A stretch of DNA of 64,000 nt from Candidatus Woesearchaeota archaeon (lineage in GTDB: Archaea; Nanobdellota; Nanobdellia; Woesearchaeales; JAFGPW01). The notes beneath the pieces are model-generated. The model made no database searches and had not been told where the DNA came from. It saw nothing but the letters and a program-made list of their open reading frames with translations. Of the stretch, positions 1 through 64,000 are shown piece after piece. The stretch covers positions 25,047 through 89,046 of the forward strand of contig JAFGPW010000006.1 of the NCBI GenBank assembly GCA_016935985.1. The letters run 5' to 3'. The position numbers were made by a program, and so were the translations under genes. How positions within the stretch are numbered: the first letter of the stretch is position 1; each line of letters begins with the position of its first letter.

Positions 1-1
1 G

Positions 2-70
2 TCGCCGAACCTGGTCAACAACCCGAGCTTCGAAGTTATCCTCGGCTTGGGAGTCATCAGTCATTGGTAA
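2..70 (+). CDS. C-terminal tail of a truncated upstream ORF (...SPNLVNNPSFEVILGLGVISHW*)
   Basis: Open frame 2 from the window edge to TAA at 68-70; NLVNNPSFE resembles the start of CBM4/9-like domains. Confidence 0.35.
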   Translation, partial: SPNLVNNPSFEVILGLGVISHW

Positions 71-79
71 TATCATGGA

Positions 80-3000
80 ATGAATGAAGACCGCTGTCTT
101 GGCTATACCAACATGATGAGACGGACAACACATGGCGGAACCGGGCAGAACCTTCTCGTAGCCTGGGCGCTCATGAACCTGCTCTCGCTGCCGCTCGCGT
201 TCGCGTTCGACGGGCCCGGAGCGGCGGAGACGAGCATCGTCCAGGAAGAACGGTCGTCAGCCGGCGGTTTCTCGAAGGTCACGCCGGTCGATCTCCTGCC
301 GTTCGCCTCTCCCGAACCTGCGCACACGCCGGGAACTGGTGTCCCATATGTGCTGTATATGCTGTACCTTATCGTCATCGTGGCTCTTATGATAGGGCTC
401 GCCTATGTGAAGAACGGCCCGATCATCATGATGGTCGCTGGTGCGGCGCTGTTCATCATCCTTGCCGGAACGGCCGACGCCGCGGAGCTGTGGGTGGCCT
501 CGCCTGGAGGGACGCAGGATTGCCGAAGCATATGTTCATCGGCTTCATACAATATTTTTTACGGCTTCGAATGCCCGAATGGGATAGTCTGCCAGTTCGG
601 GACGACGACCGTCACTGCGGCAGGTGATGTCTCCAGCTGCGGCGAATACCGTACTAACTATGTGGGCTGCTGCTGCGGCTCAGACTCCGACACCCAAATA
701 TATTCCTGCTCTCAGAACAGGGCATACTTCGAGAACGCGATAATGCGGATCGACATGGATCATGCCTTCACCTGTGATGCCCTGATGCAATGTCCTCTCC
801 AGGGGGGGCCGCCAATCCTTCCGGCAGCATCGAGCGCGAGCTCCAATTATTATTGCGCATCAGAGGATGCCGGCACCAATATCGACTGCGAAGACGTCTG
901 CCTAAATCTCGTCGGCGGCTCTTCTGTTCCCTCTGTGTCAGTCTCCGCAGCATGCACCAATCCTGACTGCACGTACTGGGACGGCTCGAGAACTTACCTG
1001 ACTTTGAATACCACCGCGTGCGGGACTGGGAACATGATGACCGCTCTGGAGCAATGCTGCTGCGAACGGGATGTCATGCCGTGCGATCCTGACAACAACC
1101 TATTCTGCTGCAACGGGAACGGTCCCTGGATTCCCGGCACCTATACAGTCTATCATCCTGACAGGAGCGAAGCCCAGTTGGTCCCGCCTGCACCCGTTAC
1201 GGCTACTGGGATTGACCGCTGGGATATGATCGGCAATCAAGACCAGTGCTGCGGCGACGATCTGGGAGAATGGCCGTGGCGAGACACGGCGACTGGCGAG
1301 GACTACTGCTGTCTCGCGAAAGAAGGGTATCCTAACTGCGGGACATGCTCGGATTACATCGACAACGACGGCAACGGCCTGGAAGACGATGAGGATCCCG
1401 CATGCTCGCGGTCGGCATGGCTCGCTGAGCCGGCACCCGGCCACCCGCAGGAACTGTACCTTTTCAATACGACCGGCGGCGGCTGCGACGTGGCATGCCT
1501 TCCCTACGGCGGGCTGTCTGACCTGGGCTGCCCGGTCAACGGCGGCACCTACTTCTGCCAGAACTCAGGGGGGGCGTACTTCGCGGACCGCGAGGACTGC
1601 TTCGACGTCGACGAGCTGGCGTGCTGCTGCATGCAGCCGGACGGGTACACCTGGAGCCCACTATCAGGAGAAGTGCACTGCATGATGGATGTTCTGTCCC
1701 CTGGCCCCTATTATCAGGCCTTCCGGCATTTCCTTCCCAAGGAATTTATAGAGAATGATTTCGGATTATTTGGTACATATATTTTCTATCCTTACCATGG
1801 GCTTGTCGGGTATATGGACCCTAACTCGCCAGCGACGGATATGTGCGTCCCGACGACAGCGGTGACCGAAATCATGATGGACAACATCCCGACCCCCGGC
1901 CTGTTCGTCGGCGGCCACGGGCCAACACAAATAGCCTGCACCGCCACAGGGACCTATCCCTTCGCATGGAGGACCGTCTGCCCGACAGACACGCTATCGG
2001 GCATGAATCCACCACCAGTCAACCAGACCCTCCCCTTCACCTGGACCGATCCCGATTACCGGAACGCGACAGGCGTGCTTCCCGGAGAAATGACTTTTGC
2101 CTATATGGAGTCTCCCTGGTACCTCTGCACCTGGACCGGCGGCGACATCACCACAGCCGCCTCCACCAGGCTCTTCGTCGAGGAGGAGTACAGCCCCTCG
2201 TTGGCGACGAACCAGTACATGCTCCCTGCCGGCAACCAGACCTGCTGCGGGAACGACCCCGGCGAGCACCTCGTCAACGGATCCGCGCTCTTCGGCGAGC
2301 AGGCTCTGCAGGCGTGCTGCCAGAACGACCCGCCGTACCGGTACATCCAAGAATTCAACGAATCGGCGATCGGCGAGTATGTATCACCCCTGAACTGGGT
2401 CGTCGACGCTGACCTTAGGGACTGCGTCTACAGGGGAACGAACAGCGTCCATCGGTGCTATGCGAGCGACAATAATCTTACCGATGGCTTCTCAGGCGGC
2501 AATATAACTGTGTCAGAAACCGACTACGCCTGTTATAACAGCCAATGGGTCGATATGGACACGAACCAGGCCCTATGTCAAATCCGGGGAGGGACCTTCC
2601 AATCGAGCGCATGGACCGGGGACTACCCAAACCAGCACTGCTGCGGCGACCAATCAACTGAGCATCCCCAGGTTGGCAGCGGGGTCACCGCCTGCTGTTC
2701 AGGCGTTCCCCCCGCCCGCTGCATACAGGACAACGGGTCATGCGGGACCTGCTATGTCCTCGATGACAATCTTTGCCAAGCAGGTGAGGATTTCTCTACC
2801 TCTCCCAACGACTGCGGCCCTCTGGGTTGGGGGTATTCGCATCCCTCATACACTGAGCCAGGGAGCGAATATAACGTGAGCCTGACCACCGCGAATGTGA
2901 CCTCAGGCACGAGCGCGTTGCGGATCATCTTCGCGAACACTGAGGATAATGACACCTTCCATCTGGTCCAGCTGCTCCCTCTCGTCTCCAACCAGGGCTA

Positions 3001-5059
3001 CACGATCAGTTTTGATTACACCCTGTACAACTTCCATGGCATCATCAGCATCTATGAGAACGCGACGCTTCATGGTCTCGTCTTTTCCGGCGACCAGAAT
3101 GGAGTATCCAGGCAGCATGCCGTGGTCTCCTTCAACGCGACGGCAAGCGGTGGAAATGAACGGCCAATATCGATAAAATTCGGCCCGGACGGAGCGACCC
3201 CTGTCTCCGGACGCGTCTATCTCGACAGCGTCCAGCTCGTGGCGCACGACGCGCCCATGGACTACCTCGACCAGAACTACTCCGCCGGCTGCTGCTACAT
3301 CGACGAGTGCTGGAACGGGACGGGGTGCGTCCTCGCGAGCAACCGCTCGGGGCTCGCGGCAAGCCAGGTGTGGAACGCGAGCATCCCGCCGGTCATCTTC
3401 GAGCTCGACGCGGACGGCGACCCCACGACGACCGGCTTCCGCTGCAGCAACTATGACGCGGAGAGCCCAGACCCCTACGCGGCCTACCAGCTGACAGCTC
3501 CTGCGACGTGGCGGGTGAGCGAGCTGAAGAGCGGTCCGCGGACCAATTACGCCGGCTGGACCGGCGGCGGACAGCCATACTCCTCAATCGGGTGGTGCCC
3601 CTCGAACGCGATGTGCCTAGGCAACCCCGGAACGATACTGGCAGCGAATGCGCAGATCGGACCGCTCACCGATATTCATCATCTACCCAACGACGACGCT
3701 CTCACCACCGGAGACCTCGACAACTATGTCTGCATCAACGAGGGCGACTGGTTCGACGACTTCATCTGCCTCTCGGAAAATGGGCAGCCGGCTGCCTATA
3801 CGACCCGGACGAAGGAGATCGCCCTCAGGCTCCTCGGGCTTGTCGGGAACACCGCGGCGGAGAACTACACGCTCTTCTGCGGCGAGGGAAGCCGGGTCGC
3901 GGAATACGTGGCGGCATACAACCTCGTCGGCAGGTACAATACCGGTGAGGATTCGTACAGGAACCCTATGTGCGTACTCCTGCATGACGGCATGGTCCAT
4001 GGCGGCATCAGCTACACCTCTATCGGCGCTGGTTTCAAGAGCAGGATCGATTCCTTCAACTACTTCGACCTGGATGTCCAGGGGCCGAGCGGTTCCGCGA
4101 ACCAGCCGTGCAACACCTACCTATGGGCGGTCACGGACGGCTTTCTCTATTGCAACGAGGGCAGCATGCCTTCAGCAGCGGTCTGGTCCGAGACCCCGGT
4201 AGGCTTCATCGGCGTCGACCATGATCTCGGGGCGTCGTTCTTCTCGACCAACGGGAGCCTCACCTCATCAGATTTCGGCATAATGCAGCAGCCGAGCTTC
4301 CTCACGCTCTTCTGGAACGCGATCCGGGACGCGATCAGGGGGCTTTTCGGCTACCAGCCGGCGGTGAGCCAGATCGACCCCGATGTCCAGGAGTTCCTCG
4401 ACAGTGCCGAGTACCACGCGCTCATGATCAGCAGGAGGGGCGATGCGTCCATCAAAGGCATGATCGAGAATGAGTTCACCGGCTACACGTCAGAGGAGTT
4501 CCTCGTGGTGAGGCTTGACAACTTCTCGTCCGACATCTGCGGGTATGTGGAAAACGCCTTCCCCACCGATTCGAAATGCATGCAGCGCGGCAATTCCTCG
4601 TATATCGTCTATCTCACGGACAGCAGCGTCCTTGACAACTTCACGGCGATCGCGGCGATGCCGCGGATCAACGAAAGGACCGCCCTGCCAGGGAATTCCC
4701 AGCCCAACATCACGCGGGCGAGCGTCCTTGGGATACCCGGCAACTATGTTTCCGGAAGCGCCAATAATGGCATGATCATGCTGAACCTCAGCCAGGCGAA
4801 GACGTACATGACCAGCATGCTGATGCTCGTCATCGAGGGGCAGGACGGGGATGGCGATTCGCTCACCTACAACCTCTCCTCCTCGAGCGGCTTCTCGCCG
4901 GTGGATCCGACCTCGCCGATAGGCGCTGCGAACGATTTCATCACGCCGCCGGGAGGGATTGGTCCGCTGAAATTCACCGCCACCGCTTTCGACGGCAAGC
5001 TGTACAGCGCACCGGTGGCCCTATGCCTCTATGAATCTATCACTTACTGCAACTCGTAA
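80..5059 (+). CDS. Giant secreted Cys-rich surface protein (1659 aa) with repeated Cys modules and a jelly-roll-like segment
   Basis: Long ORF, signal peptide plus second hydrophobic segment, many NxS/T sequons, three C-x3-C...CCC modules and three CCG[DN]..CC modules. Real start probably 113 (MMRRTTHG). Confidence 0.85.
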   Translation: MNEDRCLGYTNMMRRTTHGGTGQNLLVAWALMNLLSLPLAFAFDGPGAAETSIVQEERSSAGGFSKVTPVDLLPFASPEPAHTPGTGVPYVLYMLYLIVIVALMIGLAYVKNGPIIMMVAGAALFIILAGTADAAELWVASPGGTQDCRSICSSASYNIFYGFECPNGIVCQFGTTTVTAAGDVSSCGEYRTNYVGCCCGSDSDTQIYSCSQNRAYFENAIMRIDMDHAFTCDALMQCPLQGGPPILPAASSASSNYYCASEDAGTNIDCEDVCLNLVGGSSVPSVSVSAACTNPDCTYWDGSRTYLTLNTTACGTGNMMTALEQCCCERDVMPCDPDNNLFCCNGNGPWIPGTYTVYHPDRSEAQLVPPAPVTATGIDRWDMIGNQDQCCGDDLGEWPWRDTATGEDYCCLAKEGYPNCGTCSDYIDNDGNGLEDDEDPACSRSAWLAEPAPGHPQELYLFNTTGGGCDVACLPYGGLSDLGCPVNGGTYFCQNSGGAYFADREDCFDVDELACCCMQPDGYTWSPLSGEVHCMMDVLSPGPYYQAFRHFLPKEFIENDFGLFGTYIFYPYHGLVGYMDPNSPATDMCVPTTAVTEIMMDNIPTPGLFVGGHGPTQIACTATGTYPFAWRTVCPTDTLSGMNPPPVNQTLPFTWTDPDYRNATGVLPGEMTFAYMESPWYLCTWTGGDITTAASTRLFVEEEYSPSLATNQYMLPAGNQTCCGNDPGEHLVNGSALFGEQALQACCQNDPPYRYIQEFNESAIGEYVSPLNWVVDADLRDCVYRGTNSVHRCYASDNNLTDGFSGGNITVSETDYACYNSQWVDMDTNQALCQIRGGTFQSSAWTGDYPNQHCCGDQSTEHPQVGSGVTACCSGVPPARCIQDNGSCGTCYVLDDNLCQAGEDFSTSPNDCGPLGWGYSHPSYTEPGSEYNVSLTTANVTSGTSALRIIFANTEDNDTFHLVQLLPLVSNQGYTISFDYTLYNFHGIISIYENATLHGLVFSGDQNGVSRQHAVVSFNATASGGNERPISIKFGPDGATPVSGRVYLDSVQLVAHDAPMDYLDQNYSAGCCYIDECWNGTGCVLASNRSGLAASQVWNASIPPVIFELDADGDPTTTGFRCSNYDAESPDPYAAYQLTAPATWRVSELKSGPRTNYAGWTGGGQPYSSIGWCPSNAMCLGNPGTILAANAQIGPLTDIHHLPNDDALTTGDLDNYVCINEGDWFDDFICLSENGQPAAYTTRTKEIALRLLGLVGNTAAENYTLFCGEGSRVAEYVAAYNLVGRYNTGEDSYRNPMCVLLHDGMVHGGISYTSIGAGFKSRIDSFNYFDLDVQGPSGSANQPCNTYLWAVTDGFLYCNEGSMPSAAVWSETPVGFIGVDHDLGASFFSTNGSLTSSDFGIMQQPSFLTLFWNAIRDAIRGLFGYQPAVSQIDPDVQEFLDSAEYHALMISRRGDASIKGMIENEFTGYTSEEFLVVRLDNFSSDICGYVENAFPTDSKCMQRGNSSYIVYLTDSSVLDNFTAIAAMPRINERTALPGNSQPNITRASVLGIPGNYVSGSANNGMIMLNLSQAKTYMTSMLMLVIEGQDGDGDSLTYNLSSSSGFSPVDPTSPIGAANDFITPPGGIGPLKFTATAFDGKLYSAPVALCLYESITYCNS

Positions 5060-5106
5060 AATTAATCTGATCCCCTTCGACAAAACCTATATAAACATGA
5101 TCGACC

Positions 5107-8100
5107 ATGGCTGATCTGATGGCATCATCGATGAGGAAGACGCTGCTCATCCCTATCCTCATGCTCCTCATCCTGCTGCCCTTCCATACCGCGGTCGCGC
5201 TCAGCGGAGAAGGTGATATGGTCTACTCCTCCACATCAGCAGGGACTATACGGGCCCGCGGCTTCGCGCAGGTCGCCCGTATCGACGGCCGCGCGGAATC
5301 CTCATCGTCGGGCGAGCGGCTCGCGCTCCTCGCGAGCAGCTTCAGGGCGAAAGGGATCGGCGATGAGCACGCGGTGGACGGCTTCCTCGCCCTCGGCGAG
5401 GACATGACCCTCGAGGTGACCGCCTTCGTCCCTGACGTGAGCAGCACGAACCTGCTCGATGCGGACAATCAGCCCTACTACTCCTGCCAGTGCGGAGTAT
5501 CGTCATCGGCGCCCACATGGACTGACTGCTCCTGCGGCCTCACCCATGCCCAGGTCAACCCCGGAGGTCATGAGCAGGTCGCTCTCCTCAAGCTCACGCT
5601 CGACTGGCCGGTCCAGCCGAACCCGATAACAGAAACCGACTATGTCATCATGAAGGTCGACGGGACGGCACCGCTCGTCGATGACGTCACCGCCGCTGTC
5701 GGCATGGACCGCGAGGTCGGCAAGGGCAACATCACGACCGCCTACACGATTCACGACCGACCTGCCGGTTCCTGCTCAGGCGTCAACCAGACGACCGTCA
5801 AGATCGAAGGCGGCCTCACGGTGAAGACGGAATCCATCGACGACGAGTCGTGCGCCGCATCGGTCAGCAGGGATGTCGTCTGGAACCCGTACGAGGTCAC
5901 GTCAGGCAATGCCGATGGCAATATATCAGTCTGCGTCTCAGGCAAGGACCGGCTCGGCCATGAGACGGACGATACCTCCAGGAAGTGCGACTGGTTCCTC
6001 CTCGACACGACGGCACCGGGCCCGTGCGACGTCGTCTTCGCAGGCGCCAGCGGTTTCGAGACGCATTACGTGAGGGACCATACCTCGCGCGCGGTCATCA
6101 TAGCGAACATCACCGACGCCGGCCTCGGCATCGACTATTCGAAGGTCACCGCCAACCTCTCCGACCTGGGGCTGGGCGCCGAGGTCCATCCGACGAACGA
6201 CTGCCCGAACGTCAGCCAGGACGTCTACCAGTGCGTCTGGAACGTCACCCTGAACCTCCCGACCTCCACCGATTCCTTCCTCATCGAGCTGCCGTTCAAC
6301 GTCTCCGATGCTGTCAGGAACAATGACAGCAATGTCTGCTCGCTCAGCTGGGACCTCTGGGTCGATGACGAGCCCCCGACCGTCGTCCAGGTGACGACCG
6401 AGGCGAACGGCTACATCGGGAAGGAGGTGAACAACACCCTCTGGGTCGAGTTCAGCGGCAGCGGCGACGACTTCGAGATAGAGGACGTGTTCATCAACAT
6501 CAGCGACATGACCAAGGACGGCGACCCGGCGCACGACCTGCACTTCGACGAGTGTCAGGGCGCGCAGTGCAAGATCGAAGGCCTGATGTGCGGCAGCCAT
6601 CAGCAGTGCAACACGACCCCAAGCACGGACATCGTGGTGAGCATCAAGGGCGTCGACATCGCGGGGAACACCATCGACAATATTTCTACCCTTCACAAAG
6701 ATTTCACGCCGCCGTCGCTCCCCTACACCTATTCGGTCACGAACGCCGCCAACAGGATATTCCATCGCACGGGGGATACGCTGGTATTTTCGCTCATCAA
6801 TTCATCGGATACCGAATCAGGAGGAGTGTGGGCGATAGGGAACTTCTCGGAGATAACGACCACACTCGCGTCGACCGGAGGCGAAAGCGAGGTTCTCTGT
6901 GATGATCTCAATAACAATTACACCTGCACATGGGCAGGGGCCGACGCGATCCTCGCGAATCGTCCACAGGCATTCCAAGGGAACCTGTCCTTCACCCTCT
7001 ACGACAGACTGATGAACCCGAGACCCTACAATGTGACCGTCGAAATCCTGCTCTTCAACGAGAGCCTCGATCCGGACAATTATTATGAGCTGTACAACAC
7101 CTCGATGTATCCCATCGAGATCAACACGCTCAAGGGCCTTAAGTCGAGCACCTACTACCAATATGTCCCCATCAAGCTCGAGAACAACGGGAATTGCCAG
7201 TACGAGCCGCTGTTCATCCTCACCTATAAGTTCGGCGGCGTGAGCTGCACGGGATCCGGCTCAGGCGCATATGTGACGCTCGTCGGACCCGATGAGGACG
7301 ACCACTACATAGGTTTCCTCGAGTTCGACATATCGACCTCTGCGATAGAGTCGATCGTGAACACGCCTTCCTTCACGGTCTTTCCCCTCTTCCCGACGCT
7401 CGGCGAATGCACGTTCGAGATGCTCGTGAGATGCGGCGACCAGGCGTACGTCGAGATCGAGAACGTGAGCTACAACATATCCCTCGTCGAGGACACGGTC
7501 CATACCGACGGCCCCGACACGGGCATGATCGACGAGATAAACCGCATCAAGGATAAGGTGAAGGATACGGGTTGGCAGACAGATATACAGGGCTGGATAG
7601 ACTGGGGAACGACACTGTGCCAGCTGAAATCATTGATTGCGTCGGTCCATAGCATTGTTGTAGGCGTCGGCATCGTCCTTGCGACATGCGCTGAAGCGGC
7701 TAATCCAGCTTCAGGCTTCTGTGAAGCGATCAACGTTAAGTTGTCGGGCGTCGCTTCGTTCCTCGAGAACTTCGAGAGCGATTCGACAGGGCTCTGGAAG
7801 ATCCTGAACTGGGCGTGCGCGTTCATAACCTGCAGCTATTCCGAAGTCCCTGACCTCGAATCGATCTCATGGTGCGATAATATCGCGAAGGACCTGGCCA
7901 GCTATGGAAATCCCCTGGCAGAACCGCCATCGACCCTCGAGATATGCAAGCAGAGCTGGCCCGTGTCAGTAGTCTGCCTCTGCTTGCCTGGAATAATCTA
8001 TCACCTGAACCAGAAACGGCAGACCGATTGCTTCAGGGCGTTCTGCTACCAGAACCTCACCACGGTCGGCTGGACGAAAAAGGATTGCGACAACACCTAT

Positions 8101-8436
8101 GATTACATGAAATGCCTGAACGACCAGTTGGGTAATTGGGGAGCCCCTATCATCGACATACTGATGTCCATCAGCGGCATCAACAAGATCATCGACATCA
8201 TATCGAACCCATTGAAATACGCTTGGCCTCTCGTGAAGGATACGGCGCTTACGGGGTGCAAGGGAGAACCTAAAAGTGTGGTGACTTGGATTGGGTGTGC
8301 TGTTTACCTGGGTCTTCTCGTCTTCGAGGCGATAGGCACGTTCGAGCAGATCAGCACGACCATGCAGGCTCTGGGCAGCCCGGACTACCAGCCGACCGAT
8401 TACTGCGAACTCCTGGGGGAGGGCTCCACATGGTGA
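5107..8436 (+). CDS. Large secreted surface protein (1109 aa), Ig-like/beta-rich repeats
   Basis: ORF with signal peptide, TATA-like box just upstream; repeated TTAPGPCDV / DDEPPTVV / DFTPPSLPY segments typical of Ig-like repeats. Start may be 5119. Confidence 0.85.
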   Translation: MADLMASSMRKTLLIPILMLLILLPFHTAVALSGEGDMVYSSTSAGTIRARGFAQVARIDGRAESSSSGERLALLASSFRAKGIGDEHAVDGFLALGEDMTLEVTAFVPDVSSTNLLDADNQPYYSCQCGVSSSAPTWTDCSCGLTHAQVNPGGHEQVALLKLTLDWPVQPNPITETDYVIMKVDGTAPLVDDVTAAVGMDREVGKGNITTAYTIHDRPAGSCSGVNQTTVKIEGGLTVKTESIDDESCAASVSRDVVWNPYEVTSGNADGNISVCVSGKDRLGHETDDTSRKCDWFLLDTTAPGPCDVVFAGASGFETHYVRDHTSRAVIIANITDAGLGIDYSKVTANLSDLGLGAEVHPTNDCPNVSQDVYQCVWNVTLNLPTSTDSFLIELPFNVSDAVRNNDSNVCSLSWDLWVDDEPPTVVQVTTEANGYIGKEVNNTLWVEFSGSGDDFEIEDVFINISDMTKDGDPAHDLHFDECQGAQCKIEGLMCGSHQQCNTTPSTDIVVSIKGVDIAGNTIDNISTLHKDFTPPSLPYTYSVTNAANRIFHRTGDTLVFSLINSSDTESGGVWAIGNFSEITTTLASTGGESEVLCDDLNNNYTCTWAGADAILANRPQAFQGNLSFTLYDRLMNPRPYNVTVEILLFNESLDPDNYYELYNTSMYPIEINTLKGLKSSTYYQYVPIKLENNGNCQYEPLFILTYKFGGVSCTGSGSGAYVTLVGPDEDDHYIGFLEFDISTSAIESIVNTPSFTVFPLFPTLGECTFEMLVRCGDQAYVEIENVSYNISLVEDTVHTDGPDTGMIDEINRIKDKVKDTGWQTDIQGWIDWGTTLCQLKSLIASVHSIVVGVGIVLATCAEAANPASGFCEAINVKLSGVASFLENFESDSTGLWKILNWACAFITCSYSEVPDLESISWCDNIAKDLASYGNPLAEPPSTLEICKQSWPVSVVCLCLPGIIYHLNQKRQTDCFRAFCYQNLTTVGWTKKDCDNTYDYMKCLNDQLGNWGAPIIDILMSISGINKIIDIISNPLKYAWPLVKDTALTGCKGEPKSVVTWIGCAVYLGLLVFEAIGTFEQISTTMQALGSPDYQPTDYCELLGEGSTW

Positions 8437-10151
8437 GATACACCCCATACACTGCTCTTTGCGTCCTGTTGATGCTCCTCACAACGCCGTGCACCAGTGG
8501 AGACCTATCAGTTTCGCACGACGTCACCATCTACCAAAGCGTCACCATCTACCAAAGCGACAGATTCTCTACCATACAGCCGATTGCATACAAAAAACAG
8601 ACGAAAGAAAAGAGCGAGTATCAACCATTGCTCCAAAACAATCAACCGCTTCCACCCGGCATTACTCTGAACTCAAAAGAAAAAAATATAGAAATATCGA
8701 GAACCTATTCACGAACGGGGGATACATTCAATGGCTATACATTTTATAACCTAATTTCAAGTACGAGCGACGGTTCTGATTCTACGGCAAAAGATCAATC
8801 AAACCCAAGATATAGCAAAATCCTGGTAAAAAATGATGATATCAACATTATCAGGTCGGGAACGAATCAGAATTTTGCGACTGAGTTCCAAATATCAGAA
8901 GCGAACAATGTCCAGCCAGGAACGACCTCTTATGAATGGACGACAAGGACGGGCAAACAATTGCAGGCATACCTCAATCGTCATCCTGAGGATCAAGCGT
9001 TGCTCAGCGGGGTTGTCAATCAAATAAACAATGATGTCCGTGCTGATATCTCTCAAGGACACTATACTGAAGCGAGAGAGAAGCTGGCTGAACTCAAGAA
9101 ACTTGTCGCAACGTATAGCGATAGTTTCCTGATCGATCAGGAGTCATATGCCATGTATAAGGAATTAACTACCGACATCGACAAGGCGATGTGGCAAATG
9201 AAGCAGGAGTATGTCGTTGATCAGGCCTTCTCAACACAGCACCTCCTCAACCCATCGCTGTCCGAGGAGGCAGGGGCCGATTTCGTCGGAAGGTGGATCG
9301 GCTGGGATAATCCGAAGGCATTCTACTACAGCGACGGCCTCTATGATGCGTTCAGGTGGGGGTTCGGGGCCAGGTATGCGATATGTGAGGATAAATTCAG
9401 GAACGGGCGCACCGACGTCCGTTCGGAGATAAGCTCTGTGGTGAGCGGCGGAAGCGGATACCCCGGCGTGAGTCCCCGCATGGTCGCCTGGGGATCACGC
9501 CTCGAGTTCAGGACAGCCGACGGCAGTCCCGGCCACGAGTTCTGCATCGATGCGGCTGGCGGCATCGTCGACTGCTCTGACGAGGGCGCAGTGCCATTCA
9601 ACTATCCGACAAGTCCAGGAGGGGCCGCTTGGTTCCCCGACGCTTCAACTGAGCCGAACGGGGTCAGGGGCTACCTCTATAGGCTCGAGGTATACATCAA
9701 GAACCCGTATACCACGCAGATGATCGACAACGAGAAGGACTATTTCGGGGACCCCATATGGCAAGATCTCCTCGATGATGATGGGAAGATGAATGTGACG
9801 CTGGAGCTATCCTGCAGCCTTTGCGGACCTCCTTCGAACCTCACCGGCCCGGAGGACACCACGATCCTGCTCAATTATGATGTCGCAGGCCCTATCGAAG
9901 TCGGGCCAGACGAGGAAAAGCATTTCGTGAGGGCGATCTATCTCCCCGGCTATTATGACACGATCTGCCTACGGTTCAATAATTATGAATATAGGGAAGC
10001 GGGCGGAAGCCGTTATAGGCAATACCCGCCGAACTGTCCTGTCAATATCTACGAGGTAGATTTCGGAAGCGAATACGGCCCTCGGAGCAGTACAGGGGAT
10101 ACTTCCGCTGCAGGAGGCACTGTGGATATCTGTGAAATATTCGGCTGCTGA
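8430..10151 (+). CDS. Secreted protein of unknown function (~573 aa)
   Basis: ORF track starts at 8286, but ATG at 8430 overlaps the upstream stop and begins a good signal peptide (MVRYTPYTALCVLLMLLTTPCTSG). Confidence 0.8.
   Translation: MVRYTPYTALCVLLMLLTTPCTSGDLSVSHDVTIYQSVTIYQSDRFSTIQPIAYKKQTKEKSEYQPLLQNNQPLPPGITLNSKEKNIEISRTYSRTGDTFNGYTFYNLISSTSDGSDSTAKDQSNPRYSKILVKNDDINIIRSGTNQNFATEFQISEANNVQPGTTSYEWTTRTGKQLQAYLNRHPEDQALLSGVVNQINNDVRADISQGHYTEAREKLAELKKLVATYSDSFLIDQESYAMYKELTTDIDKAMWQMKQEYVVDQAFSTQHLLNPSLSEEAGADFVGRWIGWDNPKAFYYSDGLYDAFRWGFGARYAICEDKFRNGRTDVRSEISSVVSGGSGYPGVSPRMVAWGSRLEFRTADGSPGHEFCIDAAGGIVDCSDEGAVPFNYPTSPGGAAWFPDASTEPNGVRGYLYRLEVYIKNPYTTQMIDNEKDYFGDPIWQDLLDDDGKMNVTLELSCSLCGPPSNLTGPEDTTILLNYDVAGPIEVGPDEEKHFVRAIYLPGYYDTICLRFNNYEYREAGGSRYRQYPPNCPVNIYEVDFGSEYGPRSSTGDTSAAGGTVDICEIFGC
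8523..8558 (+). repeat. Perfect 18-bp tandem duplication (gtcaccatctaccaaagc x2), encoding VTIYQS VTIYQS
   Basis: Direct reading: 8523-8540 and 8541-8558 identical. Confidence 0.97.
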
Positions 10152-12833
10152 TTGACGATGAGGAACAGGCATACAAAAAGGGGTGAGCTAGGTTACCGGT
10201 CTCTCATAGCTCTCTATCTTGTCATCAATGTCATGGCTGTCCCCTTGATCTTCGCGGCACCGGAGGACAACCCGGAATCGATGGAGATCGAAAGGGATAT
10301 CCAGGAAACGCAGCATGGGTTCTCTTCGATAGTGACCTTAGAGGATGCTGCGGGGGTTCTGGACGGTGAGAGCCCAATCGGATTCTCTGACGGGCTCCTG
10401 CCGCTTGTGCTGCTCACCTTGATCATGAGTCTCGGCGCGGTATCATTCATCTTCAAAGGGACGAAGGGACAGGTGACGGTCTTCATCATCATCGGCATCA
10501 TCCTCCTCTTCTCGACAGCGCTTATATTCTATATCCGGAGCAGGATAACCGAAGAGACCTTGGCATCCGAGATAATCGTGACCGAGAAGATACCCATCCA
10601 GCTGCAGCCGATAAAGGAGTATGTCGAGGACTGCGTCGAGATCGAGGCGAAGGAGGCGTTGAAACGGCTTGGCGAGCAAGGAGGATACATCGATACGTCC
10701 TCATTGTACCTTGACCCCTTCTCCCCGACCGAATCTGAAGGCGTCGAGTTCTTCCCTGGGACCGGCTATATTATCCCTTACTGGCATTACATGACCGACG
10801 ATGATAGTTGCTTCTCGAACTGCGCCTTCTCGGGCGCCGAGGCAATCCCTCCCTTATGCAAGCCGACGAGCGGATGCATCTATGACGGTCCGGACTCCTT
10901 CGAGGTGAAGGCTGAGGCCTATATAGAGGAGAACCTCATCCAATGCCTCAACGGATTTCAGTCATTCGAGGAGCAGGGGTATACGTTCCAGATCGAAGGC
11001 GACCCCGAGGTCAATATGAACATAAAGGAGCGGGCGATCGACCAGGAGATGTCGACGGTTTCCGTGTACATGAAATTCCCCGTCAAAGTCACCCGCGGAG
11101 ATGCGTCAACCCGCGTCACCGAATACTATACGACCTTCGAGTCGGGCATCTATGACCTCTATGTCATGGCGATCGACCTCGTGCAGAGCGAGCGTGAGGA
11201 GTGCACGTTCGAGGAATACATCACGAACGCGCTCTCCTTTTACCAGGGGTTCGACGCCCACCAGCTCCCCCCGTACGCCGAGGAACGCATAGGCGAGTCG
11301 GTCGATACAACCTGGTTCCTCGATCAGGTGAAGGGGGATATCAAGCCCATCACCATGCGCGCCATCAGGCAGATGGGTTTCTATGGCGCCCTGAATTTCG
11401 CATGGCCTGAGGTCGAGGCGGACCAATATGAAGACATGCGACAGGCCATCCAGGACCAGCATGTGGTGTTCCCATTCGATGTGTTCTATGACGCAGACAT
11501 ACACGCGGAATATTTCGATTGGTGGGAACCTTACCTCCAGATAAACCCCAACGAGGGCGGCATGATAAAGCCAGATTCGCAGCGGTACAACGGGCCGGGG
11601 ATACTCGCGGTCCTCTATCAGGGGCTTTCCACAACCTACTACAACTTCATGTACCAGTATTCGTTCCCGGTCGTCATCCAGCTCAAGAAACGCCTCACCG
11701 ATGATTCCATCTACACGATGCGGTATGCCATCGAGGTCAATATCAGGAACAACCAGTGCCTGACGAGGGGGAGCGAGCTCACCTTAGAGGCTCCCATCAC
11801 GACCACCTTCATCTGCGATGAGGATGTGATGGGGCTCGGCGATGAGATGGCGATAAAGGTGACCGACAAGCAGACAGGGCAGCCGCTCGACAACGTATCG
11901 GTGATGTATTATGTCGGGCCGTCCTGCTATCTGGGCGTAACCGATGGGAACGGGTCGCTGGAGACGCACGTCCCTGACGCATTCGGCGGATTCATCTCGC
12001 TGTCGAAGGATGGATATCTCGAGAAGAGGATCCATTCATTCGATTTCTCTTCCACGCTCCAGGTCGAGCTCCTGCCGTTTGTTGATGTGAACATAACCTA
12101 CAAGACGATCGACCCGACACTCCTCGAACAGATGCAGACCGTGCCGTCGTTGCAGCAGGGGTATGCGCTCAGGGCGCAGCAGGGAGGCACACTCTATTCG
12201 AATGACAGCGTTATCACGAGCATCCGCCGTGTCCCGGCAGACTACTCGGAGGGAGAGCATCAGCTCGTCACGACCTACAACAACGGCACGAACATACCGA
12301 GTTCCATCGAACTCGTCCCCGGACGCTATCAGGTGGAAGCCCTCCTCTTCAAGAAGGAGTATAACATAACCATACCTGAAGAGCAGGACATCGTCTGCGT
12401 GGATCACACCGGTGACGGCGTCTCCTGCGAGAAACGGCCGGTGGACCCCAACTGCGGACCCGACAGGGGAAGCAGCGATTCCGCCTGGAAGGCCAGCGAC
12501 TGCGCCTATACGGGCGGTTATGAATGCTGGTGCGACACGCCCTGGTGGTGGGTGGCTTCCACGCCGAGCGTCAGCGAATGCTGCGATGCGCACGATGAGA
12601 TAGTCTATGAAGAGATGCCGCTCACCACATTCCCGAACGGCGGAGCGGTGCTGAGCAATGACACGACCTATTTCATCATACCCTCATACTCCTCGCTGTC
12701 GAGCTCGAATGAGATCGTCATCTACCTCTTCAGGGAAGACGTCCCGACACGGCACTTCCATCTCGAGGATTTCAACGCGTTCGAAGAGAAATCATCCCAA
12801 CATGTATGGATGATAGAGCCTGAGATACGATGA
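10152..12833 (+). CDS. Membrane-anchored surface protein with internal KGQVTVFIIIGIILLFS segment (893 aa)
   Basis: ORF; signal peptide, hydrophobic QVTxFIIIG segment shared with 14542..16455, followed by conserved LQPIKEYVEDC...GGYID. Confidence 0.85.
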   Translation: MTMRNRHTKRGELGYRSLIALYLVINVMAVPLIFAAPEDNPESMEIERDIQETQHGFSSIVTLEDAAGVLDGESPIGFSDGLLPLVLLTLIMSLGAVSFIFKGTKGQVTVFIIIGIILLFSTALIFYIRSRITEETLASEIIVTEKIPIQLQPIKEYVEDCVEIEAKEALKRLGEQGGYIDTSSLYLDPFSPTESEGVEFFPGTGYIIPYWHYMTDDDSCFSNCAFSGAEAIPPLCKPTSGCIYDGPDSFEVKAEAYIEENLIQCLNGFQSFEEQGYTFQIEGDPEVNMNIKERAIDQEMSTVSVYMKFPVKVTRGDASTRVTEYYTTFESGIYDLYVMAIDLVQSEREECTFEEYITNALSFYQGFDAHQLPPYAEERIGESVDTTWFLDQVKGDIKPITMRAIRQMGFYGALNFAWPEVEADQYEDMRQAIQDQHVVFPFDVFYDADIHAEYFDWWEPYLQINPNEGGMIKPDSQRYNGPGILAVLYQGLSTTYYNFMYQYSFPVVIQLKKRLTDDSIYTMRYAIEVNIRNNQCLTRGSELTLEAPITTTFICDEDVMGLGDEMAIKVTDKQTGQPLDNVSVMYYVGPSCYLGVTDGNGSLETHVPDAFGGFISLSKDGYLEKRIHSFDFSSTLQVELLPFVDVNITYKTIDPTLLEQMQTVPSLQQGYALRAQQGGTLYSNDSVITSIRRVPADYSEGEHQLVTTYNNGTNIPSSIELVPGRYQVEALLFKKEYNITIPEEQDIVCVDHTGDGVSCEKRPVDPNCGPDRGSSDSAWKASDCAYTGGYECWCDTPWWWVASTPSVSECCDAHDEIVYEEMPLTTFPNGGAVLSNDTTYFIIPSYSSLSSSNEIVIYLFREDVPTRHFHLEDFNAFEEKSSQHVWMIEPEIR

Positions 12834-13591
12834 GACCTCTTGCAGGAAGAATCGAATCATCTATTTTCGTGGCTTCGCTCCGTAGCCTCAACCTGAGGCA
12901 TCTCTACGCGGTCCTGTTCCAGCTTGGCTTCATCCTGGCCCTGTACCTATTCTCCTGGATCATGACGCGCGTGTTCCGGTTTTCGGCCATCATGCAGGAG
13001 AGTCAGCAGGCGATGACAGAAGCCCTTACTTCAGGGACGACTGACAGCCTCTCTTCGCTCCTTTTCCAGATGACCTTCCTTGTCATCGCGTATGCGCTGC
13101 TGATGCTCGCCCTCTTCGCGCTCTTCGAGCATTTCATCCTTTCTTATCTCATGAAGAGACGAATGTCGCTGATGGGGTGGCTCAAGGCCTCGCTGATCCT
13201 GCTGATGAACCTCCTTTGCCTGCTGCTGTCCTTCTTCGTCCTTCGGGCGATCATCCAGCAAGCGGCCCTCCCTTACCTTGTGTTGGCGGCGATCCTCCTC
13301 TTCGCTTATACGACCATCATCTCGCTTATCCATGCGTCGTATTCGGCCACGGTCATCTCCGCCGTTTTCGGCGGTTTCGCCATGGCGTTCAAGAGGTTTC
13401 GGGCTTTCCTTTCCTTCGCTGGAGTCATAGGGGTGATGTTCATCTTTCTCACTATCCTCTTCCTCCTGTATCTGCTGGGATTCGACTGGCATCCAATAAT
13501 ATCGTTCGTAGGGCTTCTTATCATCATGGTCTGGGCGAGACAGTACCTCGTCCTGTCATGCACGAGGAACGCCATTATCTCCACTAAATGA
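12830..13591 (+). CDS. Polytopic membrane protein (253 aa)
   Basis: ATGA overlap with upstream CDS; several hydrophobic helices. Confidence 0.8.
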   Translation: MRPLAGRIESSIFVASLRSLNLRHLYAVLFQLGFILALYLFSWIMTRVFRFSAIMQESQQAMTEALTSGTTDSLSSLLFQMTFLVIAYALLMLALFALFEHFILSYLMKRRMSLMGWLKASLILLMNLLCLLLSFFVLRAIIQQAALPYLVLAAILLFAYTTIISLIHASYSATVISAVFGGFAMAFKRFRAFLSFAGVIGVMFIFLTILFLLYLLGFDWHPIISFVGLLIIMVWARQYLVLSCTRNAIISTK

Positions 13592-13604
13592 TAGTCACAT
13601 AGGA

Positions 13605-13612
13605 TTTATATA
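13605..13612 (+). promoter_or_regulatory. TATA-box-like element upstream of 13635 CDS
   Basis: tttatata about 23-30 nt before ATG, spacing compatible with leaderless archaeal transcription. Confidence 0.5.
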
Positions 13613-13634
13613 ATTAGGGAGCCACTTCGCACCC

Positions 13635-14483
13635 ATGAACTTGATGAAACTTCTCTGGATCATCACCATCCTCATCTACCTCTCCGCCGGCATCATCCTG
13701 GTGATGAACATTCTGGGGGGGACGGCTATTACACAGTCTCTCGAACCTCTGACCGACGTTACTAATCCCAAGAGAATGATCGAGACTGTCCTGCTTCCAC
13801 CCTCCCGGTCCCAGAATGTCACGGTACCAGACAAGATTGAAATGGTGACAGCCGATAAGGGCACGACCGAGACATTAGTGACGAAAGCCCCGCGAAAATC
13901 AGGGATCAACTTCGAAGAGTTCAGCTTCACCAAGAACTCCAAGGTGATAATCCTCCAGGCGACTGTCGTCGGATTCACGAACGAATTACGGACCTTCCCC
14001 TTGCCTTCATTCCAGCCGATCTGCGTCCCATCCAATGATATGGATGTCCAGGAGATCAGGGCGTTCGACGTCCAAGACTACTATGATTCGTACGAGAACC
14101 TCACCGGTAAAAGGATGACAATCGAAGAATCACGGATCGACCAGATGAACCTCCAGATACAGGCTGCCCTCCTAGCTCGACAGAAAGAGATTGAAGAGTC
14201 TCCGCAATGCGAAGTCCAACAACAAGAATTTGAGGGTCTTAGGTATTTTTCCGGATATACACTCTCATTGTACACGACGCGAGACGGGCGTAGGATACCT
14301 GAGCTATCGAACTCAGCTCTCGTATCACGTGAGTTTATGGAAACCACGAAGAAGTCAGAGGATCACATCTCCAAGACGATCTCGCTGGAAAGACTCATAT
14401 CCGGCCGCTATATCATGAACCTGACATTGACCGATCAGGTTTCCGGGTCCTCAAATTCTCATATCGAGACTTTCACCATTTGA
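13635..14483 (+). CDS. Single-pass membrane/secreted protein of unknown function (282 aa)
   Basis: ORF, N-terminal TM, TATA-like box upstream. Confidence 0.75.
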   Translation: MNLMKLLWIITILIYLSAGIILVMNILGGTAITQSLEPLTDVTNPKRMIETVLLPPSRSQNVTVPDKIEMVTADKGTTETLVTKAPRKSGINFEEFSFTKNSKVIILQATVVGFTNELRTFPLPSFQPICVPSNDMDVQEIRAFDVQDYYDSYENLTGKRMTIEESRIDQMNLQIQAALLARQKEIEESPQCEVQQQEFEGLRYFSGYTLSLYTTRDGRRIPELSNSALVSREFMETTKKSEDHISKTISLERLISGRYIMNLTLTDQVSGSSNSHIETFTI

Positions 14484-14541
14484 AATGTACTTCTTTTCGA
14501 AGAGAAAAATATATATACAGCAAGCCCGATGATTAGACGGT

Positions 14542-16455
14542 ATGGTAAAAAAGGGGCGACACCATAAGATAGATATATCACTCTTGAGAAGTAATGACAG
14601 AAAAGCCCAGGTGACCGCCTTCATCGTGATCGGCCTCATCTTCCTCTTCGCCATCGGCCTCTTCCTCTACATCAGGGAGCAGGTGACCGTCTTCGAGCCC
14701 GAGCAGGTGCTCCCTCCCGAGCTCCAGCCGGTGAAGCGGTATGTCGACGAGTGCCTCCAGCAGACCGCGCGTGAGGCGGTGCTCCTCGCCGGAGCGAACG
14801 GCGGCTTCATCGATATCCCCGATGAGATACTGCTTGACCCCTTCGCCGGCATCATGGCAGGGCCGTTCGAGTCGGCCAAAGTGCCCCTCTGGTACTTCGA
14901 GGGCGACAACCGCAAGCCGTCGCTCGACTACATCCAGTACGAGATGCAGTCCTACATCGAGGAGCATATCAACGACTGCCTCGGCGATTTCGAAGCATTC
15001 AGCGGGCAGTTCGAGATCTCGAGACTCGACCTCCCGGAAGCGGAGGTGACCCTCGCCGAGAAGGACATCGCGATAACGATGACGCTTCCCATCCGGCTCG
15101 AGTCGCTCGGCGCGCCTGAATCGAGCGTCATCGACCGCTACAGCGTCAAGATCCCAGTGCGGCTGAAGAAGGCCTACGAGCTCGCGAGCGCGCTCATGAA
15201 CTATGAGAACGAGCACCTCTTCATCGAGGACGTGGCGCTCGACCTCATCGCCATGGACCCTGAGATACCCTACACCGACTTCGAGTTCAGGTGCCAGCCG
15301 AGGATATGGTATGTCCAAGACGTCCATGACCGGATACAGACGCTGCTCGCGGTGAACCTGCCCTGGCTACGCATCAACGGCACCGATTTCGTCCCGATAC
15401 CCGGCGAGTTCGGCTACGCGAAGAACCACTACTACTACAGCATCGGGCTGGAAGAGCCGTATCCCTATCTCAAGGTGGCCTTCACCTACGACCCGTCATG
15501 GGACCTGGACATGTATGTGCGGCCGAACGACGGCGCGGTCCTGCGCTCGGATTCGCAGCAGGGGTCGGACATCCTCCGCTGGTTCTGCATGCACACCTGG
15601 CACTTCACCTATGACCTCGTCTTCCCGGTCATGGTGACGATCGTCGACGAGGGCGACCTCGACACCGAGCCGTTCGCCTTCTCCTTCGGCTTCGAGGCGC
15701 GCATCGACCACAACCGCGGCGTGCGGGAGGTCTATCCCCTCAGCGCGTTCGAGTTCACCGACCAGCCCCAGGCAGCGGCCTTCTGCAACGAGAATCCCGC
15801 AGGCATGGTCACCATCTACACCGTGAACAACGAGACGCGGGAGGATGTGGTGGGCGTGAACATCACCTACACCTGCCTGCGCTACGCCTGCGAGATGGGC
15901 GAGACCGAATGGCTCTCCTACGGCGCCGCCGCCGGCATGTCCAAGCAGTTCCCGCTCTGCATCAACGGCCTGCTCCGCGCGACGAAGGAGGGCTTCATGG
16001 ACTACGAGACCTTCCTCTCGACCGACTTCGACCGCTCCCTCACCATCCCGCTCACTCCGCTCAAGGCGCTCGACTATGACGTCATCAAGATGGACCGCGA
16101 TAACCCCACCTTCCCGCGGACCGTCTCAGGCGAGGAGTCGGCGCTCATCATGCTCAGGGCGAAGGATGATACCTACCGGCAGACCGCCTATTATCCCAAC
16201 GAGTTCGACGAGCCGCTCTACCTGCTCGCCGACAGGGACGTGACCTATGACGTGGATGTCTATATCATGGACGCCGACGGCATGACCGGCGGCTACAAGG
16301 GCGAGTGGGCGGTCGCCTGGGACGACCTGTACTACCATAATACGGTCAGGTTCTTCGTCGTCGAGGACACCGATATGGACGAGGACGAGATGTTCGAGTT
16401 CTTTTCAGACCTCGAGACCATCAGCGGGCTCGTCACCCCGCCGCAACTTATTTAA
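14542..16455 (+). CDS. Membrane-anchored surface protein, paralogue of 10152..12833 (637 aa)
   Basis: KAQVTAFIVIGLIFLFAIGLFLYIREQ...LQPVKRYVDECLQQTAREAVLLAGANGGFIDIP aligns by eye with the 10152 product. Confidence 0.85.
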   Translation: MVKKGRHHKIDISLLRSNDRKAQVTAFIVIGLIFLFAIGLFLYIREQVTVFEPEQVLPPELQPVKRYVDECLQQTAREAVLLAGANGGFIDIPDEILLDPFAGIMAGPFESAKVPLWYFEGDNRKPSLDYIQYEMQSYIEEHINDCLGDFEAFSGQFEISRLDLPEAEVTLAEKDIAITMTLPIRLESLGAPESSVIDRYSVKIPVRLKKAYELASALMNYENEHLFIEDVALDLIAMDPEIPYTDFEFRCQPRIWYVQDVHDRIQTLLAVNLPWLRINGTDFVPIPGEFGYAKNHYYYSIGLEEPYPYLKVAFTYDPSWDLDMYVRPNDGAVLRSDSQQGSDILRWFCMHTWHFTYDLVFPVMVTIVDEGDLDTEPFAFSFGFEARIDHNRGVREVYPLSAFEFTDQPQAAAFCNENPAGMVTIYTVNNETREDVVGVNITYTCLRYACEMGETEWLSYGAAAGMSKQFPLCINGLLRATKEGFMDYETFLSTDFDRSLTIPLTPLKALDYDVIKMDRDNPTFPRTVSGEESALIMLRAKDDTYRQTAYYPNEFDEPLYLLADRDVTYDVDVYIMDADGMTGGYKGEWAVAWDDLYYHNTVRFFVVEDTDMDEDEMFEFFSDLETISGLVTPPQLI

Positions 16456-16476
16456 ACAGGCAGAGCGAGAACGACC

Positions 16477-19400
16477 ATGATGCCCTCCCGGACCCGCATC
16501 ACACGGAAGCTGACCTTCTGCGTGGTCCTCATGCTGCTCACGATGCCGTTCACCCTCGCCGATCAGCGGCATGACGTCGCGGTCCTGACCGTCTCTGAAC
16601 GGATCAATTGGGGAGGGGGCTTCTCGCGCGTGACGGCGTTCGGCGGCGCCACGAGCCCAGGAAGCTCAGCCGAGACGCTCCCGCTCCTCCAAGGGTCGCC
16701 TGCGCAGCTCGGGTTCAGCGTGCCATCCGGGATACAGAACGGCGACACCTTCGCGGTCGACATCACCATCGACGGCGTCCAGGACCTCGATGCCTGGGAG
16801 CTCAAGGTCGACGTCGACGATACCCGTCTGGCCTATGTGTCTCTGGTCGAGGGCCCCTTCCTGAACGAGAATGGCGGACGGACGACCACCTGCCCCCTGC
16901 CGAGCGACCAAGGTGCCGGCACCTACCTCTTCAGCTGCTTCCACAACCCGCCGTTCGTCTCCGGGACCGACGGGTCGGGCGTGCTCGCCACCCTGACCTT
17001 GACTGCCCAGCAGGATGGCACCTCCTCGCTCATGCTCTCGGACATCCTGCTCAAGGACCCTTCCCAGGCGACACTTGCATATTCCAGCTCGACCGGCTCG
17101 GTGCTCGTCGGCGGCCAGCAGCCGGTGATACTTTCGGACATCATGGCGAGCCCGGGGCCGGCTTCAGCGACCGTCTCCTGGACGACGAGCGTCCCTGCGA
17201 CCTCGGTCCTCTATTATGGGACCGACATGCCGCCTTCCACTATGGTCGAGGATACCGCGCTTGCGACGAGCCACAGCGTGGCCGTGACCGGGCTCCAGCA
17301 GCAGACGGCCTACAACTACATGGTCCGGAGCTGCGACGCGGGCGGCGTGTGCAACTCCAGCTCGGTCCTCTCCTTCACCACGCTCCAGCAGTCCCAGGGG
17401 CCGATCTTCATCACGCTCGACGGGCTCCCGGTCGCGACGAACCAGCAGGATATCTGGATATCGGGCGCCACCAAGGCCTTCGCGACTGTGCAGACCTTCC
17501 TCAACGACGACCTGAGCTTCCCCAACCGGATGGAGCTTCCTGATGGCAGCCAGGCCTATTCCATCACCGTGAATGCGAGCGGGACATTCAACTATTCGAC
17601 CTACCTCCTCGAGGGCATGAACCGGCTCGCGGTCCGCGCGCGTGACACCGACCTCACCGCCGCCTGGGCCTACCACAACGTGTCCCTCGACGCCACCCCT
17701 CCTGACATCGACTTCGGCGACTTCGACCCGCTCACCAACAAGAGCGAGATCGACCTCTCTGGCACCGTCTCCGAGACGGCCCTCGTCGACGTCTCGCTGA
17801 ACGGAACCTCACTCTTCTCCGATACAGTCTCCTCTTTCAATGTCACGGTTTCGCTCGCCGAGGGCAGCAACAACATCACGGTCGACGCGACCGACCTCGC
17901 CGGCAACACGCGCTCCTGGGAGTTCATGACCGGAAAGGACACGACGCCTCCGCAGATCGAGAACATCACGCCCGCCCCGAACACCTTCTTCTACGAGGGC
18001 TTCGGCGGCAACCTCGCCGGCTTCAACCAGGCCCAGACGATCGTCGACATCGAGGGCGACACCGAGCCGTACGCCAACCTCTCCCTCTACTACGGCTCGG
18101 CGACCGGCACGCCGTACAAGACGACGACCGCTGACGCCAACGGCCACTTCATCTTCGAGCAGGTCGACATCGAACGGGGCATCTACGGCTTCTCGGTCAC
18201 CGACCGCTGCAACGAGACCTGCTACGGCCGCGAGACGCAGAGCTACCAGATCTGCATGCAGCAGTGCATCGAGCAGCAGCACAACCAGCTCAAGAGCGAC
18301 CAGGACAAGATTGCCGACCTCTACATCGTCGGCGTCGACCGCTTCGGGCTCACGAGCAGCCCCTACCACTTCCAGTACCGCGTCGGCAACTGCTTCTCAG
18401 GAGGCATGAACTACAACATCATAAATGACATCCAGTTCCAGTCGCCGTCCATGCTCTCCCCGGAGCGGATCGAAGGAGGCACGGAGATCATCCAGTTCCT
18501 CCTCAACCTCACCTACCAGGGGCCCGGTGTCGACCCCCAGCCGATCGACGTCTCGCTCGAGCCCGCCTGCGAGGCGGAGTACATGCTCGAGGACGAGCGC
18601 TACCAGTACGGCTGCGAGATGTTCTCCTCCTCGCCGATATTCAAGCTGCCGAACGAGCAGAAGAACCTCTGGCTCTTCAGGTACAACCTCAACCGGCTCG
18701 ACACGAACACGAGCTTCACCTCAAAGGTGTGGAAGGACCTCGGGAACGAGGTCGTCTTCCCGGTCAAGGTCAAGCTCCGCTACAAGCACACCCTCCCGAC
18801 CGCGACCTACAACCCGCAATCCGGCGGCTACCAGAACCGCATCCAGGAGGAGATCCAGGTCAAATGCATGACCATCAACTATGTGCTCGATGACTCCAGG
18901 ATAGACCCGCGGAAGGTGCTCCCCGACTGGCTCATCAACGGGACGATCGAGTTCGCCGACAAGCAGATATCGAACATCGACGAGATCCTGCCGACGCTCG
19001 ACAAGTGGGTGCGGTACGCGGCTATCGGGTGCATCGGCGCGTTCCTCGTCCGGACGGTCTGGATGATCTACCGGAAGGTGACCTGCGCCGTCTCCGGTTG
19101 CGACTTGCTCCTGAAAGCGCAGAACGGTGCCAAGATGGGCACCCCTCTCGGCGATCTCGGCACGGTTGTCGACCCAAAGGGCGTCGCATCCTGCACACCC
19201 TGCCAGTCGGCATGGGAATTCGAGGCGACGCTCTACAAGTACTACCGCTACGCGTGCGACCGCGTGCTCTGCCACGGTAGCGCTCAAGGCGAACTGACTG
19301 GTGAAATTTCGGATAACGACCAGAAAATGCTGAACTGGCTCGAAGCAGACAACCTTCTCGAATGCATCAGCAAACAAGACAAGATAGTGAGCCTGTTTCC

Positions 19401-22400
19401 GCGCCCGTGCACAGAATACAAAGGCGAAGGGAAGGATGAGGTGAGTCTTCCGGTATGCTACCAGATCAATGGCAAGTACTACCGGATACCAAGAGGGTAT
19501 GTCTTCAATCCCCAGTCGCCGGAAGGCACCCTCATACTCGTACCACAAAACGACCAACAGCTCAGTTCCAAAGATACAATCAATGTCACCTTCAATTCAG
19601 ATACTGAAGTCATGATGACAGAACTGCAAGCCATAACTGCACAGATAGCATTGCAGGACTTTCAAACGACATGCCAGAAGCAATGCGACAATAAATCGAA
19701 GAACGGCGAGAAATATATCGGCAGGTGTGTCGCATATGACCAATGCCGTGACATCAAGCAGTATCTCAAGGGAGGCTACTCCTTCTCCATGGGGGGCGGC
19801 CCCTTGGTGATAGGCACCACTACCGATTGTTGGACTGAGGACCTGCCCTGCTGCTGTATCCCGAAAGTCGAGAACAAAACCTTGCCTTTCGGATTGCAGG
19901 CGCGGCCAGCCATGCGCACCGAAAAATGGGACTACCGCCTGTGGAAGGAGGGCCTTGTCGTGTACTCCAAATATTGGTATTACGATGAGCGGGATTTCCC
20001 TGCCTGCTTCGGCCAGACCAGCTGGATAGACCCTGACGACCATTATCTCGACCCGTCCGAGCATGTGGCAGCGTTCCAATGCCTCTGCTTGTCAGGGATA
20101 CGCGCACGTCTTGTCGCGATCCGGGAGATCCTCAACGGCCTCAGGGGCTGCATGCAGCAGATCAAGGAAACAGGAGAGGCGAATGCCGGAATATGCAAGG
20201 AGGTCTTCACGCAGTACGTGTGCGAGCTCCTCTGGCGGATCATCGAGCATTTTACAGATGATAAATGCCCGAACCTAAACGCCGGTGCAACAGTAGAATA
20301 TGACCAGCAGGACGAGTTTAAGGCGACGATGAATGCCATTTTCGGCGGCACCGGCGTGTTGTCAGAGATGCAGCAGGAGCTGAGGAGTGAATATGGCAAC
20401 GCAGTCATCGATGACCTCTTCCAAGGAGGAGAAGGGGCGATCGCGAAGAAGATATGCCTCGGAGCGCTCACCGGCGATTGGGGGCTCGACCTCGAGGACG
20501 TTTTGGACGCCGCCTACGAGGTCTCGTACAATACGCTCGTCACCGCCTGGCCAGCGGAACGCGAGTACCTCGCGTTCAATCCCTCGGACAACCAGGCGAC
20601 CTTCGAGTACGGCATGGCGCTCGACATCTTCGCCGGCTGCGACATCAGCCAGTACACGGTGCAGCTCGCCTGCGTGTCTGGGACCGAGATGGCGAAGTAC
20701 AACCTCAACTGCCTCTCTTCCAAGATGTACGGAGAGCAGCATCCCTTCCCGAGCGCGTGCGACTGCCAGAACCGGCCTGACGGCGAGATCGTCTGGCCGG
20801 TCGTCCAGGGCTACGGCGGCCCAATCCAGCGCGGCAAGTATGTCGACCGCAGCATCCACGAGATTGTCTCGAGCCCCTACCGTTTCAGCCACGTGAAGGT
20901 GACGATCGTGCCGCAGGACACCCGTGAAGACAACCTCGCGAAGTGCATCCCGGAAGAGCACCGCCAGGGCATCACCGGCGTGTTCTATTTCCCGATCCAT
21001 GATAAGACAGCCAGGGACATCCTCTCCTGCGCCTTCGACCAGACGCAGGCGATGTTCATGTGCGACCAGGGGACGCTGATGTGGGATGAGCGCGGCAAGG
21101 CATATTTCGTCGACCACCAGATCAACAGCGTGACCTCACGAGATTTCGGCCAGGGATCGGTCCCGACCGTCGAGGTCGTCAGCGGAAGTGAGGAGGGGCT
21201 GAAGATAAAGCCCACCATCTGGCTCTCCGACGCCGAACGGCCGCAGTGCCTCTATATCTCGCTCACGAAGAACGGGAACTTCATCAGCCTCACTGGCGAT
21301 CTGACTTCGACGCCGCGCAATGAAGAGGATATCAAGACGCAAGGGACGAAGCAGTACGAGTTCACGCTGGTGAACCCCAACGCGGTGCATCTTATTGGCG
21401 ACAGGAAAGCGGCATTCCCTGCAGGCGTTTCGGGAGAGGTGCTCAACAACAACATCCCCACCAGGAAACAGTTCACTATCCAAATAGGAGATTCTGAAGG
21501 GAACGGCCTCGATATGACCTCAGGATCTACAGACAATTTTTCAATAGCCGGCACCTCGAACGCCCCCACATCAACGGTCATATCTTCATTTATTAATGAG
21601 GCCAAGAATGGAGAAGACAATACGAGCGAGAGCAAATGGGTCTGGATCGCGAATGGTAAGATGTATGTGAAATTCGATGAGGCGAAGGTGCGCATCGACG
21701 GTATCGCCCCGCCCGCCGTCCAGCAGGGGAAAACGAGCAGCATCTATCCTTACACCATCTCCGTCGAACCTGCTGAATCCGGCAACCTCCAAGACACATG
21801 GGACCTGCATTACGAACTTAGGCACATGCCAGAGAACGGGACCAGCTGCTCTGAATCGATCTCGAACGACGTCGTCTACCATCTCGGCGAGAAGCAGGCG
21901 AAGGACTTCGAGATACTCGTCAAGCCGCAGGGAGGGGCGTCCGGTCCGCAAATCTATGATATAAAAAAGAGAATCCGGGGGAACGACCTCAACTACAATC
22001 AACCGCTCTTCCTCGTCGAGGCGACACTCACCGGCCAGGAGATAACTTCTGCTGTGGCTAGGATCACCAAGGAGAAGGAGGTCACCGGCCAGATGCAGGA
22101 AGTGGTCTATCTCGAGACTCAGATGAACCTAGTCAACCAGAACCAGAACAGATATGAGGTGGACTTCGTCGGCACCGAGAACAGTGCAGTCCTCGGGACC
22201 TCACCATCCTGGAAAACCAGTAATAAATACGCGGTCACCGACGCGGAGATCGTGCTGCGGGTCAACTCCGTCGACAAGCACACCGGTGAGAAGGTGACGA
22301 TACAGTGCGGACCTTCCAAAGGAGGAAAATATGGTAAATGTGGAATCAAAATGTGCGCTCAAGAAAAATTAATTGTTGATCCCCTCCCAGGATTCGCCCT

Positions 22401-22446
22401 AGAATCTTTAAAATGTATACAAGGAGAATTTTGTTGTATTTCTTAA
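16477..22446 (+). CDS. Giant secreted protein (1989 aa): cohesin-like + FN3-like + Ig-like domains and Cys-rich regions
   Basis: Signal peptide; aa ~80-211 has cohesin-type pattern (DITIDGVQDLDAWELKVDVDDTRLAYVSL...GSGVLATLTLTAQQDGTSSLMLSDILL); then FN3 pattern (ATVSWTT...VTGLQQQTAYNYMVRSCD). Confidence 0.85.
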   Translation: MMPSRTRITRKLTFCVVLMLLTMPFTLADQRHDVAVLTVSERINWGGGFSRVTAFGGATSPGSSAETLPLLQGSPAQLGFSVPSGIQNGDTFAVDITIDGVQDLDAWELKVDVDDTRLAYVSLVEGPFLNENGGRTTTCPLPSDQGAGTYLFSCFHNPPFVSGTDGSGVLATLTLTAQQDGTSSLMLSDILLKDPSQATLAYSSSTGSVLVGGQQPVILSDIMASPGPASATVSWTTSVPATSVLYYGTDMPPSTMVEDTALATSHSVAVTGLQQQTAYNYMVRSCDAGGVCNSSSVLSFTTLQQSQGPIFITLDGLPVATNQQDIWISGATKAFATVQTFLNDDLSFPNRMELPDGSQAYSITVNASGTFNYSTYLLEGMNRLAVRARDTDLTAAWAYHNVSLDATPPDIDFGDFDPLTNKSEIDLSGTVSETALVDVSLNGTSLFSDTVSSFNVTVSLAEGSNNITVDATDLAGNTRSWEFMTGKDTTPPQIENITPAPNTFFYEGFGGNLAGFNQAQTIVDIEGDTEPYANLSLYYGSATGTPYKTTTADANGHFIFEQVDIERGIYGFSVTDRCNETCYGRETQSYQICMQQCIEQQHNQLKSDQDKIADLYIVGVDRFGLTSSPYHFQYRVGNCFSGGMNYNIINDIQFQSPSMLSPERIEGGTEIIQFLLNLTYQGPGVDPQPIDVSLEPACEAEYMLEDERYQYGCEMFSSSPIFKLPNEQKNLWLFRYNLNRLDTNTSFTSKVWKDLGNEVVFPVKVKLRYKHTLPTATYNPQSGGYQNRIQEEIQVKCMTINYVLDDSRIDPRKVLPDWLINGTIEFADKQISNIDEILPTLDKWVRYAAIGCIGAFLVRTVWMIYRKVTCAVSGCDLLLKAQNGAKMGTPLGDLGTVVDPKGVASCTPCQSAWEFEATLYKYYRYACDRVLCHGSAQGELTGEISDNDQKMLNWLEADNLLECISKQDKIVSLFPRPCTEYKGEGKDEVSLPVCYQINGKYYRIPRGYVFNPQSPEGTLILVPQNDQQLSSKDTINVTFNSDTEVMMTELQAITAQIALQDFQTTCQKQCDNKSKNGEKYIGRCVAYDQCRDIKQYLKGGYSFSMGGGPLVIGTTTDCWTEDLPCCCIPKVENKTLPFGLQARPAMRTEKWDYRLWKEGLVVYSKYWYYDERDFPACFGQTSWIDPDDHYLDPSEHVAAFQCLCLSGIRARLVAIREILNGLRGCMQQIKETGEANAGICKEVFTQYVCELLWRIIEHFTDDKCPNLNAGATVEYDQQDEFKATMNAIFGGTGVLSEMQQELRSEYGNAVIDDLFQGGEGAIAKKICLGALTGDWGLDLEDVLDAAYEVSYNTLVTAWPAEREYLAFNPSDNQATFEYGMALDIFAGCDISQYTVQLACVSGTEMAKYNLNCLSSKMYGEQHPFPSACDCQNRPDGEIVWPVVQGYGGPIQRGKYVDRSIHEIVSSPYRFSHVKVTIVPQDTREDNLAKCIPEEHRQGITGVFYFPIHDKTARDILSCAFDQTQAMFMCDQGTLMWDERGKAYFVDHQINSVTSRDFGQGSVPTVEVVSGSEEGLKIKPTIWLSDAERPQCLYISLTKNGNFISLTGDLTSTPRNEEDIKTQGTKQYEFTLVNPNAVHLIGDRKAAFPAGVSGEVLNNNIPTRKQFTIQIGDSEGNGLDMTSGSTDNFSIAGTSNAPTSTVISSFINEAKNGEDNTSESKWVWIANGKMYVKFDEAKVRIDGIAPPAVQQGKTSSIYPYTISVEPAESGNLQDTWDLHYELRHMPENGTSCSESISNDVVYHLGEKQAKDFEILVKPQGGASGPQIYDIKKRIRGNDLNYNQPLFLVEATLTGQEITSAVARITKEKEVTGQMQEVVYLETQMNLVNQNQNRYEVDFVGTENSAVLGTSPSWKTSNKYAVTDAEIVLRVNSVDKHTGEKVTIQCGPSKGGKYGKCGIKMCAQEKLIVDPLPGFALESLKCIQGEFCCIS

Positions 22447-23330
22447 CGAATTGTATTTAATTTTTCTACAAGTTTATTTGCCTCCTTAGTTTTGTCTTGT
22501 ACACCATATACTACTGCTAAACTATAATTTAGTATGAATGATTCTGGGAACATTTTTAGACCTTCATATAACACTTTTTCTGTCGTTTGATAATCTTTTT
22601 TTAAGAAAAACAGCTTTGCATATTGGTCATATGTGTATATATTTTTATTAATTGAGAACATCTGTTCAGCCAATTTAATAGTCTTCTCATCGTATTCTTT
22701 ATTCTCACATAATTGTTTTACTTTGAGATAAAGCCCCATCCACTCGAGGTCCTTCCGCAGCGAGCCATACTTCTGGGGCGTCAGCGCGTCGGCGATCTCG
22801 AGCAGCGCAGGTACGCCGACCTCGTCGAACTCGCGGAGGTCATGATAGCGGTCGTCGAAGAAGACGCCATTGATGTCCTTGATGATCTTGCCTGACCAGG
22901 TGGCATAATCAGTCGACGGCTTCCTCTCCTTGAGGTCCTTCGCGACCCCGACCGCCTCGTCGATCCTTCCCGCTTTCGCGTAGGCGTCGAGCATCCGTTC
23001 GAGGGTCGGGACGCCTGCCTTCGGCTCGAGGAATGCGACCATGGCATAGTTACGCCCAGCCTCGAGGAACCTTCCAGCACGATAGTCGATCGATGCCTTT
23101 CCGGAATAGTGGGCGATAGCGCCGTCGCGGTCCATTATCACCGGCTTTTCGACAGTCTTCTCGACAACGACGGTTTCGGTGAGCGGCTGCGGCAGGTAGA
23201 CGCGCTGCAGCTTATTGTTCTTGTCGTAATAGTCGATCCATGTCGTCTGCGCCTGCGCCGGCGACGTGAGGCCCATCAGCCCCCAGACGCCTACCGCCCC
23301 CACGATCCCCGCGAGCCCTCCCTTCCTCAT
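22443..23330 (-). CDS. Secreted TPR-like protein (295 aa)
   Basis: Signal peptide (MRKGGLAGIVGAVGVWGLMGLTSPAQAQ), helical repeat-like sequence; overlaps upstream minus-strand gene by ATGA. Confidence 0.75.
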   Translation of the reverse strand: MRKGGLAGIVGAVGVWGLMGLTSPAQAQTTWIDYYDKNNKLQRVYLPQPLTETVVVEKTVEKPVIMDRDGAIAHYSGKASIDYRAGRFLEAGRNYAMVAFLEPKAGVPTLERMLDAYAKAGRIDEAVGVAKDLKERKPSTDYATWSGKIIKDINGVFFDDRYHDLREFDEVGVPALLEIADALTPQKYGSLRKDLEWMGLYLKVKQLCENKEYDEKTIKLAEQMFSINKNIYTYDQYAKLFFLKKDYQTTEKVLYEGLKMFPESFILNYSLAVVYGVQDKTKEANKLVEKLNTIR

Positions 23331-23863
23331 CGCATCTCGCCTCCGACCGCCTGCGTCAGCCCCTCGAAGGTCGGTCCCGGCGGGTGCTTGAGCAGGTTCT
23401 TGGGAAGCATCGCCCTCTCGGAGGACACGAGCGCCGAGAACACGGGGAACGGGAGCGCGCCGATCGCCTGGTAGGCGTCCCAGTTGAGCGTGTGCGCGTA
23501 GACGAAGGTGCCGACGATGTCCTTGAAGTTCTCTGCCTGGGAATCGACGATCGCCCTGGCGAGTCTGCCATCGTCATGGGTGATGCCGGTATTGAGACTA
23601 TATTTGTTCGCGTAGCGGTGGAGCGCGCCATGCTCGATATCGATTATGTCTCTAGGATTGAACGAGCGGTCGTCAGCCTTGACCCCCGGCTCGAAGCCGA
23701 TGGGATACGAAACGTGCGAGGGCCCTTCCCAGGCGGTCCAGTATCTCGGGCTCGCGAGCCGATGGTAGAGCTGCCAGAACTCGATGGGAAAGCCCTCCCG
23801 GTACTGCCGGTAGATTCCCTTGTTCACCCTCCCGACCAGGTCATTGACCATCCTGCTGTCCAT
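23327..23863 (-). CDS. Hypothetical protein (178 aa)
   Basis: ORF, operonic with 22443..23330. Confidence 0.65.
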   Translation of the reverse strand: MDSRMVNDLVGRVNKGIYRQYREGFPIEFWQLYHRLASPRYWTAWEGPSHVSYPIGFEPGVKADDRSFNPRDIIDIEHGALHRYANKYSLNTGITHDDGRLARAIVDSQAENFKDIVGTFVYAHTLNWDAYQAIGALPFPVFSALVSSERAMLPKNLLKHPPGPTFEGLTQAVGGEMR

Positions 23864-23971
23864 GGCCCTTTTCTCTGGATGACCTCCTATAAATATCTTT
23901 CTATATTTACTATTAAACGGTGACGAATTAATAGCGAAATATATAAATACAACCCTTTTTAAAGGAAACCC

Positions 23972-24790
23972 ATGGCCAGCATCCTCTCAGACGCGTTCTC
24001 GGGCTCGATACGGCACCTTCGGGACCGGTGGTACCTGGCGCCTCTCCTCGCGCTCGGCGAGCTCATCTTCCTCGTCCTTTCCTCCTGGCTGTTCTTCGTC
24101 TACCAGGTCAGGATCCTTACTGGCTTCAACGCCATAATGGACGAGCTCTCGACCGTCCCCGAGAACCTCGACACCGCGAGCGCGATGGACCTGCTCGGCC
24201 AGGCGGACTTCGGCATGGTCATCAGGACTTTCCGGGAGATACAGGGCCACCTCATCGAGTCCATCCTGGTGATGCTCGCCGCCTTCATCGCCTTCGAGCT
24301 CCTCTCCTGGCTGCTCGCCTCAGGATTAGTACACTCAGAAATAGATATCGGAAAATATATCCTTGATTATGCCTATCTGACCCTCATCTTCTTCGTGCCG
24401 CTCGGGATCGTCTGGTACCTGTTCGCGAGCCCGCTCTTCTCCCTCTTCACCCTCATGGAGATGGGGATGGCTGACCTCTGGGTTCCGGCGATAGTATCGG
24501 TCCCGACGCTGTATCTCTACTATGTCGCGATCGCGCGGCTGCCGCAACGGATGAGAAATCCTTGGGAACGCGTGAAGGACGCCTGGCGGCTCGGCACGAG
24601 GAAGGCGGTCCCGCTCATCCTCGCGGACCTCGTGGTCATCGCGGCGATCGCGCTCTCGTCCTTGCTGGTGACCCTTTCGGTGGAGTCGAACCTGCTGCTG
24701 ATAGCCCTCACGGTGCTGCTGCTCGTCTGCGTCATCTGCTATTCCCGGCTGTTCTTCGCCGGATTCGTCAGAGAACTCGCGGAACGATGA
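23972..24790 (+). CDS. Polytopic membrane protein (272 aa)
   Basis: ORF with several TM helices; TATA-like atataaata upstream. Confidence 0.8.
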   Translation: MASILSDAFSGSIRHLRDRWYLAPLLALGELIFLVLSSWLFFVYQVRILTGFNAIMDELSTVPENLDTASAMDLLGQADFGMVIRTFREIQGHLIESILVMLAAFIAFELLSWLLASGLVHSEIDIGKYILDYAYLTLIFFVPLGIVWYLFASPLFSLFTLMEMGMADLWVPAIVSVPTLYLYYVAIARLPQRMRNPWERVKDAWRLGTRKAVPLILADLVVIAAIALSSLLVTLSVESNLLLIALTVLLLVCVICYSRLFFAGFVRELAER

Positions 24791-25771
24791 TCACGCGGCA
24801 GTAAGGTACTGAGAAGCGACCTCGTCGACCGGCGCTTCCTTCCGCGTGAGCGCCGAGGAGAGGTACGGCCCGAGCCTTCGCCTGAGGTCGCCTGCGATGC
24901 GCCTGATGTCCACCTGGTCCTTCGGGACGCCGTTCGCGATCATATAGGTCGCCGCCTGACCGATGTAATGGTTCATCGCGAGCTCTGCCATCGCGAGGTT
25001 CTCACGCCTCCCCTCCTCCGAATCGGCGTCGATCGCCTCCTGGAGCAGGTAGCGCGCGTGCGTGTAGGCGTTGTCGATCTCGACGAGCGGCATCCGCTCA
25101 GGGCTCGAGCCGTTCATCAGGACGCTCTTCGGCTGGGCGTTGTGGATGAGCTCGTGCTCGAGCACGAACCAGACCGCGAGCTCCTCGGCGCGCGCCTGCG
25201 ATATGCCGTAGCGGCCCCGCATGCCTGCGGCGACATCCTCCACATACCTCTGGAAATAGGACGAGTTGATGAGCAGGTTCTTCCGCGCCGCCGAAGGGAT
25301 CGTCGCCGCGACCGCCTCCCCTTCGACGTCGTCGGCGATGTAGACCTCGATGTCTGAAGGAAGGCCCTTGCCGTATGCCCTGCGGACATGGCGATCGAGC
25401 CTGGAGTGCCGGTCCTGGGCCTGGAGACTGCGGTAGGCGGCCTTGATCTCCGCGTTCTGGTAGACCTTGGAGAGGATGTCGCTCTTCTGCCCCTCAGGGA
25501 TGGCGGCGTTCCTGACCCGCTCCTCGAGGCCCTCGGGCTGCGGCATGCCGGGCTCGGGAACGTCCTGCGATTCCTGTATCACGGAATAGGTCCCTGTCTT
25601 CGGGTTGGGCTGCGCGACCGACATCCAGTACGCGAGGCCCGGATGGTATGATCCGAAGGGCCCAGGATACGGTGCGGTCGCGAAGTGGCGCCGCGGTGCG
25701 GCCTCACTGACGGCCGCCGCGGCGATGATGCGCGAAAGAGATCGCGCTGCGCATGAATCGGAGAGGCCCAT
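24791..25771 (-). CDS. Putative zinc metallopeptidase (HExxH) (326 aa)
   Basis: FVLEHELIHNAQPKS contains HELIH. Confidence 0.6.
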   Translation of the reverse strand: MGLSDSCAARSLSRIIAAAAVSEAAPRRHFATAPYPGPFGSYHPGLAYWMSVAQPNPKTGTYSVIQESQDVPEPGMPQPEGLEERVRNAAIPEGQKSDILSKVYQNAEIKAAYRSLQAQDRHSRLDRHVRRAYGKGLPSDIEVYIADDVEGEAVAATIPSAARKNLLINSSYFQRYVEDVAAGMRGRYGISQARAEELAVWFVLEHELIHNAQPKSVLMNGSSPERMPLVEIDNAYTHARYLLQEAIDADSEEGRRENLAMAELAMNHYIGQAATYMIANGVPKDQVDIRRIAGDLRRRLGPYLSSALTRKEAPVDEVASQYLTAA

Positions 25772-25846
25772 GCAGAGCTGGAGTCATCGCTCCCTTAAAA
25801 ACTTTGTGGAACGGTCAGTGAAGGGAAAAAGAAGAAGAGGAAGCCT

Positions 25847-26482
25847 TCAGACTTCCTGCAGATACTTCTCGTACGCCTGCTGCGCCTGGGTGTAGGTCTT
25901 GATCTTGCTCGGATCGAAGCCCTTGAACTTCCAGGGATCCTTGTTCTGCTTGACCTTGAAGTCGAGGTACTTGCCGATCGACTGGAAGTCCCGTTCCTTG
26001 AAGTTCTGCTCGAAGAGGGCGCCCTGCATGTATCGGGTTATCCCTGAGAGGAGAGTTCCTGTCATCTCGTCCATGGTCTTCGCGTCGGCCCGCGCGGCGG
26101 TCATGACCTGGTCCATGAAGGTGTCCTTCTTTATCCCGAGGTACTGGGCCGCGATGTTGTCCCACATCGGCTCGCCTGCCTTGCCCTTGGCTTTCCTGAG
26201 ACCCTCGATCGTCTGGTCGTCGAGTTCCCAGTAGTTCTTCATGACATGGATGGCGGTCTTGTCCCACATCGCGGCCGCGAAGTCCTCGAACTTCTTGTCG
26301 TCCTTGATCTTCATGGTCTTCCGGTCGATGTTGTCCAGGTAATAGGACCTGAGCTCGAGGGTCGCCTGCTGGATGTAGTCGCTGCTCTGGAGCGATTTGA
26401 GCTTGGTTGTGAGCGTATCGATTCCCTTGGCGACATGCTCTTCGACGCCTCCATAGGGATCTTCCTTTTTCGGGGCTGGCAT
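25847..26482 (-). CDS. Hypothetical soluble helical protein (211 aa)
   Basis: ORF, upstream intergenic region. Confidence 0.65.
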   Translation of the reverse strand: MPAPKKEDPYGGVEEHVAKGIDTLTTKLKSLQSSDYIQQATLELRSYYLDNIDRKTMKIKDDKKFEDFAAAMWDKTAIHVMKNYWELDDQTIEGLRKAKGKAGEPMWDNIAAQYLGIKKDTFMDQVMTAARADAKTMDEMTGTLLSGITRYMQGALFEQNFKERDFQSIGKYLDFKVKQNKDPWKFKGFDPSKIKTYTQAQQAYEKYLQEV

Positions 26483-26709
26483 TTGATATCACCTGTGTTC
26501 ATGTATAGATAGGGTTATGTCCATTTCCCAGTGATTACTTCCATATAAACCTTTCGATTGATCGGCGTAGGGCTGCAGGAGAGCGCCGTCGATCCCCCGC
26601 ATCGGTTTTTCCGACGTGATGACGCCGAGATCGCCTTGCGATCCAAACACAACATTTAAATAGTTGGGTGGGTTCGCATCGGCATCTGATTTTCCATCCC
26701 TGAGGGGTT

Positions 26710-28551
26710 GTGATGGCAAAGAAGCAGACCATAAAGAAGGACGACGATCCGGGGATAGTGGTGGAGAGAGACGAGCTCGCGAAGAAGCTGCCGCCCGACG
26801 CCCAGAAGAAGCTCGACCAGATCAAGGGGATCGTCGACAGGTTCCAGAAGAAGGCCATCGACAAGTTCGACAAGTACGTCTCAGGGATAGCTCTCCTTCC
26901 GCCCGACAAGAAGGAAGGGAGCGGCGAGCCGGACGTCGAGAAGATCAACCTGATGGTGCTCATCGACGACCAGGACTCCCAGCGGCTGCCGAAGGAGGAC
27001 CTGAAGGAGAAGATAACCGCGATCATCAACGGCTATGCCGCAGAGGTCGACAAAAGGCTCAGCCCCCAGATGCTGCTCCTCTCCGAGCTCTGGACGGCCT
27101 GCTTCGACGCGAAATACGACCTTCTCGACACCATCGCCATGGGCGCGCCCATCTACGACACCGGCATGCTCGCGGCGATCAGGATCGCGGAGGTCCACAA
27201 GAACATGGTCCTGAAGAAGTTCGAGAAGTATATCGTCTCCTACGTGCTCTCAGGATCGCTCATCCGCGGCGAGGCGACGCCGGACTCCGACATCGACGTC
27301 TTCATCGTGATCGACGACACCGACGTCAAGAAGATGACCCGCGCGGAGCTCAAGGACAAGCTGCGCGCGATCATCATCGGCATGGGGATGGAGGCGGGCG
27401 AGGTCACCGGCATCAAGAACAAGATCAACATCCAGGTCTACATACTCACCGACTTCTGGGACAGCCTCCGCGAGGCGAACCCGGTGATATTCACGCTGCT
27501 GCGCGACGGCGTCCCGTTCTTCGACCGCGGCATCTTCACGCCGTGGAAGCAGCTGCTCAAGATGGGCCGCATCAAGCCGAGCCAGGAGGCGATCGAGATG
27601 TTCATGTCCTCCGGCGAGCAGATGCTGAAGCGGGTCGAGTACAAGATCCGCGAGATCGGGATGGAGGACATCTACTACGCGATCCTCACCCCGTCGCAGG
27701 CCGCGCTCATGCTCTGGGGGATGGCGCCGCCGGCGCCGAAGGAGACCGCGAAGCTGATGCGCGAGATCTTCGTCAAGAAGGAGAGGATGTTCGAGGAGGA
27801 GCACATCAGGATACTCGAGAAGACCATCCAGGTGAGGAAGGACCTCGAGCACGGCACCAGGAAGGACCTGTCAGGGAAGGAGGTCGACGACCTGCTCAAG
27901 GACGCGCAGAAGTTCCTCAAGCGGATCGAGACGCTCTTCTCCGAGATCGAGGTCAAGCGCGAGAAGGAGTCGGTGACGCACATCTACGAGACCGCGATGA
28001 CGATCGTGCGCGACATCATGCGCATCGAGGGCATCGAGCGGCGAAAGGACCGCGACATCCTCGTCCTCTTCAGGGAGGAGCTCATCGAGGAGGGGAAGGT
28101 CCCTGACCGCTACCTGCGCATCCTCACCGACATCGTCGGCGCGAAGAAGGACTTCGACGCCGGCAGGCTCAGCAAGGCGACGATCGAGAAGGTCAAGAAG
28201 ACGAGCCAGGAGTTCATCAAGTTCATGATAGAGTACATGCAGCGCAAGCGCGGCCGCGAGATCGAGCGGTGCAAGATACGGGTCAGGCACGGCGAGCGTT
28301 TCGGCGAGATCCTCCTCCTGGACAAGACCGCGTTCATCATCCACGACATCGAGCATGAGGACAAGGAGATATCCAAGGCGCCGATCAGGAAGGACGGCTC
28401 GCTCGGCATGCCGACGCAGTCGAGCCTCGAGGAGCTCGAGAAGCACCTCGCCACGATCGAGATCCCGGAGAAGGCCTTCATCAAGGAGCCGATATTCGAG
28501 AACCTCAGGGAGCTCTTCGGGAAAGACGTCGAGGTGCTCATCAACTACTAG
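26710..28551 (+). CDS. Multidomain nucleotidyltransferase (degenerate NTase + NTase + HEPN-like) (613 aa)
   Basis: GSLIRGEATPDSDIDVFIV NTase signature; upstream degenerate duplicate; RKDLEH (R-x4-H) in a helical HEPN-like segment. Confidence 0.8.
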   Translation: MMAKKQTIKKDDDPGIVVERDELAKKLPPDAQKKLDQIKGIVDRFQKKAIDKFDKYVSGIALLPPDKKEGSGEPDVEKINLMVLIDDQDSQRLPKEDLKEKITAIINGYAAEVDKRLSPQMLLLSELWTACFDAKYDLLDTIAMGAPIYDTGMLAAIRIAEVHKNMVLKKFEKYIVSYVLSGSLIRGEATPDSDIDVFIVIDDTDVKKMTRAELKDKLRAIIIGMGMEAGEVTGIKNKINIQVYILTDFWDSLREANPVIFTLLRDGVPFFDRGIFTPWKQLLKMGRIKPSQEAIEMFMSSGEQMLKRVEYKIREIGMEDIYYAILTPSQAALMLWGMAPPAPKETAKLMREIFVKKERMFEEEHIRILEKTIQVRKDLEHGTRKDLSGKEVDDLLKDAQKFLKRIETLFSEIEVKREKESVTHIYETAMTIVRDIMRIEGIERRKDRDILVLFREELIEEGKVPDRYLRILTDIVGAKKDFDAGRLSKATIEKVKKTSQEFIKFMIEYMQRKRGREIERCKIRVRHGERFGEILLLDKTAFIIHDIEHEDKEISKAPIRKDGSLGMPTQSSLEELEKHLATIEIPEKAFIKEPIFENLRELFGKDVEVLINY

Positions 28552-28559
28552 GTTATAAG

Positions 28560-29117
28560 GTGACCGCCATGAAGACCGGCTACAGGGTGGGTGACGCGAT
28601 GACCAAGCGTCCGGTGTTCGTCGCGCCGGGGACACTGCTCGAGGAGTGCGCGCGGCTGATGGCGGAGCACCATGTGGGCTCGCTCATCATCAAGGATGAC
28701 GGCGCGCTCCTTGGGGTGATCACCGAGCAGGACATCATCAGGAAGGTCGTCGCGAAGGGCGGTAACCCGGTCGGGAAGAAGGTGGAAGGGTATATGGTCA
28801 AGAAGGTCGTGACCATCTCGCCTGAGGCGGACATCTACGAGGCGCTCGTCAAGATGCGCGACCTCAACATCAGGCAGCTGCCGGTGCTCCACGGAAAGGA
28901 CCTCATCGGGCTGCTCACGCTGAAAGATATCCTCAAGATAGAGCCCTCGCTCTTCGACCTGCTCGTCGAGCGCTTCGAGCTCCGCGAGGAGAAGGAGAAG
29001 CCCATCTACCAGCCTTCGGAGAAGGAGGGCATCTGCGAGCAGTGCGGCGCCTACACGAAGGAGATCGTCGAGGTCGAGGGCTCGCTGCTCTGCGAGAGCT
29101 GCGCAAAGAACGTCTAG
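28560..29117 (+). CDS. CBS-domain-pair protein with C-terminal zinc ribbon (185 aa)
   Basis: Two CBS repeats (VGSLIIKDDGALLGVITEQDIIRKVV; IRQLPVLHGKDLIGLLTLKDILK) and CEQCGAYT..LLCESC. Confidence 0.9.
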   Translation: MTAMKTGYRVGDAMTKRPVFVAPGTLLEECARLMAEHHVGSLIIKDDGALLGVITEQDIIRKVVAKGGNPVGKKVEGYMVKKVVTISPEADIYEALVKMRDLNIRQLPVLHGKDLIGLLTLKDILKIEPSLFDLLVERFELREEKEKPIYQPSEKEGICEQCGAYTKEIVEVEGSLLCESCAKNV

Positions 29118-29216
29118 GCGCAGGCGCTAGGAAAATCATATACTGAACCAGGATAAAAGCCGCCTGGTATACTTTTTTCTATATCCATTTCGAAAGTTTT
29201 TTATAATAAGCTCGCC

Positions 29217-29750
29217 ATGGGCTGGAGCATGGAAGTAGAGAAGGGGACAAGCTTCATCATCAAGTACAAGGGCATCTTCGACATGGACCGCCTCTACATC
29301 GTGTGCCGGCAGTGGTTCGAGGACAAGCTCATGGAGTTCCATGAGGAGACCTACAAGTACAAGGTCCCCTCCCCGCTCGGCTCGGAATACGAGCTCGCGT
29401 GGAAGGCGTGGCGCAAGCTCGACGAGTACGCCAAGATGTGGATCAACGTCGCCTGGAAGCTCTGGGAAGCGACCGAGGTCGAGGTCATGGTCGACGGCAA
29501 GAGGAAGAAGATGGAGAAGGCGCGCGTGCGGATCGTCATCGACTGGAAGATCGACCTCGACTACCAGAACCGGTTCGACAGCCCGTTCGGAAGGCATATA
29601 AACAGGTTCTACCTCAAGTTCGTGTACAAGAAGAAGCTCGACAACCTGGTGACCGACATGGCGCATTACAAGGCCCTCGAGCTCCAGACGCTCATCAAGG
29701 AGGAGCTCGCGATGGCGACGAGAGGCAACGAGTTCGCGAGCGTGTGGTGA
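29217..29750 (+). CDS. Conserved-looking hypothetical protein, member 1 of a tandem paralogous pair (177 aa)
   Basis: ORF; similarity by eye to 29757..30257. Confidence 0.7.
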   Translation: MGWSMEVEKGTSFIIKYKGIFDMDRLYIVCRQWFEDKLMEFHEETYKYKVPSPLGSEYELAWKAWRKLDEYAKMWINVAWKLWEATEVEVMVDGKRKKMEKARVRIVIDWKIDLDYQNRFDSPFGRHINRFYLKFVYKKKLDNLVTDMAHYKALELQTLIKEELAMATRGNEFASVW

Positions 29751-29756
29751 GGTTGC

Positions 29757-30257
29757 ATGGTTGAACGCAAGATACTCATCGACCAGGCGAGACTCCAGTA
29801 CGAGGGCCTGCTCGACGTGAACGAGTTCTACAAGATGACAGACTTCTGGTTCCGCGAGAAGGGCTACGACAAGTGGGAGTGGAAGAACTACGAGCACGTC
29901 TACAAGTCGGGAAAGCAGGTCGAGCTCGAGATAACCCCCTGGAAGAAGGTGACCGACTACCTCAAGATCGTGATGCGCGTGCAGTTCCTGATGAAGAACA
30001 TCAAGGATGTGGTGGTGACGAAGGACGGCGTCAAGGTCAAGCTCCAGCAGGGAAGCGTCCTCGCCGTGTTCACGACGTACATGGAGTCCGACTACGAGCA
30101 CCGCTGGGAGGCGCAGCCGATATTCTACTTCCTGCACCAGCTCTTCGACCACTACGTCTTCAAGATCAACACCGAGCGCTACGAGGCGCAGGCGGTGAAG
30201 GAGACGAACGAGATCCGCGACCTGATGAAGAGCTACCTCAACCTGTTCAGGTTCTGA
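29757..30257 (+). CDS. Hypothetical protein, member 2 of the tandem pair (166 aa)
   Basis: ORF; YEGLLDVNEFYKMTDFWF vs YKGIFDMDRLYIVCRQWF and similar downstream pattern. Confidence 0.7.
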   Translation: MVERKILIDQARLQYEGLLDVNEFYKMTDFWFREKGYDKWEWKNYEHVYKSGKQVELEITPWKKVTDYLKIVMRVQFLMKNIKDVVVTKDGVKVKLQQGSVLAVFTTYMESDYEHRWEAQPIFYFLHQLFDHYVFKINTERYEAQAVKETNEIRDLMKSYLNLFRF

Positions 30258-30302
30258 AAGCCGCGCAAACCTTTAATACGACCCCTTTCTTCCCCCGACC
30301 GC

Positions 30303-31805
30303 ATGGTCCACGAGACGATCATCAGGGTGCTCATCGCGTTCGGGATACTCATCGTCGGGTTCGCGGCGTCGCGCATCGGCGAGGGGATGATCACGCGGCA
30401 GTACCGCAAGCGCCACGGCGTGCGGCTGCGGAAGGTCGCGCCTGCCAGGCTCTTCGCCTTCATCGTGAACGTCATCTCCCTCATCCTCGCGCTGTCGGCG
30501 CTGAACGTCACCGTCGGCGAGGATACGCTGGGCCGTGCGCTCGAGCTCCTGCCGACAGCCATCTCTGCCGTTCTCCTGCTCGTCCTCGTGATCGTCCTCG
30601 TCGGCTTCATCATGCACGCGGTGCGCCTCTTCGTCGAGAACTCGGGGCTGCTGCGGCTGATCGAGGAGTACGACCGGACAGCCCTCTACGACCTCGGCCT
30701 CATCGCCATCAGGATCATCCTCTATGCGCTCCTCGGCATCGTCGCGCTCAGCGTCGCGGGCGTCGAGACAGGATACGTGACGCGCATCATCTCCTTCATA
30801 GCGTATCCGATCCTCATCTTCCTGCTCGTCGCGCTCCTCGTCGCCTGCCAGGACGCGCTTCGGAACCTCGCGGCCGGCTACTACTTCAGGCTGCATTCCC
30901 TCTTCCGGGAGGGGGAGCTCGTGAAGGTGGACGGCTCCCATCTCCAGATCAGGAAGAGCCATCACCTGGGAATCGAGCTCGAGGCGACCGAGCGGAAGAA
31001 CCAGCGCGACCGCGAATTCCTGCCCTACGGCCGGATCCTGCGCGACGGCGCCGCCTACCGGTCGGTCCATGTCGAGCTCGACTCGCTCGAGAAGATCAAG
31101 GCGCAGTTCATCGCCCAGCACCCGAGCCACTGCGGCCCGGCGTCGGCAGCCATGATCCTGCGCATATTCGGGTTCACGGTATCGCAGGAGGAGATCGGCA
31201 GGAGGGCGGGGACGATCGTCCCCGGCAGGCGCGGGATCCCCGGCGGCACGACCCCGGCCCGGCTCATCAGTGTCGTCGACGAGCTCACCGCAGGCGAGGT
31301 GGCGGGGGTCTGGATCGACGCCGACCGGATCGTCAACCTCCGCGATGAGGCGAAACGCTGGCTGAAGGACGACGCGCTGCTCATCGTGGACTACAAGAAG
31401 TCGGCGCTCTTCCCGAAGGCGTTGAAGGCCCATTATTCCGTCTGCCTCGCGGTCGAGGGAGACGAGCTGCTCATCCTCGACCCGTCGCAGAAGGCCGGCG
31501 GCGTCTTCTACGCCGACTACCGGCGCGTGCAGGCGGGCATGGACACCTATTCTGAGCTCATCGGTGGCAGGCGCGGCTATATCGTCCTCGCGCTCCGCGG
31601 CTCTGCCGCGCACAAGCGCATCAGGGACGGAAAGGTCCACTACGACCAGTATGTGCTGGGCAGGGGCATCTCGAGAAGGCTCGTCCGGCTCTACGACCTC
31701 TCGCAGGTGAAGGACGTGCTGCCGGCGAGGCTTCAGTCATATCTCGAGCAGGTCGACGGCAGGCCGAAGGTGGCGCGGCTGTGGCGGCCGGGGCAGCGGC
31801 GATGA
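30303..31805 (+). CDS. Fusion of MscS-like channel (N-term) and C39-like cysteine peptidase (C-term) (500 aa)
   Basis: TM helices then DALRNLAAGYYFRLHSLFREGELVKVDG...FLPYGRI (MscS-like), then HCGPASAAMILRIFGFTVSQEEIG...HYSVCLAVEGDELLILDPS (C39-like Cys and His boxes). Confidence 0.8.
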   Translation: MVHETIIRVLIAFGILIVGFAASRIGEGMITRQYRKRHGVRLRKVAPARLFAFIVNVISLILALSALNVTVGEDTLGRALELLPTAISAVLLLVLVIVLVGFIMHAVRLFVENSGLLRLIEEYDRTALYDLGLIAIRIILYALLGIVALSVAGVETGYVTRIISFIAYPILIFLLVALLVACQDALRNLAAGYYFRLHSLFREGELVKVDGSHLQIRKSHHLGIELEATERKNQRDREFLPYGRILRDGAAYRSVHVELDSLEKIKAQFIAQHPSHCGPASAAMILRIFGFTVSQEEIGRRAGTIVPGRRGIPGGTTPARLISVVDELTAGEVAGVWIDADRIVNLRDEAKRWLKDDALLIVDYKKSALFPKALKAHYSVCLAVEGDELLILDPSQKAGGVFYADYRRVQAGMDTYSELIGGRRGYIVLALRGSAAHKRIRDGKVHYDQYVLGRGISRRLVRLYDLSQVKDVLPARLQSYLEQVDGRPKVARLWRPGQRR

Positions 31806-32159
31806 CCATCTCCAGGCCGGGCCCTCTATCGCCTCGAGAACCGGCCCGAGCAGGTTGTCGAAGATCCTCGTACCGTCAAGGCCTGCGGTGGAAATGCTCT
31901 CCTCCTGGTCCCGTATGCGTCCGAAGAACTCATGATATCGCCTGTTGAAGTCCCGCGGGCCGATGAGGGTTAGGGCTTCGTCCCCCACGAGCGACGGGTA
32001 GCGGAGAAGAGGTTAGGCAATTTATTCTTCCGGACCTTATCATGGGCACCCTTTGTGCTGAGCGCATGAGTGGCAGGGATCATTCAAGCTTTCCGATGTA
32101 TACGACTAAGAGGTAGTGATATTCGAAATGTTTATTAATGATGATGAGAAAGGGAGGTC

Positions 32160-33050
32160 ATGGCTGTCATCAACCGCATCATCGACCATGAGCATCACCA
32201 GCTCCTCTTCGCCACCTACCCCCACAAGGTGTCCTGGATCATCAACGTGATAGCGCCACAGGGCTATTTCGACAGCATCGGCATCAAGGTCCTGCATCCG
32301 ATCGTCGGATGGTTCGAGGAGATAGGCTATGACTGGACCTGCTTCAAGGCAGGCGGCTACTACTCAGATGAAACCATCAGCATATTCGATGAGTCGTCCG
32401 GGACGAGCGAGCGGCACGAGCTCTTCCATGCCATGGTGGACGACATGCTCGGATCCACGCAGTACACTGCTCTCGAGGAGGGGATGGCGCATGCCTGGCA
32501 GTTCCTCCACAGCGATCCAGACAGGGAAGCCGGCCCCTTGTGGGAACGCTCGCTCGAGATAGCGCAGTACCTGCGCACAGCCCTCGCCAGTGCCGCCGAT
32601 ACGTATGATCCCGGCTTCCAGATTCCCCTCGACTGGACCGAGCTCCTCCTCGAGGCGGACCAGTACGCCTATTTCCCCCTCTGCTACGCGGTCTCGCGAG
32701 AGTACCGCAACGAGTCTGAGCTCAAGGACATATTCATCTCCTCGCTCGGCAGGGCCGCCAGGTACAACAATCTGAGGAAAGGGATAGATCTCCTCGTCAT
32801 GAAGACGGACATCCCGCAATCGATGAAGCGGTTCTACCGCAAGCTTCAGTTCACCGGCGCGTATGACCTCTCGCCCACGAACCAGCTGCAGGAATACGAG
32901 ACGATCGACGGCGCGGTCTACCAGATAGGCTTCCCGAGCGACGGGCAGAAGCGGTTCAAGAAGATCACCGAGATGCTCTACAGCGGCGAGGCGATCGCGA
33001 GCATCGGTGAGACCGTATCACCGCCGGCATTAGAGTTGCTCGATAGGTGA
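32160..33050 (+). CDS. Putative zincin-like metallopeptidase (296 aa)
   Basis: ERHELFHAMVDDML (HExxH) followed by ALEEGMAHAW candidate third-ligand Glu. Confidence 0.6.
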   Translation: MAVINRIIDHEHHQLLFATYPHKVSWIINVIAPQGYFDSIGIKVLHPIVGWFEEIGYDWTCFKAGGYYSDETISIFDESSGTSERHELFHAMVDDMLGSTQYTALEEGMAHAWQFLHSDPDREAGPLWERSLEIAQYLRTALASAADTYDPGFQIPLDWTELLLEADQYAYFPLCYAVSREYRNESELKDIFISSLGRAARYNNLRKGIDLLVMKTDIPQSMKRFYRKLQFTGAYDLSPTNQLQEYETIDGAVYQIGFPSDGQKRFKKITEMLYSGEAIASIGETVSPPALELLDR

Positions 33051-33104
33051 TAGGACCGATGCCTTTAAAAGGAGCAGGAGATTACAGCCCCCACTATGCC
33101 TCTT

Positions 33105-33232
33105 GAGGGGGTAGCGAAGCCTGGTCAAACGCGCAGGACTTAAGCGGCGAGGAATCCCCGGTTCCTGGGGTCTCCTCGGCGGAGACATCCTGTCCCCTAG
33201 CGGGTCCGAGGGTTCGAATCCCTCCCCCCTCA
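33105..33232 (+). tRNA. tRNA-Leu (anticodon TAA 33141-33143), intron ~33145-33186
   Basis: gaggggg/ccccctc acceptor, cagga/tcctg anticodon stem, long variable arm, gaggg-ttcgaat-ccctc T-arm, hairpin-forming intron after position 37. Confidence 0.9.
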
Positions 33233-33320
33233 TGCCTGTCGGGCCGAGCGAAGCGAGCGCCGGACATCGGTGTCGACGGACGAAACCATCGTTCCGGATC
33301 CCTCTCCTTATCATGGTCGC

Positions 33321-34898
33321 TCATCTCTTCCTGCGGATCTGCCCCTTGAGTATCCCGATCGCCCGCTGAACCTGCGGGTCGGTCTTCCTGTAGACAGAGA
33401 AGAGGCGTTCGCCGCGCATCAGCCTGAGCATCGTCTCGTACATGCGATCGGCATCGGCTTTGGGGATGCCTGTCGAGGTGTCCGGACAGGCGATGCCCGA
33501 GATCTCGCGGACTGGATCGAGGAGCGTCGTGTCATCAAGCGCCTGACTGAACGCTATCGGGTGGAAGAGGGAATAGATCGCCGTGAAATAATCTTTATGG
33601 CCGATATAGCCGGGAGCGATCGAGAGCCGTTCGTCAGGCATGATGCCGTTCCGGTCAGGGCCGATCGTGTCGCGCTTCACGTAATCGAACGCACCCATGA
33701 AATATTCCGTTATCGGGTACCGCAGCTCGCGCTGGATATGGTTCGGGGAATGGGGGAACATGACCTCGCCCACCGGGTACCTGAGGATGGTCCTCTTCCC
33801 CTTGCCTGCCGATGCTTGCGGCCTGCCATCAGCCAGGCAGACTCCCTCCATCACGATCCCTTTCCCATAGCTCGGCATGCCGACCGTGGTGATCGGATAC
33901 CCCTGGTCGTTGAGAACGCCGATGAATATCTCCGCTGCGCTCGCGGTCTCGGTGTCCATGAGGATGACGGTCGGAAGAGTCTTCGCCTTGATCGACCGGG
34001 GGATGTATAGGGACTCAAGGAGGCTGTCGAGCGAGCCGTCCGAGTCCCAGGTGACGATGTCGAGCACCTTCTGGTCTGTCTGGATGAGGGCGCTCAGCTG
34101 CCCCATCACATTCCCGAGGAAGCCGCCGCGGTTGCTGCGCAGGTCGATGATCCTCCCCTTCGCGCCGGCAGAGTCTGCCTCGGCGAGCAGCGACACCAGG
34201 GACGCTGTCGAGTCGTCCATGAAGGACTCGATACGGATATAGGTGATGCCCTCCTGCTGCTCTGCCCAGACCTCGGGCCGGTAGACATCGGCCTTGGGGA
34301 TGACCATCGCCTCCTTCTCCCGGGTGCCGGGCCTGATGTACTCGATGAGGAGCGAGTCGGTCCTCTCCTTCCTCGGATCGCTGACGAGCCTCCCCTTCTC
34401 GATGATGGTTCCCCCCCTGCTCTCCTGGAGGGTGTAGATGACGCTGCCGAGCGGGATGCGGTCGGCGTACTTCTCGGCGCGCCAGGTGATGACGAAGAGC
34501 GAGTCCTGGGTCGGCTGGCCCTTGAATCCCGGAGTCCAGAGGTCGCTCTTCCCAGAGGTCATCATATAGAGGTAGGGGTGCTTGCACGAGTCGATGAACG
34601 CCTCGATCGTCATGGTGGTGAAGACGTCGTAGATGTTGAGGGAACGGGTGCGGCTCGTCTGCTCCCAGTCAGTGTGGTGGTACCGCTTGATGACCTTGAT
34701 CAGGCTCCTGAGATCGGTCGGCAGGAAGCGTCCCTCCTCCTTCCGGTCCGATGCCGTCCTGTGTTCAGGCTGCCTCGCGTTGATCGCGCATGAGCCGAAC
34801 GAGAGCGAGAGGAGCAGCAGGAACATCCCTACCCTGTCCCGAACGCGGTCCGCCAATCCCATCATGCTTGTCGCCCTGGGCCTTGATGTCCCTATCAT
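33321..34898 (-). CDS. S41-family (tail-specific/CtpA-like) peptidase (525 aa)
   Basis: GRIIDLRSNRGGFLGN, METASAAEIFIGVL (Ser box), TVGMPSYGKGIV (Lys box). Confidence 0.8.
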   Translation of the reverse strand: MIGTSRPRATSMMGLADRVRDRVGMFLLLLSLSFGSCAINARQPEHRTASDRKEEGRFLPTDLRSLIKVIKRYHHTDWEQTSRTRSLNIYDVFTTMTIEAFIDSCKHPYLYMMTSGKSDLWTPGFKGQPTQDSLFVITWRAEKYADRIPLGSVIYTLQESRGGTIIEKGRLVSDPRKERTDSLLIEYIRPGTREKEAMVIPKADVYRPEVWAEQQEGITYIRIESFMDDSTASLVSLLAEADSAGAKGRIIDLRSNRGGFLGNVMGQLSALIQTDQKVLDIVTWDSDGSLDSLLESLYIPRSIKAKTLPTVILMDTETASAAEIFIGVLNDQGYPITTVGMPSYGKGIVMEGVCLADGRPQASAGKGKRTILRYPVGEVMFPHSPNHIQRELRYPITEYFMGAFDYVKRDTIGPDRNGIMPDERLSIAPGYIGHKDYFTAIYSLFHPIAFSQALDDTTLLDPVREISGIACPDTSTGIPKADADRMYETMLRLMRGERLFSVYRKTDPQVQRAIGILKGQIRRKR

Positions 34899-35723
34899 TC
34901 ATCCCCTGCGGTCGGCCGCCCCTGCGGGAAGGGTAAGGTCGGCCTTGCTCGCCTGGAAGAGGAGGCCGTATATCGCCGGCGCATCCCGCTGGAAGTAGAG
35001 GAGATAGCGGACGACGCGCCGCTCGTCTAGGGGGTAGAGCATCTCCCCATTGAGTCCCATGAGCTCCCTCGCCTCGTCGAGGACCCGGGGGAAGTTCGCC
35101 TTCGACAGCTTCCTGACAAAAGGGTAGTCCCATCCCTTCTCCAATGAATGATGATGATGCTTGTTCGCCCAGAACACCTGGTTCCGGATGCCGCGCGCGA
35201 GGTAGTCGACGACCAGCCGGTATTCGGCGTCATGCTGGGTCTTAGTATCATATTCGGGGATGAGCGTCATCAGCCGCACACGCCTCTCCCTGATGAGGTC
35301 CCTGAGCCTCGCCTCACGCGCCGGGTACAGCGCATCGCGCTTCCCTTCCCGTTCAGACGCATCGACCGAGTTCTCGAGCGTCAGGATATACTGGCCGAGC
35401 GCGTAGAAGAAGCTCGGCAGGAAGGGGTGGAGCACCGGTTTTGGCGTGAATTCGACGAGCGGCGCGAGAGTGTATTTCACCCGTGTCCGCTGCGCTTCGG
35501 GCGAGTCCTTGTACTGGATGTTGCCGAGGTCGAGCCGGTACTCCCGATGGCCGAAATTGCGGATGAGCGAATCGACGATCCGGCCGAGGTCGGCCTTCGC
35601 GGTGAATGAGCCGAGGTGGAGCGCATCCTTGTCGGTGTGCAGGTGCAGGAGCACCCTGTTGACCGCTTCGCGCTCCCGTGACTTCTCTCGCCAACCCGGC
35701 CTGAGGTCGATTTTTCTTCCCAT
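34899..35723 (-). CDS. Hypothetical protein (274 aa)
   Basis: ORF, operonic position with the S41 gene. Confidence 0.65.
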   Translation of the reverse strand: MGRKIDLRPGWREKSREREAVNRVLLHLHTDKDALHLGSFTAKADLGRIVDSLIRNFGHREYRLDLGNIQYKDSPEAQRTRVKYTLAPLVEFTPKPVLHPFLPSFFYALGQYILTLENSVDASEREGKRDALYPAREARLRDLIRERRVRLMTLIPEYDTKTQHDAEYRLVVDYLARGIRNQVFWANKHHHHSLEKGWDYPFVRKLSKANFPRVLDEARELMGLNGEMLYPLDERRVVRYLLYFQRDAPAIYGLLFQASKADLTLPAGAADRRG

Positions 35724-35859
35724 GCGAGCGCAGAGAGAGCCCCTCGTTAATAAAACTTACTGATTATTACCCCTTTATAGTGATAAATTAATTGGTTTGC
35801 GCAGATGAGAAACTTTTAAATACGCCCCTCCTTTTCGCCGGGACAGCCGAGCGCGGCGC

Positions 35860-35968
35860 GCCCCCATAGCTCAGCGGTAGAGCGTTACCTTGGTATGTTC
35901 CTTTCAGGAACATCTGGAACGGATCGACAGAAAGGTAAAGGTCCGGGGTTCAAATCCCCGTGGGGGCT
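35860..35968 (+). tRNA. tRNA-Thr (anticodon GGT 35892-35894), intron ~35896-35932
   Basis: gccccca/tgggggc acceptor, gctcagcggtagagc D-arm, ttacc/ggtaa stem, cgggg-ttcaaat-ccccg T-arm, U73; intron contains tgttcc-tttca-ggaaca hairpin. Confidence 0.9.
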
Positions 35969-36238
35969 TAAGTACAAAATGTACCCCAAAAGGGCTAACT
36001 TGAATCGTTCATAAAACATAATAACCCTGGGGATGGTGTATTCCTCATGGGTATATGGCATGACATTGGGTTGGCATGGAATTCCCATTGGAGGACGTTG
36101 CTGCCCATCCTCCTGATTCTTCTTGCGCTCATATGGTTAGTAGTTGCGAGGGATACCGGTTTGGGGGCAAGATTAGATCAGTTTTTAGGATGGAAAGCCC
36201 CTTAGGGGTACATATTTGGTTTAATCCCCGTGGGGGCT
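35953..36238 (+). mobile_element. Small (~254 bp) putative non-autonomous element/MITE or integrative-element remnant at tRNA-Thr 3' end
   Basis: 16-bp exact direct repeat aatccccgtgggggct at 35953-35968 and 36223-36238; imperfect inverted repeat 35976-35996 / 36196-36216 (18 of 21 matching). Confidence 0.6.
36047..36205 (+). CDS. 52-aa single-pass membrane micro-ORF inside the tRNA-Thr element (MGIWHDIGLAWNSHWRTLLPILLILLALIWLVVARDTGLGARLDQFLGWKAP)
   Basis: Hand translation from ATG 36047 to TAG 36203-36205; below the length cutoff of the supplied ORF track. Confidence 0.5.
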   Translation: MGIWHDIGLAWNSHWRTLLPILLILLALIWLVVARDTGLGARLDQFLGWKAP

Positions 36239-36249
36239 CTCAGGTTTTC

Positions 36250-37593
36250 CTAGCGGGCGTATAACGCCGCCTCCGCGGCAGCGACCAGCGGATAGGTCGT
36301 CGGCGCTGGAGTGAGCTTAGGATGCGTCGCAAGCATCATCGTGACGAGCTCCTCCGCTGTCGTGCGCTTCTGTATCGCAAGGCTCAGGATGTTGACCATC
36401 TCGCCGACGCTGTCACCGCCTGCCAGCTGGCCGCCGAGGAGACGGTGCGAGCCCTTCGAGAACACCAGACGCGCACTGATGTTCTTCATGCCAGGGAGCC
36501 CGCCTGGATGCTTGTCAGGCGACTCGGCCTCGCCGATGACGACCTCGAAACCCGCTTCCTCCGCCCCCTTCGCCGTGAGCCCGGCGCATGCGAGAGAGGT
36601 CTCTCCGATCTTGGTCGAATAGCAGGCGACGGTTCCCGGATTCTGCCTGAGGAGCCCGATCGAGACGAGGTTATGGCCTGCGATGCGCGCCTCCGCTGTC
36701 GCGACAGAGGCGAGCCATGCGCCTGAGGGCCTGCCGGTTAACGCATCGCGTTTTGCCGCGCAGTCGCCGACAGCGAAGATGTCCGGATCGTCGAGAGACC
36801 GCTGGTACTCATCGACCCGGATTCCGCCGTACCGGTCCTTGGAAAGTCCTGCGTCGAGCGCGAGCTTCGCGTTCGGGCGTGTGCCGATGCCGAGGATCAC
36901 GACCTGCGCGGGGATGCTCGTCCCGTCAGAGAGCACGACCGTCGAGACGCGCTCGTCGCCCTCGAAGCGTTCCGCCTGGACACCGGTCCTGACCGTGACT
37001 CCTCGGGACTCGAGGGCGGCCTTCGCCTTATCGGAGAAGGGATCGTCGAACTGCCGAGCGAGCACCCGCGGCAGGGCCTCGACGATCGTGATGCGGGCAT
37101 CCTCGAGACAGGAGAGCTCGTCCGCGAATTCGATTCCTATGAACCCTCCGCCTATGACGACAACATCCTTCGCCCGGATGAGGTCCTCTTTCAGCCCGGT
37201 GAGGTAGGAAAGCTGTTTCCTGATGGGATAGATGCCCTTCTTATCCCTTCCGGGAAGCGGTGGGACGATGGGATCCGAGCCGGTGGCGATGACGAGCTTC
37301 GCGTAGGAATGGGTCGTGCCATCCGCTATCGTGACCGTGCGCTTCTCGCGGTCAATCGCGATCGCTTCCGCTTCGAGGAGTCCGATGCCGTTCTTCTGCA
37401 GCGGCTCATTGCCGAGCGCGTTCTTGGCCGGGTCGTCAAGACAGGTGAACATATAAGGGATGCCGCAAGGTATCACCCCGTCCGGGATGTTTTTTATCAC
37501 GAGTATCTTCGCCTCGGGCCGCCTCCTGCGTGCGGCGAGTCCGGTGATGAGCCCCGCAGGGCCGCCGCCGATGATGATGACATCTTGATCCAT
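36250..37593 (-). CDS. FAD-dependent pyridine nucleotide-disulfide oxidoreductase (NADH oxidase / CoA-disulfide reductase-like)
   Basis: MDQDVIIIGGGPAGLITGLAA, VIPCGIPYMF Cys motif, VVIGGGFIGIEFA, DIFAVGDCA. ORF track start 37656; MDQDV start at 37593 preferred. Confidence 0.85.
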   Translation of the reverse strand: MDQDVIIIGGGPAGLITGLAARRRRPEAKILVIKNIPDGVIPCGIPYMFTCLDDPAKNALGNEPLQKNGIGLLEAEAIAIDREKRTVTIADGTTHSYAKLVIATGSDPIVPPLPGRDKKGIYPIRKQLSYLTGLKEDLIRAKDVVVIGGGFIGIEFADELSCLEDARITIVEALPRVLARQFDDPFSDKAKAALESRGVTVRTGVQAERFEGDERVSTVVLSDGTSIPAQVVILGIGTRPNAKLALDAGLSKDRYGGIRVDEYQRSLDDPDIFAVGDCAAKRDALTGRPSGAWLASVATAEARIAGHNLVSIGLLRQNPGTVACYSTKIGETSLACAGLTAKGAEEAGFEVVIGEAESPDKHPGGLPGMKNISARLVFSKGSHRLLGGQLAGGDSVGEMVNILSLAIQKRTTAEELVTMMLATHPKLTPAPTTYPLVAAAEAALYAR

Positions 37594-37855
37594 GGTGCTT
37601 ACCTCTTGTCTGTTCATATCAACATAAGGGGACCATCCGAAAACATATAAAAACATTAGTGAGGACTTAACTGTGATGAAACAGCGGGTGGGTTGCTCGC
37701 ATCAGGGGGTATCTTCTGAAGGGAGCGCCTCCAGACGCAGGCAGGCTCCTCGCATCCCCGCAGAGGCCAGCATTCCCTTCTCACGGGACTATGCAGCCGT
37801 GAGTGCATTTTCAGAGGAAAACGAGTAGATTGGCGCTGTCCATTAATGATCCTCC

Positions 37856-38233
37856 CTATCTCATCATGAGCACCATCTGCTCATGCCGCTCCTTCTCCTC
37901 GAAGAGGTCCTTCATGCGCTTCTGCACCTTGGGGTGCGCCTTCCCCTGGCCCTTGTGATAGACCTTCTGCAGGGCGAGGATCTTGCCGCGCGCCTTCTTG
38001 TGGATGGCGGGCTTGAGCTCAGAGCGCTCCGGCCGGTAGGTCAGGTGGAGCAGCCTGATGAGCGTCTGCGCGTGCTCCAGGGTGTCGAGCGTGAGCCGGT
38101 CGACGAGCCGCTTGTTCTCGCTGTAGTTGAGCCTGTCGATGTTCTCGACGAAGAACCTGATCGAGTCCAGCTCCTCGATGATCGCCTTCCTCAACACCCC
38201 CAGGTATCGCTTCTCGTCGTCCATGGCATTCAC
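37856..38233 (-). CDS. Small helical protein, possibly ferritin/rubrerythrin-like (125 aa)
   Basis: ELDSIRFFVENID, DTLEHAQTL, EEKERHEQMVL resemble E/ExxH metal-binding helices. Confidence 0.45.
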   Translation of the reverse strand: MNAMDDEKRYLGVLRKAIIEELDSIRFFVENIDRLNYSENKRLVDRLTLDTLEHAQTLIRLLHLTYRPERSELKPAIHKKARGKILALQKVYHKGQGKAHPKVQKRMKDLFEEKERHEQMVLMMR

Positions 38234-38296
38234 AGTGCTCTTCGCGATAGCGCCGCATAAGAAGGTTTCCTTACCCTCCCCAGTGGGGACTGAAGA

Positions 38297-38509
38297 TCAC
38301 CGCTTCCCGAACATCACGCTGAGCAGGGGTATCGTCGCGAGCACGAACACGATGCCGTACGCCCACCAGGGGAGCGACAGCAGCGGCGGCCAGAGCTTCG
38401 CCGCCATCAGCGCGAACGCGAGCACCGACAGCTTCAGCAGCGACATATGGTGCCAATGCATGCGCCGCGCGCCCTTCTCGACCCAGGAGAGAATCCCCAT
38501 TCGCATCAC
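38297..38509 (-). CDS. Small membrane protein (70 aa)
   Basis: ORF adjacent to the radical SAM gene; two hydrophobic segments. Confidence 0.55.
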   Translation of the reverse strand: MMRMGILSWVEKGARRMHWHHMSLLKLSVLAFALMAAKLWPPLLSLPWWAYGIVFVLATIPLLSVMFGKR

Positions 38510-38510
38510 C

Positions 38511-40223
38511 TCACGCCCCGTCAGGGGCGAACCTCTTCTTCAAGGTCTCGGAGAATCCGCTCTTCCGGTACGCGGCGGTCCACCGCCTGACGATTGCGCC
38601 CGCGTAGGTCTTCACCGCGGTGTTGCGCCAGCGCCGCCTGATGTCGGCGAGCGCGCTCCGGAGACTTGCCGCGAAGATGTTCCCACGGGCGTCGATCGCA
38701 TGCTCCTTGATCCTCTGGCGCAGCCCATGGATGAACCTCTTCGTATAGAACACCGAGAACTCGATCGGGAACCCGACGGTCGCGAGGTATGCCCAATTCA
38801 TCCAGTTCCCGTAGTTGACGAAAGAGGTGAACCTGCTTCCGAGGTAGCGCTTCTTCATCAGCAGCCGGGGAAGCTCCTGCAGCTCATGCGGGTCGAGCCC
38901 CTCGGGCGTCGGGTCGTAGCAGAGGAACTGGCCGTCGTACTTGTCCCAGCCGACCATCTCCTGCGGCAGGATGCGCCCCTCGCATTCGAGCCTCGCGCGG
39001 AGCCGTGAGCCGGGCAGCGGCACGGCGTTGAGAACCTGCACGGTGTCGATCCGCGCCTTCCTGAAGAACCTGATGTACGCCTTCGCCCGTTCCGTGAGCG
39101 GAAGCGATGCCTCAGGGTCGCCGGCGAAACGCGGATAGCCGAAGATGAACATGCCGTGGATGTAGAAGTGCCTGGCAAGGATGCGCGACCGCCGCACCAT
39201 CGTCGCGACATCCACGCCTTTTCGCATGGCCCGGAGTTCGCTGTCGATGGGCGATTCGTAGCCGATGGCGAGGGTGTCGATCCCCGCGTACCTCATCGCC
39301 GCGATGAGCTCCGGATCCTCGGCGACGTCGGTCCGGACCTGCACGGTCATGATGAGCTTCTTCCTGAACCTCCGCGCATAGTCGCCGATCATCCTCGATA
39401 CACGGATCGCGGCCTGCGGGTCCTGGGCGAAGTTGTCGTCGACGATGAAGAAGCGCCGGTAGCCCATGTCCGCGTACCGCACGACCTGCTCGACGAATTT
39501 CTCCTCAGAGCAGGACTTGTGCCTGCCGTACTGGGTGTTGACCACGCAGAACTCGCACCTGAAGTTGCAGCCCCGCCCCCACGAGACCGGGATGGCCGAC
39601 CAGCGCTTCCGCAGGTGCTTGATGAGCGTGAGGTCCGGGTCGATGAGGGTATCGAGCTGCGCCACCGGCATCCTCTTCCCGGTACGACGGTATGAGCCAT
39701 CAGCGTCGAGATAGGAGATGCCGCTGATCCGCGTGAGGGCGTCGTACGGGAGCGGGCCCCCTCCGTCGCCGAGCGCCTCGAGCAGCTCGATCATCGCGTG
39801 CTCCCCCTCGCCGTGCACGACGATGTCGACGCCGTGCGCAAGCGCCTCCTCAGGGAGCGCGTCGACATGGCTGCCGCCGGCGACCGTCGTCGCGCCGAAG
39901 CGCTTGTACTCCCGGGCGAGCGAATAGAGCCGCGGGACCGCGTTGCTCATGCCGCCGTAGAAGAGGACGAGCGACGCGGGATGCCTGCCCTGCAGGAAGC
40001 CGTGGTCAGGCATGCCCTGGTAGTCGGTCGGGCCGGCGTAGTTGTTCTCGTCGATCGCGTAGGCATGGATGCCGGGCCGGTGCGCGACCTGCGAGAGGAC
40101 CGAGACGATCCCCACCGGCGGCATCCTGACCCGCGCGTAGATGTTCTGCTGGGAATGGAGCGGGTACTGCGGGATGATTCCGATGATCGTCCTCGTTCCG
40201 CCACGCCTATTTTCTGAGCCCAA
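38511..40223 (-). CDS. B12-binding-domain radical SAM protein (570 aa)
   Basis: CNFRCEFC radical SAM motif; N-terminal cobalamin-binding-like region. Confidence 0.9.
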   Translation of the reverse strand: MGSENRRGGTRTIIGIIPQYPLHSQQNIYARVRMPPVGIVSVLSQVAHRPGIHAYAIDENNYAGPTDYQGMPDHGFLQGRHPASLVLFYGGMSNAVPRLYSLAREYKRFGATTVAGGSHVDALPEEALAHGVDIVVHGEGEHAMIELLEALGDGGGPLPYDALTRISGISYLDADGSYRRTGKRMPVAQLDTLIDPDLTLIKHLRKRWSAIPVSWGRGCNFRCEFCVVNTQYGRHKSCSEEKFVEQVVRYADMGYRRFFIVDDNFAQDPQAAIRVSRMIGDYARRFRKKLIMTVQVRTDVAEDPELIAAMRYAGIDTLAIGYESPIDSELRAMRKGVDVATMVRRSRILARHFYIHGMFIFGYPRFAGDPEASLPLTERAKAYIRFFRKARIDTVQVLNAVPLPGSRLRARLECEGRILPQEMVGWDKYDGQFLCYDPTPEGLDPHELQELPRLLMKKRYLGSRFTSFVNYGNWMNWAYLATVGFPIEFSVFYTKRFIHGLRQRIKEHAIDARGNIFAASLRSALADIRRRWRNTAVKTYAGAIVRRWTAAYRKSGFSETLKKRFAPDGA

Positions 40224-40249
40224 CAGGACGGATAAGCGCAGGCTGCTAT

Positions 40250-40725
40250 TTATATCTTCGTATGGCTGTGCGCGAGGAGCATGCTGAGCGTGAGCCCCTC
40301 GACCCTATCAAGGATATGCCCAAGGATGCGGATGAAGGACACCATCTCGTCGTACTCCGACGGCAGGATATCGTACCGATGCCGCACGACCGGCCCTTCC
40401 CCCATTCAGACCGCATGGCATCCTTGCCTTCATGGATCGCGACATGAGGATACTGGCACGTCGAATCGTCGCGGCAGAAGACGCGATCACCGCCGATCGG
40501 GTCATCGGCCTCAGGGAAGAAGAGCGGGAACAGCTGCCTGAGGTTGCCCTCCGTCCCGAGCGCATACCATTCGCAGTCATGCGCAGGATCGATTCCCGGA
40601 AGGATGGTGATGCAGGGAGGGAGGAGCGGGATCAGCCGGTCAAGGATCCTCGCTTCCGTGAGCGCGCGGTCGACCTTGAGGCGTTCAGGAAGGCTGGGAA
40701 CCAGGTCGATCGGCTTGACAATCAC
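40250..40725 (-). pseudogene. Hypothetical gene with apparent -1 frameshift in a 5-nt C/G run (40399-40403)
   Basis: Frame-corrected C-terminus reads SEWGEGPVVRHRYDILPSEYDEMVSFIRILGHILDRVEGLTLSMLLAHSHTKI*; uncorrected frame gives low-complexity SCRRSTTRWCPSSAS... Confidence 0.7.
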
Positions 40726-41276
40726 GCGAGGCGCGTCCTGAACGGGCCGTAGCAGCAGCTGAGATCGAGCCCGATCGGGAAGGCATACCGCTCAGAGAGG
40801 ATGCGGACCGCCTCGTTCAGGCACCCGTGCCCGTTCGCCGGGTCGGACCAGTCATGGCTGACGAGGGCGTCGATCGCCGAATGGGTGATGATGCCGCCGG
40901 CGAGCAGGAGCCGCTTGCCCGGGAACTGACCGATGAACGAGGCGAATCCGTCCCAGCCGGCGCCGAGCGGTTCGGGATCCTGGTCGTCGGTCTCGACGAG
41001 ATAGGTGTCGCGCGGCATGCCGAGGGCCTTCAGGAACTGCTTGGTCTTGAGGGGGTGATGGTAATCGTTGAAGATGAAGAGCGGCCCGTCATGGCCGGTC
41101 ATGAACCGGTGGAGCCGCCGCAGGTACGTGTCCTTGGACGCCTTTGAGAACCCTGTCGAGCTATCCATGGTCCGGAGGTGCTCGTACCCATAGAAGGGGT
41201 GCATGAGGATCGCGATATCGCCCTGCCGGGAGGTATCCGCCATCCGGACCGGATGGATGCCGTGGACCGCTCCCAT
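40722..41276 (-). CDS. Hypothetical protein (184 aa), operonic with 40250..40725
   Basis: ORF, ATGA overlap. Confidence 0.65.
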   Translation of the reverse strand: MGAVHGIHPVRMADTSRQGDIAILMHPFYGYEHLRTMDSSTGFSKASKDTYLRRLHRFMTGHDGPLFIFNDYHHPLKTKQFLKALGMPRDTYLVETDDQDPEPLGAGWDGFASFIGQFPGKRLLLAGGIITHSAIDALVSHDWSDPANGHGCLNEAVRILSERYAFPIGLDLSCCYGPFRTRLA

Positions 41277-41280
41277 GGGC

Positions 41281-42606
41281 TCACCGCTTCATGAACACGA
41301 GGTCGATCGTGTACTTGGTCCCCTCTATCAGGGTCGTGACCGGGAGATTCATATGCTCATTATGGTCAGTCCATCTGGCATTCTCATACTCGATGATCGG
41401 ATAGGCGCGCGCGCCGCCGACCTTGACCTCCTTCTTGTACGGTTCCTCCTTGCGGACCTCCAACCTGATATCATAGGCGGTGCCATCTATCTCGAGGGAT
41501 GCATTGGCCGCGCTTCCGGATGACAGCATGCGGGGGATGAGGCCTTGGAGAATCCTCTCTGTCGTCGAGAGCCAATAGCCGCGCTCACGTCTGCTCCTTA
41601 ACCAGCGGTACGGCGCGATGTGCCCCTGCATCCTTTCGCTTCCGACAAAGAGAGCCTGGGACACCGCATCGTCGATCCGTATGACGTTCTCCCAGTCACC
41701 GAGAGGGATCCTGACATTCCCTTCGTTGACTAGCCATTCCCTGTCTTTCGGGAGGCTCGATATGTCAACATGGGTGTCAGGGCTGGTTCTCACAATATAG
41801 AACTCGACATCAGACGCGACCACATCCCCTCTCCGACTGTTCACCGCAGGGTGACGCGCCTCTGCATCCAGCGTCCTCTTGAGAGCGGACAGGCAAGCGT
41901 TCGCCGCATGGCCGTAGGTCTCGGCGAGCCGGGTGAAGAGGTCTGCTGCCAACAGCGAGGTCTGCACCCCGCTGCCCCCGACCGATGACTTCGACGTGTA
42001 TTTCAGGACCAGCCGTCTCCGGCCATCTTCCGAGGGACGGAACGAGTAGTTCGGCCTGCCGTGCACGACCGAGTCCCGCGCCTGGAAGAGGAACCCGATC
42101 ACCGGATGCGTATCGAGATACTCCTTGATATGTGCCTCGAGCCTCGGGTCTGCCGCTCCTGCTGCGATGGCGACCGATATGCGGAGGTCATGGTCTTCAG
42201 GGATGCCGAGATTGAGGTAATGGTTGATGAACCGATAGGTGGAATCGACCGCGATCCCGAGGTCCATGAAGAACCCCCGTACCGCCTTCTCGAGCCTGAT
42301 GTCATCGGGCATGCCTCTAGCGAGATCGGCGGCCGTACGGCCCGTTCCCTTCGCCCTGCTGACCGGTCGTCCCCTCAGTAACTTCGCCGCCTTCGGTTCG
42401 GTCCGCACAACGGTCTCGAGGTCGTCATAGGCTGTCCTGAAACCCTTGAGGATCGCATCGAACTGGACAGAGGCGAGTCCAGGATCGGTCTCGTCTGAAG
42501 GGTTTCTGATACGCTCTTCGAGGGCTGAGACGAGGGAATAGAGGCCCTGTGCAGTGTCAGAGAGGGAGCGCAGCGTCGCTCTCCTTGAGGGCTTGCGCGG
42601 TGCCAT
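41281..42606 (-). CDS. Hypothetical protein with RDSVVHG (HEPN-like R-x4-H) motif (441 aa)
   Basis: ORF; motif GFLFQARDSVVHGRPN; TATA-like box upstream on minus strand. Confidence 0.6.
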   Translation of the reverse strand: MAPRKPSRRATLRSLSDTAQGLYSLVSALEERIRNPSDETDPGLASVQFDAILKGFRTAYDDLETVVRTEPKAAKLLRGRPVSRAKGTGRTAADLARGMPDDIRLEKAVRGFFMDLGIAVDSTYRFINHYLNLGIPEDHDLRISVAIAAGAADPRLEAHIKEYLDTHPVIGFLFQARDSVVHGRPNYSFRPSEDGRRRLVLKYTSKSSVGGSGVQTSLLAADLFTRLAETYGHAANACLSALKRTLDAEARHPAVNSRRGDVVASDVEFYIVRTSPDTHVDISSLPKDREWLVNEGNVRIPLGDWENVIRIDDAVSQALFVGSERMQGHIAPYRWLRSRRERGYWLSTTERILQGLIPRMLSSGSAANASLEIDGTAYDIRLEVRKEEPYKKEVKVGGARAYPIIEYENARWTDHNEHMNLPVTTLIEGTKYTIDLVFMKR

Positions 42607-42806
42607 GGCATGTCAGGGAACGAGTAAGTATATAAACCTTCCTATTTTGTTACTACTTATATGTGACATTCTCTTGCGGTTCAGGATGGTTTCCCTTCTC
42701 CATGAGGAGGGATACTGTTCTTCCTCCAGCCTGCCGATGGCAGGATAGAGCCTCCCAGAAGCCTATCATCAATCTCTGTCCGAGGCAAAAGGAGCAAGCG
42801 GGATCC

Positions 42807-43199
42807 CTACTTCAAGCCGTGATGCAGATCGGTCGTCCTGTCCGAAGCCTTCGCCGTGAGGAAGGAATAGATCGTGAGAGTCTCTCCTGCATCGGCCGCG
42901 GTCGCGTTCTCGGAGGTTGTGGTCAGGTTCGTCACCGATGCGCCGGTGAGAGCTGTTCCTCCCCATTCGGCCGGCACGGGCACGATGAAGACCGTCAGTG
43001 CGAGGATCGTCACGATGACGAGCACCCCTGGCATGATGGAGAAATCCCTGGTGTCGGAATAGGCGACAGTCGGCTGCACAAGGTGGTTCCGCGAGCGCTG
43101 GCAGGTCTCGCAGAGGACTGTCCCGTCTTCCTGTTGGATGAACCGTGCCGCGAAATAGGTGCGGCAATCCCTGCAGGGCCCTACCGCTTTCGAAGCCAT
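42807..43199 (-). CDS. Zinc-ribbon plus TM protein
   Basis: MASKAVGPCRDCRTYFAARFIQQEDGTVLCETCQ then a hydrophobic helix; ORF track start 43307, ATG 43199 preferred. Confidence 0.6.
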   Translation of the reverse strand: MASKAVGPCRDCRTYFAARFIQQEDGTVLCETCQRSRNHLVQPTVAYSDTRDFSIMPGVLVIVTILALTVFIVPVPAEWGGTALTGASVTNLTTTSENATAADAGETLTIYSFLTAKASDRTTDLHHGLK

Positions 43200-43300
43200 G
43201 GGGAAAGGGGAATTATACATATATTTAAATGTAATCATTTTCACCACTTCATAAGGATAAAAATGGGAAATTATATATAGGAGCATCCCTTCCCCAGGGT

Positions 43301-44170
43301 ATGCCAAAATCCCCGACCACCATCGAGACCGGCGTCGACCGGCTACTCGACCTTCTCATATGCCATAAGGAGCTGGCCCTCACCGAAGCCGCCGCACGGC
43401 TCAATGTGCCGAAGCGGATACTCGACCATTGGTGCGACATGCTCGAGGAGGAAGGGGTCATCGCCCTCAAGCACACGCTCAAGGAGACCTTCATCGTCAA
43501 CAAGGAGCACCACGAGAAGAACGGTTCGAAGAGGAGCTCGGTCATCCAGAACCTGAGGTCGATAGCGCTCTCCACCAAGAGCTATGAGGAGAAGGCGATA
43601 GAGAAGAAGACGAAGGAGCTCGAACGGCAACGGCATCTCCATGACGAGAGCGTCAAGCGCCTGAAGGCGTATGAGCGGATGAAGCGGGAGGTCGAGCGGC
43701 GCAACGAGGAATTCCTCAAGGAGCACGAGATGCTCATCGCATCCATGAAGGAGATAGGCGCCGAGAAGCGCCGGCTCGAGGATCTTCGTGCGGCTCTCGT
43801 CGAGAGCGACGCGCGAATCGGCGACCGCGAGCGGATCCTGGAACACCGTGTGGCGACGTTCAGGAAGGATGTGGAACGGATTGTCGCCAGGCGGACCCGC
43901 CGCCTCGATGCCCGTGAGAGCGAGATAGCGTCTGCCGAATCCTCGCTCGCCAAGCGCGCCGAGGAGATATCGCGCCGGGAGCAGGAGCTCGTCGAGCGCG
44001 AGACCGATGTGCTCGACCGGGAGCAGGTCATAGGCAGCATCATCCGCATCATCAGGGACCAGAAAGACCTTCTCATGAGGGAGAAGGGCATCATCAGGCG
44101 CCATTCCGAGATGCTTGAGGGCATGGACGTGCGACGGGAGCGGGCGTCGCGCGCGGCGGTCCCTGAATAG
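43301..44170 (+). CDS. Winged-helix plus long coiled-coil protein (289 aa)
   Basis: N-terminal HTH-like LTEAAARLNVPKRILDHWCDMLEEEGVI; extended heptad-rich region. Confidence 0.7.
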   Translation: MPKSPTTIETGVDRLLDLLICHKELALTEAAARLNVPKRILDHWCDMLEEEGVIALKHTLKETFIVNKEHHEKNGSKRSSVIQNLRSIALSTKSYEEKAIEKKTKELERQRHLHDESVKRLKAYERMKREVERRNEEFLKEHEMLIASMKEIGAEKRRLEDLRAALVESDARIGDRERILEHRVATFRKDVERIVARRTRRLDARESEIASAESSLAKRAEEISRREQELVERETDVLDREQVIGSIIRIIRDQKDLLMREKGIIRRHSEMLEGMDVRRERASRAAVPE

Positions 44171-44176
44171 GCATCC

Positions 44177-44713
44177 TCATCCCTTCTCTTTCGGCTCGCG
44201 CATGATGTACCCTGCGACCGCGATGAGCACCGCTGCCATGAGGGCGACTGCCCAGAATTCCGCATCGAAGAGGAACTCCGCCCAGCCGGGGATCGGGCCG
44301 CCGAGCCACCAGTACCCGACCGCCACGACGAGCAGGTCTGGCGTCAGGATATCGATGATGATGATGACGGATATGACATACGCGATGAACCTCTCGTCGA
44401 GGCGTACCCCGAAGGCGCCGGCGAGGAGCAGCGCGAGGAAGAGCGCCACGAGCACCGCGCCGAAGACCGGCGTCCACGTGGTTATGTACGGAACGACATC
44501 GAAGCCCGCGCCGGTGACGTGCGGCGACACCGTGATGAACGCCAATGCGGCGGCAAGCACGGTCTGGATGTTCTTCCTCCCCTCGAAGACCTTGCCCTTG
44601 AGGAGGCCCGCGTAGACGATCACGAAGACGAGTAGCCAGGCGTTGAGGATCTCATAGACGCCGCCGGCCTGCTTGCTGAGCAGGATGCCGATGAAGGATG
44701 CCATCATTGCCAC
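44177..44713 (-). CDS. Polytopic membrane protein (178 aa)
   Basis: ORF, several hydrophobic helices. Confidence 0.7.
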   Translation of the reverse strand: MAMMASFIGILLSKQAGGVYEILNAWLLVFVIVYAGLLKGKVFEGRKNIQTVLAAALAFITVSPHVTGAGFDVVPYITTWTPVFGAVLVALFLALLLAGAFGVRLDERFIAYVISVIIIIDILTPDLLVVAVGYWWLGGPIPGWAEFLFDAEFWAVALMAAVLIAVAGYIMREPKEKG

Positions 44714-44746
44714 AAGGGCGCTTCCCCTTGATAATTTTTTCCCTGC

Positions 44747-45739
44747 TCACACGAGCATGATGTCGGCGGGGAAGAAGCGCATCCTCATGAAGAGGTAGGC
44801 AATATAGAGGGCGATCAGCAGCACCCCCTGCCATTTCCTGAGCCGTCCCCTCCAGAGGAACGCGAATATCGCGATGCCGGTCGCGATCTTTATCGGCAGG
44901 TCGTATTCTACCACCACCGCAGGCACCGCATAGGTGGAGATGAGCGCGCCGAGACCGAGCGCGAGCATGGGATTCGTGATGTTCGAGCCGACGAGGATGC
45001 CGATCGAGACCGTCGTCCGCCCCTTGACGATCGCGAGGATCGAGGTGATGAGCTCAGGGAAGGCGGATGCCACGCCGAGGAGGATCACGCCGATGAATGA
45101 CGCGGAGAGCGGGAGAGCGTCGACGAGCACCTCGGAATGCGCGATCATCCGGTCTGCGGCGAACGCCATGACCGTGAAGGCCGCGATGAGGATCATCGCA
45201 TCGGCCAGAGGATGCGTGACGACCTTCGTCCGGGATGCGGACCTTTTCTCATCCGCCGAGACGAGCCCGTACCGCTTCAGGTACCAGAGGTAGACGATGT
45301 AGCCGAAGACGAGGATCGCGCCCTCTGCCCTGCTGACCGTGCCGTCGAGCGCGAAGATGAAGAGCAGGCACGAGGCGCCGACCAGGCCGCCGACGTCCTT
45401 GAAGAGGTCCTTCCTCGCGACCACGAGGACGCCGAGGAGCGCGACAAGGCCGAGCAGGAAGTTCTGCTGGAAGATGTCGGAGCCGATGTTCGCGCCGATG
45501 ACGAGGCCGGAGAGGGGGATATAGGATGCCTTGTCTCCGAGGATGGTGACGCTTCCCATGATGTGCGTCATGATCTCAGGGATGCTCGTCCCGATCGCGA
45601 GGACCGTCATCCCGATGAGCTCGTCCGACATGCCGAACCGCAGGGCGAGCCGGAGAGCGGCCTGTATCGCGAACTCGGCGGCGCCAAGGACGACCGCGCC
45701 GCTGACGATGACCCAGAGGAATTCCGCGATGAGCGCCAT
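44747..45739 (-). CDS. CaCA-family Na+/Ca2+ exchanger-like transporter (330 aa)
   Basis: GMTVLAIGTSIPEIMTHIMGS and GVILLGVASAFPELITSILAI alpha repeats. Confidence 0.9.
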   Translation of the reverse strand: MALIAEFLWVIVSGAVVLGAAEFAIQAALRLALRFGMSDELIGMTVLAIGTSIPEIMTHIMGSVTILGDKASYIPLSGLVIGANIGSDIFQQNFLLGLVALLGVLVVARKDLFKDVGGLVGASCLLFIFALDGTVSRAEGAILVFGYIVYLWYLKRYGLVSADEKRSASRTKVVTHPLADAMILIAAFTVMAFAADRMIAHSEVLVDALPLSASFIGVILLGVASAFPELITSILAIVKGRTTVSIGILVGSNITNPMLALGLGALISTYAVPAVVVEYDLPIKIATGIAIFAFLWRGRLRKWQGVLLIALYIAYLFMRMRFFPADIMLV

Positions 45740-45834
45740 GGCCTTCCATCCTGGCTTTGGGGATATAAAAGTATTGTTACTTACTGCGGGTAGTTGGGAT
45801 ACTTTTTAAACAGGGATGCCTCTGGTCGCGCAGC

Positions 45835-47148
45835 ATGGCGAAGGAGCGGCAGGCATGGGTAGTATCGGTCGACATGGGCTACGGCCACCAGCGGGCGGCA
45901 TACCCCTTGCGCGACATCGCCTATGAGCGGATCATCACCGCCAACAACGACAACATCGTGACCCCTGAGGAGCAGAGGGTATGGCGCAAGTTCCAGCGCT
46001 TCTACGAGTCGGTCTCACAGATCAGGGGGCTTCCGGTGATCGGGCCTGCCATGTGGGGGCTCTTCGATTACATCCAGTCGATCCAGCCCCTCTACCCCCT
46101 CAGGAACCTCTCCCGCCCGACGCTCTACTCGACACGGCTCCACCGGCTGATCAGGCGCGGGTTCATGCAGAGCCTGGTCACCTACACCAGGAAACGCGAC
46201 ATTCCCTTCATCTCCACCTTCTTCGCGCCGGCGATCGCGGCAGCGTACCACAAGCGGAAAGAGGTCTACTGCGTGGTCACCGACTCCGACATCAACCGCA
46301 TCTGGGTGCCGCAGGAGCCCCTGAAGACCGTCGTGCACTACCTCACCCCGACTGACAGGGCGGGAAAGCGCCTTATGGAATACGGCGTGCCGCGCGAGCG
46401 CATCTTCTTCACAGGGTTCCCGCTCCCCGAGGAGAACATCGGGAAGGACGCGAGCGTTCTCAAGCATGATCTTGGCCGGCGGCTGCCCAACCTCGATCCG
46501 GCAAGGAGATATCTCACGCAGAACCACGGCAACCTCAAGAAGACGCTCGGGAAGAGCCTCAGGAGGACGAGCGATCACCCGCTCACCGTCACGTATGCCA
46601 TCGGCGGCGCAGGAGCGCAGCTCGAGGTCGGCGCGCAGGCGCTCCAGGCGCTCAGGGACCACATCAGGAGGGGAAGGATCAGGGTGGTGATCTCATGCGG
46701 CACCAGGCCGGAAATCGCCCAGCTGTTCGAAGAGGAGGTCAAGGAACTGGGCCTTGCCGGCTGCCGGGGGAACGGGGTCCAGGTCCTCCATGCGCTCGAC
46801 AAGCGCTCGCACTTCACGCTCTTCAACCGGACGCTCCGGCAGACCGATATCCTCTGGACCAAGCCGAGCGAGCTCTCGTTCTACGCAGGCCTCGGGATCC
46901 CGATCATAATCGCCCCGCCGCTCGGCAGCCACGAGCAGATCAACATGAAGTGGCTCCAGCGCCTCGGCATCGGCTTCCCGCAGGAGCACCCTGCCTACTG
47001 CGACCAGTGGCTCTTCGACTGGCTTGAGTCCGGCATGCTCGCCGAGGCGGCGTTCGAGGGGTTCATGAAGGCGCCGACCTACGGGACCGAGAACATCAAG
47101 AGGCTGGTCTTCGCGAAGGACAAGGAGACGGTGGTTTTCAGGTACTGA
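45835..47148 (+). CDS. Glycosyltransferase-like (MGDG synthase/GT28-like) protein (437 aa)
   Basis: VDMGYGHQRAAYPL N-term, CVVTDSDINRIWVP, PSELSFYAGLGIPIIIAPPLGSHEQIN. Confidence 0.65.
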   Translation: MAKERQAWVVSVDMGYGHQRAAYPLRDIAYERIITANNDNIVTPEEQRVWRKFQRFYESVSQIRGLPVIGPAMWGLFDYIQSIQPLYPLRNLSRPTLYSTRLHRLIRRGFMQSLVTYTRKRDIPFISTFFAPAIAAAYHKRKEVYCVVTDSDINRIWVPQEPLKTVVHYLTPTDRAGKRLMEYGVPRERIFFTGFPLPEENIGKDASVLKHDLGRRLPNLDPARRYLTQNHGNLKKTLGKSLRRTSDHPLTVTYAIGGAGAQLEVGAQALQALRDHIRRGRIRVVISCGTRPEIAQLFEEEVKELGLAGCRGNGVQVLHALDKRSHFTLFNRTLRQTDILWTKPSELSFYAGLGIPIIIAPPLGSHEQINMKWLQRLGIGFPQEHPAYCDQWLFDWLESGMLAEAAFEGFMKAPTYGTENIKRLVFAKDKETVVFRY

Positions 47149-47225
47149 TCGCGGGAAGGCCGATCCGCATGCCTTCTCTGGCGCGCCCGAGCGCCGACCT
47201 CCCCCTCCCTCAGCGGCCCTCCTGC

Positions 47226-47693
47226 TCACCGGCTGAGGGGGAGGATCGTCACCGCGTAAGCGATGGTGAGCGCCCCCCAGTTGAGCCCCATGAACCATTT
47301 CTGCCCCCAGCTGATGCCGGGGAAGGCCCAGTCCGATAACGGCCACAGGAACGGCGTCGGCAGGAAGTCGCGCGAGTGCGTCGGGATGTCGATCGCCAGG
47401 TGCAGCAGCCAGGCGAGAGTGTAGTAGGGGATCCTCCCGGAGAACGCCCAGAGGAGCACGAACACGACGGCCCAGACGAAGACGCTGTGCGTGAGGCCGT
47501 AGAGCACGTGGCTCCACCGCGGCACGCGCGCGAGGTCGGGCTTGCCTAACGGGATGCGCTTCGCGATGCCGTAGACCATCGTGACACCCCATGACGCGAG
47601 GTCGGGGAGCACGCCGAAGGCGAGCGCGAGGCCGAGATTGTCCGAGCGGCGGAACACGAGCAGCGTCCAGAGGAGATGGGCGAAGGTGTCCAT
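47226..47693 (-). CDS. Membrane protein, YdjM/DUF457-like metal-dependent hydrolase family (155 aa)
   Basis: FAHLLWTLLV, LPDLASW, LTHSVFVW, LHLAIDIPTH. Confidence 0.6.
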   Translation of the reverse strand: MDTFAHLLWTLLVFRRSDNLGLALAFGVLPDLASWGVTMVYGIAKRIPLGKPDLARVPRWSHVLYGLTHSVFVWAVVFVLLWAFSGRIPYYTLAWLLHLAIDIPTHSRDFLPTPFLWPLSDWAFPGISWGQKWFMGLNWGALTIAYAVTILPLSR

Positions 47694-47738
47694 GGCCGTC
47701 TCTCCTGGCGCAGCTCGCCTCTCAGCCTGCCAGTCCGC

Positions 47739-50504
47739 TCACTCCTGGAGTTCCGCGATGATGCCGCCGAGCTCGGCGAGGGACGTGCCGATGCCTGCCC
47801 AGTCGCCGCGGCGCATCGCGTCCTGGACCGCCTCGTACGCCTCCTGGGCCCGGGTGAGGAGGCCGTCGCCGACAGCAGCGCCGGTCTCACCGGTCCCGCC
47901 GGCCCTGCCGCTTCCCCTGGGTGTCGTCGCGCCGAACAGCGTCGCGAAGGCCTTCTCGAGCGTCTCCTCCATCACGATGCTCTTGCCGTCGGATATGATG
48001 ACCCGCTTGAGCTCGGGCATCTGGCTCTTCTCGGCGATGATGAAGAGCGGCTCGACATAGAGGAGCGAGTTCTCGATCGGCAGCACCAGGAGGTTTCCCC
48101 GTATCACCGACGACCCCTGCTGGCTCCAGAGCGTGATCTCCTGGCTTATCTCCGAGTCCTGGTCGATGCGCGCCTCGATCTGCATCGGGCCGAAGACCAT
48201 CTTCTCCTTCGGGAACTTGTAGACGACGATCCTGCCGTAGTCGGAGTCCGAGTTCGCCGCCATCCAGGCGATCATGTTGTCCTTCTTCTGCGGGGTGAAG
48301 GGCAGCAGCATCATGAACTCCTCCCTATCCATGTCAGGGAGCTTCATGATGATGTAGTAAGGGTCGAGGATAACCTGCTCCCCCCTGCCGTAGATCTGTT
48401 TCGGGAGGTTCCAGAGGTCCTCCTTGTTGTAGAAGACCGTCGGATCGCGCATGTGGTAGCTCGCGTACATCTCGGCCTGGACGCTGAAGAGGAGCTCCGG
48501 GTACCTGACATGGGGCTTGAGCGGGTCCGGCATCTCCGCGAACAGCCTGAACTGCGTGGGGAAGAGGTTCATGTAGGTCCTGATGACCGGATCCTCGGTG
48601 TCCATGACGTAATAGGTGACCGTGCCGTCGTACGCGTCGACGACCGCCTTCACCGAGTTGCGCAGGTAGTTGATGCCCTGGAAGGGCTCGGAGTAGGGGA
48701 ACGACGAGGCCACCGTGTAGGCGTCCTGGATCCACCACAGCCTGCCGTCGGCGACGACGAGGTACGGGTCGGGGTCGAGCGTGAGGAACGGCATGACCTT
48801 GCCGATGCGCCGCTGGACGCTGCGGTCGAACATGATGCGCGTGTCGTCCTTGAGCTGGCCTGAGACCAGGAGCTTGTAGTCCTGGAACCGTATCGCGAAC
48901 ATGAGACGCTTGAGGGGCGTGTCGATGACGACGCCGCCCTTCCCCGCATAGGCGGTGTAGATGTTGGTGTCGCCCTTCGGATAGTCGAACTCCTGGGTCT
49001 GCGTGCGGGTGAGGATATACTCGTTCTCGTGCTCGCCATAATATATCCCTGGCTGCCTGACATCGAGCGCGGGGTCGCCCGCGATGTTCTTCGGCGGGAT
49101 GTCCTTGAGCAGGAATTTGGGCATGCCCTGGGCGTCGATGGTGTTCACCGGGCTCATGACCACGCCATAGCCATGGGTGTAGACGCTGTGCTGGTTGAGC
49201 CAGGTCTGCGCCTGGGAAGGCAGCTGCGACTGGCGTATCTCGCGCGGCGAGAGCATGACCTGCCGGTAGCTGCCGTTGATCGTATAGCGGTCGATGTCGA
49301 TGTCGATGAAATCGTAGTAGAGGCGTATCTCCTGGAGCTGCTTGTAGGAGTCGAGCAGCGGCCTCCAGTCGAGCAGCCTGATGTTGTCGACGGTCTGCTC
49401 GTTCATCCCAAGCATATCGGCGGTGATGCTTTCCTCCGCGGGGAACTCGAGCTCGTCGACGCTGTCGATGCCGTAGGCGTAGCGCGTGAGCTCGATGTTG
49501 CGCTCGATGTAGGGCGTCTCCAGCGTTATCTCGTTCGGCGAGACGATGATGTTCTGGACGAGGGCGGGGACGATCCCCTTGCCCAGCACGAGCAGGATGA
49601 CATAGGCGATGAGGATGCCCACCAGGACCGTGCGCCGCGTTCGTTTCCCCTGGCCGGAGCCGAGGGTGAGGTAGGCGACCGCAGCGATGCCGGCGACGAC
49701 CGAGAGCCCTGCCATGAGCACGAGCAGCGGGAGGGTGACGTTGAGGTCTGTGTAGCCGGCGCCATACACCGCCCCCATCCTGGAGAGGAGGATGCCGTAC
49801 CGGTCGAGCCAGTTCCTCACCGCGAGCAGCAGGAAGAGCCCGAGGACGAAGAGCCCGAGGTGGAGCTTGACCGCCCTCGGCACCTTCTGGAATGCCTTCC
49901 CGAGGCCGAGATCCTTCGGCGGCCGCGCCGGGAACTGGTCGAATGGCGTGTGCGGGAAGGAGGGGAACCGGAACGCTCCTTTGAGGACCGGCAGGTAGGC
50001 GATGGCCGTCAGCACGAAGCCGAAGAGGACGGCGAGCAGGAGGTATCCCCAGAGCGTCGTGTAGAACGGCAGGGTGAAGACATAGAAGCCGATGTCCTTG
50101 CCGAAGACCGGGTCGGCGAGGCCGAAGGGCTGCTGGGCGAGGTAGGTGAGGACCGTCTGCCAGGCGCCTGAGAGCGTGAAGCCGAGGACGAAGGAGAACA
50201 CGCCGAAGAGGACGAACCGCAGCCCCTTGGCAGAGTCCTCCTTCAGCGCCTTGTCCCCCTTGATGCGGCTCACGACGAAGAGGTTGGCGAGCGCGAAGAG
50301 GGCGAAGAGGACCGCCCCGATGAGGAAGAGGATGACCTTCGACCAGAAGACCGTGAGGAACAACGGCAGGTAGCCGAGCGCGTCGAACCAGAGGTAGTCG
50401 GTGTAGAACGCAGCTATCGCGGAGAGGGAGAGGAAGAGCGCGATGACGAGAGCGATGAGGGCAGAGCTTGCGAAGCGTTTCGGACCATAGGCCATGCGGG
50501 ACAC
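47739..50504 (-). CDS. UPF0182-family membrane protein (921 aa)
   Basis: N-terminal multi-TM and long extracellular region typical of UPF0182 (FYTDYLWFDALGYLPLFLTVFWSK; NDPDPYLVVADGRLWWIQDAYT). Confidence 0.85.
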   Translation of the reverse strand: MSRMAYGPKRFASSALIALVIALFLSLSAIAAFYTDYLWFDALGYLPLFLTVFWSKVILFLIGAVLFALFALANLFVVSRIKGDKALKEDSAKGLRFVLFGVFSFVLGFTLSGAWQTVLTYLAQQPFGLADPVFGKDIGFYVFTLPFYTTLWGYLLLAVLFGFVLTAIAYLPVLKGAFRFPSFPHTPFDQFPARPPKDLGLGKAFQKVPRAVKLHLGLFVLGLFLLLAVRNWLDRYGILLSRMGAVYGAGYTDLNVTLPLLVLMAGLSVVAGIAAVAYLTLGSGQGKRTRRTVLVGILIAYVILLVLGKGIVPALVQNIIVSPNEITLETPYIERNIELTRYAYGIDSVDELEFPAEESITADMLGMNEQTVDNIRLLDWRPLLDSYKQLQEIRLYYDFIDIDIDRYTINGSYRQVMLSPREIRQSQLPSQAQTWLNQHSVYTHGYGVVMSPVNTIDAQGMPKFLLKDIPPKNIAGDPALDVRQPGIYYGEHENEYILTRTQTQEFDYPKGDTNIYTAYAGKGGVVIDTPLKRLMFAIRFQDYKLLVSGQLKDDTRIMFDRSVQRRIGKVMPFLTLDPDPYLVVADGRLWWIQDAYTVASSFPYSEPFQGINYLRNSVKAVVDAYDGTVTYYVMDTEDPVIRTYMNLFPTQFRLFAEMPDPLKPHVRYPELLFSVQAEMYASYHMRDPTVFYNKEDLWNLPKQIYGRGEQVILDPYYIIMKLPDMDREEFMMLLPFTPQKKDNMIAWMAANSDSDYGRIVVYKFPKEKMVFGPMQIEARIDQDSEISQEITLWSQQGSSVIRGNLLVLPIENSLLYVEPLFIIAEKSQMPELKRVIISDGKSIVMEETLEKAFATLFGATTPRGSGRAGGTGETGAAVGDGLLTRAQEAYEAVQDAMRRGDWAGIGTSLAELGGIIAELQE

Positions 50505-50695
50505 CCCCTACGCGGGCAACGGCGGGAATATATAAAACTTGGGAATCCCTTTTAATAGGTCCCTTGAGGCGGTATCAGATGGGGTGTTCTGTCATCGCGC
50601 CCATCGCGCACCACCCTTCCTAGTTTCATATCCACTGAAGAGTGGTGTACTTGGGAAAAGTATAAAAAGGAGTGAGGGTAGGGATGCTCAGCAGC

Positions 50696-52318
50696 ATGGC
50701 AGAAACGGCGATGAGCGGACTCGACAAGGAGATATTCGATGCCATGGGGAACCAGCTCAGGAGATGGCAGCAGGTGCGGCTGCCGGTTCCGGAGAGCGAC
50801 AAGACCCTCGGCATCATGCATGCAAGCGTCTCCTACACCCGCACCAAGAGCATCGGCTTTGCCAGCGACTTCGGCGGGATGACCTCGCATCCGGGACTCG
50901 AGTCAAAGGCCTATCTCGTGGTCGAGATAAAATTGGGGTCGCCGACCTACTTCTCTGACGCCTGGGCGAGCAGCTCGGCGCCGATCGACACCCCCCGGTC
51001 CCTGGACCGGATCCTGCACAACTGCTTCGACCGGGCGATGAAGAGCGCGTACATCTACTACCATCATGACATCGGCGATGACATCCTCTCGATACCGAAA
51101 TTCAGGGGGGAGGAGAAATGGCGGACGATGGGAGCGAGGATCCACCACGACGCCGCGGTCGGATTCTCCATCGATGAGCAGGCGATCGCTGCCGTGGTGA
51201 AAGAGCTCACCGAGAAGGCCGGATCGCTGCCGTTCGAGCTGCATATCGCGAACGCCTGCTACACCCCGATGCTCGCAGAACGGTACTACATCGACACCGA
51301 AGGGAGCGGCATCTATTCTGCCGACGCACGTAACAGCCTCGCCATGACGGTGATGGCAAAGAACATGAAAGGGAACCTCTTCGCGTACGGCACCACCGTC
51401 TACCGGCACGGTCTCCTCAGCATCCCCTCGGCCGCCGAGATGGGTGCGATGGTGCGCGGGGCGGAGCGCCGCTTGCGGCTGCGGGAGAGCATCAAGGACG
51501 AGGAATCGGATTCGGCGACCGTCATCCTCGGCCCCTCAGCGAGCGGCACCTTCGGCCATGAGGGGGTCGCCGGGCACCTGGTCTCTGCGCCGTACATCGA
51601 TTCCGGCATGACGACGACATTCGCCGACTCCATCGGCAGGCGCATCTGCCCGGAGTTCATCTCTATGGTCGACGATCCGACCCTCCCCGGCCTGTGGGGG
51701 TCGTACGCCTATGACCATGAGGGCATCAAGACCATCCCCAACGTGATCATCGAGGACGGCGTGCTCAGGAATTACATGCACACGCGCTCGACCGCCCATC
51801 GCCGCGGCGTCCTGCCGACCGGGCACTCCCGCGGCGACAACTCCTCGCTCCTCGACGAGGACGGCAACCAGCGGCGGGCGGTGTACGAACCGCGCTCGGC
51901 GAACCTGATCATCTCGACGAAACCCGACCATTCGCTCCCGTTCAAGGAACTCGTCAGGAAAGCCCAGGGGATCAAGGACCCTGACAAGGAGTACATCCTC
52001 TTCGCCGACGGGCTCGCCGGAGAGGTCAACCCCTCGACCGGCCATTTCGAGATAACGCCGGCGCGGATGTTCCGCATCTATGAGAGCGGTTCCGTGGAGC
52101 CGGTGGGCAGCGCGGTGCTCCACGGCACGCCGCATAACCTCCTCAAGAACATCGTCGCCGCATCGAAGGCGGTCAAGACGAACGACGGTCTGTGCGGCGC
52201 GTATTCGGGGTGGGTGCCGACGACGATGCGCTCGCCGTGCCTGCTCATCAGCAGGATGGACGTGAACAAGATCGATCTTGAGAGGTTCACGCCGCAGCTC
52301 ATACCCTATGATGGCTAG
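50696..52318 (+). CDS. TldD/PmbA-family protein
   Basis: SGTFGHEGVAGHLVSAPYID (HExxxH), PTLPGLWGSYAYDHEG; ORF track start 50672. Confidence 0.85.
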   Translation: MAETAMSGLDKEIFDAMGNQLRRWQQVRLPVPESDKTLGIMHASVSYTRTKSIGFASDFGGMTSHPGLESKAYLVVEIKLGSPTYFSDAWASSSAPIDTPRSLDRILHNCFDRAMKSAYIYYHHDIGDDILSIPKFRGEEKWRTMGARIHHDAAVGFSIDEQAIAAVVKELTEKAGSLPFELHIANACYTPMLAERYYIDTEGSGIYSADARNSLAMTVMAKNMKGNLFAYGTTVYRHGLLSIPSAAEMGAMVRGAERRLRLRESIKDEESDSATVILGPSASGTFGHEGVAGHLVSAPYIDSGMTTTFADSIGRRICPEFISMVDDPTLPGLWGSYAYDHEGIKTIPNVIIEDGVLRNYMHTRSTAHRRGVLPTGHSRGDNSSLLDEDGNQRRAVYEPRSANLIISTKPDHSLPFKELVRKAQGIKDPDKEYILFADGLAGEVNPSTGHFEITPARMFRIYESGSVEPVGSAVLHGTPHNLLKNIVAASKAVKTNDGLCGAYSGWVPTTMRSPCLLISRMDVNKIDLERFTPQLIPYDG

Positions 52319-52710
52319 CAGATCCCCTCGCCTGCACGGAGCTCGCTCCAGAGCCGCTCCTTCCAGGCGCGGTCGAGCTCCTCGTCGTAGCCGTAGTAGG
52401 TCCTGCCGTCGATCTCGCGCTTCCAGTTCTTCGTCATCTTCCTGATGCAGCGGTCGAGCTCGGCCAAGTCCTCCTCGAGCGCCGCGACCGCGAGGTTCCG
52501 CTCTCCGGACGGGCGCGTCGGGAGGGGATGGTGCATGACGCGGACCTGATAGGAGGGGACTGCCCTTTCCCCGAGGACGACCACCGCTCCTCCTGCCGGT
52601 CTTCCGGGAGCGTCCGGGATGAGGGACCAGACGAGCGCGCAGAGCGAGACGAGGAGAGCGATGACGATGAAGAGGTCCTGGACTGTACGCATGCCTGCCG
52701 CCTTGCCCAT
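52315..52710 (-). CDS. Small membrane-anchored protein (131 aa)
   Basis: ORF with N-terminal TM. Confidence 0.6.
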   Translation of the reverse strand: MGKAAGMRTVQDLFIVIALLVSLCALVWSLIPDAPGRPAGGAVVVLGERAVPSYQVRVMHHPLPTRPSGERNLAVAALEEDLAELDRCIRKMTKNWKREIDGRTYYGYDEELDRAWKERLWSELRAGEGIC

Positions 52711-52815
52711 CAGAAGCCCCGTTTGACCTGTGTGGATATAAATATTACTATTTGTGCTACTTATAAGTGAAAAGAAGGGTAATATTTATAAAGGAGCTGG
52801 TCACACCAGCCGGCC

Positions 52816-54402
52816 ATGCCCTCCGATACCCCTCTCTCCGACTTCTTCAGGAGGCTCGAGCGCCGCCGTTTCTGGAAGCAGGAGGACAAGATGGTCAAGA
52901 GGACCCTCAAACCATACCTCCGCGAGATGGACGAGGCTATGCATCCTGAGAAGTACAGCAGGCGCAGGTTCCTCCAAGCCCTCGGGTTGACCGCCGCGGC
53001 TGTCGGCGGCGGGATGACGATCATCGATAATTGGGAGGATATCATCGGCCTCGGCGAGGTCGCGCGCCGGCTCTACCGCACGCATGCGGTCTCCCAGGAA
53101 GGGCTCCTCGTCGCAGAAGCCATGTTCGGCAAGGCCGCGTATGGGATAGCCCGAGGGGAGCGCAAGGAGACGTTCTCAGGATATGACCTCACCGGCTTCA
53201 ACCGGACCGACGATGTGCCTCGCCTCGGGCCTAAGGGCATCAAGACGCTGAATGCCATCTACAGCATCAACAAGGACTTCTACAGCACCAGGATCGAGGT
53301 CCCGTTCTGGGGGGTGGTCGCGCTCTATGCGCTCGCTGAGAGCAGGGGGTTCGACGAGAAGGACCTGCTCTGGCTCGACCGCGACTATCCTGACGACCCG
53401 TCGCTCGGGTCGCTCGAGGACGTGCTTTCCGGGAAGACGAAGGAGAATGGCACATATAGCCACAACCCCCTGATCGCCATGCTCGAGGAGGGGGTCAGCA
53501 ATATCGACCATGCCATCGCAAGGCTCGTCACGCAAGCGCTGTCGGACAGCTCGCGCAGGCAGGTATGGGACGCGCTCTCGAAGGGGCGGGTGCCGCTCCA
53601 GGACGCCGATGCGATCCTGGGGTTCATCATCAGCAACAGGGCCCGGTTCCTTGAGGTCGACGACCGCATACGGGGATTCGCCCACCTGATGCAGCGCAGG
53701 AGCGAGTTCGAGATCGAGAGGAACATCAGGCTCGGCCTGCTCAACATGCGGCGCGCGGTCGACTATGGCGCAGGTTCGGCCGAACGGATGCTCGCCTACC
53801 ACCTCTATGGCATCGCCGGACTGAAGAAGCGGCGGAGCGAGCTTCAGGCCTGCGCAGGAGCGCTCATCGATGCTGCCAGGCGGCATGAGGAGACCTTCGA
53901 CGAGAGCAGGATGCGCAGGTTCCGTCTCACCCTCACCAACCCCATCCGTGGGGAGGGCCCTATCCCTGGGCTCACCGACAACGGCGACTATGATGACTAT
54001 CGTCCGAACAGGTACGGCCAGCATCTCGCGCTCGACATACAGGCGCCGATCGGCACCGCGGTCTACCCCGCAGCCGAAGGGATGGTCACGTTCGCCGGGA
54101 CGAACGGCGAGAGCGTCAGGGGCGAGAAGCTCGGTATTTTCATCTATGTATTGCACGATACGCGGCTCTTCTCGGTCTACGGTCATCTTCATCCGGGCAA
54201 GCTGACGATGGAGACGGTGCGGCGCCGGCAGCAGGAGGGCCCGTTCTACGTGAGCGAGCGCCGGCCGTTCGCCGAGGTCGGCGACACGGGAAATGCGCAA
54301 GGGAAAGAGCCGCACCTCCATTTCGCGCTCTTCAAGGAGCCGAAAGCCTACCTTAACCCCCAATCGTTCCTGCCGCCGATGACCAAGATATCCAGCGCCT
54401 GA
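52816..54402 (+). CDS. Tat-exported M23-type peptidase-domain protein (528 aa)
   Basis: SRRRFLQALGLTAAAVGG Tat-like signal; HLALDIQAPIGTAVYPAAEGMVTFAG...YGHLHPGK...EPHLHFALF. Confidence 0.8.
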   Translation: MPSDTPLSDFFRRLERRRFWKQEDKMVKRTLKPYLREMDEAMHPEKYSRRRFLQALGLTAAAVGGGMTIIDNWEDIIGLGEVARRLYRTHAVSQEGLLVAEAMFGKAAYGIARGERKETFSGYDLTGFNRTDDVPRLGPKGIKTLNAIYSINKDFYSTRIEVPFWGVVALYALAESRGFDEKDLLWLDRDYPDDPSLGSLEDVLSGKTKENGTYSHNPLIAMLEEGVSNIDHAIARLVTQALSDSSRRQVWDALSKGRVPLQDADAILGFIISNRARFLEVDDRIRGFAHLMQRRSEFEIERNIRLGLLNMRRAVDYGAGSAERMLAYHLYGIAGLKKRRSELQACAGALIDAARRHEETFDESRMRRFRLTLTNPIRGEGPIPGLTDNGDYDDYRPNRYGQHLALDIQAPIGTAVYPAAEGMVTFAGTNGESVRGEKLGIFIYVLHDTRLFSVYGHLHPGKLTMETVRRRQQEGPFYVSERRPFAEVGDTGNAQGKEPHLHFALFKEPKAYLNPQSFLPPMTKISSA

Positions 54403-54442
54403 ACGAGGTTGTGGAAACACATAAATAGGTGTCCATCCTAGA

Positions 54443-55474
54443 GTGGTGCAGGTGGCATCCATGAGACATCCCTTCCTCCTCACCGGAATCGCATTGCTCA
54501 TCCTGGTCGCCGTTGCCGGCTGCGGGAGAGAGGCGGCAGAGGTGCTGCCGCCCGAGACGTCTGAAACGCCTCCAGCTGGGCCGGTGGGGGAGATGCTGCC
54601 TGCGGACCTCGCTGATCCGGAGCCTGAGGAGGCCCTTGAGGACTGCCCGTTCGAATGCTGCAGCGCCGGGCACGGGTATGTCGAGAAGCCCTGCAGCAAG
54701 GGGCTCACCTGCTACGAGTTCGTCTGCCAGAAGCCCAAGTGCCCGTTCGAGTGCTGCACCGACCCGCAGTACCGGGCGAAGACCTGCGAGGATGACTATC
54801 TCTGCGTCGGCGGCGACTGCCTGCAGAAGGACACCGACAGCGACGGCATCGGCGACGTCGACGAGCGCAATCTCAAGACCAATCCCGAGGAGCGCGACAC
54901 CGACGGCGACGGGCTGAACGACTACCTGGAAGCCATGCTCCTCGAGTCCGACCCGACCGAGGTGAACACCGACGGCGACCGGTACGACGACGGCGAGGAC
55001 CCTGACCCGACGCGGGTGAACGAAGCCGACATTGTGGTAAAGACCGCGAACCTGCAGTACAGCGTCTTCTCCGAGAACCTCGACGCCTTCGCTGAGGCGG
55101 TCCTCGCGGTATGCACGCTCCCGCCATGCGACAAGGACGCGATCCGCGAGCGCATCGACGAGGACGAGAAGCTCTATGCCATGTCGTTCGACGCGCTCAT
55201 CGCGAACCAGGGAGATGACTACAGCTCGTTCGTCGACTTCGCGCCGGTCATCATGGTCATGCAGGGGAAGGAGAAGGACATCATCTGGACCGGGAATACT
55301 GAGGAGTTCGGCAGGCTCGACATCTATGGGTCGGTCCAGAAGAGCTATTCGCAGACACTGACGGTCGGCGATTTCCTCAGGCTTGACGACCCTTTCCTTC
55401 TCAAGCTCGCCCACGAGAAGCGTATCATCCTCCTCGAGGATGTAAGGAACATCGAGTACGAGGAGTTCCCCTGA
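54443..55474 (+). CDS. Lipoprotein with thrombospondin type-3-like Ca-binding repeats (343 aa)
   Basis: LLILVAVAGC lipobox; DTDSDGIGDVDE...DTDGDGLNDYLE...NTDGDRYDDGEDPDP. Confidence 0.8.
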   Translation: MVQVASMRHPFLLTGIALLILVAVAGCGREAAEVLPPETSETPPAGPVGEMLPADLADPEPEEALEDCPFECCSAGHGYVEKPCSKGLTCYEFVCQKPKCPFECCTDPQYRAKTCEDDYLCVGGDCLQKDTDSDGIGDVDERNLKTNPEERDTDGDGLNDYLEAMLLESDPTEVNTDGDRYDDGEDPDPTRVNEADIVVKTANLQYSVFSENLDAFAEAVLAVCTLPPCDKDAIRERIDEDEKLYAMSFDALIANQGDDYSSFVDFAPVIMVMQGKEKDIIWTGNTEEFGRLDIYGSVQKSYSQTLTVGDFLRLDDPFLLKLAHEKRIILLEDVRNIEYEEFP

Positions 55475-55523
55475 GGAAAAATATTTAAAGGCACGACGAT
55501 TTGTCGGGATTAGGTATGGCCAG

Positions 55524-55633
55524 GGGCCTGTAGTCTAGTGGCTATGACGTCGCCTCGACATGCACCGAAGTGCGACCAGCACCGCAGGTGCTCGGTACGG
55601 CGGAGGTCCCCGGTTCGAATCCGGGCAGGCCCA
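55524..55633 (+). tRNA. tRNA-Val (anticodon GAC 55557-55559), intron 55561-55597; C at position 33
   Basis: gggcctg/caggccc acceptor, cccgg-ttcgaat-ccggg T-arm, tcgcc/ggcgg stem; BHB: tcga/tcgg 4-bp helix, 3-nt bulges cat and tac, intron helix gcacc/ggtgc. Confidence 0.9.
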
Positions 55634-55821
55634 GTATCCTTTTCGAAAGTATAGAACCCAAAGGAAATCGGCGGGGCAGGGATGGTCTCTGGTCCCGCGG
55701 TCTGCGGCGGCTTCGGTCAAGGCGAATGCCCGCCCGCAGTGTCGATGGAGGGAACCGTCGTTCGGATCAGGGAAGGTCCGGCGGTATTATTTTAAAAAAA
55801 AGAGGTCGAGAGGTCCCAGGC

Positions 55822-56388
55822 ATGAATCCCCCGCAGTACGAGGTCAGGCAGTCGCTCGGGCGGATCATCATCCCCTCCTTCTTCCATCTCGTCATCCTCT
55901 GCATGGTTCTCTATCTCGGTATCTGGATCAACCTTTATCTCCTGAAGATCAAGGTCGGGACCGATGTCCATATCATGATCATCCTGGCTATCGACGCGCT
56001 GATGATCGTCCAGCTCCTGATCGTCTGGTTCAGGCACAAGGGCGTGCGCTATGACTTCTTCCTCAACCGTATCGACATCATGGGCGAGGATCCGAAGGAG
56101 ATCTACTACGCGCAGGTCCAGTATGTGAACATGAAGCGCGACCTTTGGGACAAGGCCTTCGGGACCGCGACGCTCGAGCTCTCCCCGAGCTTCGCCATGC
56201 CCTATGTCCGGAACTACCCTGGCGTCTACACCTACCTGACCAAGCTCATCGCGTATGCCCGATCGATGGGTTTCGCGCCGCAGGCGCAGGCCTACCGCCA
56301 GGGCACGATCCTGGCGCAGCCCGTCCACCAGGTCCCGGACGGCAGGGGGTATGCCGTATCCTACAACCACCAATTCTATCACCACTAA
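55822..56388 (+). CDS. Two-TM protein with PH-like domain (189 aa)
   Basis: MNPPQYEVRQSLGRIIIPSFFHL...; N-terminal part of the ORF-track version overlaps tRNA-Val, so the start was trimmed. Confidence 0.65.
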   Translation: MNPPQYEVRQSLGRIIIPSFFHLVILCMVLYLGIWINLYLLKIKVGTDVHIMIILAIDALMIVQLLIVWFRHKGVRYDFFLNRIDIMGEDPKEIYYAQVQYVNMKRDLWDKAFGTATLELSPSFAMPYVRNYPGVYTYLTKLIAYARSMGFAPQAQAYRQGTILAQPVHQVPDGRGYAVSYNHQFYHH

Positions 56389-56424
56389 GAAGGAGTGAAA
56401 ATACGAAACATTTAATAAGGAGCG

Positions 56425-58536
56425 TTGACATCAGGAGAGCAGATGGCAGCGCTCGAGGAGATTCTCAACGGACAGCAGGAAGGCTCCTGGCTCCTGAAGG
56501 ACCGCTATGAGTCACTCCTTTCCCATATCAGGAAGAACCGGCTCGACCGGTGGGAGTATCGGCTCCTGAAGGCATTCCTCGATGCCAGGAATGACGAGCC
56601 GGTCGGAAGCTCAGGGTATGCCAGGAAGAGGGATGAGGCCTACCGGCGGCTCGGGAAACGGCTCCTGACACAGGCGAAGCGATGGGGATACTCTCCCCTC
56701 CCCGATACGCACCTATCGAAGGAACTGGGTGATATCATGGACGGCACCGGCGGACGCGAAGGGAACTGGCTTCTCGAGAACAGATTCACAAACCTGAATA
56801 ACTATGTGACAAGCCAGCAGAGATCAAAGGAGGAGCTCGAACAGGTGATAGGCTATATCGAGCGGTATCTCAAGAGGTATGAGCCGATACTCCAGAACGC
56901 CGCCCCCGGCTCTCAGGACCGTATCGCGAGGAAGGTACACACCATGTGGAAAGTCTATGCTGAGACGAACGAACGCCTCAATGCCATCTATCGCCAGGAA
57001 GAGGCCGAGCAGGAGGCCACGGCAGCGAGAAGCCTCACTGGCAGGATCAAGGACAGCTATTCCCGCGTCAGGCGATTCCTGGACGAGAAGAACCCGATCC
57101 CCTTACCTTACCGCCCGGTATTCAACCTTGCGGCCTTGAGCGCGCTCATCCTCGGCGCGTCAGCAGCGAACGGCGGGAAGGATGCGCCAACCGACCCGGC
57201 GCTGTTCCTCGCACCGAGCTCGACCCATGTCGCCGCATCGGCAGCCCCCATGCCTGATCCGGCCTGGACCTTGCCGATCCCTGACACCGGCGTCGCCTAT
57301 GTCTATTTCAAGGATGACGGGAAGCTCGGCTTCAAGACCCATGAGCAGGCGTTCTGGGAGGACAACCGGTTCGCCAACCGGTACCGACACCGCGCCGAGC
57401 AGGTCGAGAAAATTGTCAGGGAAATCATCCCGCATTGGGTCGACATCTTCAGCAGGAAGAACCCCCGCGACCTCGCCGACACCAGGCGCTTCGTCGATCC
57501 TAAGAAGGCGAGACGCTACGTCACCGCGCTCTTCTGGGCAGAGAACTCGCTCCATCACTATGATGTCGACGAGAAGGGGAATGCGAAGGTGCCGATCGGC
57601 GTCGAGTATGTCGACGGCGAGAAGGTGAGCGTCGGCGCAGCCGGCCTCGCACAGATCAAGCGGTCTACTGTGGACCTCATCATGCAGATATTCGAGACCG
57701 ACTCCACAGATCACCTGAAGGTGATCAATCCCGACTCGGCGGTCTATGGGACTTCGGACCTCGCGATCAACGCGAACGCCGGCGCCGGCATCGCCTATTT
57801 CCTGCACAACGCGCGCCGGCTCGGCCTCGACAAGGCGATACCCGCCTATTATGGCGGCACGGGGGATGTCATCGACGCCCTCGACACGCTGGTCAAGAAC
57901 GGTGCCGATCCGCGCAGCGTCCCCGCCGACTCGCTCATCAAGCATGTGAACAGCCCCGAGCGCTCCGGAACCCATTATGGCAACACCATCGAACGGAAGC
58001 GGAGGCTCGAGAAGAAGGGCGAGGAGAAGGTCATCGGCGAGCTGAAGGCCCACTATGCGATCGACTCCATCATCAGGCCAGGGCTGAAGCACGCCCAGAG
58101 TCTCGCCAGCAGGCAGAAGATTTCCTACCTCTCCGACCTCGTCGCGTTCCAGGAACGCATCCTGCAGGACGAGACCGCAGGACCTGACTATGTATGGTCG
58201 GAGAAGAGGCTCCTCCTCCAGGGGTACCTCACCCTCGGCGACGCGCTCGAGTCCTCAGGCGCCTCGGGCGATCTCGTCCAGGCGAAGGCGGTCTACGAGA
58301 AGGCGTATGGGCTCGCTTCCGGCGACCCGGCGGTGCAGCAGGCACTCACCCGCACCAAAAAGACGCTCGAGGAGGATGAGGTCAGTCCGAAGATAGGAAA
58401 GGATCTCGCGATCGGGCCGCTCTCTTCGCTGCAGGAGCCGGCGTACACCAGGCCGCCGAAGGAGCTGGATGGAGTGAAGCAGCGCTATCAGGCGCGCGCC
58501 CCTACGAAACGGCATTATCGCCGGCAGAAGGCCTGA
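56425..58536 (+). CDS. Putative lytic-transglycosylase-like (SLT fold) protein (703 aa)
   Basis: LFWAENSLHHYD...SVGAAGLAQIKRSTV...NANAGAGIAYFLHNA...IPAYYGGTGDVIDAL matches the SLT E / GAxGLxQ / N..G..Y / AYxxGxG pattern. Confidence 0.65.
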   Translation: MTSGEQMAALEEILNGQQEGSWLLKDRYESLLSHIRKNRLDRWEYRLLKAFLDARNDEPVGSSGYARKRDEAYRRLGKRLLTQAKRWGYSPLPDTHLSKELGDIMDGTGGREGNWLLENRFTNLNNYVTSQQRSKEELEQVIGYIERYLKRYEPILQNAAPGSQDRIARKVHTMWKVYAETNERLNAIYRQEEAEQEATAARSLTGRIKDSYSRVRRFLDEKNPIPLPYRPVFNLAALSALILGASAANGGKDAPTDPALFLAPSSTHVAASAAPMPDPAWTLPIPDTGVAYVYFKDDGKLGFKTHEQAFWEDNRFANRYRHRAEQVEKIVREIIPHWVDIFSRKNPRDLADTRRFVDPKKARRYVTALFWAENSLHHYDVDEKGNAKVPIGVEYVDGEKVSVGAAGLAQIKRSTVDLIMQIFETDSTDHLKVINPDSAVYGTSDLAINANAGAGIAYFLHNARRLGLDKAIPAYYGGTGDVIDALDTLVKNGADPRSVPADSLIKHVNSPERSGTHYGNTIERKRRLEKKGEEKVIGELKAHYAIDSIIRPGLKHAQSLASRQKISYLSDLVAFQERILQDETAGPDYVWSEKRLLLQGYLTLGDALESSGASGDLVQAKAVYEKAYGLASGDPAVQQALTRTKKTLEEDEVSPKIGKDLAIGPLSSLQEPAYTRPPKELDGVKQRYQARAPTKRHYRRQKA

Positions 58537-58587
58537 GCGGTTTCAACAAAGCTTATATATGCGACGCGTCTTGGGAACACCAAAGAG

Positions 58588-59670
58588 GTGGCATTCCCCG
58601 TGAAGGCGGCGCATCGCACCAGGCTCTTCCTGATATTCTTCATCGTCATAGCGGCGCTCGCCTTCCTCATCGTCCGGCCCTTCATCGTCGCCATCATCCT
58701 CGGCCTCATCCTCGCCTACCTCCTGATTCCGGCCTATGACCGCCTCGACGGAATCGTCAGGCAGAAGACAGTCTCGGCGATCCTGCTCTCGCTTGCGGTC
58801 GTGCTGGTGGTGGTGGTCCCGCTCTCGCTCTTCTCGAACGCGCTCATCAGGGAGTCCTACCTCTCCTACATCCACATCAAGCAGCAGATCTACAGCGACA
58901 ACGTCCTCGGCATCGACTGCACCAACCAGACCGGTCTCGTCTGCGGGGTGAACAGCCTCATCGTCGATCTCACCGGGCAGCCGCAGGTCAAGGCGTCGAT
59001 CGACAGCCTGCTGGAGCGCGGGACCGAGTATGTCATCGGGAAGGCGACGGACGCGATCGTCCAGGCGCCGCTCTTCTTCCTCAACATCTTCATCATGTTC
59101 TTCGTCATGTTCTTCACCTTCATCGATGGCAGGGCCTTCTACCGGAAGACGGTCAGCCTGCTGCCCCTGTCGCGGAAGCACAGCGAGCAGCTCACCCAGC
59201 GCGTCTCGTCGGTCATCTACGCGGTGATCGTCGGGCAGCTCGTCACCGCGATGGCGCAGGGCTTCATCGCCGGGATCGGCTATTACCTCTTCGGCCTCTC
59301 TTCAGTCATCCTGCTGACGGTGCTCACCGCCTTCTTCGCGCTCATCCCGGTCCTCGGGACAGCGGTCGTGTGGGCGCCGGCGGCCGTCTTCCTGGCGCTC
59401 CAGGGGCTCCAGACCGGCGACCTGAGCATGATGGCCAAGGGCGCAGGCCTCCTCCTCTACGGCATCTTGATCATCGCGACGATAGACAACATCATCAAGC
59501 CGAAGATCATCGGCGACCGGTCGGGGATCCATCCGGTCCTCGCCATGATCGGCGTTCTCGGCGGCATCCATCTCCTCGGTATCGCAGGCGTGATCATCGG
59601 CCCGCTCATCATGGCGCTCCTGGTGTCTACGCTCGAGATCTATGAGGAGCTGAACGGGGTGGCGCAATGA
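58588..59670 (+). CDS. AI-2E family (UPF0118) permease-like protein (360 aa)
   Basis: GTG start; multi-TM, IDNIIKPKIIGDRSGIHPVLAMIGVLGGIHLLGIAGVIIGPLI. Confidence 0.9.
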   Translation: MAFPVKAAHRTRLFLIFFIVIAALAFLIVRPFIVAIILGLILAYLLIPAYDRLDGIVRQKTVSAILLSLAVVLVVVVPLSLFSNALIRESYLSYIHIKQQIYSDNVLGIDCTNQTGLVCGVNSLIVDLTGQPQVKASIDSLLERGTEYVIGKATDAIVQAPLFFLNIFIMFFVMFFTFIDGRAFYRKTVSLLPLSRKHSEQLTQRVSSVIYAVIVGQLVTAMAQGFIAGIGYYLFGLSSVILLTVLTAFFALIPVLGTAVVWAPAAVFLALQGLQTGDLSMMAKGAGLLLYGILIIATIDNIIKPKIIGDRSGIHPVLAMIGVLGGIHLLGIAGVIIGPLIMALLVSTLEIYEELNGVAQ

Positions 59671-61169
59671 AGCTCAAGGCGCAGGTGAAGCGATATGAGA
59701 CCGGCGGTCCGCTCGTCTCGGTCCTCTCGGCAAGCGATGCGCAGCTCCTCGACCTCCATGTCGGCGACCGCATCCGGCTCACCAAAGGCAGGAACGAGGC
59801 GACGGCCATCGTCGACATCGCGCGCAGCGCAGGGGTGAGGACGGGGACGGTCATCGTCTTCGATGAGACCGCTAAAAAGCTCGGATGCGCGAGCGGCGAT
59901 GCGCTCACCATCACTCTCCAGAACAAGCCGGCGTCGGTCGGCTATATCAGGAAGAAGCTGGCGGGAAAGACGCTTTCGAACCAGCAGATCGGCGAGATCG
60001 TCCAGGACATCGTCAGGAACCGGCTCGACTCGGTCGAGGCGACATACTTCGTCGCCGGCTGCTTCACGCGCGGGATGAGCATGCGTGAGACGATCGCGCT
60101 CACCAACTCGATGGTGCGCTACGGCGAGATCCTCAGGCTCGACGAGCGCCCGGTCATCGACAAGCACTGCATCGGCGGTGTCCCAGGGAACCGGACGACC
60201 ATGGTCATGGTGCCGATCATCGCGGCCGCCGGCCTCACCATCCCCAAGACCTCCTCGCGGAGCATCACGAGCCCGGCAGGGACCGCAGACACGATGGAGG
60301 TTCTCGCGCCGGTCGCGTTCCCGGTCGATCAGCTCAAGCGGATCGTCGGCAAGCACAAGGGGTGCATCGTCTGGGGCGGCGCGATGAACCTCGCGGGCGC
60401 CGACGACATCCTGATCCACCTTCGCCATCCCCTCTCCCTCGACCCGCAGGGCATGCTCCTCGCCTCCATCATGGCGAAGAAGAAATCCGTGTCGGCGACG
60501 CATATCCTGATCGACATCCCGGTCGGCCACGGCGCGAAGATCGAGCGCAAGCGGGAGGCGCTCGCGCTCAAGAAGCAGTTCCTGACGCTCGCGAAAGAGC
60601 TCCGCATGAAGGCGAAGGTCATCCTCACCGACGGAAGCCAGCCGATCGGGAACGGCCTCGGCCCGGCGCTCGAGGCCCGCGACGTCCTCTATGTCCTGCA
60701 GAACCATCCCGCCGCCCCGCGCGACCTGCGGGAGAAGTCCCTCCTGATGGCAGGGCTCGTCTTCGAGATGGCGAAAGCGGTGAAGAGGGGCATGGGCTAC
60801 GACCTCGCGCTCGGCATCCTCGATAACGGCGAGGCGTGGCTGAAGATGAAGGCGATCATCGAGGCGCAGGGAGGAACGGTAACCGACCCACGGCAGATAC
60901 GGCTCGGCAGGTATTCGAAGGACGTGTGCGCGACCAGGCCAGGGACGGTCAGGTCCTTCGAGAACCGGATCATCGCGAAGACCGCGAGGATCGCCGGAGC
61001 GCCTGAGGACAAGGAAGCGGGGATCTACCTCCGCAAGAGGGTAGGGGACCAGGTCCGGAAAGGCGAGCCGCTCTTCACAATCTATTCAGATTCGAAGGAG
61101 AAGATACGCTTCGCGATGGAGTATTACCAGCAGAACCAGGGCATCATCCTGCGGAACCGGTCTCATTGA
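59667..61169 (+). CDS. deoA: AMP phosphorylase (thymidine phosphorylase-like)
   Basis: MSMRETIALTNSMV, DKHCIGGVPGNRTTMVMVPIIAAAGLTIPKTSSRSITSPAGTADTMEVL. Confidence 0.92.
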   Translation: MKLKAQVKRYETGGPLVSVLSASDAQLLDLHVGDRIRLTKGRNEATAIVDIARSAGVRTGTVIVFDETAKKLGCASGDALTITLQNKPASVGYIRKKLAGKTLSNQQIGEIVQDIVRNRLDSVEATYFVAGCFTRGMSMRETIALTNSMVRYGEILRLDERPVIDKHCIGGVPGNRTTMVMVPIIAAAGLTIPKTSSRSITSPAGTADTMEVLAPVAFPVDQLKRIVGKHKGCIVWGGAMNLAGADDILIHLRHPLSLDPQGMLLASIMAKKKSVSATHILIDIPVGHGAKIERKREALALKKQFLTLAKELRMKAKVILTDGSQPIGNGLGPALEARDVLYVLQNHPAAPRDLREKSLLMAGLVFEMAKAVKRGMGYDLALGILDNGEAWLKMKAIIEAQGGTVTDPRQIRLGRYSKDVCATRPGTVRSFENRIIAKTARIAGAPEDKEAGIYLRKRVGDQVRKGEPLFTIYSDSKEKIRFAMEYYQQNQGIILRNRSH

Positions 61170-61596
61170 GGATATACCATTTCCTGACGCTGCCGCAGAC
61201 GTAGGTCGCGTTCAGGTACTTCTCGAGGGTGCCGAACTGCGCGTGATAGGCATAGCTCCTGTTCTCCGGATGCAGATGCCACTGCCTGATCGCGTCCGTG
61301 AGCGAGTCGCTGTAATAGTTCTCATACGCGTAGTCGACAATCACCTGGTTGTAGGAGCGGTAGGTCCCGCGTTCGGCGCACAGGCAGCCGATGACCTCGG
61401 CATGGGCATTCGACCGCGCGATCTCGATCTCGCCGAGGCGCAGGGAGAGAGGAGCTATATAATAATCCGTATAGCAGCTCCGGCAATCCTTCTCCTCGAA
61501 GCATTCGGGGTGCGGGATGCCGAAGAGCAGCAGGTATCCTGCAACGAGGAGGATGACGACAATCGCCGATGCCACGCCGATGATGCGCGCCTGCAT
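61144..61596 (-). CDS. Small membrane-anchored extracellular protein (150 aa)
   Basis: ORF with N-terminal TM. Confidence 0.6.
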   Translation of the reverse strand: MQARIIGVASAIVVILLVAGYLLLFGIPHPECFEEKDCRSCYTDYYIAPLSLRLGEIEIARSNAHAEVIGCLCAERGTYRSYNQVIVDYAYENYYSDSLTDAIRQWHLHPENRSYAYHAQFGTLEKYLNATYVCGSVRKWYILNETGSAG

Positions 61597-61871
61597 ACTG
61601 CTGCTTGAGATGGATGAATATTAAAAGGTTTGGATGGGGAAAGGATGGCGCGGGGGCCGGGATTCGTTCCCGGCGATGGTTCTGTCCATCGATGTTCGGC
61701 AATCGGAGAGTGCAGGCATCCCAGCAACGGGTTGCGCCATTCGTGACACCGAGGGTCGGCGTGCGCTGCCGCTTAGCCGACCTCTTGTTCGGAAAGTTCA
61801 GTCCGTGAGGCTGGAGCGGAGCGGAACGCCCCGCTTGAGCCGCCTCGGATTCTAACCTTGCCGAAGGTTAG

Positions 61872-61970
61872 CGCCGGAGCTGGGATTCGAACCCAGAGAC
61901 CCCGAAGGGAACTGGCTTTCGTGGGATCAGCACTCAAGGCCAGCGCACTACCAGGTTATGCGACTCCGGC
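61872..61970 (-). tRNA. tRNA-Ser (anticodon TGA, + strand 61934-61936), short intron ~61918-61932
   Basis: gccggag/ctccggc acceptor, ctggc/gccag stem, long variable arm, ctggg-ttcgaat-cccag T-arm, G73. Confidence 0.85.
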
Positions 61971-62025
61971 ATGAGGGCGAGGTCAGGCGGCCGCATATAT
62001 AAAAGTTGCCCGGCGTGGCCAAGGA

Positions 62026-62211
62026 TCAATCCTTCTTCTCAGGAGGGAGCAGTATCGGCACGCCGTCCTTCACCGGATACCTCTGGTCGCATTTGGTGCA
62101 GAAGACGTTCCTCTTGCCGTCATCCCATCTCAGCTCGCCCTTGCAGACCGGACAGGAGAGCATCTCGAAGAGCTCCTTCGGGATCGGATCGGGCTTGGTG
62201 GTCTCGCTCAT
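62026..62211 (-). CDS. Trm112-like zinc-binding protein (61 aa)
   Basis: LFEMLSCPVCKGELRW...FCTKCDQRYPVKDGVPILL. Confidence 0.85.
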   Translation of the reverse strand: MSETTKPDPIPKELFEMLSCPVCKGELRWDDGKRNVFCTKCDQRYPVKDGVPILLPPEKKD

Positions 62212-62512
62212 GCTGGTACCTATGAACTGAGAACCTGCTCGCGTTTATATACATTTCGCAATGATTTAAATCGATTTTCTGGCATGAAGTGACGATATTT
62301 TTAAAAGATTATCCTGGATAAACAAAAAGTTTATATATGAAACCTGACTCCTCTTTATATAGTTATCGACAAAGTGACGTTTGGGGGTTCCACACATCGA
62401 TATCATGCCATGCAGGATCGTGGCATGCACTGACATCCTCACGGGCTAAGCGCGCGGCAGGACCGCGGATAGCGACCGGATCCCTGACCCATCACACGCA
62501 TCGGTGATAGCA

Positions 62513-63451
62513 ATGCCACAAAGCGGATATGTCAAGAAATGCCCCGAATGCGGGAGCATCAACCTCTTCCTGAACCGTGAGAAAGGCGAGATCATCTGCA
62601 AGGACTGCGGCCTCGTCGTCGAGGAGAAGATGGTCGACTTCAGCCAGGAATGGCGGGAGTTCGATTCAGAGGACGGCGAGAGCAGGCGTAGGACCGGCGC
62701 GCCCATGACCTACACCCAATATGACCAGGGTCTCGGCACCGAGGTCGGGAGGAAAGCCGACCTCTACACCCTCGATAACAAGGACCGGAACAAGTTCTTC
62801 CGCCTGCGGAAGTGGCAGTACCGGATCAGCACCGCGATTGAGCGCAACCTCAAGCTCGCGCTCGCCGAGCTCAAGCGGGTCTCGAGCTACCTCAAGCTCC
62901 CCAAGTCGGTGGAGGAGGAGGCTGCACGCATCTATACCCTAGCGGTGCAGCGCGGGCTCGTCAGGGGGAGGAGCATGGAATCCGTCGTCGCCGGCGCGCT
63001 CTACGCCGCCTGCAGGCGGCATGACGTGCCGCGGACGCTCGACGAGCTCTCCGAAGCCTCCGGCATCGAGAAGAAGGAAATCGGCAGGACCTACCGGTTC
63101 GTCACCCGCGAGCTCGGGATCACGATCCTGCCCTCGAACCCGGCAGACTACATCGCCCGGTTCAGCTCTGCGCTCAAGCTCACGGCGGAGACCCAGAGCA
63201 GGTCTATCGAGATCCTCGAGTCCGCCCATAAGGCGGAGCTCACCTCAGGCCGGGGCCCGACCGGCATCGCCGCAGCGGCGCTGTATGTCTCCGCCCTCAT
63301 CCATGGCGAGAAGCGGACCCAGCGCGAGGTGGCGGACGTCGCGGGCGTGACCGAGGTCACGATCAGGAACCGCTACAAGGAGCTCCTCGACAAGCTCAAA
63401 CTCGAGAAGGAGATCAAGAAGACCAAGAAGAAGCGCAAGAGCGAGGAGTGA
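62513..63451 (+). CDS. tfb: Transcription initiation factor B (TFB)
   Basis: N-term CPECGS...ICKDCGLVVEE zinc ribbon and two cyclin-like repeats; ATG 62513 preferred over GTG 62504. Confidence 0.95.
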   Translation: MPQSGYVKKCPECGSINLFLNREKGEIICKDCGLVVEEKMVDFSQEWREFDSEDGESRRRTGAPMTYTQYDQGLGTEVGRKADLYTLDNKDRNKFFRLRKWQYRISTAIERNLKLALAELKRVSSYLKLPKSVEEEAARIYTLAVQRGLVRGRSMESVVAGALYAACRRHDVPRTLDELSEASGIEKKEIGRTYRFVTRELGITILPSNPADYIARFSSALKLTAETQSRSIEILESAHKAELTSGRGPTGIAAAALYVSALIHGEKRTQREVADVAGVTEVTIRNRYKELLDKLKLEKEIKKTKKKRKSEE

Positions 63452-63493
63452 TCCCAGCGATCCTTCATCATTGGTTTCCGTTCTGAAAAAGGG

Positions 63494-63868
63494 GTGATGA
63501 GAGAGCGAGAGTGCTCTACCATGCGAGATACCCCCTATGGCAAGAGAGGCCAGCTGCTGGTCGGCGTGCTAGTGATAGTAATAGTTCTCATAGCGATCGC
63601 CTGGCTCGTCAGCGTGGCGAAGCGGGAGTGCGGCTCGAACGCTGACTGCGGGACGAACCAGTACTGCGGTTCCGACGATGCGTGCCATGACATGCCGATC
63701 ATCACCGAGACGGTCTACCGGAACAGCCTCCTCGGCCCGGCGTTCATTATCGGCATCGCGATCATCATAGGGTTCTGGATCCACGCCCGTCTCGGCCGCG
63801 ATCAACCGCCGCAGGGACGCGTGCCCCCTACTGAACCGCGCAGGTCACGGCTGCCGATGCGCAAGTAG
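63494..63868 (+). CDS. Small membrane protein with Cys-rich extracellular segment (124 aa)
   Basis: ORF with two hydrophobic segments; ECGSNADCGTNQYCGSDDACHD. Confidence 0.65.
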   Translation: MMRERECSTMRDTPYGKRGQLLVGVLVIVIVLIAIAWLVSVAKRECGSNADCGTNQYCGSDDACHDMPIITETVYRNSLLGPAFIIGIAIIIGFWIHARLGRDQPPQGRVPPTEPRRSRLPMRK

Positions 63869-63901
63869 GAGTGATCGGCAGGGACGTGAGGACCATCGTT
63901 A

Positions 63902-64000
63902 TCAGAACGCATGGCGTTTCCTTTCGAAATCGACGACTCTTCCGTCCCGTATCAAGACCCCTTCTTTCTGCAGCATCGCCTCCTTCGAGCCGCCGCCAGA
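63902..64000 (-). CDS. C-terminal fragment of a gene running off the window (...GGGSKEAMLQKEGVLIRDGRVVDFERKRHAF*)
   Basis: Open frame on minus strand through window edge; function not assigned. Confidence 0.4.
   Translation of the reverse strand, partial: SGGGSKEAMLQKEGVLIRDGRVVDFERKRHAF

Follow-up and report, generated by a model that had tools for sequence, protein, structure and literature searches.

The window analysed here, a stretch of 64,000 nucleotides from a Candidatus Woesearchaeota archaeon, encodes a protein of 500 amino acids in which a membrane region homologous to the channel MscS is joined to what is apparently a papain-like thiol enzyme with an intact catalytic set (Table 1). 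Full-length homologues (24–45% identity) occur in three groups of DPANN archaea, and the fusion is conserved far more widely than a single sequence could reveal. An earlier, sequence-only reading of this DNA had described the protein as an MscS-like channel fused to a C39-like cysteine peptidase. The reading frame is indeed open for 500 residues, the codons picked out for the catalytic Cys and His lie where that reading had put them and the Asp corresponds to Asp393; the joining of an MscS-like region to a papain-like cysteine enzyme is borne out by profile comparison and by residue conservation, both described below. The most economical interpretation is possibly that of a membrane-bound thiol enzyme which acts on the products of RimK-type ligases in an osmotic context.

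Table 1. Features of the fusion gene and its product, in positions of the window
Feature	Position	Strand	Basis
MscS–papain-like fusion protein ORF (500 aa)	30303..31805	+	uninterrupted reading frame; full-length homologues
TTTAATA, TATA-box-like, 25–31 nt 5' of the ATG; probable leaderless promoter of the fusion ORF	30272..30278	+	sequence; inference
Two extra N-terminal TM helices (residues 2–38, 46–67)	30306..30503	+	AlphaFold model, hydropathy
MscS-like TM block (helices 78–114, 126–151, 157–197)	30534..30893	+	AlphaFold model, profile comparisons
MscS beta domain (residues 205–247)	30915..31043	+	PF00924, AlphaFold model, PDB profile match
Papain-like domain (residues 257–434), predicted cytoplasmic	31071..31604	+	AlphaFold model, profile, structural matches
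Gln272, oxyanion-hole residue (= Alr0975 Gln64)	31116..31118	+	39/39, mapping to Alr0975
Cys277, predicted catalytic nucleophile (= Alr0975 Cys70)	31131..31133	+	39/39, mapping to Alr0975
His377, predicted catalytic (= Alr0975 His183)	31431..31433	+	39/39, mapping to Alr0975
Asp393, predicted catalytic (= Alr0975 Asp201)	31479..31481	+	39/39, mapping to Alr0975
Arg424, in M-x-T...R-G-Y motif (= Alr0975 Arg232), invariant	31572..31574	+	alignment, mapping to Alr0975
C-terminal tail, conserved R-x-W-x-P end	31605..31802	+	alignment; low-confidence model region

Distribution and age of the fusion

Of the 352 genomes in the order to which the window belongs, 25 have full-length homologues of ~500 residues, one being a fragment. 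The nanohaloarchaeal phylum (that of M3_22), whose members have very small genomes, carries the fusion in 25 of its 28 genomes, nearly always as an uninterrupted ORF of 500–567 residues and in one case split over two contigs; in a third DPANN phylum it is present in 8 of 34 genomes. A pattern scan of ~85,000 species genomes returned 39 loci, labelled as Woesearchaeota/Nanoarchaeota, Nanohalarchaeota, Aenigmatarchaeota, one ‘archaeon’ and one ‘uncultured euryarchaeote’, the last of which (L079) has the nanohaloarchaeal gene order around the fusion. Within these searches the fusion was met in DPANN archaea only; non-DPANN archaea and bacteria were covered by the pattern-based scan alone, and as all three of its patterns lie within the enzyme half, divergent relatives could escape it. 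A viral origin was rejected, as a scan of viral contigs gave no relative. Among 279 genomes of the window's phylum there was no stand-alone copy of the complete enzyme domain: all 240 positions are found together only within long fused ORFs, and stand-alone archaeal C39-like proteins of ~160 residues match the first half of the enzyme profile only. The open-access papers searched held none that links MscS to C39 or to phytochelatin synthase in archaeal proteins, and none that describes this fusion.

The sequence-only reading had warned of a possible assembly error at the junction and had suggested a search for the same architecture in other archaea. It is present in dozens of independent assemblies, among them the complete chromosome CP046106.1 (L076), which carries it from end to end, and a chance pattern can be dismissed. 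Gln272 follows the beta-domain proline (residue 241) at a distance of exactly 31 residues in each of the 39 aligned members, and a false join is thereby excluded. Nothing was found in favour of the idea that an MscS gene was wrongly joined to a peptidase gene in assembly or annotation; it is refuted by 39 independent records, that complete chromosome included, which all have an identical junction with the same spacing, and its probability is negligible. The spacing between His377 and Asp393 (16 residues) is equally fixed in 39 of 39. Since the connector length is constant and pairwise distances in the channel half correlate with those in the enzyme half (rho 0.73, 39 aligned members), the connection would seem to be rigid and old, and a single ancestral fusion is likely. 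The tree sets the window protein beside L044 and L059 and unites the nanohaloarchaea that carry the operon, the support for this group being moderate (83/29).

An MscS-type core and an apparent papain-like enzyme

The hydropathy profile shows five hydrophobic segments, in agreement with the AlphaFold model, which has five long helices and represents the full-length monomer at moderate confidence (mean pLDDT 75, pTM 0.53); the fold of the transmembrane part is taken from sequence profiles together with this model. The part homologous to MscS comprises the last three helices and the beta domain. Because the loop between helices 1 and 2 is basic and the number of helices is odd, both this loop and the C-terminus are predicted to be cytoplasmic. 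The window protein alone matched MscS in the PDB only marginally; a profile of residues 1–257 matched E. coli MscS with an E-value of 5e-15, alongside other MscS structures that include short entries of 171–174 residues. Comparison of the channel half with stand-alone DPANN MscS-like proteins gave an hhalign probability of 99.6%, and PF00924, the MscS beta domain, was detected in 20 of 24 homologues (best 5e-12), with P-Y-G-R-I in the fusion where I-P-N is usual. The alpha/beta cage domain of MscS had no Pfam match in any of the 24 members; in the model, the enzyme domain begins ~10 residues past the beta domain and occupies the place of the cage. Assembly into heptamers would be expected from the homology to MscS. 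The pore-lining helix contains 20% Gly/Ala/Ser, against 53% in E. coli MscS, and conduction and MscS-type gating are therefore doubtful; a similarly low value (17%) was found in stand-alone DPANN MscS-like proteins. Minimal MscS-like proteins of ~190 residues, consisting of the transmembrane block and beta domain only (L006–L022), are common in the window's order, and in these, too, Gly/Ala is scarce in the pore helix.

The enzyme half is the better conserved of the two (mean column identity 56% vs 39%). Every one of the 39 aligned members has Gln272, Cys277, His377 and Asp393, and in the tail Arg492 is kept in 36 and Trp494 in 38. Lack of conservation in the peptidase residues would have refuted the sequence-only reading, and this check left it standing. 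When the window protein was compared with Pfam on its own, all three relevant families stayed below their cut-offs: PF13529 (C39_2; 21.5 bits vs 24), PF03412 (C39; 19.9 vs 22) and PF05023 (14.9 vs 24.9). Across the homologues, C39_2 was found in 24 of 24 (best 9e-11) and Phytochelatin (PF05023) in 20 of 24 (best 2e-7), with Pfam scoring C39_2 higher; transglutaminase had no Pfam match among these 24. Against the PDB, a profile of residues 258–500 matched the phytochelatin synthase Alr0975 with an E-value of 1.4e-9 over profile positions 9–168 (~160 positions) and PeiR marginally (E 0.07), with no C39 transporter peptidase domain at E ≤ 0.1. Foldseek ranked Alr0975 first, PeiR second and ComA third, and VIA-align gave Z-scores of 18.3 for PeiR (149 residues aligned, 2.3 Å), 17.6 for Alr0975 (160, 2.4 Å), 15.7 for PCAT1 (136, 2.2 Å) and 15.5 for ComA (136, 2.3 Å).

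As profile and structure favour Alr0975 over the C39 transporter peptidases whilst Pfam favours C39_2, the enzyme domain is placed between families C39 and C83 of the papain superfamily; judged by sequence, it is closer to cyanobacterial phytochelatin synthase than to the peptidases of C39 ABC transporters. The label ‘C39-like’ thus holds for the C39/papain fold, but a plain C39 assignment was rejected as too narrow. Phytochelatin synthase proper was also rejected: the second-substrate site of NsPCS, formed by Arg173, Lys206 and Tyr207 (PMC3855540), is not kept, the counterparts in the fusion being Lys366 (invariant), Ala398 and Gly399. Loss of this site with retention of the catalytic residues argues for a hydrolase, or for a transferase acting on other substrates, and phytochelatin synthesis by the fusion seems unlikely.

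Gene neighbourhoods and the link to RimK

In the window itself the neighbours of the fusion are not shared with its relatives and form no conserved operon. Directly 5' of it lie two adjacent ORFs of similar look (29217–29750 and 29757–30257, plus strand; 177 and 166 residues), which have no Pfam match and are possibly tandem paralogues. The products of 24791–25771 (minus strand) and 32160–33050 (plus strand) also have no Pfam match, carry the HExxH motifs HELIH and HELFH and are candidate metallopeptidases; together with the fusion and an S41 peptidase (33321–34898, minus strand), they make up a peptidase-rich stretch. The 613-residue product of 26710–28551 (plus strand) contains a nucleotidyltransferase domain and matches HEPN weakly.

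A conserved order is found in the nanohaloarchaea. In every fusion-bearing genome of this group with readable surroundings, the fusion heads an operon in which it is followed by a degenerate ATP-grasp protein of ~270 residues and then by a RimK-family ligase, the ORF ends often overlapping by 1–20 nt. The operon RimK scores above the TIGR00768 cut-off, retains the ATP-grasp motifs that its degenerate neighbour lacks and is the sole RimK-family gene in six of the six nanohaloarchaeal genomes searched. The motif-less RimK-like gene (L072:9448–10299 and L076:9502–10317, with counterparts in L100–L117) is accompanied by an intact RimK at every nanohaloarchaeal locus that was read, and its product is a probable pseudoenzyme partner. 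The fusion is usually preceded by S6e and eIF2-gamma, and genes for the TrkA/TrkH potassium transporter lie divergently beside the operon. Four loci (L105, L107, L110 and L118) have a stand-alone MscS-like gene of ~290 residues between TrkH and S6e; in these nanohaloarchaea the combination of TrkAH, stand-alone MscS-like gene and fusion looks like an osmoregulation locus.

The linkage to RimK is based on this clade and on one woesearchaeon (L068/G285), in which RimK and a RimB-like retropepsin are convergent to the fusion. A locus labelled Aenigmatarchaeota (L070) retains both ATP-grasp genes but lacks the eIF2-gamma surroundings. The genome of the window has a RimB–RimK pair on another contig, unlinked to the fusion, and in other woesearchaea the neighbours are unrelated. 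In one woesearchaeal family (f10), large secreted proteins lie downstream instead; L052, L053 and L055–L058 have the fusion followed, in the same direction, by a CARDB-type protein of ~900 residues and/or a probable secreted membrane protein of ~480 residues. Within the window's order, RimK is present in 23 of 25 genomes with the fusion and in 216 of 327 others, a mild association (Fisher p 0.004, uncorrected for phylogeny).

Possible functions and likeness to known systems

The explanation that we tentatively prefer, at somewhat less than an even chance, is that of a membrane-anchored thiol hydrolase, possibly regulated by tension or osmolarity, whose substrates would be RimK-made peptides or tags. 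Five helices would bear an MscS-type core of transmembrane block and beta domain, probably heptameric, and a papain-like enzyme would take the place of the cytoplasmic cage by way of the fixed-length connector. An amide bond would be hydrolysed (or transferred) through Cys277, His377 and Asp393, with Gln272 in the oxyanion hole, and RimK-family ATP-grasp ligases would make its likely substrate, a peptide or protein tag. The core would probably sense membrane stretch or osmotic state and regulate the enzyme accordingly; this coupling and the identity of the substrate are speculative. The protein may be the ‘tension-gated protease’ of the sequence-only reading. In bacteria, RimK synthesizes poly-alpha-glutamate and adds glutamate residues to ribosomal protein S6, and RimB takes these residues off (PMC12239564). 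In salt-in archaea, potassium is proposed to enter by Trk and to leave through MscS (PMC4230888), and an osmotic role is suggested by the Trk and, in some cases, MscS genes that adjoin the nanohaloarchaeal locus. Against this explanation, the bulky pore helix casts doubt on conduction and gating, and the RimK operon is confined to one clade, with RimB–RimK unlinked to the fusion in the genome of the window. Its strongest form is rather improbable: a mechanosensitive enzyme whose papain-like thiol hydrolases, arranged as a ring beneath the MscS core, are switched by membrane tension and remove or recycle peptides or tags, glutamyl or otherwise made by ATP-grasp enzymes. If true, osmotic stimuli in DPANN archaea would be converted directly to changes of a post-translational or metabolic kind.

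The same pore helix, the missing cage and the lower conservation of the channel half would all fit an MscS part that serves as a non-conducting, oligomeric membrane anchor for a constitutive peptidase free of tension control. This is a substantial possibility, though not one to be expected on balance: the beta domain and MscS transmembrane block are retained, the connector length is fixed and the nanohaloarchaeal locus adjoins Trk and sometimes MscS genes. The fixed connector would equally suit a ligand sensor in which a metabolite or peptide, bound by the papain-like domain, controls the gating of the channel, with catalysis secondary. MscS relatives with C-terminal ligand-binding domains, such as bCNG, are known (Caldwell 2010, as cited in PMC4560390); the fusion differs from degenerate sensor domains in its invariant catalytic set, and such a sensor is unlikely here. 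The ‘peptide-release device’ of the sequence-only reading would be a C39-type leader peptidase, trimming Gly-Gly leader peptides that then exit through the channel. Its basis is the fold common to the ComA and PCAT1 peptidase domains and the Pfam C39_2 match in every member, but the profile points to phytochelatin synthase, the bulky pore helix speaks against peptide passage and neither a precursor-peptide gene nor an ABC exporter was found among the neighbours inspected; the device finds no support there, and the leader-peptidase explanation is very improbable.

On the preferred explanation, the fusion would represent a channel-enzyme of prokaryotes, with the cage of MscS exchanged for a catalytic domain, and would offer a testable entry to the osmotic responses of host-dependent halophilic DPANN cells. 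Its transmembrane block and beta domain are homologous to those of the MscS superfamily, including the heptameric short PDB entries (9sdg and 9bgu groups); unlike these, it has two additional N-terminal helices, a bulky pore helix and a C-terminal papain-like enzyme in place of the alpha/beta cage. By sequence, the closest solved relative of the enzyme domain is the C83 phytochelatin synthase Alr0975/NsPCS, whose Q64, C70, H183, D201 and Arg232 have invariant counterparts and whose M-x-T...R-G motif is common to both, but the fusion is membrane-bound and its second-substrate residues are replaced. It resembles the C39 peptidase domains of ComA and PCAT1, and stand-alone C39-like proteins, in fold and catalytic residues; in contrast to the transporter peptidases, it had no ABC transporter among the neighbours inspected, and their domains gave no sequence match. 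The top structural match, the papain-like pseudomurein endoisopeptidase PeiR, is by contrast a secreted or phage-type cell-wall enzyme. bCNG channels likewise add a C-terminal cytoplasmic domain to an MscS core, in their case one that binds cyclic nucleotides rather than an apparent enzyme. An MscS-type membrane core linked to ATP-grasp peptide ligation has a parallel in the bacterial Rlo/Rim systems (RimK ATP-grasp, RimB/RloA retropepsin and RloB transglutaminase-7TM), where a similar pairing is built from other parts: the rlo operon, which is linked to hypoosmotic tolerance, combines a membrane-anchored inactive transglutaminase domain with an ATP-grasp protein and retropepsins (PMC12239564). 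Both place a papain-superfamily domain on transmembrane helices, with an ATP-grasp partner and in an osmotic setting, but the RloB transglutaminase is inactive and periplasmic, whereas the domain of the fusion has intact catalytic residues, is predicted to be cytoplasmic and is borne by an MscS-like membrane part.

Follow-up and report, generated by a model that had tools for sequence, protein, structure and literature searches.

How does the 3' end of a tRNA gene come to be present a second time just behind the gene, and what is the DNA that separates the two copies? A tRNA-Thr(GGT) gene in the 64,000-nucleotide stretch of DNA analysed here (the window), which is part of a 1.4-Mb, 10-contig genome (G000) that is 92% complete, raises this question. 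The initial annotation had reported that the last 16 nt of the gene recur 270 bp downstream and that an inverted repeat lies inside both copies, and had taken the arrangement for the trace of an integration, with a MITE or a casposon-like element as candidates.

Results and discussion

The tRNA-Thr locus and its insert

The tRNA-Thr gene, in which the anticodon GGT (35892-35894) and a 37-nt canonical intron (approximately 35896-35932) were both read by eye, is recognized by Rfam (Table 1). ARAGORN at default settings reports no tRNA in the window because the tRNA genes there carry insertions. All four of them (33105-33232, 35860-35968, 55524-55633 and 61872-61970) are 99-128 nt in length and contain insertions.

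The 16-nt direct repeat was found again as an exact match that starts in the T-loop and ends at the last (discriminator) base of the tRNA. The chance expectation for an exact 16-mer match within 400 nt is about 1e-7, and the window contains no third copy even when three mismatches are allowed; among viral contigs the 16-mer is present in five, which is about chance level. Repeat copy 2 is preceded by the T-arm-like sequence GGTTTAATCC, and some 12 bp separate the end of this copy from the stop codon of the convergent oxidoreductase gene. A tandem tRNA gene was rejected as the origin of copy 2, as the match covers 16 nt only and no tRNA is present there.

The insert is AT-rich as compared to the window (59.6% GC; see Table 1). 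The core arms of its inverted repeat are identical at 16/18 positions, a value that none of 1000 dinucleotide shuffles of the insert equalled, and begin 10 and 9 nt inside the direct repeats, that is, they are subterminal. To this extent the earlier reading holds: the direct repeat is an integration-type footprint, and it encloses a foreign-looking segment with end-proximal inverted repeats. The 52-aa open reading frame in the middle of the insert was rejected as a cargo gene, since frames of this length occur in 15% of shuffles and are thus within chance, and since it belongs to no family and searches of viral contigs, GTDB genomes and 100 genomes of the order gave no relative.

Table 1. Features of the tRNA-Thr locus and copies of the hairpin-ended family in the window
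Feature	Position	Strand	Basis
Short family copy (3' hairpin part) behind tRNA 33105-33232	33233..33299	+	R1 45.8 bits
tRNA-Thr(GGT) gene with canonical anticodon-loop intron	35860..35968	+	Rfam RF00005, 60.6 bits
Direct repeat copy 1, AATCCCCGTGGGGGCT, last 16 nt of tRNA-Thr	35953..35968	+	exact repeat
254-nt insert, single copy	35969..36222	+	44.5% GC
Left subterminal inverted-repeat arm, ATGTACCCCAAAAGGGCT	35979..35996	+	shuffle test
52-aa open reading frame, one hydrophobic stretch, mid-insert	36047..36205	+	shuffle comparison
Right subterminal inverted-repeat arm	36196..36213	-	shuffle test
Direct repeat copy 2, displaced tRNA-Thr 3' end	36223..36238	+	exact repeat, spacing 270
Pyridine nucleotide-disulphide oxidoreductase gene, convergent, right flank	36250..37656	-	Pfam PF07992, 1.3e-60
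Family copy behind tRNA 55524-55633	55634..55780	+	R1 134 bits; in R1 seed
Diverged family copy behind tRNA 61872-61970 (-)	61649..61871	-	R1 27.5, R2 25 bits

Further copies of the insert, for which the initial annotation had proposed a search, did not turn up: there is none elsewhere in its genome, no convincing match among 359 genomes of the order, relatives which share only the order with this genome, and no match in phage and plasmid records. Four matches of 19-31 nt in the 359 genomes (E 0.003-0.007) were taken as chance. The inverted repeat is likewise absent from the viral contigs, and a viral or plasmid origin was rejected for want of a match in the phage or plasmid records. A MITE would be expected in multiple copies with the same ends; the Thr insert is a single copy in genome and order. 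On its own, the locus is one clean, young-looking scar and a modest result.

Cas1 and tyrosine recombinases as candidate enzymes

Casposons of family 2 enter tRNA genes at their 3' ends, with duplications of 14-15 bp and inverted repeats (PMC6614799), and the repeat at tRNA-Thr is 16 bp long and accompanied by inverted repeats. The Thr insert could then be a miniature element derived from a casposon and moved by a casposase, a Cas1 integrase. However, the Cas1-like gene to be expected (PF01867) was found neither in this genome (E<=0.1; 92% complete) nor, at E<=0.001, in the 20 genomes of the order formed by this one and 19 others, while control genomes gave the expected matches. Cas1 is thereby excluded as the enzyme as far as these assemblies go. 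Unlike casposons, which need terminal inverted repeats in addition to Cas1, the Thr insert has arms set back from its ends, and the boundary of its duplication differs too: in the A. boonei casposon, the only mapped one that targets a tRNA, 8 bp separate the T-loop motif TCAAATC from the duplicated segment downstream of it (PMC6614799), whereas the Thr duplication starts inside this motif and stops at the tRNA end. A casposon identity was rejected on these three grounds, and we regard such an origin as extremely improbable.

A tyrosine-recombinase element, either minimal or a remnant, is a serious rival. Its attP would have carried the tRNA-Thr 3' end, its interior and integrase would have been lost, and its inverted repeats would be recombinase-binding arms flanking the core; the junction of the circular form would read ...TTGGTTTAATCCCCGTGGGGGCTTAAGTAC.... 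Inverted-repeat arms flanking the core of a circular form can serve as recombinase-binding sites. The earlier argument that tyrosine-recombinase elements are marked by a lack of terminal inverted repeats does not discriminate here, as the arms would flank the 16-bp core in a circle. Tyrosine recombinases commonly use tRNA 3' ends and their att sites can be short (reviewed in PMC8371274). Like an attL/attR pair, the Thr repeat matches the tRNA end, and it spans exactly the stretch from the T-loop to that end, as expected if an element must restore the tRNA. Moreover, the AT-richness of the insert fits a foreign element, and the genome has four PF00589 matches, one of them XerA-like by eye. On the other hand, no integrase lies in or next to the insert, nor is there a PF00589 integrase on the whole 163-kb contig (C7), for which deletion might account; besides, both inverted-repeat arms have been kept, although an internal deletion at random need not have spared them.

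Recurrence of the scar within the genome

The initial annotation did not mention that this scar recurs: in this genome, no fewer than seven further tRNA genes are closely followed by a second copy of their 3' end. The survey covered the tRNAs listed by Rfam plus model matches. When the 3' ends of 36 tRNA genes were compared with the DNA downstream, strong duplications other than that of tRNA-Thr were seen at tRNA-Ser (23 nt, exact), tRNA-Met and the tRNAs of loci L069, L059 and L071; such duplications comprise 12-23 nt and score above every shuffle. Two more (L117 and L122) came from a later model search, and apparent repeats at L073, L078 and L092 were discarded as they are explained by tandem tRNAs. 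As at tRNA-Thr, the inner edge of the duplication is mostly the T-loop.

Most of these repeats enclose related, structured elements of 60-150 nt. A hairpin of the CTATCCTTTTCAAAAGGATAG type and, behind it, RACCCAAAG form the 5' end of the elements; at the 3' end CGGTGTC precedes a hairpin whose loop is ACGAAA. In 16 sequences, 97% of the cells of the 5' hairpin are paired and 20 cells are changed on both sides, as compared to 6 in shuffles (0/500 as high); because this hairpin is a palindrome, its covariation is silent on whether RNA or DNA is the working form. A covariance model (R1) that includes the 3' hairpin identifies nine places in this genome, four of them seed copies, and matches in ten other genomes, although not every one of the weaker matches is certain. 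R2, which models the 5' end, adds further copies, some of which are clearly chance; its weak matches at L129, L131, L135, L136, L138 and L139 look like chance matches in coding DNA and were rejected. The elements match no Rfam family, that of the group I intron included, and were accordingly dismissed as members of a known RNA family. In an exact search of GTDB genomes the 5' hairpin occurred only in contigs titled Woesearchaeota or Nanoarchaeota. No description of the family was found in open-licence papers, and it seems to be undescribed.

Three copies lie in the window (Table 1). That behind tRNA 55524-55633 has a decayed end repeat at 55760-55780 (16/21). The diverged copy on the minus strand, whose 5' end belongs to the R2 seed, also retains a decayed tRNA-end repeat (16/21), and in the short copy behind tRNA 33105-33232 the R1 match extends over the tRNA and a clear repeat is no longer present. 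Further loci of the family in this genome are L064, L069, L077, L117, L122 and L123, each behind a different tRNA gene.

This decay bears on the idea that the second 3' end is functional, that is, a selected processing or decoy signal in the trailer of an RNA co-transcribed with the tRNA. The Thr insert (z -2.5) and some family members do fold better than shuffles, the former somewhat so. Yet the duplicated ends decay freely in other copies, from 20/21 to 15/21 or none, and by eye the T-stem cannot form in copies E2 and E3, which makes a functional trailer very improbable.

But does the repeat belong to the element or to its target? Near-identical element ends stand at different tRNAs of this genome and each repeat matches the end of its own tRNA; therefore the repeat comes from the target. 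The repeats of the family are target-site duplications and not carried att sites. Target duplication explains the pattern directly, whereas under site-specific recombination the end of the respective target tRNA would have to be part of every element. Carried att sites thus fail to account for the other scars, since within one and the same family the repeat differs from tRNA to tRNA and matches the target in each case. For the Thr insert itself a shrunken tyrosine-recombinase element is still a serious rival; we hold it to be possible but doubtful, and place it next after the reading as a small element of another kind that is developed below.

At two loci, L059:1555-1646 and L071:1606-1683, inserts of about 45 nt, each with a hairpin, lie between duplicated tRNA 3' ends that are closely spaced (60 bp and 58 bp, respectively). 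They possibly represent a third type of element.

Elements and duplications in related genomes

In relatives, elements of the family are found at tRNA 5' ends (L098, L102, L103, L137, L142) as well as 3' ends (L104, L126, L127), in both orientations, with flanking repeats of 11-30 nt, sometimes in tandem, and at one or more non-tRNA sites. At L098, L125, L126, L127 and L019 the repeats reach past the tRNA into flanking DNA, which counts for target duplication because selection for a restored tRNA would not account for such an extension. Flanking repeats scoring >=13 accompany 11/15 element-end matches in relatives as opposed to 6/100 control positions, a comparison that is descriptive since the 15 matches were chosen after inspection. 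Among 40 tRNA genes of relatives, at loci chosen by tRNA similarity alone, five have duplications for which no neighbouring tRNA offers an explanation (L015, L016, L019, L021, L027).

At L124:393-612 an element of 71 nt is present as two identical tandem copies, which alternate with three identical repeats of 26 nt; Rfam finds no tRNA at this site. The layout resembles a tiny repeat-spacer array. The element at L100 lies in sequence that by eye resembles a C/D-box RNA (GATGATGA). At L019:135-400 two inserts whose hairpin ends are reversed lie behind a tRNA-Gln; the tail of this tRNA is present three times, and one repeat extends some 45 nt past the tRNA. Finally, by eye the 3' hairpin of the family is seen in reverse orientation inside tRNA genes at L096, L109, L112 and L119 (around position 1501). 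These intragenic hairpins are in the D-loop, the anticodon loop or the T-loop, have no flanking repeats and are intron-like; the tRNA-Ser of L112 has apparently received three insertions.

A local copying error, in which replication slippage or a template switch at the hairpins of the tRNA gave rise to a second tail together with filler DNA, would be in keeping with the very short inserts at L059 and L071. However, the filler elsewhere is a recurrent family that has covarying hairpins at many sites and also occurs in tandem with identical repeats, and the matched inverted repeats at both ends of the Thr insert argue against such an origin as well. We thus consider a copying error improbable.

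Relation of the Thr insert to the family

The Thr insert shares with the family the duplication from the T-loop to the tRNA end. As a member of the hairpin family it was nevertheless rejected by both models: R2 (5' hairpin plus RACCCAAAG) gave 2.6 bits (E 0.57 in 286 nt), only CCCAAAAGGG resembling the 5'-end model, and R1 (3' ACGAAA hairpin) gave 0.1 bits. Its GC content also differs, with 44% as compared to 61-63% for the family copies of the same genome.

The explanation that we favour, and to which we give about an even chance, is that the Thr insert is a small element of a different kind, non-autonomous, which came to lie at the 3' end of tRNA-Thr through a target-duplicating reaction. 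One strand would have been opened in the T-loop and the other at the mature tRNA end, gap filling would have copied the 16 bp between the two openings, and the product would be an intact tRNA with the element behind it and then the tRNA tail once more; this strand chemistry we infer. In the empty-site allele expected from insertion, tRNA-Thr would be followed directly by TCTCAGGTTTTCCTAG, with neither the insert nor repeat 2. Elements of the other, hairpin-ended family would have arrived behind their tRNA genes in this genome by the same process. That the Thr insert was moved by the machinery of the hairpin family is suggested by the footprint alone, because the insert fails the family models and differs in GC.

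Several observations weigh against this explanation. The Thr insert is a single copy, and the repeats vary in length (11-30 nt, more in L019), unlike those of a classical DDE transposase. The variable length argues against such a transposase and would agree with a reaction that is end-primed or depends on repair. It also counts against the explanation that searches of 20 genomes for Cas1 and reverse transcriptase found no autonomous partner of the elements. Reverse transcriptase is absent from this genome and present in only 6/20 genomes, namely in 5/13 that bear elements and 1/7 others (the seven including one with a weak model match); it was rejected as the partner, since its presence does not track the elements.

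Comparison with known systems

Among described cases the closest is the tRNA-Thr(GGU) locus of Caldiarchaeum subterraneum, which combines a tRNA fragment with an inserted segment of recurrent type and the gain of an intron (PMC3293823). There, too, an archaeal tRNA-Thr(GGU) stands beside a duplicated tRNA fragment and the inserted DNA recurs in the genome. The fragment in Caldiarchaeum, however, is a 5' one and the insert, 1.8 kb in length, contains a putative recombinase gene, whereas at the locus described here the fragment is from the 3' end and the 254 nt show no recognisable gene.

tRNA fragments left by integrated elements are common in archaea (PMC9897764). Archaeal tyrosine-recombinase elements resemble the present ones in having a partial tRNA copy at one end and an intact tRNA at the other (PMC8371274, PMC9897764), but the published ones are kilobases long and carry the att identity themselves (PMC8371274), whereas the repeats of the hairpin family follow the target. 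The Dada transposons of eukaryotes likewise insert into tRNA and small-RNA genes, form tandem insertions with target duplications and in some cases have subterminal inverted repeats; they differ in their 6-7-bp duplications, in their known transposase and in the domain of life (PMC3706591). As far as the account of them in PMC3293823 goes, the transposed tRNA introns of Thermoproteales (Fujishima et al. 2010) are related short sequences spread across tRNA genes, and the 3' hairpin of the family is similarly found inside tRNA genes of relatives (L096, L109, L112, L119); unlike these introns as cited there, the hairpin elements mostly lie outside intact tRNAs and are flanked by target duplications. 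The group I introns reported so far from Woesearchaeota are those of rRNA genes (PMC6125680).

On another contig of the genome (L088:1300-8900, G000:C9) there is an AT-rich island of about 7 kb (36% GC in a 60% genome) whose genes by eye are thioredoxin-reductase-, NifU-, ZIP-transporter- and ParA-like. It ends with the C-terminal fragment of an integrase beside a gene resembling a tRNA methyltransferase and is likely an integrated island.

Conclusions

The tRNA-Thr locus is thus no casposon but exemplifies a broader process of insertion directed at tRNA genes. Tentatively, we suggest that Woesearchaeota and Nanoarchaeota may host an undescribed class of gene-free mobile elements of about 70-250 nt, hairpin-ended and directed at tRNA and perhaps other small-RNA genes, which might duplicate 11-30 bp of target across the end of the mature RNA. 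Under this same tentative reading, the intron-like intragenic copies might link transposition to the gain of tRNA introns, and the Thr insert might be a second lineage that uses the same Cas1-independent machinery.

tRNA genes are classic landing sites of mobile DNA, and the known archaeal cases are kilobase-sized recombinase elements or casposons. If our suggestion is true, tiny hairpin elements that duplicate the end of any tRNA gene into which they insert, in genomes that lack Cas1, would point to an integration machinery still to be identified, and this machinery would sit in some of the least-studied archaea. The related hairpins within tRNA genes of relatives would then offer a testable route to archaeal tRNA introns and tRNA fragments.
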